This document shows positions 1 through 22,915 of a DNA stretch of 22,915 bases, one piece after another. Every line of letters starts with the position of its first letter. The stretch's first letter is position 1. The translations under genes were made by a program, and so were the position numbers. Under the pieces are notes generated by a model. That model had not been told where the DNA came from, did no database searches, and saw only the letters and a list, made by a program, of their open reading frames with translations. The DNA comes from a virus: positions 1-22,915 of IMG/VR virus record IMGVR_UViG_3300030333_004565. One strand, 5' to 3'.

Positions 1-177
1 AAGAATCAGAAAATTCAACCCATTGAATACATTCTGGCAAACGAGCTGCCTTTCATTGAAGGCAACATCGTTAAATACATCACGCGCTGGCGTGAGAAAG
101 GGGGAATCGAGGACTTAAAGAAAGTCCGGCACTACGTCGAAATCTTAATGGAGTATGAGAATGAACACGATAAGTAG
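1..177 (+). CDS. DUF3310 family protein (5' partial)
   Basis: The reading frame is open from the first base to TAG at 175-177, giving 58 residues, so the N-terminus lies outside the window. The sequence shows the DUF3310 pattern: an I-E-Y-I start, then F-I-E-G-N-I-V-K-Y-I-T-R, then G-I-E-D-L-K-K and a tyrosine-containing helix. This small all-helical domain is common in phage replication modules, often beside the DNA polymerase gene, and is sometimes labelled a nucleotide kinase without good biochemical support. Its 3' end overlaps the polymerase start by 17 bases and supplies that gene's GGAG ribosome-binding site, so the two are probably translationally coupled. The family assignment is fairly sure; the function is not known. 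Confidence 0.8.
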   Translation, partial: KNQKIQPIEYILANELPFIEGNIVKYITRWREKGGIEDLKKVRHYVEILMEYENEHDK

Positions 178-2074
178 ATTACAGTTCCCTTTGTTTACCC
201 CTCCTTCGGAGTGGGTTCCACCTGACCCTCTTCCTGACCTGACTGACGCTAAAGAAATTGCGATAGACCTTGAGACACGAGACCCGGATCTTAAAACCCA
301 AGGCCCGGGCTGGCCCACCGGGAACGGTGAGGTTGTCGGCATAGCTGTCGCAGTCGAGGGCTGGTTTGGATACTTACCAATTGCTCATCTGGGCGGCGGA
401 AATCTGGATAAGCGCATTGTCACAAACTGGTTGAGAAAGCAGCTCGTAACCGATTGCCCGAAGATTATGCACAACGCTCAGTACGACGCGGGTTGGCTAC
501 GTCAGATGGGCATCACGATGAACGGGCCAATCGTAGACACCATGATCATGGGTTCACTGTTGGACGAGAACCGATTTAGTTTTTCTCTGAATGCACTGGC
601 TTTCGATTATCTGGGCGAAGCAAAGTCTGAACGGACCCTCACGGAGGCTGCGATAGATTTCGGGGTTGATCCGAAGGCTGAACTTTGGAAGTTGCCCGCC
701 CAGTTTGTTGGATCGTATGCGGAACAAGACGCCAAGCTGGCACTGGACCTGTACAAATTTTTTAAAGTTCGGCTGGCAGCGGAGGATCTTTCCACCGTCT
801 TTGATCTGGAGACTCGGTTGACCCCATGCCTGATCGACATGACGTGGCGCGGTATCCGCGTGGACATGGACCGCGCTGAGCGGACCAAACAGGAATTACT
901 CAAACGGGAAAAGGACACCCTGAAAAGGGTGAAAAGTCTTGCTGGGTTTAATGTTGAGATCTGGGCAGCGGCATCACTGGCTAAAGCATTTGATACGCTG
1001 GGACTGCAGTACCCCAAGACAGACAAAGGTGCGCCGTCCTTTACCAAGTCCTTTCTTTCCGAGCATCCGCATGAGTTCCCCCAGCTAGTCGTCAAGGCGC
1101 GGGAGCTGAACAAAGTCCAAGGGACTTTTATTACTTCAATTATGAAGCACGTAGGACCGGATGGTCGTATCCATGGGCACGTGAATCAGATCCGTTCTGA
1201 TGACGGGGGCACCGTTAGCGGTAGGATCAGTATGAACAACCCCAACCTTCAACAGATCCCGGCTAGAGATCCAGAGCTGGGTCCAATGATCCGCTCGTTG
1301 TTTCTACCGGAGGAAGGTGAGCAGTGGGCCGCAATAGATTTCAGTCAGCAAGAACCACGGATCTTGGTTCATTACGCAAGCGTCTTTGGCGAGTGGAAGC
1401 GCACGTCGCTACGGGGCGTCGATGAGTTTCTGGATGGCTATCGCAATGACCCTGACATGGACTTTCATACGATGGTCTCAGAGATGGCTAACATTCCACG
1501 CAAGCAGGCCAAGGTAATAAATTTAGGCATGATGTACGGGATGGGCGTCAACAAGCTTGCTGCACAGCTCGACATCGAGCCAGAGGAAGCGAAGGAGCTG
1601 ACCAAGCAATACCACTCCCGGGTTCCCTTTGTAAAAGAACTGATGAACGGCGTAAGTTTAAAAGTTGAAAGCTCTTCCGGGGATGGTGCTGTGCGCTCCC
1701 TGAAAGGCCGTAAATGCCGTTTTGAGCTTTGGGAGCCAAGAGGGTTTGAGTTACGCAAAGCGTTGCCCAGACAGGAAGCAGAGGCCCAGTACGGGTCCAC
1801 CGCCTCTTTAAAACGCGCCTACACCTACAAAGCCTTGAACCGTTTGATCCAAGCGTCAGCGGCTGACATGACCAAGCAGGCTATGGTCGATATGTACGAG
1901 TCCGGGGAAACCCCGCTGGTGCAGGTACACGATGAATTAGGTTGTAGCGTACAAGACCGGAACCACGCGGTAAAAATTAAAGAGCTTATGGAAAACGCCA
2001 TTACTTTAAGGGTTCCCAATAAATGTGACATCGATCTTGGGCCATCGTGGGGCGAGGCAGAAGAAGTAAAATAG
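161..2074 (+). CDS. polA: DNA polymerase I (family A), 3'-5' exonuclease plus polymerase
   Basis: Replicative family A DNA polymerase of 637 aa. I prefer ATG 161 over the in-frame ATG 155 because GGAG at 150-153 sits 7 bases before 161 but only 1 base before 155. Visible motifs: exonuclease I DxE (D36, E38), exonuclease II with N105 and D109, exonuclease III YxxxD (Y186, D190), polymerase motif A around D393 (DFSQQEPR), motif B R447...K451...Y459-G460, and motif C H590-D591-E592. There is no N-terminal 5'-3' exonuclease domain, as is usual for phage forms, which explains why it is shorter than E. coli Pol I. In motif B the residue equivalent to E. coli F762 is leucine (L455), a variant discussed for environmental phages as a lifestyle marker. 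It follows the DUF3310 gene with an overlap. Confidence 0.97.
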   Translation: MNTISRLQFPLFTPPSEWVPPDPLPDLTDAKEIAIDLETRDPDLKTQGPGWPTGNGEVVGIAVAVEGWFGYLPIAHLGGGNLDKRIVTNWLRKQLVTDCPKIMHNAQYDAGWLRQMGITMNGPIVDTMIMGSLLDENRFSFSLNALAFDYLGEAKSERTLTEAAIDFGVDPKAELWKLPAQFVGSYAEQDAKLALDLYKFFKVRLAAEDLSTVFDLETRLTPCLIDMTWRGIRVDMDRAERTKQELLKREKDTLKRVKSLAGFNVEIWAAASLAKAFDTLGLQYPKTDKGAPSFTKSFLSEHPHEFPQLVVKARELNKVQGTFITSIMKHVGPDGRIHGHVNQIRSDDGGTVSGRISMNNPNLQQIPARDPELGPMIRSLFLPEEGEQWAAIDFSQQEPRILVHYASVFGEWKRTSLRGVDEFLDGYRNDPDMDFHTMVSEMANIPRKQAKVINLGMMYGMGVNKLAAQLDIEPEEAKELTKQYHSRVPFVKELMNGVSLKVESSSGDGAVRSLKGRKCRFELWEPRGFELRKALPRQEAEAQYGSTASLKRAYTYKALNRLIQASAADMTKQAMVDMYESGETPLVQVHDELGCSVQDRNHAVKIKELMENAITLRVPNKCDIDLGPSWGEAEEVK

Positions 2075-2086
2075 TTGTTGTTTTTC

Positions 2087-2116
2087 TTGCTAAAAAGTAT
2101 GAGATCCACTTATAAT
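2087..2116 (+). promoter_or_regulatory. Sigma70-like promoter of the RHH gene
   Basis: TTGCTA (2087-2092) and a perfect TATAAT (2111-2116) are separated by 18 bases. Transcription would be expected to start about 7-8 bases after the -10 box, which is at or next to the ATG at 2124. Confidence 0.6.
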
Positions 2117-2123
2117 AGCGCAT

Positions 2124-2294
2124 ATGGATACAACAAGATGGAAAAGCATTTTGGTGCCGATTGAAGTGTATCGGCAAGTACGCGAGATTGCTCACTTGGA
2201 AGGGAGGACTATCTCCGGGCAGCTTCGGCTGATTTTTGAGCAATGGAAAGAAGATAGAAAGCAAGAGGCTAGGAAACTTGACGGAGTTGCCTAA
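2124..2294 (+). CDS. Small ribbon-helix-helix-like regulator
   Basis: A 56-aa ORF. Its N-terminal part reads as a short beta-strand (K-S-I-L-V-P-I), then a helix (E-V-Y-R-Q-V-R-E-I-A), then a G-R-T-I-S-G-Q-L turn and a second helix. That is the layout of Arc/MetJ-type ribbon-helix-helix DNA-binding proteins, which act as dimers on palindromic operators. The ATG lies 8 bases after a perfect TATAAT and no Shine-Dalgarno sequence fits in that gap, so the mRNA is probably leaderless, as lambda cI is from PRM. A stem-loop and then a strong terminator follow, so it forms its own unit. It is a candidate binder of the palindromes found upstream of the cassettes at 8.6-11.4 kb; that link is inference. 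Confidence in coding is good, in fold moderate. Confidence 0.7.
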   Translation: MDTTRWKSILVPIEVYRQVREIAHLEGRTISGQLRLIFEQWKEDRKQEARKLDGVA

Positions 2295-2308
2295 CCTTGA
2301 AAGAATGT

Positions 2309-2341
2309 GGGGGTTCAACTCTCTAAAACTGAACTCCCCCC
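2309..2341 (+). other. Stem-loop after the RHH gene
   Basis: GGGGGTTCA (2309-2317) pairs with TGAAC-T-CCCCC (2330-2340) with one bulged base. No T-tract follows, so it is not a standard terminator. It may protect the 3' end of the transcript or aid termination at the next hairpin. Confidence 0.4.
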
Positions 2342-2377
2342 TAATCGGCAGAAACCTCGCTAGTTTAACGCCGAAAG

Positions 2378-2418
2378 AGCCTCGGTTAGCCACCTACTAA
2401 CCGAGGCTTTGTCTTTTT
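2378..2418 (+). terminator. Intrinsic terminator
   Basis: A perfect 12-bp inverted repeat, AGCCTCGGTTAG (2378-2389) with CTAACCGAGGCT (2397-2408), has a 7-base loop and is followed by TTGTCTTTTT. It ends the RHH transcript. Any transcript of the downstream gene must start after it or read through it. Confidence 0.85.
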
Positions 2419-2423
2419 AGGCC

Positions 2424-2552
2424 AAGGGGAGTAATAACCCCTTCATGCGTAGCTTAGCCCTCTGCGGGTCGAAAACGGGCTTTACCTCTTTAGACCAAAG
2501 GATAGCTCATCCTTCGGAGCAAGACCGGTCCACTTGTGGTCGAAAACGGACC
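2424..2552 (+). ncRNA. Tandem structured RNA element (two copies), riboswitch-like leader
   Basis: Two copies about 71 bases apart have the same secondary-structure plan. Copy 1: hairpin AAGGGG (2424-2429) with CCCCTT (2438-2443), then AGCCC (2456-2460), 16 bases, GGGCT (2477-2481). Copy 2: hairpin AAGGAT (2498-2503) with ATCCTT (2509-2514), then GGTCC (2527-2531), 16 bases, GGACC (2548-2552). Both 16-base loops end in the identical GGTCGAAAAC. The stems differ in sequence but keep pairing: two compensatory changes in the first helix and two in the second. The last helix ends 8 bases before the GAGG Shine-Dalgarno of the next gene, so folding could control its translation. I do not recognise a known riboswitch class. 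Alternatives are a protein-binding leader or a DNA-level hairpin array. Confidence 0.6.
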
Positions 2553-2568
2553 TTTAATTGAGGTAACC

Positions 2569-2757
2569 ATGAAAAAAACGAAACAAGAAGAAAGCAAAGA
2601 GCTAGAAGATCAAGTCGCTGAGTTTTTAAAAAAAGGCGGGAAGATCGAAGAAGTAGACATAACCGTCTCTAATTCTAAAAAACTGGAACTATCTAAACGT
2701 TTCTTTGCTAAAACCAATTACTTTGTTTATCGACAGGACAAGAAAAAGGGACCGTAG
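2569..2757 (+). CDS. Small SutA-like protein (possible RNA polymerase-binding)
   Basis: A 62-aa highly charged protein. ATG 2569 is preferred over the in-frame GTG at 2536 because GAGG (2560-2563) is spaced 5 bases from it, and because the GTG lies inside the structured leader. Residues 12-29 (L-E-x-x-V-A-E-F-L-K-K-G-G-K-I-E-E-V) resemble the conserved part of the RNA polymerase-binding segment of SutA-type small regulators; if correct, the protein would modulate host transcription. This rests on one short motif. The C-terminus is basic (KKKGP). The gene ends 5 bases from the stop of the convergent minus-strand unit. Confidence 0.6.
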   Translation: MKKTKQEESKELEDQVAEFLKKGGKIEEVDITVSNSKKLELSKRFFAKTNYFVYRQDKKKGP

Positions 2758-2762
2758 TCCCC

Positions 2763-2897
2763 TTATTCTTCTTCCATTAATTTAACGTAAACCCCGGTCC
2801 AGTACGTTCTGGCCCACGCATTTAAATTAGGTTTTTCTAAAATATTCCTCACCGCCAATAGCTGAGAAATCATTCTCCATTCTGTTTGATTAAACAT
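2763..2897 (-). CDS. Hypothetical 44-aa protein coupled to the 476-aa gene
   Basis: A short ORF whose ATG overlaps the stop of the preceding minus-strand gene (TAATG at 2899-2895), with AAGGAG just upstream inside that gene. This arrangement supports real, translationally coupled expression. The product is rich in aromatic and acidic residues: it has W7, then a stretch A-W-A-R-T-Y-W-T-G-V-Y, and ends in M-E-E-E. No signal peptide or membrane segment is evident. I do not recognise a family. It is the last gene of the minus-strand unit and converges on the plus-strand SutA-like gene with only 5 bases between their stops, and no obvious bidirectional terminator in the gap. Confidence 0.6.
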   Translation of the reverse strand: MFNQTEWRMISQLLAVRNILEKPNLNAWARTYWTGVYVKLMEEE

Positions 2898-4327
2898 TAC
2901 AGTCTCTCCTTTGACTTGTTGAGATTGTACTCCTTGTCCACAAATCCTAGCTTAGGATCGCCACGAAGCATAGGTCCAACCCAACGGGTTATCGGGCCGT
3001 TTTTGGTGTGGTACGTTCGTTTATGTCGAACAACCCGGTGCTGACGCATTCCCATGCGTTCCTGACGCGCCACGGCCTTCTGAGCAAACTTAACGCCCTT
3101 AAACTTGGGTAAGTCCACATCCACCACGCAATACGAGTCAACCTTTGGCGGGGTTTTATCGCGGAACTTGCGGCCCTTGACGCCGGTAACAATCTGTTGA
3201 TCCTGAGTGATCCACTCAAAATTAAATAAATTCATTACGTTTAAAAAAACCTGAAACAACTGGTTTTCAACAAGCGTTTGAAGCCGGTTAGCCCAGCCAG
3301 AGTGTTCTTGAATTGCGTCGTCCCAAAAGTGCATATTAAAGTCGCCCAAAATGTTCGCAGAGTAACGCCTTCTTTGCCGCTCCTCTTGCCCCATGGATTT
3401 CACGATCTGTATAGCGTCGTTAGTCGCATGGAGTAATTCATTGTCGCCAATGGTCTGGGTTAAAAAACTAGAGGCAGCGGAAAAATCCAACTCAACCCGG
3501 GACTTCTCCATAACTTCAATTTGCTCAAAAACGTCCTCTGCCCATATTGGTTGAGTCTGAGAAAAAACTAATGTGTTACGGCTTACCGCAATTTTATCCG
3601 CCGTCCTAAAAAACAAAACCATCGTGTTAGTTTGTATGTTTCCCGGGGTAAACAACGTAGTAAAACCGGTGCCAGCTTTAACATAAGTTTGATGGCTTCC
3701 GTCTTCTCCCCGGGCATAGTGTCCGCCTTGCATGTCCGCTGAAGACACATCAATCCTAGCTCCAATGTGCGTCACATTTTTAAGAAGCGGATTGCTTTGA
3801 TGGCTAAAAAGTTCCAGCTCACTCACATCCATCTCAATCCACATGTCATCAAAAGGCGGACGAGCGTTAAAAAATGCGTTGCTTTGATTGCGCTGCTGGC
3901 CTTGCATAGAAAACGTCAAATCAAAAGCAGTCTTAGCAAGCTTCGGCGTCACGTTAAAACGGTTTGTGCCCCGCGCCCAACGGCTCATGGCAGAAGCGTT
4001 CTTCTTCAAAGCTTTCTTCCCAGCGGAAGTCCAAAGAGGAAACAACGTCCCCGAAGGTCTGTTAGAAACACGGTCATCAAAGACCATCTCAAGGTTAAAA
4101 ACATCAGAAAAGTTAGACGTCATACGCATCTTTGGAGCTTGCATGGCGTGAACTACGTGATCCAACATGGAATCATGTTTAAGGTCTTCGGATATTTTGC
4201 TGGGCACCGTTTCGGTTCGCCAGTTAGAAAGACTGCCTTTAGCTCTTTCTACAAGCTGATTTCTGGTGCGGTTGTTCAACAAAGATCCGTAATCAATTTT
4301 CATTATATTTTTTTCATCATCTGACAT
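2897..4327 (-). CDS. Hypothetical 476-aa protein
   Basis: The largest gene of the minus strand. ATG 4327 follows AAGGAG with good spacing. The protein appears soluble and has a basic, aromatic C-terminal region (roughly 410-470) containing R-H-K-R-T-Y-H-T and G-P-I-T-R-W-V-G-P-M-L-R-G-D, a style of tail I associate with other phage hypothetical proteins. The central part (about 95-310) is rich in Phe, Asn and Ser with alternating strand-like segments. I see no nuclease, kinase or helicase motif and cannot assign a function. It is separated from the small-ORF run upstream by a terminator, and a TATGCGA half-site lies in its leader (4346-4352), so it may have separate regulation. A structural role is unlikely to be excluded by sequence alone. 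Confidence 0.85.
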   Translation of the reverse strand: MSDDEKNIMKIDYGSLLNNRTRNQLVERAKGSLSNWRTETVPSKISEDLKHDSMLDHVVHAMQAPKMRMTSNFSDVFNLEMVFDDRVSNRPSGTLFPLWTSAGKKALKKNASAMSRWARGTNRFNVTPKLAKTAFDLTFSMQGQQRNQSNAFFNARPPFDDMWIEMDVSELELFSHQSNPLLKNVTHIGARIDVSSADMQGGHYARGEDGSHQTYVKAGTGFTTLFTPGNIQTNTMVLFFRTADKIAVSRNTLVFSQTQPIWAEDVFEQIEVMEKSRVELDFSAASSFLTQTIGDNELLHATNDAIQIVKSMGQEERQRRRYSANILGDFNMHFWDDAIQEHSGWANRLQTLVENQLFQVFLNVMNLFNFEWITQDQQIVTGVKGRKFRDKTPPKVDSYCVVDVDLPKFKGVKFAQKAVARQERMGMRQHRVVRHKRTYHTKNGPITRWVGPMLRGDPKLGFVDKEYNLNKSKERL

Positions 4328-4362
4328 AGCTAATCTCCTTTATATTCGCATACATGTACTGC

Positions 4363-4397
4363 AAAAAAACCGCGCCAGTCGTGAGACAAAGCGCGGT
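4363..4397 (-). terminator. Intrinsic terminator of the minus-strand small-ORF operon
   Basis: On the minus strand ACCGCGC and GCGCGGT form a 7-bp stem with a loop of about 15 bases, followed by seven T (complement of AAAAAAA, 4363-4369). It lies between the 108-aa and 476-aa genes, so it partly separates them. Confidence 0.7.
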
Positions 4398-4479
4398 AGG
4401 AAGGGTTCCCATTACAGGTTGGGAACTGAGATGAACAGCTAGGGGACTGTTATCAGCTGCCCCAAAACATAACAAACTT
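4398..4479 (-). other. Structured 3' UTR of the minus operon, possible small RNA
   Basis: Between the stop of the 108-aa gene and the terminator, the minus strand holds GTTCCC...GGGAAC with a 10-base loop, and a GGGG/CCCC pair interleaved with CAGCT/AGCTG, which would form an H-type pseudoknot. No convincing ORF lies here. It may be a stabilising 3' UTR or a processed small RNA. Confidence 0.35.
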
Positions 4480-4806
4480 TTAATGGATTGTCGATTCATC
4501 TTCTAAAAAAGGATTAATTAATAAATGTTTGAATTCTTCCAAATCTTCCAGTTCCACATTCTCATTGAACGGGGCCGACGACAGCATAGCCACATACAAC
4601 GATTCATCCAGCGACGTCATCAACATCTTCGGATCTTCAGTGTGAGCAAAGAGTGTGTACGCCGAGAAAAAAATTAAAAACCGCAATGTCTCCTCGTCCG
4701 TACAGCCCTCGTCCACGGCCCACTTCCTAATATCCGTGATCTTGTCGTAAAGCTTCTTGTGCCGGGGATCTTCCGGGTCCATCCAAAATTTAGAAAAATC
4801 ACTCAT
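4480..4806 (-). CDS. Hypothetical 108-aa acidic protein
   Basis: An acidic, probably helical soluble protein with no recognised motif. Its start lies 2 bases from the stop of the upstream 171-aa gene. The N-terminus (S-D-F-S-K-F-W-M-D-P-E-D-P-R-H-K-K-L) is followed by helices containing C-T-D-E-E-T-L-R-F-L-I-F-F-S, and the C-terminus is strongly acidic. It is the last gene before the terminator at 4363-4397. Position in a run of small acidic ORFs suggests an early accessory role such as host take-over, but nothing in the sequence proves it. Confidence 0.75.
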   Translation of the reverse strand: MSDFSKFWMDPEDPRHKKLYDKITDIRKWAVDEGCTDEETLRFLIFFSAYTLFAHTEDPKMLMTSLDESLYVAMLSSAPFNENVELEDLEEFKHLLINPFLEDESTIH

Positions 4807-4808
4807 GT

Positions 4809-5324
4809 TTACTCTTCCGTCCAGTGCATTTCGTTAATCGACGCTTCGATGTGAACGATTGGCTCGTCGGATCTTCTGTAAGCCTCTCTTAGACCACAAA
4901 CCAAGGGGTTCAGGATTGCTGCCCGCTCCTCAAACGACATCGATTCATAGACGTCGTAATCGAAAGAGATCGGAATCCGGGTTAGCAAAAATTTCTCTTC
5001 GCCACTGTGTCGCTCAATATAAATGTCCACCCCCATATCCCTGCGCTTATGAGCATATTGCAGCGAAGGATCACAAACCTGAAAGACCGGTCCTTTCGTT
5101 TCTTGCGCGTCGAGCTGCTGCTCCCGCTCAAAAAGCTTATTTCTAAGATCCTCCGTTTCTTTGTACAAACGTCGATGCGCGTCAATCCGAAACTCCTCGA
5201 TTTTAGCTGCGTCAGCATCTGCTTCTTTTATTTTTAACTTCAGCTTGTTAACTTTGTTTTCGAGCCGCCTAACTTTCTTGGACAACTCTTCGTTCTGCTT
5301 TTCCATCTCGCTCTTTAAAACCAT
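4809..5324 (-). CDS. Hypothetical 171-aa protein with N-terminal coiled coil
   Basis: Residues 1-65 are a clear coiled coil: charged heptad-like sequence with repeated K/E and L/V positions (E-L-S-K-K-V-R-R-L-E-N-K-V-N-K-L-K). Residues about 80-171 form a separate domain with beta-like segments and a conserved-looking S-F-E-E-R-A-A-I-L-N-P-L turn. No catalytic motif is visible. The AGGGG before ATG 5324 could serve as ribosome-binding site; it lies in the end of the preceding 56-aa gene, whose stop is 1 base away, so the two are likely coupled. Function unknown; oligomerisation through the coiled coil is likely. Confidence 0.8.
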   Translation of the reverse strand: MVLKSEMEKQNEELSKKVRRLENKVNKLKLKIKEADADAAKIEEFRIDAHRRLYKETEDLRNKLFEREQQLDAQETKGPVFQVCDPSLQYAHKRRDMGVDIYIERHSGEEKFLLTRIPISFDYDVYESMSFEERAAILNPLVCGLREAYRRSDEPIVHIEASINEMHWTEE

Positions 5325-5325
5325 G

Positions 5326-5496
5326 CTATTCCCCTAGTTGATGTTTCGGCTGACGCTTCGCCACTACCGAGACAATTTCCGCGCCAACCGGCACGTGTTT
5401 TTGAATATCGGATAAAACCAAATCCCGGATATCCACCGCTTTAGTGTCCCCGTCGATCTTGTAGATGACGTGAACGTTAAACACACCTCTTTCCAT
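5326..5496 (-). CDS. Hypothetical 56-aa protein
   Basis: A short ORF placed exactly between two others: its ATG overlaps the upstream stop (TAATG, 5498-5494) and its own TAG ends 1 base before the next ATG. Such tight packing argues that it is expressed. The product looks like a small alpha/beta fold: strand F-N-V-H-V-I-Y-K-I, helix D-I-R-D-L-V-L-S-D-I-Q-K-H, strand E-I-V-S-V-V-A-K-R. No family recognised. Small beta-alpha-beta proteins of this kind often inhibit or bind host enzymes in phages, but that is only a possibility here. Confidence 0.65.
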   Translation of the reverse strand: MERGVFNVHVIYKIDGDTKAVDIRDLVLSDIQKHVPVGAEIVSVVAKRQPKHQLGE

Positions 5497-5702
5497 TACT
5501 GCTGCTCCATCAAAAGTAGCTGACTTTTAAAAACTTCTTCTTCCAGTTCAATCCCGGTAATGTCAGTCAGCTGAATGTCAAACTCCTTGAATTCCTTAAA
5601 CTCGTGCGGCGGCTGGGTCAGGATCGACACCACAGTGTCCATGGCCTTCTCCTCGTCGTCCGCCTCGAACTCAATGTAAATCTGCAGCTTGTAATTAGGC
5701 AT
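5496..5702 (-). CDS. Hypothetical 68-aa acidic protein
   Basis: Acidic small protein with an N-terminal strand (Y-K-L-Q-I-Y-I-E-F-E-A), a helix (D-D-E-E-K-A-M-D-T-V-V-S-I-L) and a second strand (F-D-I-Q-L-T-D-I), a plan similar to the 56-aa protein encoded next. The two could be divergent relatives or partners, though direct sequence similarity is weak. Its ATG overlaps the stop of the upstream 132-aa gene (TAATG) and its stop overlaps the ATG of the next gene in the same way, so it is part of a coupled series. No known motif; function unknown. Confidence 0.75.
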   Translation of the reverse strand: MPNYKLQIYIEFEADDEEKAMDTVVSILTQPPHEFKEFKEFDIQLTDITGIELEEEVFKSQLLLMEQQ

Positions 5703-6100
5703 TACTTTTTGTTTTCCTCGTTAAGCTTGTGTTCTCGCTTGACGAGTTTCTCTAAATCCCGGATTGTTTGCTGACGTTCCACAAAGTCAATGACCGATTC
5801 CTTCCCGGCCTTTAACCGGTGAAAATCCAGTTCCGAAACGTAAATCGGAGAGGGATCAAACACCTCTACCGCCAGTATCTTTGCGCGGAGGTCTTTCAGT
5901 CCCTGAATTGAATCCTCGTAACAATCCTCAATATAGTCCGAGTCAATTTCCCCGGTTACCAGATCAATCACATCCCGTAACGCCATCATGACCGTACACC
6001 ACTCGTCCTCGGTCAAGTGAGCCTCATTCTCGTTGTCGCCCCCCGCCATGACCGTCATGTAGGTGTCGTACTGCTCGTCGGTTTTCTTATGCCACTTCAT
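5702..6100 (-). CDS. Hypothetical 132-aa protein
   Basis: Acidic, helical protein. It contains D-E-Q-Y-D-T-Y-M-T-V-M, then L-T-E-D-E-W-C-T-V-M-M-A-L-R-D-V-I and G-E-I-D-S-D-Y-I-E-D-C, and a charged C-terminal helix with many Lys and Glu. I see no enzyme motif. Its start overlaps the end of the upstream 43-aa ORF by 14 bases and its stop overlaps the next ATG. A weak AGGGA precedes ATG 6100. Function unknown. Confidence 0.75.
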   Translation of the reverse strand: MKWHKKTDEQYDTYMTVMAGGDNENEAHLTEDEWCTVMMALRDVIDLVTGEIDSDYIEDCYEDSIQGLKDLRAKILAVEVFDPSPIYVSELDFHRLKAGKESVIDFVERQQTIRDLEKLVKREHKLNEENKK

Positions 6101-6218
6101 TGTTTTTCCCTAGATTTTCTTTTATGTCAGACAAGAGATTACGAATCTCCTGCAAAGTTTTAAAAATTTCTTCCAAGTCGTCGGCGTCTAACACCAGCTC
6201 GATACGAACTTCCTTCAT
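6087..6218 (-). CDS. Hypothetical 43-aa protein
   Basis: Short ORF with a good CCGGAG ribosome-binding site 8 bases before ATG 6218. Its start overlaps the stop of the upstream 44-aa ORF by 4 bases (ATGA) and its own 3' end overlaps the 132-aa gene by 14 bases in another frame. The product has a short N-terminal strand (K-E-V-R-I-E-L-V-L) followed by a long amphipathic helix (D-D-L-E-E-I-F-K-T-L-Q-E-I-R-N-L-L). The coupling and ribosome-binding site are the main evidence for expression. No family recognised. Confidence 0.6.
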   Translation of the reverse strand: MKEVRIELVLDADDLEEIFKTLQEIRNLLSDIKENLGKNNEVA

Positions 6219-6349
6219 TCTTTTTTCTCCGGGACCTTTCCAAAGATCATATCAGCAATCTTGGTGCCCATGTCAGCGTCGGCCATAGCCTGCTCAAACA
6301 GTTTCTGTTGTTCCGGGGTTAGATCTCGGGGGTCTTGATTCTCGCTCAT
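6215..6349 (-). CDS. Hypothetical 44-aa protein
   Basis: Short ORF joined at both ends by 4-base ATGA overlaps: its ATG overlaps the stop of the 88-aa gene (6349-6346) and its stop overlaps the next ATG (6218-6215). It encodes a small helical acidic protein with L-T-P-E-Q-Q-K-L-F-E-Q-A-M-A-D-A-D-M-G and a lysine-rich C-terminus. The two ATGA junctions are strong signs of translational coupling in phage operons. Function unknown. Confidence 0.6.
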   Translation of the reverse strand: MSENQDPRDLTPEQQKLFEQAMADADMGTKIADMIFGKVPEKKE

Positions 6350-6612
6350 TCTTCCTCGCTCCTTGTGACACGCTCCACGTGCCAGCGTTTTTCAAATTCA
6401 ACGGTGATTTGGTCCCGGTTAATCGGGTTGGCTTTGATCAGGGCTTCTTGGTTATCCCTAGCGAACACATCCAGCCGCTGCTGCAGGGGCTGGCGTAAAA
6501 CCCAGTCGTCCCCCGCTTCTTTAAAATAATCGTCCACCTCTTGTTCGGTAACGTCGATTTCCATTTCCGTGCATTCATCCACGTTTCGCCTAAACTCGAT
6601 GACTACTTTCAT
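6346..6612 (-). CDS. Hypothetical 88-aa protein
   Basis: Small soluble protein with an N-terminal strand-rich half (K-V-V-I-E-F-R-R-N-V and M-E-I-D-V-T) and an acidic C-terminus ending E-E-E. It contains a helix around E-V-D-D-Y-F-K-E-A and a Q-P-L-Q-Q-R-L-D-V-F segment. No motif recognised. Its ATG overlaps the stop of the first gene of the operon (ATGA), and its stop overlaps the next ATG likewise. Confidence 0.75.
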   Translation of the reverse strand: MKVVIEFRRNVDECTEMEIDVTEQEVDDYFKEAGDDWVLRQPLQQRLDVFARDNQEALIKANPINRDQITVEFEKRWHVERVTRSEEE

Positions 6613-6830
6613 TTAGGCGGCTCCGGGATAGTGCCTGTGGCAAAAACATTGTGCCGATCCAGCTGGGCAATCCAATCGGCTAACGCCTGCTTCTTTTTGT
6701 CTGACTCAAAAGACGTCCCGCAATGCTCCATCATGTCCCAAAACACATCGTCCCGGGAGAATCCCATGTTCAGGAGCATCGTCATCCTGTCCACGGGGCT
6801 TTGGTTTAAATTGACTTCTGGTTTTTCCAT
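6609..6830 (-). CDS. Hypothetical 73-aa protein, first gene of the minus operon
   Basis: First gene after the minus-strand promoter at 6859-6888. Its leader contains AACAGCGAGG (6846-6837), a close match to the 11-base box found before the plus-strand cassettes, ending 6 bases before ATG 6830, with GAGGTG as Shine-Dalgarno. The product is helical, with a hydrophobic M-T-M-L-L-N-M-G-F segment followed by F-W-D-M-M-E-H-C and A-L-A-D-W-I-A-Q-L. No family recognised. The shared leader box ties this operon to the cassettes on the other strand. Confidence 0.75.
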   Translation of the reverse strand: MEKPEVNLNQSPVDRMTMLLNMGFSRDDVFWDMMEHCGTSFESDKKKQALADWIAQLDRHNVFATGTIPEPPK

Positions 6831-6858
6831 CTTTCACCTCGCTGTTGGTAGGTTTGGG

Positions 6859-6888
6859 AAGATATGGGATGTCTTATACAACTGTCAA
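6859..6888 (-). promoter_or_regulatory. Sigma70-like promoter, minus operon
   Basis: On the minus strand a perfect TTGACA (6888-6883), an 18-base spacer and TATCTT (6864-6859). It lies 28 bases before the start codon of the first minus-strand gene. Confidence 0.6.
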
Positions 6889-6921
6889 GCGTTTTGTCTA
6901 AAAATTCTTAAAAAGGGGCTT

Positions 6922-6940
6922 TTATAACTTTTAGTTATAA
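6922..6940. promoter_or_regulatory. Inverted repeat, candidate operator
   Basis: TTATAAC-TTTTA-GTTATAA, a perfect 7-bp inverted repeat with a 5-base spacer. It overlaps a TATAAGCTT copy and sits between the two divergent promoters, as an operator would. Confidence 0.45.
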
Positions 6941-7009
6941 GCTTATGAAAACACGGTATAGTTGAGACCGACTTTTTAAAAATTCAAGGTATAAATCTAT
7001 AAGCTTTTC

Positions 7010-7018
7010 TGTTATAAT
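7010..7018 (+). promoter_or_regulatory. Extended -10 promoter, plus cassettes
   Basis: TGTTATAAT: a perfect TATAAT (7013-7018) preceded by TGN. No good -35 box is seen at 16-18 bases upstream, which extended -10 promoters do not strictly need. The predicted transcript starts near 7025. Confidence 0.55.
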
Positions 7019-7116
7019 CTTATATGGTCATAAAACCTTCGTCGAGTTTGACCATCTCGATTGTTCTTTAGACAGGCTGCAGCAGCCGGGGTTCTGGCAG
7101 CAGCGGCTACAATTAA

Positions 7117-7127
7117 AACTAGCGAGG
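7117..7127 (+). promoter_or_regulatory. Leader box AACTAGCGAGG, copy 1
   Basis: The 11-base box lies 8 bases before ATG 7136. Its GAGG part is a Shine-Dalgarno, but AACTAGC is conserved beyond what 16S rRNA pairing needs. Other copies: 7387-7397, 8080-8090, 8860-8869, 9665-9675, 10065-10075, 11359-11369, and minus-strand 6846-6837 and 2365-2355. Confidence 0.7.
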
Positions 7128-7135
7128 AGTTTGTT

Positions 7136-7333
7136 ATGTATTACATAGCAGAAAAAAATCCGCCTTACCTATGGCGTAAGGTTCGGAAGCTGAAAGACTT
7201 CAAACCCGAAGAGGGAGTGGAGTATGCAGTAGCCAGAACTCAAAAAGACATTGAGTCTGGTCAATTTATCCCGACTTATGTCGGAGTAAATGGAAAGCTA
7301 AAAAAGACTGATGATTTCAGCATGTTTTTTTAA
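7136..7333 (+). CDS. Hypothetical 65-aa protein
   Basis: First plus-strand cassette after the divergent region. ATG 7136 is chosen because the leader box with GAGGAG ends 6-8 bases before it; a longer in-frame version from TTG 7061 would start in the structured leader and has no ribosome-binding site. The protein is basic and small, with Y-Y-I-A-E-K-N-P-P-Y-L-W-R-K-V and G-V-E-Y-A-V-A-R-T segments that look beta-rich. No family recognised. A pair of hairpins (7336-7357, 7358-7384) follows. Confidence 0.75.
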   Translation: MYYIAEKNPPYLWRKVRKLKDFKPEEGVEYAVARTQKDIESGQFIPTYVGVNGKLKKTDDFSMFF

Positions 7334-7335
7334 CT

Positions 7336-7384
7336 TGGAATGTGATTCTACATTCCACCGGGGGCCACGGCTCCCGGTTCTTTC
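7336..7384 (+). terminator. Tandem hairpins with T-rich tail, probable terminator
   Basis: TGGAATGT/ACATTCCA (7336-7343 with 7350-7357), followed by CCGGGGGC/GCTCCCGG (7358-7365 with 7370-7377; one G-T pair, 4-base loop) and TTCTTTC. The tail is less T-rich than at the other terminators. Confidence 0.55.
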
Positions 7385-7386
7385 AA

Positions 7387-7397
7387 AACTAGCGAGG
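7387..7397 (+). promoter_or_regulatory. Leader box AACTAGCGAGG, copy 2
   Basis: Exact copy, ending 7 bases before ATG 7405. Confidence 0.7.
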
Positions 7398-7404
7398 TTT
7401 AAAA

Positions 7405-7827
7405 ATGAAAGTAAGTGATGAAGCTTGGTGTCTTTATGAAAAGACAAACGTATTTCTTATGGAAAGATCGATACCAATCCGGTTTCGAGACTGCCCAAGC
7501 AAAGAACCAAAGATCGATTTGGCTCAAGCCCGGAAACTGGCGCGACTTTGTTTTAGAAAATTTTCTAAAATGCCGCTCAGTTTCTACGTTGACAGAATCG
7601 AAGCGATCTCAGGTTCGACCCATACTTGGACCGACAACAAAAAAGGCAAGGTAAAAACCTTGCTTGTCAATGTCCACAAAGACTGGGGCGAGTTCATTCA
7701 TGACCTGTCTCACTTGATTCAGGTTAAGAATCAATCTCGATACCGCAGGGGCAAAGCTTGGCACTGCGCGGAACACGCGGCTTTGGAATTCAGGATCGCA
7801 AAAACGGTCTTGGAGGATTGCCCATGA
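7405..7827 (+). CDS. Hypothetical 140-aa protein with histidine-rich, possibly metal-binding motif
   Basis: The C-terminal half carries F-I-H99-D-L-S-H103 and W-H120-C-A-E-H124-A-A-L-E128, a spacing of histidines and acids that could bind a metal ion. The H-D-x-S-H then H...E layout resembles short hypothetical proteins of plasmids and prophages, sometimes called putative metallopeptidases. It is not the canonical HExxH zincin motif, so enzymatic activity is unproven. The N-terminal part is basic with L-A-Q-A-R-K-L-A-R-L. The start follows leader box copy 2; the stop overlaps the next ATG (ATGA at 7824-7827). Confidence 0.8.
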   Translation: MKVSDEAWCLYEKTNVFLMERSIPIRFRDCPSKEPKIDLAQARKLARLCFRKFSKMPLSFYVDRIEAISGSTHTWTDNKKGKVKTLLVNVHKDWGEFIHDLSHLIQVKNQSRYRRGKAWHCAEHAALEFRIAKTVLEDCP

Positions 7828-8051
7828 AAATCCCAAGCAACCTGACCCAAGCGTGGCTCGATAAAAAGGGCTACAAACTGGTAGAGATCTATCGCAACGG
7901 CTACCGCCTTGCGATTCTCAGATCTGTCGGTAGGAAGTGGGCACACTTGACCGTGGCTGCGACTGGGGACAACTTCAAAGTACCAGTTGACCAGCTGATG
8001 TACCGGCCCGTTGTTCGCAAGCGTGGACAATGGACCGTGGACCACAACTAA
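7824..8051 (+). CDS. Hypothetical 75-aa basic protein
   Basis: ATG 7824 overlaps the preceding stop by 4 bases and has GGAGG (7812-7816) 7 bases upstream, so it is preferred over in-frame codons inside the upstream gene. The product is basic and beta-rich (Y-K-L-V-E-I-Y-R-N-G-Y-R-L-A-I-L), suggesting a nucleic-acid-binding or small SH3-like fold, without a recognised family. The last residues (G-Q-W-T-V-D-H-N) are encoded by GTGGACAATGGACCGTGGACC, the same heptamer repeat that forms an array at 11961-12007. The repeat may have extended the C-terminus. A UUCG-loop terminator follows. Confidence 0.75.
   Translation: MKIPSNLTQAWLDKKGYKLVEIYRNGYRLAILRSVGRKWAHLTVAATGDNFKVPVDQLMYRPVVRKRGQWTVDHN
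8027..8044 (+). repeat. GGACCGT-type heptamers at the end of a gene
   Basis: Three heptamer-like units, GTGGACA, ATGGACC and GTGGACC, lie in tandem at the 3' end of the 75-aa gene, matching the intergenic array near 11961-12007. Confidence 0.5.
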
Positions 8052-8053
8052 CC

Positions 8054-8075
8054 AAAGGGGCTTCGGCCCCTTTTT
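8054..8075 (+). terminator. Intrinsic terminator, UUCG loop
   Basis: AAAGGGGC-TTCG-GCCCC-TTTTT. The same stem-loop recurs at 8335-8357. Confidence 0.9.
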
Positions 8076-8079
8076 AAAA

Positions 8080-8090
8080 AACTAGCGAGG
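8080..8090 (+). promoter_or_regulatory. Leader box AACTAGCGAGG, copy 3
   Basis: Exact copy immediately after the terminator, ending 6 bases before ATG 8097. Confidence 0.7.
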
Positions 8091-8096
8091 TGATAA

Positions 8097-8327
8097 ATGA
8101 AAGTAAGAATTCAAGAAACCATAGAGTTTCGCAAACACGAGGTTCAAGTTTTAAAAAAAATGGCGGAAGAAAACGGCTACGCTTCTTGGCGTGATTTCGT
8201 TAGCTGGAGAATTTGCTCACTGGGCCAAGGTGATTTGGACGCCGAAATTTATGGTTGGCTAGAACATGAAGAGTGGCAAAACATGACCGAGGAAGAGCGA
8301 GAAAAAAATGAGGTTGCTCCGGTTTAA
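8097..8327 (+). CDS. Hypothetical 76-aa protein, possible RHH-like
   Basis: Single-gene cassette between two nearly identical UUCG terminators. The N-terminus (K-V-R-I-Q-E-T-I-E-F) could be the strand of a ribbon-helix-helix fold, followed by a helix (E-V-Q-V-L-K-K-M-A-E-E-N-G), a Y-A-S-W-R-D-F-V turn and second helix. The C-terminus is acidic and disordered (M-T-E-E-E-R-E-K-N-E). If it is an RHH protein it is a second candidate regulator for the palindromes downstream, but the match is looser than for the 56-aa protein at 2124. Confidence 0.7.
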   Translation: MKVRIQETIEFRKHEVQVLKKMAEENGYASWRDFVSWRICSLGQGDLDAEIYGWLEHEEWQNMTEEEREKNEVAPV

Positions 8328-8334
8328 AAGCAAT

Positions 8335-8357
8335 AAAGGGGCTTCGGCCCCTTTTTT
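8335..8357 (+). terminator. Intrinsic terminator, UUCG loop
   Basis: AAAGGGGC-TTCG-GCCCC-TTTTTT, a repeat of the one at 8054-8075. Confidence 0.9.
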
Positions 8358-8680
8358 ATTAAAACGTCTATATATAGAGTTTTCTCCAGCATAGTATTTT
8401 TATTTTTTTTTTTTTGAAAAATGGGGGGATTGGGGGGATCGACGGGATTCCCCAGTAAAAACGCGGGTTTCAGAGATCCCGTCAAGATCCCGTCTTCAAG
8501 AATGCCGGGACACCAAAACGTGACCGTTAATTCACGTTAGAAGTTAGAGTTTTTGAGGCAAAGCGAAAAAAATATTTTTTGATTTGCTGGAAAAGTTCCT
8601 TATATAGGTGATTTTTTATTGCGCTTTGGTTTGGCTATTAGTAGGGTATGCGACGTCTCATATAAACTAAGGGGAATTTT
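8358..8680. other. Non-coding AT-rich region with repeats, origin or control candidate
   Basis: About 320 bp without a credible ORF. It contains a run of 13 T (8403-8415), two GGGGGGAT blocks followed by an 8-bp stem formed by GGGGGATC and GATTCCCC, the direct repeat GATCCCGTC twice (from about 8475 and 8486) with GACGGGAT in inverse orientation near 8441, an inverted repeat AACGTGA-N8-TCACGTT (8517-8538), and the palindrome 8647-8662 just before the next gene. Iteron-like repeats beside AT-rich DNA fit a replication origin or a regulator-binding region; the sequence alone does not decide. Confidence 0.45.
8647..8662. promoter_or_regulatory. Palindromic box TATGCGACGTCTCATA
   Basis: Palindrome with one mismatched pair, upstream of the 48-aa gene; TATAAA, a possible -10, begins inside its right end (8661-8666). 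Related boxes: 8829-8844, 9640-9655, 11332-11347, 12093-12109. Confidence 0.55.
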
Positions 8681-8827
8681 GTGTTTTATTTTTTAGAAAA
8701 AGTGGTCGATCGATTCCGTGGCCGAAAGCCTGATAATGTTTATGAGCGTTACTTGGAAAGACAGCGCGAGTATTACAAAGATTTAAACGACGACAGCTGG
8801 AAAGAAAAAAATAAAAAGCTTGATTGA
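8681..8827 (+). CDS. Hypothetical 48-aa charged protein
   Basis: GTG start at 8681 with AAGGGG 6 bases upstream; the leader AAACTAAGGGG is a degenerate form of the box seen before other cassettes. The product is highly charged, probably one long helix with many Arg, Lys, Glu and Tyr (Y-E-R-Y-L-E-R-Q-R-E-Y-Y-K-D-L). The stop TGA precedes the next palindromic box by 1 base. Coding is supported by position, ribosome-binding site and upstream palindrome rather than by similarity. Confidence 0.55.
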   Translation: MFYFLEKVVDRFRGRKPDNVYERYLERQREYYKDLNDDSWKEKNKKLD

Positions 8828-8828
8828 T

Positions 8829-8844
8829 TATGCGATATCCCATA
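8829..8844. promoter_or_regulatory. Palindromic box TATGCGATATCCCATA
   Basis: One mismatched pair from a perfect 16-bp palindrome. It runs into CATACT (8841-8846), a possible -10 that also follows the boxes at 9640 and 11332. Upstream of the GP88 gene. Confidence 0.6.
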
Positions 8845-8859
8845 CTCTGGCTTTAACTA

Positions 8860-8869
8860 TCTAGCGAGG
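8860..8869 (+). promoter_or_regulatory. Leader box TCTAGCGAGG, copy 4
   Basis: Variant with T at the second A position, 7 bases before ATG 8877. Confidence 0.65.
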
Positions 8870-8876
8870 TTTACAA

Positions 8877-9623
8877 ATGAAATTATTGGATACTACCGGC
8901 GGCAATACTAAGATCGCCAAAACGCAAGCCCTGACTAATGGCATTCGATTAGCGCAGCTTAGCTTGCATCCTGATAACGAACTGTGCCCCGGGAGCAAAG
9001 CAGCCCAATGCATAGACGATTGTCTTTTGTATTCTGGTTTGGCTGCGGTTTACGATTCCGTGAACAAAGCCCGGGCCAGAAAAACTGAATTTTTTAAAAC
9101 TGACGAGGCCGGTTTTCTGGAGCAGCTGCGCCGAGAGCTGCATAACTTTTTAAAACTTTGTGCAAAGCTTGGCTTGACTCCATGGGTTAGGTTAAACGTT
9201 CTCTCTGACGTGGCTTGGGAGAAGTACGGGATACCCGAAGAATTCCCGGAACTGAATCTATATGACTATACAAAACGAGCAGCTCGGCTTTTAAAAACTC
9301 CGCCTAACTACCATTTGATGTTTAGTTATAGCGGCGCGGCTAAGTATCACAACCAAGTTTTAAAAGCTTTTGAAACGGGTGTTCCGATTGCTGCGGTTTT
9401 TCGTGGCCCGATGCCGGAAACATTTTTAGGTCGCGAGGTCGTTAATGGTGATCGATCCGATCTTTTAAATCTTAGCCAGCCCGGGAGGATTATCGGATTG
9501 AAAGCGAAGGGACCGGCTTTGGTTCCAAGCGAAACTAATAAGTTTTTTGTGGTTGATCAGACAAACCGGGAAGTTTTCGAGAATCGATTTTTTAAACAAA
9601 TCCCCTTGAAAGTGGCGGCTTAA
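8877..9623 (+). CDS. GP88 family protein
   Basis: 248 aa. Pattern of the phage gene-product-88 domain family: an L-S-L-x-P-D segment, L-C37-P then C45 and C49 (C-x7-C-x3-C), A-R-A-R-K-T-E-F-F with F-L-E-Q-L following, R105-L-N-x-L-S-D111 then W-E, the signature Y129-D-Y-T-K133, R, then N-Y-H-L-M-F-S-Y-S. The family is widespread in phages and mobile elements and its biochemical role is not established to my knowledge. The three cysteines could bind a metal or cluster. The gene is a single-gene cassette with its own palindrome and leader box. Confidence 0.85.
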   Translation: MKLLDTTGGNTKIAKTQALTNGIRLAQLSLHPDNELCPGSKAAQCIDDCLLYSGLAAVYDSVNKARARKTEFFKTDEAGFLEQLRRELHNFLKLCAKLGLTPWVRLNVLSDVAWEKYGIPEEFPELNLYDYTKRAARLLKTPPNYHLMFSYSGAAKYHNQVLKAFETGVPIAAVFRGPMPETFLGREVVNGDRSDLLNLSQPGRIIGLKAKGPALVPSETNKFFVVDQTNREVFENRFFKQIPLKVAA

Positions 9624-9639
9624 CCTGTCATATTCGGCC

Positions 9640-9655
9640 TATGGGATATCCCATA
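9640..9655. promoter_or_regulatory. Perfect 16-bp palindrome TATGGGATATCCCATA
   Basis: Perfect palindrome overlapping CATACT (9652-9657), upstream of the 91-aa gene. The best member of the box family. Confidence 0.65.
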
Positions 9656-9664
9656 CTTTTTAAT

Positions 9665-9675
9665 AATTAGCGAGG
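9665..9675 (+). promoter_or_regulatory. Leader box AATTAGCGAGG, copy 5
   Basis: One change from consensus, 6 bases before ATG 9682. Confidence 0.65.
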
Positions 9676-9681
9676 TTACAA

Positions 9682-9957
9682 ATGATAGATCTAGAAAAAT
9701 GTTTTGAGGCTGTGAAACGCGGCGTTGAAATTTCAAAGAAGGCCGACGGCGATTATGCGAATTGGGTTTCGCGGCAAACTAAACTCCAAGCGATGATGGA
9801 TATCAGCGCAGCGCACAAGTCGCAGCCGCTCGACATTGATAGATGGCTGGCGGCGGATGATTCCAACTTTATGCACGATTTAATTGGCATACATAACCAC
9901 ATTAACCGCGAGACCGGGAAGCTTGAAAATGCTTTCATGCCCCGTTTCGCTAAGTAG
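9682..9957 (+). CDS. Hypothetical 91-aa protein
   Basis: Single-gene cassette between a perfect palindrome and a strong terminator. The C-terminal part (F-M-H-D-L-I-G-I-H-N-H-I-N-R-E-T-G-K-L, then F-M-P-R-F) looks like a conserved block that I have seen in phage hypothetical proteins, but I cannot name the family with certainty. The N-terminal half is helical. No catalytic motif is clear; the histidines could be functional. Confidence 0.75.
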   Translation: MIDLEKCFEAVKRGVEISKKADGDYANWVSRQTKLQAMMDISAAHKSQPLDIDRWLAADDSNFMHDLIGIHNHINRETGKLENAFMPRFAK

Positions 9958-9975
9958 CAGCTGCAACCCACTAGC

Positions 9976-10003
9976 AGCCCGGGACATGCCCGGGCTTTTT
10001 TTT
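9976..10003 (+). terminator. Intrinsic terminator
   Basis: AGCCCGGG (9976-9983) and CCCGGGCT (9989-9996), loop of 5, followed by a run of T to 10003. Confidence 0.9.
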
Positions 10004-10064
10004 GCTTTTTTTTAAAACTTAAGTGTGCGATTATATGCGAGCCGAAAGGCAATTTTTTAAAAAT

Positions 10065-10075
10065 AACTAGTGAGG
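10065..10075 (+). promoter_or_regulatory. Leader box AACTAGTGAGG, copy 6
   Basis: C-to-T variant, 8 bases before ATG 10084. Two TGCGA direct repeats (10026-10030, 10036-10040) lie upstream in place of a full palindrome. Confidence 0.65.
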
Positions 10076-10083
10076 TTAAGCAA

Positions 10084-11256
10084 ATGTTAGAAGGTACACC
10101 CTTTAAAATTCTAGAAAACGAAAACGGCTCTTTAGAGTCGATCCTAAAAACCGTTAATGATCAGGCGGCCCGGGCGGCTGATTACATCGCGCCGAGTTCT
10201 AAAATGCAGGTTAGGTCCGCCGACGGCGAAACTAGCGTAATTCTAGAGGCGGAGCGCGGCGAGCCAACGCGGTTTTTAAAAACTAACGACGTAGCATTTA
10301 CGCAATTGGCGGAAAAATGCAGCTTCGACGTTCGCAGCGCGAGAAGATTCCGAGATCATGAGAAATACGCGCCGCACTTTGACGGGCTGATCAATGAGAT
10401 CCTGCAAAATGAACCGAAAAACCATATGCTCCGCACGTTCGAAAACTTAGATGGTGAGCAGCCGACCTTGCGAGCGATTGTTTCTGACAAGTTTAAGACG
10501 TTCGATAACGTTGATCTAATACAGGCAGCGTTGCCGCAGCTGATCGGGACCGAGGCGGATTGGCAGGTAATAAATGGCTGTGTTACTGATCGCAAAATGT
10601 CTATTCGCTTAAAATCCCGTGTTCAAACTGGCCAGCCAGCCGTTGGGGATCTAATGGCGAACGGGCTTTTTTTGTCAAATAGCGAAGTCGGTCATGGCGC
10701 GGTTGCCTGTTCACAAATGTATTGGACGTTGGAATGTTTAAACGGAATGCAAACCGCTAACACGTCTCGAAATACGCATGTAACCGGCGGGCGCGGTTCC
10801 GATCACTGGGATCTATTGACGCAAGAAACCAAAGATTTAGACAACCGGGCACTGGCTGCAAAGATTAGAGACATTGTCGGAAGTTATGCCAGCCGCGAGT
10901 CTTTTGATGAGATTCTCGTAAAAATGGCGAACGCGCACGAAGATAGAATCGAGGGCGGGTTGTCTAATCCTAGCGCGGTAGTTGATGCCGTGGTTAAGGT
11001 TTTAAATGTTCCGAAGAAAAACAGCGAGTCGATCATGGCCGGTCTTATGTCAACTATTCAGCAAGAAGGATACGTTGGTAAGCCCCTTAGCCGAGCCACG
11101 ATTGTGAACGCGGTTACAGCCGTCGCTAATGATGCCGAGCCAGATAAGGTAGACGACTGGCAGCTTGCCGGATCGACTATTTTGGACTTGAACCGCAGTC
11201 AGTGGGAAGTGATCGCGAAGGCACCAAAGGCGGCCAGCGAGAAAATTGCAGCCTGA
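10084..11256 (+). CDS. DUF932 family protein
   Basis: 390 aa, with the landmarks of the DUF932 phage/plasmid family: L-R-T-F, R-A-I-V-S-D-K-F-K-T-F-D-N, a V-T-D-R-K-M-S-I-R-L strand, V-G-D-x-x-x-x-G-L-F-L-S-N199-S-E-V-G203, and L-N220-G-M222 followed later by H. This family is very common in phage and plasmid genomes; no enzymatic role is firmly established to my knowledge. Length is normal for the family, so it appears intact. It lies between two terminators as a single cassette, next to the GP88 gene, a pairing typical of accessory early regions. Confidence 0.85.
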   Translation: MLEGTPFKILENENGSLESILKTVNDQAARAADYIAPSSKMQVRSADGETSVILEAERGEPTRFLKTNDVAFTQLAEKCSFDVRSARRFRDHEKYAPHFDGLINEILQNEPKNHMLRTFENLDGEQPTLRAIVSDKFKTFDNVDLIQAALPQLIGTEADWQVINGCVTDRKMSIRLKSRVQTGQPAVGDLMANGLFLSNSEVGHGAVACSQMYWTLECLNGMQTANTSRNTHVTGGRGSDHWDLLTQETKDLDNRALAAKIRDIVGSYASRESFDEILVKMANAHEDRIEGGLSNPSAVVDAVVKVLNVPKKNSESIMAGLMSTIQQEGYVGKPLSRATIVNAVTAVANDAEPDKVDDWQLAGSTILDLNRSQWEVIAKAPKAASEKIAA

Positions 11257-11275
11257 TCTGGCAGCTGCAGCGACT

Positions 11276-11303
11276 AAGCCCGGTTAATCCCGGGCTTTTT
11301 TTT
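11276..11303 (+). terminator. Intrinsic terminator
   Basis: AAGCCCGG (11276-11283) and CCGGGCTT (11290-11297), loop of 6, followed by T to 11303. Near-copy of the one at 9976. Confidence 0.9.
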
Positions 11304-11331
11304 GCCTGCGCTTTAAGGCTATACTTCCCGC

Positions 11332-11347
11332 ATGCGAGAGATCGCAT
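11332..11347. promoter_or_regulatory. Inverted repeat ATGCGA-N4-TCGCAT
   Basis: Same half-site as the other palindromic boxes but with a 4-base instead of a 2-base centre; followed by CATACT (11345-11350). Confidence 0.55.
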
Positions 11348-11358
11348 ACTTTTTTAAT

Positions 11359-11369
11359 AACTAGTGAGG
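11359..11369 (+). promoter_or_regulatory. Leader box AACTAGTGAGG, copy 7
   Basis: C-to-T variant, 9 bases before ATG 11379. Confidence 0.65.
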
Positions 11370-11378
11370 TTTGCACTT

Positions 11379-11573
11379 ATGTGTGACAACAAAATCGAAA
11401 TAGACGTTCCAAGCGGCTGGGACTATCGGACCGTAGAATATCCGTGCGGTTCTACTTCAATTGATGGCGGCATGATTTTATGCCCAGCTTGCGAGTCGCA
11501 GCGCGAACGCCGGCAGGCTATCGCCGACGCGGACAATGCATGGTTAAGATCAGCTGGCTGGGGGGAAATATGA
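11379..11573 (+). CDS. Hypothetical 64-aa protein with CPxC motif
   Basis: ATG 11379 is chosen because the in-frame GTG at 11364 lies within the leader box itself. The product has Y-P-C-G, then about 11 residues later L-C-P-A-C, an arrangement that could be a small zinc-binding knuckle; another cysteine is at position 2. The C-terminus is helical and Trp-containing. No family recognised. Its stop overlaps the next ATG by 4 bases (ATGA, 11570-11573). Confidence 0.7.
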   Translation: MCDNKIEIDVPSGWDYRTVEYPCGSTSIDGGMILCPACESQRERRQAIADADNAWLRSAGWGEI

Positions 11574-11848
11574 GCGCAGAAAATCACGATTTGATCCACC
11601 GGCCTAGTTTCCACACGCAGGCTTTAATCTTTAGTGCCGCGCTTGAGAACGGGACCGAAGAGCGCGACCGAGTATCAGCTCGTCAGGAACTGATCAAGCT
11701 CGGTTACCGCTGCGATCTATTGCAACGCCATTGGCATTTTCAGTTAACCGGACGCAATCTTGATATTCAGTATTTTGAAAACGAGATTGAAAACGAAATG
11801 GAAAAACAATTTCCTAGCGGTCCGGTGACTGTTCGCTTTGCGCGTTGA
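11570..11848 (+). CDS. Hypothetical 92-aa protein
   Basis: ATG 11570 sits in an ATGA overlap with the preceding stop and has GGGGGGA just upstream. The protein has a His-rich N-terminus (N-H-D-L-I-H-R-P-S-F-H) followed by helices and a strand-rich middle (H-W-H-F-Q-L-T). No motif recognised. It is the last gene before the terminator at 11871 and the long non-coding region. Confidence 0.75.
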   Translation: MSAENHDLIHRPSFHTQALIFSAALENGTEERDRVSARQELIKLGYRCDLLQRHWHFQLTGRNLDIQYFENEIENEMEKQFPSGPVTVRFAR

Positions 11849-11868
11849 TCTAATAACCGCCGCAATTA

Positions 11869-11896
11869 AGCCCGGGCTTTGTCCCGGGTTTTTTTT
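11869..11896 (+). terminator. Intrinsic terminator
   Basis: CCCGGG (11871-11876) and CCCGGG (11883-11888), extended by AAG/TTT pairs with one wobble, followed by eight T. Ends the early/middle cassettes. Confidence 0.85.
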
Positions 11897-11960
11897 GGTC
11901 TTTTCAAAGTTAAACATGCCGCCCCGTGGCCCTTGCTCCCTAGCCAAAACCTACCGGCCC

Positions 11961-12007
11961 GTGGACCGTGGCCCGGGAGCCGCGGACCGTGGACCGTGGA
12001 CCGTGGG
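11961..12007 (+). repeat. GGACCGT heptamer tandem array
   Basis: GTGGACCGTGG, a 9-base break, then GCGGACCGTGGACCGTGGACCGTGG: at least four heptamer units, the last three in perfect phase. The same unit ends the gene at 7824-8051. Confidence 0.75.
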
Positions 12008-12092
12008 ATTTTTTTATTTTTCCGGGCGGAGGATCGGCGACCGCCGCCGCAGCTGCGCCCATTCTGGAACGGAGATCGCGAGGCCAATTAGC

Positions 12093-12109
12093 TATGCGAT
12101 TTATCCCAG
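12093..12109. promoter_or_regulatory. Degenerate palindromic box TATGCGATTTATCCCAG
   Basis: Half-site TATGCGAT followed by ATCCCA, as in the box at 8829 but with 2 extra bases in the centre. Confidence 0.4.
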
Positions 12110-12338
12110 CTCCTGGCATACGTGATTTCCCGCAAATTCAACCACTTAACCGCGGGCTCTTTTCGATCCCTCGAGACGTTGGGACCCCCAGCCGCGGATC
12201 GCGTCAAACCGCCCACGAGCTGCAGCCCATCGCGCCGGATCGCGGACGTTGGGCACGTTTGGCCGGGTCGTGTAAAGGTGCAGGTTTTACGCAAACAATC
12301 CCATAAAAAACGATATAGGTTTCACTTTGAAAAAAATG

Positions 12339-12347
12339 TGCTATATT
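12339..12347 (+). promoter_or_regulatory. Extended -10 promoter of the late operon
   Basis: TGC-TATATT (TATATT at 12342-12347), with only a weak TTTCAC-like -35. The start codon of the small terminase gene lies 33 bases downstream. Confidence 0.5.
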
Positions 12348-12379
12348 TGCCTCGAATTTAGGTAATTTTTTGTATAGAA

Positions 12380-12949
12380 ATGGCCGAAAATGCAGTAGTC
12401 GAGACCCGTGGTCGCCCGTGCAAGACTGAGAACACGCGGTTAACGAAGAAGCAATGGGATTTCGTAAACCTTGTCTGCGTAAAGGAGGGAGAAATGACCC
12501 TCCGCGAAATAGCCGCTGAAGCGGGATACGCGGCCAAGTCTGCACACACCAGAGCCTATGAGCTGTTAAATCCCCGTTTGAACCCCCATGTCGTCAAAGC
12601 CGTGAGAGAGCGGCGTCAGGAGCTGGCCGAAAAGTATAATGTTGATTATGGTCGGCACGTGAGGGATTTACAGAGAATCCGTGATGCGGCAATCGAGAAC
12701 GGAGCTTACTCTGCTGCTGTCCAAGCGGAGTACCGTCGTGGTCAAGCTGCGGATTTGTACGTGTCACGCTCCGAGATCCGTCACGGATCGATAGATTCCA
12801 TGTCCAAGGCCGATGTAGAAAAAGCCATTTTGGACATCAAACGTCAGTTAGGGGAAGAGCCTAAGAATATTGAAGGTGAGGTGCTTGAGCCAGAAGCCGG
12901 AAAGCCAGTTTTGGAGTCAGTTGAAGTCGGGACTCCTGAAAGCTCGTAA
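12380..12949 (+). CDS. terS: Terminase small subunit
   Basis: 189 aa. The N-terminal part has L-T-K-K-Q-W-D-F-V-N-L-V followed by M-T-L-R-E-I-A-A-E-A-G-Y then A-H-T-R-A-Y-E-L-L-N-P, the HTH layout of phage small terminase subunits that recognise viral DNA for packaging. The central part is helical (oligomerisation) and the C-terminus is an acidic tail (E-V-L-E-P-E-A-G-K). It starts the late operon, with the large terminase two genes later, which strongly supports the call. No strong ribosome-binding site is visible before ATG 12380. Its last ~65 bases overlap the nuclease gene in another frame. Confidence 0.85.
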   Translation: MAENAVVETRGRPCKTENTRLTKKQWDFVNLVCVKEGEMTLREIAAEAGYAAKSAHTRAYELLNPRLNPHVVKAVRERRQELAEKYNVDYGRHVRDLQRIRDAAIENGAYSAAVQAEYRRGQAADLYVSRSEIRHGSIDSMSKADVEKAILDIKRQLGEEPKNIEGEVLEPEAGKPVLESVEVGTPESS

Positions 12950-13292
12950 CGACGTTATTTTGACTCGCATTGAGAATGCCAGTACTCCGGGAATCCCGGA
13001 TATTTTGTTATGCGATGAAAAAAATAATTTTCATTTAATCGAATTGAAGGTATCCAAGGGCAATGTGGTCAAGTTAAGTCCGCATCAGGTAGCGTTTGCT
13101 GTGAAGCATTCGGAGGCAAATGTGTGGGTGCTGGTTAAGAAGCTTGGTAAAACGGCCCGGGATTACACCGTATTCTTGTTTAAGGGTCCCCAGATCTTTG
13201 ATTTGGTGCGATTTGGGCTAAACAAAACGGAACCTTCTTTGAGTTTATCTGCGCCGATTGACTATGATTCTTTGTATTTGGCATTAGTTTAG
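12885..13292 (+). CDS. PD-(D/E)XK (VRR-NUC-like) endonuclease
   Basis: 135 aa from TTG 12885, which gives the natural-looking start M-S-Q-K-P-E-S-Q-F-W and has AGGTGA 5 bases upstream; in-frame TTG 12870 and GTG 12876 are alternatives. Catalytic landmarks: T-R-I-E30-N, P-G-I-P-D39-I-L-L, H-L-I-E53-L-K55-V, then S-P-H-Q68-V, the order of PD-(D/E)XK phage nucleases of the VRR-NUC type. Such proteins cut branched or replicating DNA. Its position between the terminase subunits suggests a job in preparing concatemers for packaging. It overlaps the terminase small-subunit gene by 65 bases, so that stretch codes in two frames. Confidence 0.8.
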   Translation: MSQKPESQFWSQLKSGLLKARNDVILTRIENASTPGIPDILLCDEKNNFHLIELKVSKGNVVKLSPHQVAFAVKHSEANVWVLVKKLGKTARDYTVFLFKGPQIFDLVRFGLNKTEPSLSLSAPIDYDSLYLALV

Positions 13293-13300
13293 GGTCCCCT

Positions 13301-14773
13301 ATGAGCCTCCCTATCGGCACGGAACTCGAAACACAAAAATTGAAGCTTGAACTGCGTTTGAAGCAGTTAGAGCGCGTAGAGACGTGTCACGATGAATTTA
13401 TACCCTTTGTTAAGAGCATGTGGCCCGAGTTCATTGCAGGGCGGCACCACTATATTATCGCAGAAAAGCTGGAACAAATTGCGCGGGGCGAGATCAAACG
13501 GCTAATTATCAACATGCCGCCTCGTCATACCAAGAGTGAATTCGCTAGTTATCTGTTCCCGGCGTGGATGATCGGGAGAAATCCTGCGATGAAAATCATT
13601 CAGGCGACACACACCACGGAACTTGCGGTAAATTTCGGACGAAAAGTCAAAAATCTGCTGGAAACCGAAGAATATCAGGAAATTTTCGAGGATTGTGAGC
13701 TGTCGGTTGACAGTAAAGCGTCCGGACGCTGGGACACCAAGTCTGGCGGTATGTACTACGCGGTGGGTGTAGGCTCAAACCTAGCGGGTCGTGGTGGTGA
13801 TTTGATTGTAATTGACGATCCGCACTCGGAGCAGACGGCCATGTCGGCCAGTGGCTTTGAAAATGCGTGGGAATGGTACACAGCGGGTCCCAGACAGCGT
13901 TTACAGCCGGGGGGATCTATCGTTTTGGTACAAACCCGGTGGTCAGAGAAGGATATGACGGGAAATCTGATCCGGCAAATGACCAAGGACCCGATGGCAG
14001 ACCAGTGGGAGGTGGTCGAATTACCCGCGATATTACCGTCTGGGGAGCCAACTTGGCCTGAATTCTGGAAAAGGGAGGAATTAGAGCAGGTTAAGGCATC
14101 AGTGCCCGCGTACCAGTGGAATGCCCAGTACCAACAGGACCCGACAGCGGAAGAACTGTCTATTTTGAAACGCGAATGGTGGAAAGTGTGGGAGAAAGAC
14201 GAGGTTCCTAACCTGCAGTATGTCATCCAGAGCTACGATACGGCGTTCTCGAAGCGCGAAACAGCCGACTTTTCTGCTATTACCACGTGGGGGGTGTTCT
14301 ATCCCATGGAAATAGGGGGTCAGCCTAACCTGATATTGCTGGATGCACAGAAGGGTCGGTGGGATTTTCCTGAACTAAAAGAAATTGCCATGGATCAGTA
14401 CAAGTTCTGGGACCCCGAAACGGTCATAATTGAGGCAAAAGCCTCTGGAATGCCGCTCACGCATGAGTTGCGTAACATGGGAATACCTGTGGTAAACTTT
14501 ACGCCTAGCAGAGGAAACGATAAACTGTCAAGAGTGCATTCGATTTCTCCGCTATTTGAAGCGGGTATGATCTGGGCACCGGAGGAGCGGTGGGCTGAAG
14601 ATGTCATTGAAGAATGTGCAGCTTTTCCCAACGGCACCCACGACGACTTGGTAGACAGCTTGACACAGGCCCTGATGCGTTATCGTCAGGGTAATTTTGT
14701 ACAAATTCCCACGGACGACTGGGAAGAAGGCGAGGGTAGTATGAACATAGCGGCAAGCGCGTACTATGGCTGA
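13301..14773 (+). CDS. terL: Terminase large subunit
   Basis: 490 aa DNA-packaging motor. Walker A variant N71-M-P-P-R-H-T-K78-S79, Walker B D-L-I-V-I-D172-D173-P, and a C-terminal RNase H-like nuclease with S-Y-D313-T, I-I-E378-A-K-A-S-G and H447-D-D449-L-V-D-S-L. Length is normal. It begins 8 bases after the nuclease stop, and its last 8 bases overlap the start of the next gene. ATPase and nuclease parts both look intact, so it should be active. Confidence 0.97.
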   Translation: MSLPIGTELETQKLKLELRLKQLERVETCHDEFIPFVKSMWPEFIAGRHHYIIAEKLEQIARGEIKRLIINMPPRHTKSEFASYLFPAWMIGRNPAMKIIQATHTTELAVNFGRKVKNLLETEEYQEIFEDCELSVDSKASGRWDTKSGGMYYAVGVGSNLAGRGGDLIVIDDPHSEQTAMSASGFENAWEWYTAGPRQRLQPGGSIVLVQTRWSEKDMTGNLIRQMTKDPMADQWEVVELPAILPSGEPTWPEFWKREELEQVKASVPAYQWNAQYQQDPTAEELSILKREWWKVWEKDEVPNLQYVIQSYDTAFSKRETADFSAITTWGVFYPMEIGGQPNLILLDAQKGRWDFPELKEIAMDQYKFWDPETVIIEAKASGMPLTHELRNMGIPVVNFTPSRGNDKLSRVHSISPLFEAGMIWAPEERWAEDVIEECAAFPNGTHDDLVDSLTQALMRYRQGNFVQIPTDDWEEGEGSMNIAASAYYG

Positions 14774-17700
14774 ACAAGAACTTAGCCCTGCTGAGTTACT
14801 CGCGGCGTATAACCAACGCTTCACGGACCCCGTGCCACCAGAAGCGGGTCCGTTTCAACAAATCATCCCAGAAGAAGAAACTTACCGTGACATGGCCGAA
14901 AGGACTTTGGCGGGTGCTTTAGGAGATGACAGAGAAGCGTACCGTCGAGCTGGAACCTTGCTTAGAACAGCCGACGAAATCCCTGTTCTTGGTGATGTAA
15001 CCGCTGCTACAGACGTATTACAAGCGTTAAAAGACCGTGACATGGTCGGTTTAGGCATTGCTGGGCTAGGGTTTATTCCCGGTATGGCAGGTATGGCTCG
15101 TCGCGGGGGTGATGGCGGGGATGATTTTTTAGAGGAACTTAGACGCCGACGAGATGAACTAAGGAGAACAGAATTAGCAGCAGCCCGTGATCGAGAACGT
15201 GCCGCGCAAGAAAGAATGGCAGAAGACTATCAGGCAGGTTTAAGAAAAGGCGAAGTAAGAGCCTACAACCGTGATTTAGATATTGCAGAACAAGCATTAA
15301 GAGAAGCTGAAGCAAAAGAAAGAGCTTTAACGGTTCAAATTCGAGATGAGCTTCCAGACCATATAATTACGCGGGATGCTGAAGGCAACCCGTTAAGTGA
15401 TGAAGAGTTTAGAAAAGCCAATGTGATGGGTTTTCATGGAACTCGAAACGCAACTGAGCGCATTTACGAGCAGGGTAGCGTTGCCTCTATGCGCGAAGGA
15501 GACATTGTTTCCGTAGAGGATGCTGCTTTTTTTCATGGAGATGCGCCTCTTCCAGCAAAAACTTTTGGTCAGACCATAATCCCTTCCAGAATAGACACTC
15601 GTGAGTTTGTAACGGTAGATATGGGGGGAAACAGCTACATGGAAGATCCTTTGAAAGGAACCTCTATAGTTATTGACTCACCTGTTGAGATTGAAGTTCT
15701 GGGCCAAAAAGCTAAAAAGCATAAGATTCCAGCAGGGCTGCTTACTTACGAAGAAAACACGGGGGAATTCACAGACCGTCTTATTACAGATTTAAAGAAG
15801 CAAGGTATTCCCGGAGTTGTTTTAAAAGATTACACCGACATTGACCCTGCAGGAGCAGTTCTTCATTTTCCGACTCCTGAACAAAGAGAATTACGTGACA
15901 AGTTTTTTGACCCTAGTAATAAACGGACCCAAGAAGTTATTGTCGTATTGGATAAGACAAAGCAAAGACTGGCTAAAGGAAACCCCCGTACTTTGTACGA
16001 TCCTGACACGCTTTCTCATACACGTGCCATGGACCCTGAAAGCGGATTTAATCAAGGTGGGCAAGTACAGAAGTTTGCAAATGGTGGTATGGTAAACAGT
16101 ATGAACAGATTCCCTCAAACAGGACCCTTGGCCCGTCAGCCTTTTTCACGTGAAACAATGGCTCCTCCTTCAATGGACTTTTTTCTGCCTAGTATTGGTA
16201 CGCAAATCACTGTGCCTACGTTTGCTCAAATGGGAGGTGGTATAAATACTGGAGTCCCTGACTTTACTGGTCGAGTGTATACCCAAGACGAAGAAGAGGT
16301 TGTGACTCCTACAGCAACCGCCACGGCTCAAGAAACAACAGTGCCTGTGGGTCTTAATCGGGCGCAGCAAAAATTATTAGACAGGGAATTGCTTCAGCTA
16401 GACGATCTGGGTTATACGAAAGACACGGTTAAAGGTGCAGACCCAACGGTTACTTCTGTGTTCGAGTCTACGACCCCGGCAGAAGATTTAATTGATACGA
16501 CAACCACTGAAACAACTACAGAGCCGGTAATTGAAACAACAACGGAGACAACCACTGACCCTGTAATCGAAACCACTACAGAAGAAGAAGAAGAAAAAGA
16601 CCCGATAATTGATACGACCACCGACCCTGTGATCATTACAGAACCACCCGTTGAAACCACTACCACTACAGAAGAAACCTTGACTCCGTGGCCCACGACG
16701 ACTGACACGACGACTGACACGACGACTGAAACCACTACCACGGACCCTGTAATAGTCACTACAGATCCTACAACCGATACCACGGAAACTACTACCGACA
16801 CAGCTCCCCTAGTAGTCACTGAGCCGTTGGCCTCGGAAGAATTAGCAGGCACGACTGAGGGAGAGCCGGTGGTGTTAGTGCCCTCTCCAACAGAAGACGA
16901 TGTACCGGTATTTACAATTCAAGAACAGCCGGACGCGCCGGATGAGCAGCCTTTTGTACCGATAACCGGGGTTTCTCCAGATCTTTCTGTTAACCAGTAT
17001 CTGGATACCACGTATCAGACTGGATATCCCACGACTCAGGGCATGGAGATTAAAGAGTCATTGATCCCGGGTCAGGAGTATTCAGCTGAGCGTCTTGCGG
17101 CAGGTGAGATGATTGACGTGATTAAGCCGGAGCTAGGGTCTGGCGCAGACCTTCCTAGCGTTGATTTTTCAAACATAGGTTTTGGAACGCCCGAAGAAGA
17201 GATAGAAACCGAGCTGTATGAAAAGCCTGAAGTAGGCATGACGTCTGCAGAAACGATGGACGTGGATGCGTACAACTCGTACATGCAACGACCCGCCATG
17301 TCCGCAGGAGAAGCCGTTAACTGGAAGACTGCCGGAGAAGGTTTGGCTGATTTTGTTAACAACCCGCTACGGGCTTTGTCAGACATACCTATTAAAGTTG
17401 CAGATCGAATCTGGTCAAACAGACCCGCGTTTATTTTAGCCACTTACGCTAGAGACGAAGATGGTAATTTGTTGCGGAATGAAAACGGAGAATATTATCG
17501 TCGGGACGGCCTTGGTACGTTGATTAATAGGATCTTGGATAAGATTGACGACGGGCGTTCCAATAGGTTCTTTAGGGAATATAACGAAGAAACTGGTCAG
17601 CTTGAAGGCGAGAACTGGTTACAAAGATTATTGGGCACACAAGAAGGAACGGACGTTTCTGATAAAACAGAAGACGGCCAAAGAAATTTTAGAACTAGGT

Positions 17701-18848
17701 TAATGGATGGTTTAACTGCGGGTTTACAGATGATGAACCCGTTAAACTTGTTTAGAACTCCAGAAGCTGGACAACAACAAAGCACTGTTCCACAAAGGGG
17801 GGTGCCTTCTGCTGATCCAGTAGTAACTTTAGCAGACGGTAGTCAATATAGTTCATGGGCAACGGTTCCTGTAACTTTAGACAACTACAACCAGCATCTT
17901 CAAGCTGTCCAAGATTTTATGGGTCCCGGAGCTGAAAATGCAATTGACGGTTTGGACCAGCGTATAGCTTCCCTTGTTGGCATGGTAGATGCGGGTACTT
18001 GGACAAACATGACTGCCGAACAACAAGAAAATTACATTATGTCCGGTTTGGAAAGACAGCTCCAAACTGATCCATACATGAAAAAGTTAACCCAACTCGG
18101 TTTAACCCAACGATTAGAAGGAATTCCACCAAGTCGATGGTCCAGTGAATTAAAAGTTATTGCGGACCAATTACAGACTCAAGCAGAAAACGTAGGCGCA
18201 GCTTATGAACGCTACGCAGAGGGCCGTGGTGTGCATCCAATTTGGGGTCCTAGAATGGGGTCTATAGATAACACTGGTTCCGGTTTTGGTTATTCTTCGT
18301 TATCTATGGGAGGAGGATCAGGAGGAGCTTATTTAGGACCCGGCGGTGATTTTTTCCCGGACCGTATTTCAGGCACAGGTCGATTACCAGCCGCTGGCGG
18401 AAGCTGGGGCGGACTTAATCCTTTTGCTGAAGTACCCGGACCCGGTGACCCAATGTACGCGGATTATCTAATGGATACGATGGGTCCCAGTAAAAATATT
18501 CAAAACGAGATACAAGCCATGGTAGACCGGGATCTTCCTTTCGTTCAGGTAACTGATGACCAAGGAAACGGTTACCTGATTAATAAAGAAACCGGTGATA
18601 TTATGTTTGGTCCGTTTCCTGTAAGTGACACTGATACTGGCGGAGGCGGTGGTACAGGACCCGGAGGCGGTATGGCAGAAGGTGGTCCGGTTGTGCGTAA
18701 TGTCGGAGAAGCTGAAGGCATTGCAGCGTTGTTTGAAAACATGATGGGTCCCGGTAGAGTGGCTGAAACAGAAAGAGTATATAAATACCCCGGAGGTACG
18801 ATGACTGAGCGCGTATCCCGTGGTTCCTTTAATTTGAGGACAGGCTAA
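14766..18848 (+). CDS. 1360-aa late protein with ADP-ribosyltransferase-like domain, Thr-rich linker and Gly-rich C-terminus
   Basis: A very long gene between large terminase and portal, where phages usually have no such protein. N-terminus (about 60-115): a Gly/Ala-rich hydrophobic stretch (P-V-L-G-D-V-T-A-A-T-D and G-L-G-I-A-G-L-G-F-I-P-G) like those of ejected or toxin-like proteins. Residues ~125-200 are a charged coiled coil. Residues ~220-375 carry F-H224-G-T, then A-A-F-F256-H-G, I-I-P-S-R-I-D, and Q-G-I-P-G-V-V-L-K-D, resembling the ART domains of phage polyvalent proteins. Residues ~577-690 are a Thr/Glu/Pro/Val repeat linker. The rest is low-complexity with Gly-rich blocks (~1180-1220, ~1295-1310). 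It is probably a virion or ejected protein; the ART call needs profile searching. Confidence 0.8.
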   Translation: MAEQELSPAELLAAYNQRFTDPVPPEAGPFQQIIPEEETYRDMAERTLAGALGDDREAYRRAGTLLRTADEIPVLGDVTAATDVLQALKDRDMVGLGIAGLGFIPGMAGMARRGGDGGDDFLEELRRRRDELRRTELAAARDRERAAQERMAEDYQAGLRKGEVRAYNRDLDIAEQALREAEAKERALTVQIRDELPDHIITRDAEGNPLSDEEFRKANVMGFHGTRNATERIYEQGSVASMREGDIVSVEDAAFFHGDAPLPAKTFGQTIIPSRIDTREFVTVDMGGNSYMEDPLKGTSIVIDSPVEIEVLGQKAKKHKIPAGLLTYEENTGEFTDRLITDLKKQGIPGVVLKDYTDIDPAGAVLHFPTPEQRELRDKFFDPSNKRTQEVIVVLDKTKQRLAKGNPRTLYDPDTLSHTRAMDPESGFNQGGQVQKFANGGMVNSMNRFPQTGPLARQPFSRETMAPPSMDFFLPSIGTQITVPTFAQMGGGINTGVPDFTGRVYTQDEEEVVTPTATATAQETTVPVGLNRAQQKLLDRELLQLDDLGYTKDTVKGADPTVTSVFESTTPAEDLIDTTTTETTTEPVIETTTETTTDPVIETTTEEEEEKDPIIDTTTDPVIITEPPVETTTTTEETLTPWPTTTDTTTDTTTETTTTDPVIVTTDPTTDTTETTTDTAPLVVTEPLASEELAGTTEGEPVVLVPSPTEDDVPVFTIQEQPDAPDEQPFVPITGVSPDLSVNQYLDTTYQTGYPTTQGMEIKESLIPGQEYSAERLAAGEMIDVIKPELGSGADLPSVDFSNIGFGTPEEEIETELYEKPEVGMTSAETMDVDAYNSYMQRPAMSAGEAVNWKTAGEGLADFVNNPLRALSDIPIKVADRIWSNRPAFILATYARDEDGNLLRNENGEYYRRDGLGTLINRILDKIDDGRSNRFFREYNEETGQLEGENWLQRLLGTQEGTDVSDKTEDGQRNFRTRLMDGLTAGLQMMNPLNLFRTPEAGQQQSTVPQRGVPSADPVVTLADGSQYSSWATVPVTLDNYNQHLQAVQDFMGPGAENAIDGLDQRIASLVGMVDAGTWTNMTAEQQENYIMSGLERQLQTDPYMKKLTQLGLTQRLEGIPPSRWSSELKVIADQLQTQAENVGAAYERYAEGRGVHPIWGPRMGSIDNTGSGFGYSSLSMGGGSGGAYLGPGGDFFPDRISGTGRLPAAGGSWGGLNPFAEVPGPGDPMYADYLMDTMGPSKNIQNEIQAMVDRDLPFVQVTDDQGNGYLINKETGDIMFGPFPVSDTDTGGGGGTGPGGGMAEGGPVVRNVGEAEGIAALFENMMGPGRVAETERVYKYPGGTMTERVSRGSFNLRTG
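16695..16730 (+). repeat. 12-base tandem repeat in the Thr-rich linker
   Basis: ACGACGACTGAC three times, the last copy ending GAA. Lies within a larger Thr-codon-rich segment, about 16490-16800. Confidence 0.8.
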
Positions 18849-21283
18849 TGGCAAATGGTGATAGACCCCCGGTTTCGTTGATAGACCGAGGTGCAACGGG
18901 ACTAAACGACGAAGACCTAGAAGCCGTTGAAGTTGAGTCGATTGTAAATAATTTAGAATCTGAAGCTTTGCCTGAAGGCATTGAGATCATTACGGAAGAC
19001 GATGGTGGCGTAACGTTGGACTTTGACCCGATGGTCAATCGGGAAAGAGAGGACGACTTTTACGCTAACTTGGCTGAATTCATGGATGATCGTGAATTAG
19101 GCAGCGTAGCCAACGACCTTATGGAACAATATCAGGCTAATAAGTCTTCTCGCCATGACTGGGAAGAGGCTTATTCCAAGGGTTTAGAGCTTTTAGGTTT
19201 TAGTTACGAAGAAAGAACACAGCCTTTTCGCGGAGCTACCGGGGTAACACACCCTCTTTTAGCTGAAGCAGCGGTTCAATTCCAAGCCCAAGCTTTCAAC
19301 GAGCTACTGCCTGCAGACGGCCCTGTTAGAACTACGGTTATGGGAAGTCAAACCCACGCAAAAGAAGAGCAGGCGCAACGGGTTCGGGACTTTATGAACT
19401 ACTACATCACTAATGTGATGGAGGAATACACGCCAGAATTCGATCAAATGCTGTTTTATTTACCTTTGGCGGGTTCTACTTTCAAAAAAGTGTACTTTGA
19501 TGATGCTTTAGGGCGTCCAGTAAGCAAATTTGTGCCTGCTGAAAACTTGGTTGTGCCGTATGACGCCAATGATCTGGAAACCTGCCCAAATATTACCAAC
19601 GTTGTGCGTATGTCACTCAATGATTTGCGAAAACAACAGGTAGCAGGGTTCTATCGGGACATACCGGTGCTTCCTTCACAGGCTCATTCAGACAGTTTGA
19701 CCGATGAAGAGGACTATTTAAGCGGGATTCAGCCGTCAAACATTGAATATGACTGCACTTTACTGGAATGTCATGTCGATTTAGACCTTCCGGGGTACGA
19801 AGACAAGGACGAAAACGATGAAGAGACCGGAATTAAGGTCCCCTACATTGTAACAATCAGTGAAGATAACGGTCAGGTGCTGTCTATCCGCCGTAATTAC
19901 GGTGAAGATGACCCGTTAAAGGCTAAAACGCAGTATTTTGTCCACTATAAGTTCCTTCCGGGCTTCGGATTTTATGGAATGGGCTTAATTCACACCATTG
20001 GTGGCCTTTCTAGGACTGCAACTGCTGCATTAAGGCAATTAATTGATGCTGGAACCCTTTCTAACCTTCCAGCGGGCTTCAAAGCCCGTGGTTTGCGTAT
20101 TAGAGACGATGATGACCCTCTACAGCCCGGAGAATTCAGGGACGTAGACGCCCCCGGAGGAGCTATCAGGGACAGTTTACTGCCTTTACCCTTCAAAGGG
20201 CCGGATAGCACGTTATTTCAGCTTTTAGGCTTCGTTGTAGACGCTGGAAGACGTTTTGCCACTATAACTGACATGAAAGTGGGTGATGGCAACCAGCAGG
20301 CTGCTGTCGGTACTACTTTAGCTATGCTTGAACAGGGAACTCGCGTAATGAGTGCGGTTCATAAGCGTATGCATTACGCCATGAGGGTGGAATTTAAGAT
20401 TTTAGCCCGGGTAATGGCCGAAAGCCTGCCTCCTGTATACCCTTATTCGGTTGCGGGAGCAGATCAACAGGTAAAAGCGCAGGACTTTGATGATCGCGTA
20501 GACGTTTTACCTGTATCCAATCCTAACATTTTCTCTCAAAGCCAACGTATTACACTGGCTCAAACAGAACTCCAGCTTGCTATGCAGGCCCCCGAGCTGC
20601 ACAACATGCCAGAAGTTTACCGTCGTGTGTACGATGCGATGGGGGTACGGGATATTGATAAGATCCTGATTTCGGAAACGCCAGACGATATCCTTCCAAA
20701 AGATCCTTCCATGGAAAACATGGATGTCTTGGAGAATGGCGCACTTCGAGCTTTCAAAGGACAAAATCATCAAGCGCATATGATGACTCACCTGTTGTTT
20801 ATGACAGGGGGTGTAGCCGCGCAAAACCCGCAGATTCAATTGAAACTAACCAAGCATCTGACAGAACATGTGCGGTTGCAGGCGGAGGAGCAGGCGGAGC
20901 AAATGTATGCACAGCAAAACCCCAACGCTGGTCAACAGGATTTGTCTCAAGATTTGCAGTTCCAAGCACTGGTTGCCCAGATGGAAGCACAAGGAACGCA
21001 GCAGTTGCGTGACATGGGAATGCAGGTAGCTGGCGCACAACAGGGCGAACAGCAACAACCTGATCCGTTAATCGCTTTGAAACAACAAGAGCTTCAGATC
21101 AAGCAAGCACAGGTCCAAGGCGATCTTCAAAAGGATCAAGCAGAGCTTGCTATGGATCAACAGCGTATGCAGAATAAAGCTTCTGAGTTCCAGCAGCGGT
21201 TGGCTAGTCAGGAACGCATGACTGATGCCAAGATTGATGCGGCACGGGAAAGAGAAATTTTACGACAAAGAGGTAAGCAATGA
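18848..21283 (+). CDS. Portal protein
   Basis: 811 aa. The core (about 120-620) has features of the large P22-type phage portals, including H-P-L-L-A-E-A-A-V-Q-F near the start of the core and the block around 488-510 with G-T-T-L-A-M-L-E-Q-G-T then H-K-R-M-H, which is typical of this portal family. The C-terminus (about 680-811) is Gln-rich and coiled-coil-forming, consistent with an extended barrel. Portals form the dodecameric ring through which DNA is packaged and ejected. The start overlaps the stop of the 1360-aa gene (TAATG). The N-terminal ~70 residues are acidic. Confidence 0.88.
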   Translation: MANGDRPPVSLIDRGATGLNDEDLEAVEVESIVNNLESEALPEGIEIITEDDGGVTLDFDPMVNREREDDFYANLAEFMDDRELGSVANDLMEQYQANKSSRHDWEEAYSKGLELLGFSYEERTQPFRGATGVTHPLLAEAAVQFQAQAFNELLPADGPVRTTVMGSQTHAKEEQAQRVRDFMNYYITNVMEEYTPEFDQMLFYLPLAGSTFKKVYFDDALGRPVSKFVPAENLVVPYDANDLETCPNITNVVRMSLNDLRKQQVAGFYRDIPVLPSQAHSDSLTDEEDYLSGIQPSNIEYDCTLLECHVDLDLPGYEDKDENDEETGIKVPYIVTISEDNGQVLSIRRNYGEDDPLKAKTQYFVHYKFLPGFGFYGMGLIHTIGGLSRTATAALRQLIDAGTLSNLPAGFKARGLRIRDDDDPLQPGEFRDVDAPGGAIRDSLLPLPFKGPDSTLFQLLGFVVDAGRRFATITDMKVGDGNQQAAVGTTLAMLEQGTRVMSAVHKRMHYAMRVEFKILARVMAESLPPVYPYSVAGADQQVKAQDFDDRVDVLPVSNPNIFSQSQRITLAQTELQLAMQAPELHNMPEVYRRVYDAMGVRDIDKILISETPDDILPKDPSMENMDVLENGALRAFKGQNHQAHMMTHLLFMTGGVAAQNPQIQLKLTKHLTEHVRLQAEEQAEQMYAQQNPNAGQQDLSQDLQFQALVAQMEAQGTQQLRDMGMQVAGAQQGEQQQPDPLIALKQQELQIKQAQVQGDLQKDQAELAMDQQRMQNKASEFQQRLASQERMTDAKIDAAREREILRQRGKQ

Positions 21284-21483
21284 GCGCAGTTAAAATACAC
21301 GGGGCACCAATAAAGGAACCACCTAAACCTGTAGCTAAAGCTATTATACAGGGGCAAGGCAGTATTCCTTATCCTACGCCTAAAGAAGAAAAAACCCCTA
21401 ACGTTAGCGAAGGCAAGATTTTTCGTGGTAAAAAACGAGGAATGGGTGCGGCAGAAAGAGGTAGTCGCTACATAAGCTGCTAA
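21280..21483 (+). CDS. Hypothetical 67-aa basic protein
   Basis: Starts in an ATGA overlap with the portal stop. A proline-rich N-terminus (K-I-H-G-A-P-I-K-E-P-P-K-P) is followed by a C-terminus of the form R-G-K-K-R-G-M-G-A-A-E-R-G-S-R-Y, a tail motif I have seen in short proteins beside portal genes in marine phage contigs. Role unknown; the basic tail suggests DNA or virion binding. Confidence 0.8.
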   Translation: MSAVKIHGAPIKEPPKPVAKAIIQGQGSIPYPTPKEEKTPNVSEGKIFRGKKRGMGAAERGSRYISC

Positions 21484-21512
21484 TGTTTAACCTCTAGCAT
21501 CGAATCAAATGA

Positions 21513-21740
21513 ATGAAAGGCACAATACTAGCTTTCATGTTGATTACGGTTATAGAGGGCAATGTAGCGCAGGGTTCAGATCAAATGTTGTTTCGGGACA
21601 TACATCGTTGCCAACAGTTCGCTTACTGGATAGAGCATAATTGCCGAGATGTTCGTTGTAGAGGCGGCATCAAGCAACACAACATAACAGCCTATTGTAA
21701 ACCCGTTATGGCTTCCTCTAACCAAAAATTTTGGGATTAA
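21513..21740 (+). CDS. Hypothetical secreted 75-aa protein
   Basis: The N-terminus (M-K-G-T-I-L-A-F-M-L-I-T-V-I-E-G-N-V-A) looks like a signal peptide with possible cleavage after N-V-A-Q-G. The mature part has four cysteines (R-C-Q, H-N-C, R-C-R, Y-C), which could form disulfides in the periplasm. No ribosome-binding site is strong. Export to the periplasm is inferred; the precise job is unknown. Confidence 0.7.
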   Translation: MKGTILAFMLITVIEGNVAQGSDQMLFRDIHRCQQFAYWIEHNCRDVRCRGGIKQHNITAYCKPVMASSNQKFWD

Positions 21741-21742
21741 AC

Positions 21743-21850
21743 ATGAGCGTATACAGTGGTTTATTTTACATTCACGAAGAAAAACGGTTTGCTCGATGGG
21801 AAGAGTACATCGAGTTTTATCGTCAACAACGGTTAAAAGATAATGGCTAA
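21743..21850 (+). CDS. Hypothetical 35-aa protein
   Basis: A small ORF starting 2 bases after the previous stop and overlapping the next start by 8 bases. The product is rich in aromatic and charged residues (Y-S-G-L-F-Y-I-H-E-E-K-R-F-A-R-W-E-E-Y-I-E-F-Y) and looks like one amphipathic helix. Its evidence is position and tight packing only. Confidence 0.45.
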   Translation: MSVYSGLFYIHEEKRFARWEEYIEFYRQQRLKDNG

Positions 21851-22163
21851 AAAGTTACAACACGATTCAGTGTGGGCTAAATATGACATCGACAACGATG
21901 GCACCGTTAGTGATGAAGAGCTTGAACGCGCCACTCAAATGCTTGAGCTTGATTTACGAGAAGAAAAGCAAGACTCTCAGCGTCGAATAGCTTGGGTCGC
22001 TATGTCTTCCATGGTTTTGTATTCACTATTGCCCCTACTACCGTTCGTTCCAGAAGCTCGTTTATCAACTTTGTCCTCGCTGAGTGATATGTTGTTCCTT
22101 AGTCAGGCTTCCATTATAGGTTTGTATTTCGGGGCTACAGCCTATATGTCTCGTAAACCTTAA
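21843..22163 (+). CDS. EF-hand protein with two membrane segments
   Basis: 106 aa. A canonical EF-hand loop D15-I-D17-N-D19-G-T21-V-S23-D-E-E26 (all liganding positions filled) followed by a charged helix, then hydrophobic segments at about 49-69 and 80-102 separated by a short loop. The calcium-binding head would be soluble and the rest membrane-anchored. The two-segment size and its position downstream of the portal, near other membrane and secreted proteins, resemble holin-like or envelope-acting phage proteins, but lysis function is not shown. Calcium could act as a signal in seawater; that is speculation. Confidence 0.85.
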   Translation: MAKKLQHDSVWAKYDIDNDGTVSDEELERATQMLELDLREEKQDSQRRIAWVAMSSMVLYSLLPLLPFVPEARLSTLSSLSDMLFLSQASIIGLYFGATAYMSRKP

Positions 22164-22172
22164 AGGTTTACC

Positions 22173-22637
22173 ATGATAATTGAATCAGTGGCAGCGGCAG
22201 GGGCAATCCTGTCTACAATATCCACCGCCATAAATAAACTAAATGAAGTCGGAGATGGGGCTGCGAAAGCAGTTGAACTCATGCAAGGGTTTTCTGACGC
22301 TCTTGATGCTTTTGAGCGTGAGAAGAAAGACTCGGTTATTAACAACCTTAGCTCACAGGAGCTTTTAAAATTGGAATCAATTAAACATAGAAGAGATCAA
22401 TGGGAAAAGTCGCTTCACGATATGTTGGTAATTCATGATCCAGCCTTGTTACAACGATGGGAAGATGCTAAGGCAAGGCAGAAGGCTAACCACAAACGAC
22501 AGATGGAAGCTATCAAAGCTAGGGCTGCTGCTAGAAAGAAGATGATTAGGCAGATATGGTTAATAATGGGGGTAACCGCTATAGGGTTACTTTGTGCATT
22601 TATACTTATTGGAGGGATCATACTGATTTTTAAGTGA
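22173..22637 (+). CDS. Hypothetical 154-aa protein with C-terminal membrane segment
   Basis: The N-terminal ~20 residues are hydrophobic (I-I-E-S-V-A-A-A-G-A-I-L-S-T-I), followed by a long helical, charged middle (residues ~60-125) with a Lys/Arg-rich end, and a strongly hydrophobic C-terminus (about 130-152) typical of a transmembrane helix. This may be a tail-anchored envelope protein. It could belong to the lysis module with the EF-hand protein, but no endolysin or spanin motif is seen. The next ATG overlaps its stop. Confidence 0.75.
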   Translation: MIIESVAAAGAILSTISTAINKLNEVGDGAAKAVELMQGFSDALDAFEREKKDSVINNLSSQELLKLESIKHRRDQWEKSLHDMLVIHDPALLQRWEDAKARQKANHKRQMEAIKARAAARKKMIRQIWLIMGVTAIGLLCAFILIGGIILIFK

Positions 22638-22843
22638 TGGATATAGGAGCAACAAGTCCGGTAAATGACATTTCTTGGCGACAAGCAGCCGAAATACGTT
22701 ATCAAAAACTTATGGAGTCTACGAATCGTGAAGAACGGAGACAAAGAATAGAACAGCTTAATACTACGTTATACATAGCAAAGAATGGTAAAGTAGAGAT
22801 GCAACGCACTAGAGCGTCAAACAACATTAACTTCTTGGTGTAA
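22637..22843 (+). CDS. Hypothetical 68-aa protein
   Basis: ATG 22637 overlaps the preceding stop (TGATG); an in-frame GTG at 22634 is an alternative. The product is helical and charged (W-R-Q-A-A-E-I-R-Y-Q-K-L, N-R-E-E-R-R-Q-R-I-E-Q-L) with a more strand-like C-terminus. No motif recognised. Confidence 0.7.
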   Translation: MDIGATSPVNDISWRQAAEIRYQKLMESTNREERRQRIEQLNTTLYIAKNGKVEMQRTRASNNINFLV

Positions 22844-22845
22844 CT

Positions 22846-22915
22846 ATGGGGTTTAAACTAAGTGTTGGTTTAGGTATCGCCCTTGTTCTTCTAGCAGGGT
22901 CTTTCAAAATGTATT
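22846..22915 (+). CDS. 3'-truncated protein with N-terminal membrane segment
   Basis: ATG 22846 is followed by S-V-G-L-G-I-A-L-V-L-L-A-G-S-F, a probable transmembrane or signal segment; the gene runs off the window after about 23 codons. An inner-membrane lysis or envelope protein is possible but not shown. Confidence 0.55.
   Translation, partial: MGFKLSVGLGIALVLLAGSFKMY

Follow-up and report, generated by a model that had tools for sequence, protein, structure and literature searches.

Tandem copies of a previously undescribed three-way-junction RNA locked by a pseudoknot precede a SutA-like gene in an uncultivated phage

The window, meaning the whole stretch of 22,915 nucleotides analyzed here, is a 22.9-kb virus record of an uncultivated phage, on which a family A DNA polymerase gene and a ribbon-helix-helix-like gene are accompanied by terminase and portal genes. 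Two copies of a small RNA element sit between a strong intrinsic terminator and a gene for a SutA-like protein (Table 1). A sequence-only reading of this DNA had placed two tandem repeats here, and both are present, with AAGGGG/CCCCTT in copy 1 and AAGGAT/ATCCTT in copy 2 as its stem 1, and AGCCC/GGGCT and GGTCC/GGACC, respectively, as its stem 2. It was also right about the four compensatory base-pair changes between the copies and the GGTCGAAAAC that they have in common. The gap between the last stem, which ends at 2552, and the Shine-Dalgarno sequence GAGG, which begins at 2560, is 7 bases and not the 8 it had counted. The downstream gene is SutA-like, as proposed (Pfam SutA-RBD, E = 1e-12). 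A search of window 2376-2569, between the terminator and the SutA-like gene, for a sigma-70-like promoter found none; following a strong terminator, this suggests that the element and the SutA-like gene may depend for their expression on read-through or on an unrecognized promoter. Separately, a terminator-like hairpin at 2748-2761 overlaps the end of the SutA-like gene.

Table 1 Features of the window around the two copies of the RNA element
Feature	Position	Strand	Details
Family A DNA polymerase gene	155-2074		
Ribbon-helix-helix-like gene	2124-2294		
Strong intrinsic terminator	2376-2418	+	14-pair stem 2376-2410, then GTCTTTTTAG; U-tract continues into copy 1
Copy 1 of RNA element	2418-2481	+	R1 match 2416-2483 (in R1 training set)
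Copy 1 of RNA element	2418-2480	+	R2 match, E = 0.0072 (outside R2 training set)
Copy 1 P1 5' strand GGCC	2420-2423	+	Partner 2467-2470 GGUC, one G-U pair; P1 covariation
Copy 1 P2 hairpin AAGGGG...CCCCUU	2424-2443	+	Sequence
Copy 1 P4 hairpin CGUAG-CUUAGCCCU-CUGCG	2448-2466	+	Strands 2448-2452 with 2462-2466
Copy 1 P3 5' strand AGCCC, inside P4 loop	2456-2460	+	Partner 2477-2481 GGGCU, pseudoknot
Copy 1 P1 3' strand GGUC, then joining strand GAAAAC	2467-2476	+	
Copy 2 of RNA element	2491-2552	+	R1 match 2489-2554 (in R1 training set)
Copy 2 of RNA element	2491-2550	+	R2 match, E = 0.0056 (outside R2 training set)
Copy 2 P1 5' strand GACCA	2493-2497	+	Partner 2537-2541 UGGUC
Copy 2 P2 hairpin AAGGAU...AUCCUU	2498-2514	+	
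Copy 2 P4 hairpin CAAG-ACCGGUCCA-CUUG	2520-2536	+	Strands 2520-2523 with 2533-2536
Copy 2 P3 5' strand GGUCC	2527-2531	+	Partner 2548-2552 GGACC, pseudoknot
Shine-Dalgarno GAGG	2560-2563	+	7 nt 3' of copy 2
62-aa SutA-like gene	2569-2757	+	Pfam PF20661 SutA-RBD, E = 1e-12

Both repeats are instances of an RNA not described before, a three-way junction locked by a pseudoknot, and this fold is well proven. P1 encloses the hairpins P2 and P4, and P3 is a pseudoknot between the loop of P4 and a strand just 3' of P1. The element, about 60-70 nt long, begins with a leader UUUAG and continues through the P1 5' strand, P2, a short joining strand, P4, the P1 3' strand, a second joining strand, and the P3 3' strand. 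The P4 loop spans 8-9 nt in the aligned members, and the strand joining P1 to P3 is short and mostly G/A (GAAAAC, GCAAAC, GAAG, and similar). Both stems of the two-stem plan proposed earlier are real; P1 and P4 had been overlooked, stem 2 is the pseudoknot from the P4 loop to the tail, and what was described as a 16-base loop actually contains the P4 and P1 3' strands. A model of two independent stem-loops was replaced by the junction with its pseudoknot after diverged members were read, and an intermediate H-type pseudoknot of P1 and P3 only was dropped once P4 was recognized.

Relatives were sought in IMG/VR and by covariance models. Near relatives, whose SutA-like protein is 97-98% identical, carry almost identical elements; in one of them (L003), CUACG stands in P4 where copy 1 of the window has CUGCG, turning a G-U into an A-U pair. 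A scan of IMG/VR with the pattern TTTAGRCC...GGTCGAAAAC led to two unrelated phages that carry the element immediately 3' of an ssb gene, and among the relatives of this group the 5' RYC strand varies in step with the 3' GRYC strand (GACC:GGUC, GGCC:GGCC, GGUC:GACC). A second scan returned the integrase-encoding temperate phage L136, in which the element lies 5' of another SutA-like gene and P1 reads GAUCA:UGAUC. The covariance model R1, built from SutA-linked members, matched the ssb group as well as new members adjoining relatives of the window polymerase, and tandem pairs were seen in L011 and L029. A pattern from members found by R1 gave at least 120 stretches and another pattern gave 19; together, the pattern scans of IMG/VR added more than 100 further contigs and bring the phage contigs found to carry the family to well over 100.

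The covariance model R2 was built with P1, P2, and P4 from 23 distant members only, with no window-like sequence among them. It gave 154 matches in 100 loci and 62 more in a further 88 sources, including L136, the ssb group, and both window copies, which it recovered at E = 0.0056 and 0.0072 (726 kb searched). In the 33.6-kb record of a near-identical relative, R2 found the same two copies at E of about 3e-4. A covariance-model search had been suggested by the sequence-only reading, with a lack of homologues with covarying stems as the outcome that would count against it; many such homologues exist, and its proposal of selection on RNA structure is borne out.

In the main subfamily, the UUCCCGUC loop, the GGCGGG tail, and the GRYC 3' strand of P1 are set by the search pattern, so their conservation is not evidence there, and P3 and the P1 3' strand of these members were left out of the evidence accordingly. 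The evidence counted comes from the P1 5' strand, which the pattern left free and which still pairs, and from variation in P2, in P4, and in the other subfamilies. In alignment A8 (104 distinct sequences), 93.0% of cells are paired, both-side changes occur in 12 of the 13 pairs, and the covariation score of 0.609 compares with 0.213 in shuffled alignments (0 of 500 reach it) and at most 0.132 when the alignment is slid. Likewise, alignment A9 (57 distinct sequences) has 94.6% of cells paired, both-side changes in 12 of 13 pairs, and a score of 0.667 against 0.225 shuffled. Both alignments exceed all 500 shuffles and all slid controls in cells paired and in covariation score, and these controls weigh more than the raw pairing percentages because the alignments were fitted to a model. 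Moreover, unguided RNAalifold returned the same three-way junction of three helices, with double changes in 10 of 12 pairs, and unguided mutual information ranked P4 and P1 pairs at the top, except for tail columns blurred by the variable length of the joining strand. P1 occurs as GACC:GGUC, GGCC:GGCC, GGUC:GACC, GAUC:GAUC, GAGC:GCUC, GGGC:GCCC, GGCU:AGCC, and GUCA:UGAC, among others, and P3 varies by subfamily (UCCCGU:GCGGGA, GGUCC:GGACC, AGCCC:GGGCU, GGCGGU:ACCGCC, GGUUC:GAACU).

As a family, the element is new. At family gathering thresholds, Rfam 15 gave no match in the window and 15 other carrier loci (143 kb), in line with the earlier impression of an unrecognized motif, and permissive Rfam scans returned unrelated weak matches only. 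BLASTN of the elements against isolate phages found no real match, and the isolates nearest by polA (DSL-LC04, 023Pt_psg01, HTVC023P, HTVC027P) lack the element by R2. No description of the motif was found in open-access PMC papers, and the family may already stand unnamed in large-scale lists of phage RNA candidates. Among the matches listed from a GTDB scan, most were weak and probably due to chance; the one strong locus, L316 with two copies (a Sphingobacteriales MAG), is a phage contig inside the MAG, as its proteins are about 90-100% identical to those of carrier phage L197. In kind, it has known relatives among the small pseudoknotted elements of phage transcripts. The mRNA of T4 gene 32, which encodes SSB, has a pseudoknot preceding the gene, and one subgroup of the present family likewise adjoins ssb; however, the element lies 3' of ssb and not 5', and its fold is different.

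R2 was run on 30 whole virus records and matched 23 of them, each at one region with 1-3 copies; as the model misses some members of the SutA-like subgroup, the seven records without a match may still contain the element. The 84 distinct arrays comprise 45 single, 34 double, 4 triple, and 1 quadruple (39 of 84 tandem), with the four copies of L225 as the family maximum. Within tandem arrays, spacers of 1-11 nt separate most copies, and the period is 62-73 nt for most. By mechanical ORF calls, which make the class sizes approximate, an upstream stop codon lies within 12 nt in 36 of the 84 arrays, and a start codon with a Shine-Dalgarno sequence follows 5-39 nt downstream in 37, at 16-20 nt in 24 of those; in several arrays, the leader UAG is itself the upstream stop codon. 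The downstream genes are unrelated (SutA-like, AlpA, SNF2 helicase, PDDEXK-like DUF3799, HTH proteins, a 63-aa protein, and others). Some arrays stop at a gene of opposing direction, either DUF6496 (L170, L207, L244) or polA (L010, L168, L257), and some are far from both neighboring genes; where a gene is adjacent, the element has the strand of that flanking gene. Placement is thus independent of gene identity. The association with small regulator genes suggested by the window alone does not extend to the family, in which SNF2 helicase, PDDEXK-like protein, HTH proteins, SSB, and AlpA are neighbors and some lineages have no co-directional gene downstream. In the ssb group, L106 (8047-8075) and L122 have a second hairpin, AGCCCCTG..CAGAGGCT, with a changed stem sequence, between the element and the Shine-Dalgarno sequence.

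The SutA-like protein of the window scores 47.6 bits against PF20661, the RNAP-binding domain of SutA, above the Pfam cut-off of 29.3, and its homologue in L136 (7441-7647) scores 46.7 bits. In both proteins, the domain begins near residue 3, without the long acidic N-terminus that SutA has in Pseudomonas. Hijacking of the host RNA polymerase by these phage proteins is possible. SutA has been described in Pseudomonadales and Alteromonadales (PMC9300723), and the SutA-like gene hints at gammaproteobacterial hosts. The element of L136 is directly 5' of the SutA-like gene, whereas in L150 an AlpA-family gene (2216-2508) lies between the two; in L148 and L149, an odd G/T-rich repetitive stretch (ggtttggcaggtttggtggg...) is found about 200 nt 5' of the SutA-like gene instead of the element. 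Between the SutA-like and integrase genes of L136, positions 7740-7815 resemble the 3' half of a tRNA, a likely attachment site.

A chance repeat, or a DNA-level feature without RNA function, would agree with the ordinary folding energy of the window as a single sequence (MFE z = -0.28 against shuffles, from a program that cannot model the pseudoknot). Because of this value, single-sequence folding lends the fold no support, and the evidence against chance is comparative: compensatory changes run across all three nested helices, and standard G-U pairs are valid only on the modeled strand, as with the G-U pair in P1 of copy 1 (GGCC:GGUC), which is compatible with the + strand only. Together with the shared strand of element and adjacent gene, this leaves such an origin hardly credible. 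A metabolite riboswitch with tandem aptamers in the style of the glycine and glutamine classes, as the sequence-only reading had it, would account for compact pseudoknotted folds in tandem before genes, and marine phages do carry glutamine riboswitches (PMC9004378); those of the glnA and Downstream-peptide classes are also small junction or pseudoknot RNAs that are sometimes tandem. However, Rfam riboswitch models did not match the phage element even with E values up to 10 allowed, the downstream genes share no pathway, and some copies have no downstream gene. Unrelated neighbors and arrays against opposing genes argue against a gene-specific riboswitch. No conserved unpaired core was found either: outside the stems and the pattern-fixed loop, only the A before P1 and the G and A after it reach 80% conservation, and such sparse conservation argues for a role as a structure or a protein-bound RNA, not as a pocket for a small molecule. 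We therefore consider the riboswitch improbable.

A switch of translation in cis would suit the arrays placed shortly before a start codon: a phage or host protein, or the ribosome, would bind the knot just 5' of the Shine-Dalgarno sequence, the knot would determine how the next gene is translated, and tandem copies would provide cooperativity. The layout is common to the window, L136, L150, L009, and L011, and in L009 and L011 a terminator and a promoter-like sequence were seen by eye directly upstream. However, genome compaction alone may explain the tight spacing, the Shine-Dalgarno sequence is not overlapped, no competing anti-structure was seen, and neither the unrelated downstream genes nor the lineages ending against DUF6496 or polA fit well, so that we regard this switch as unlikely. 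Placement without regard to gene identity, including ends with no downstream gene, favors an effect at the mRNA level or in trans over control of a single gene. In trans, copies cut from the transcript could divert a host RNA-binding protein, as a decoy, or counter a host defense by mimicking an antitoxin, in keeping with a single region of 1-3 copies per genome in the 23 matched records and with neighbors that vary in identity and orientation. There is a precedent for tandem decoys of this sort: phage PhiTE evades ToxIN by expanding, at one locus, an array of tandem pseudo-ToxI pseudoknot repeats (PMC3475682). We cite it without claiming membership for the phage element. Both are tandem pseudoknot RNA repeats at a single locus; however, the ToxI unit is 36 nt long, whereas the phage element is a three-way junction with a 62-73-nt period. 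In addition, no ToxN-family match (PF13958) was obtained in 25 records, although control genomes gave no match either, no toxin appeared among the adjacent genes tested by Pfam, and most arrays have no visible dedicated promoter or terminator. A trans-acting RNA is, in our estimate, just as doubtful as the translational switch.

Our best guess, with a probability of roughly 0.4, is a gene-agnostic mRNA knot that governs how transcripts decay or are processed at gene junctions; that the fold has this effect on the mRNA is an inference. The element would lie untranslated in the transcript as a spacer separating early or replication genes of the phage, fold unaided, and act in cis at the junction, where it would restrict nuclease access and so set the lifetime or form of the flanking mRNA segment. 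Tandem copies would act as a repeated barrier, and in the window the knot would cap the SutA-like mRNA made downstream of the terminator. In support, the topology matches that of flaviviral class 1 xrRNAs, in which a three-way junction with a long-range pseudoknot between a loop and downstream sequence, also found in tandem, stops even the bacterial RNase J1 (PMC5760640). In the phage element too, a hairpin loop pairs just downstream of a three-way junction. The likeness in topology is no evidence of descent; moreover, the phage element lies between genes of a DNA phage, whereas xrRNAs lie in the 3' UTR of an RNA virus. The xrRNA hallmark, a ring formed when the 5' end pairs with the junction, has no covariation here: mutual information between the 5' flank and the junction gave no signal and no extra pairing, at a sensitivity that two pairs could escape. 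We therefore do not claim membership in class 1. Three further points count against the mRNA knot: one region per genome is unlike what a general mRNA protector would need, the arrays remote from both neighboring genes do not sit at a junction as expected, and to our knowledge most gammaproteobacteria, the hosts hinted at, lack the 5'-3' exonuclease RNase J.

It is possible, and we say so tentatively, that the family is the dsDNA-phage counterpart of xrRNAs or a widespread phage RNA decoy against host defense, with shape and not the neighboring gene setting function. If so, it would be a mechanically locked knot that is repeated in tandem at one region per genome. Given the xrRNA-like topology, the single-region tandem layout, and the indifference to neighbors, three distinct candidate functions could be told apart by simple assays in vitro. 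The covariance alignments are suited to transcriptome searches and to seeding an Rfam entry. Overall, an abundant structured RNA family outside Rfam, with near-complete covariation support, offers a handle on RNA-based control in uncultured phages.
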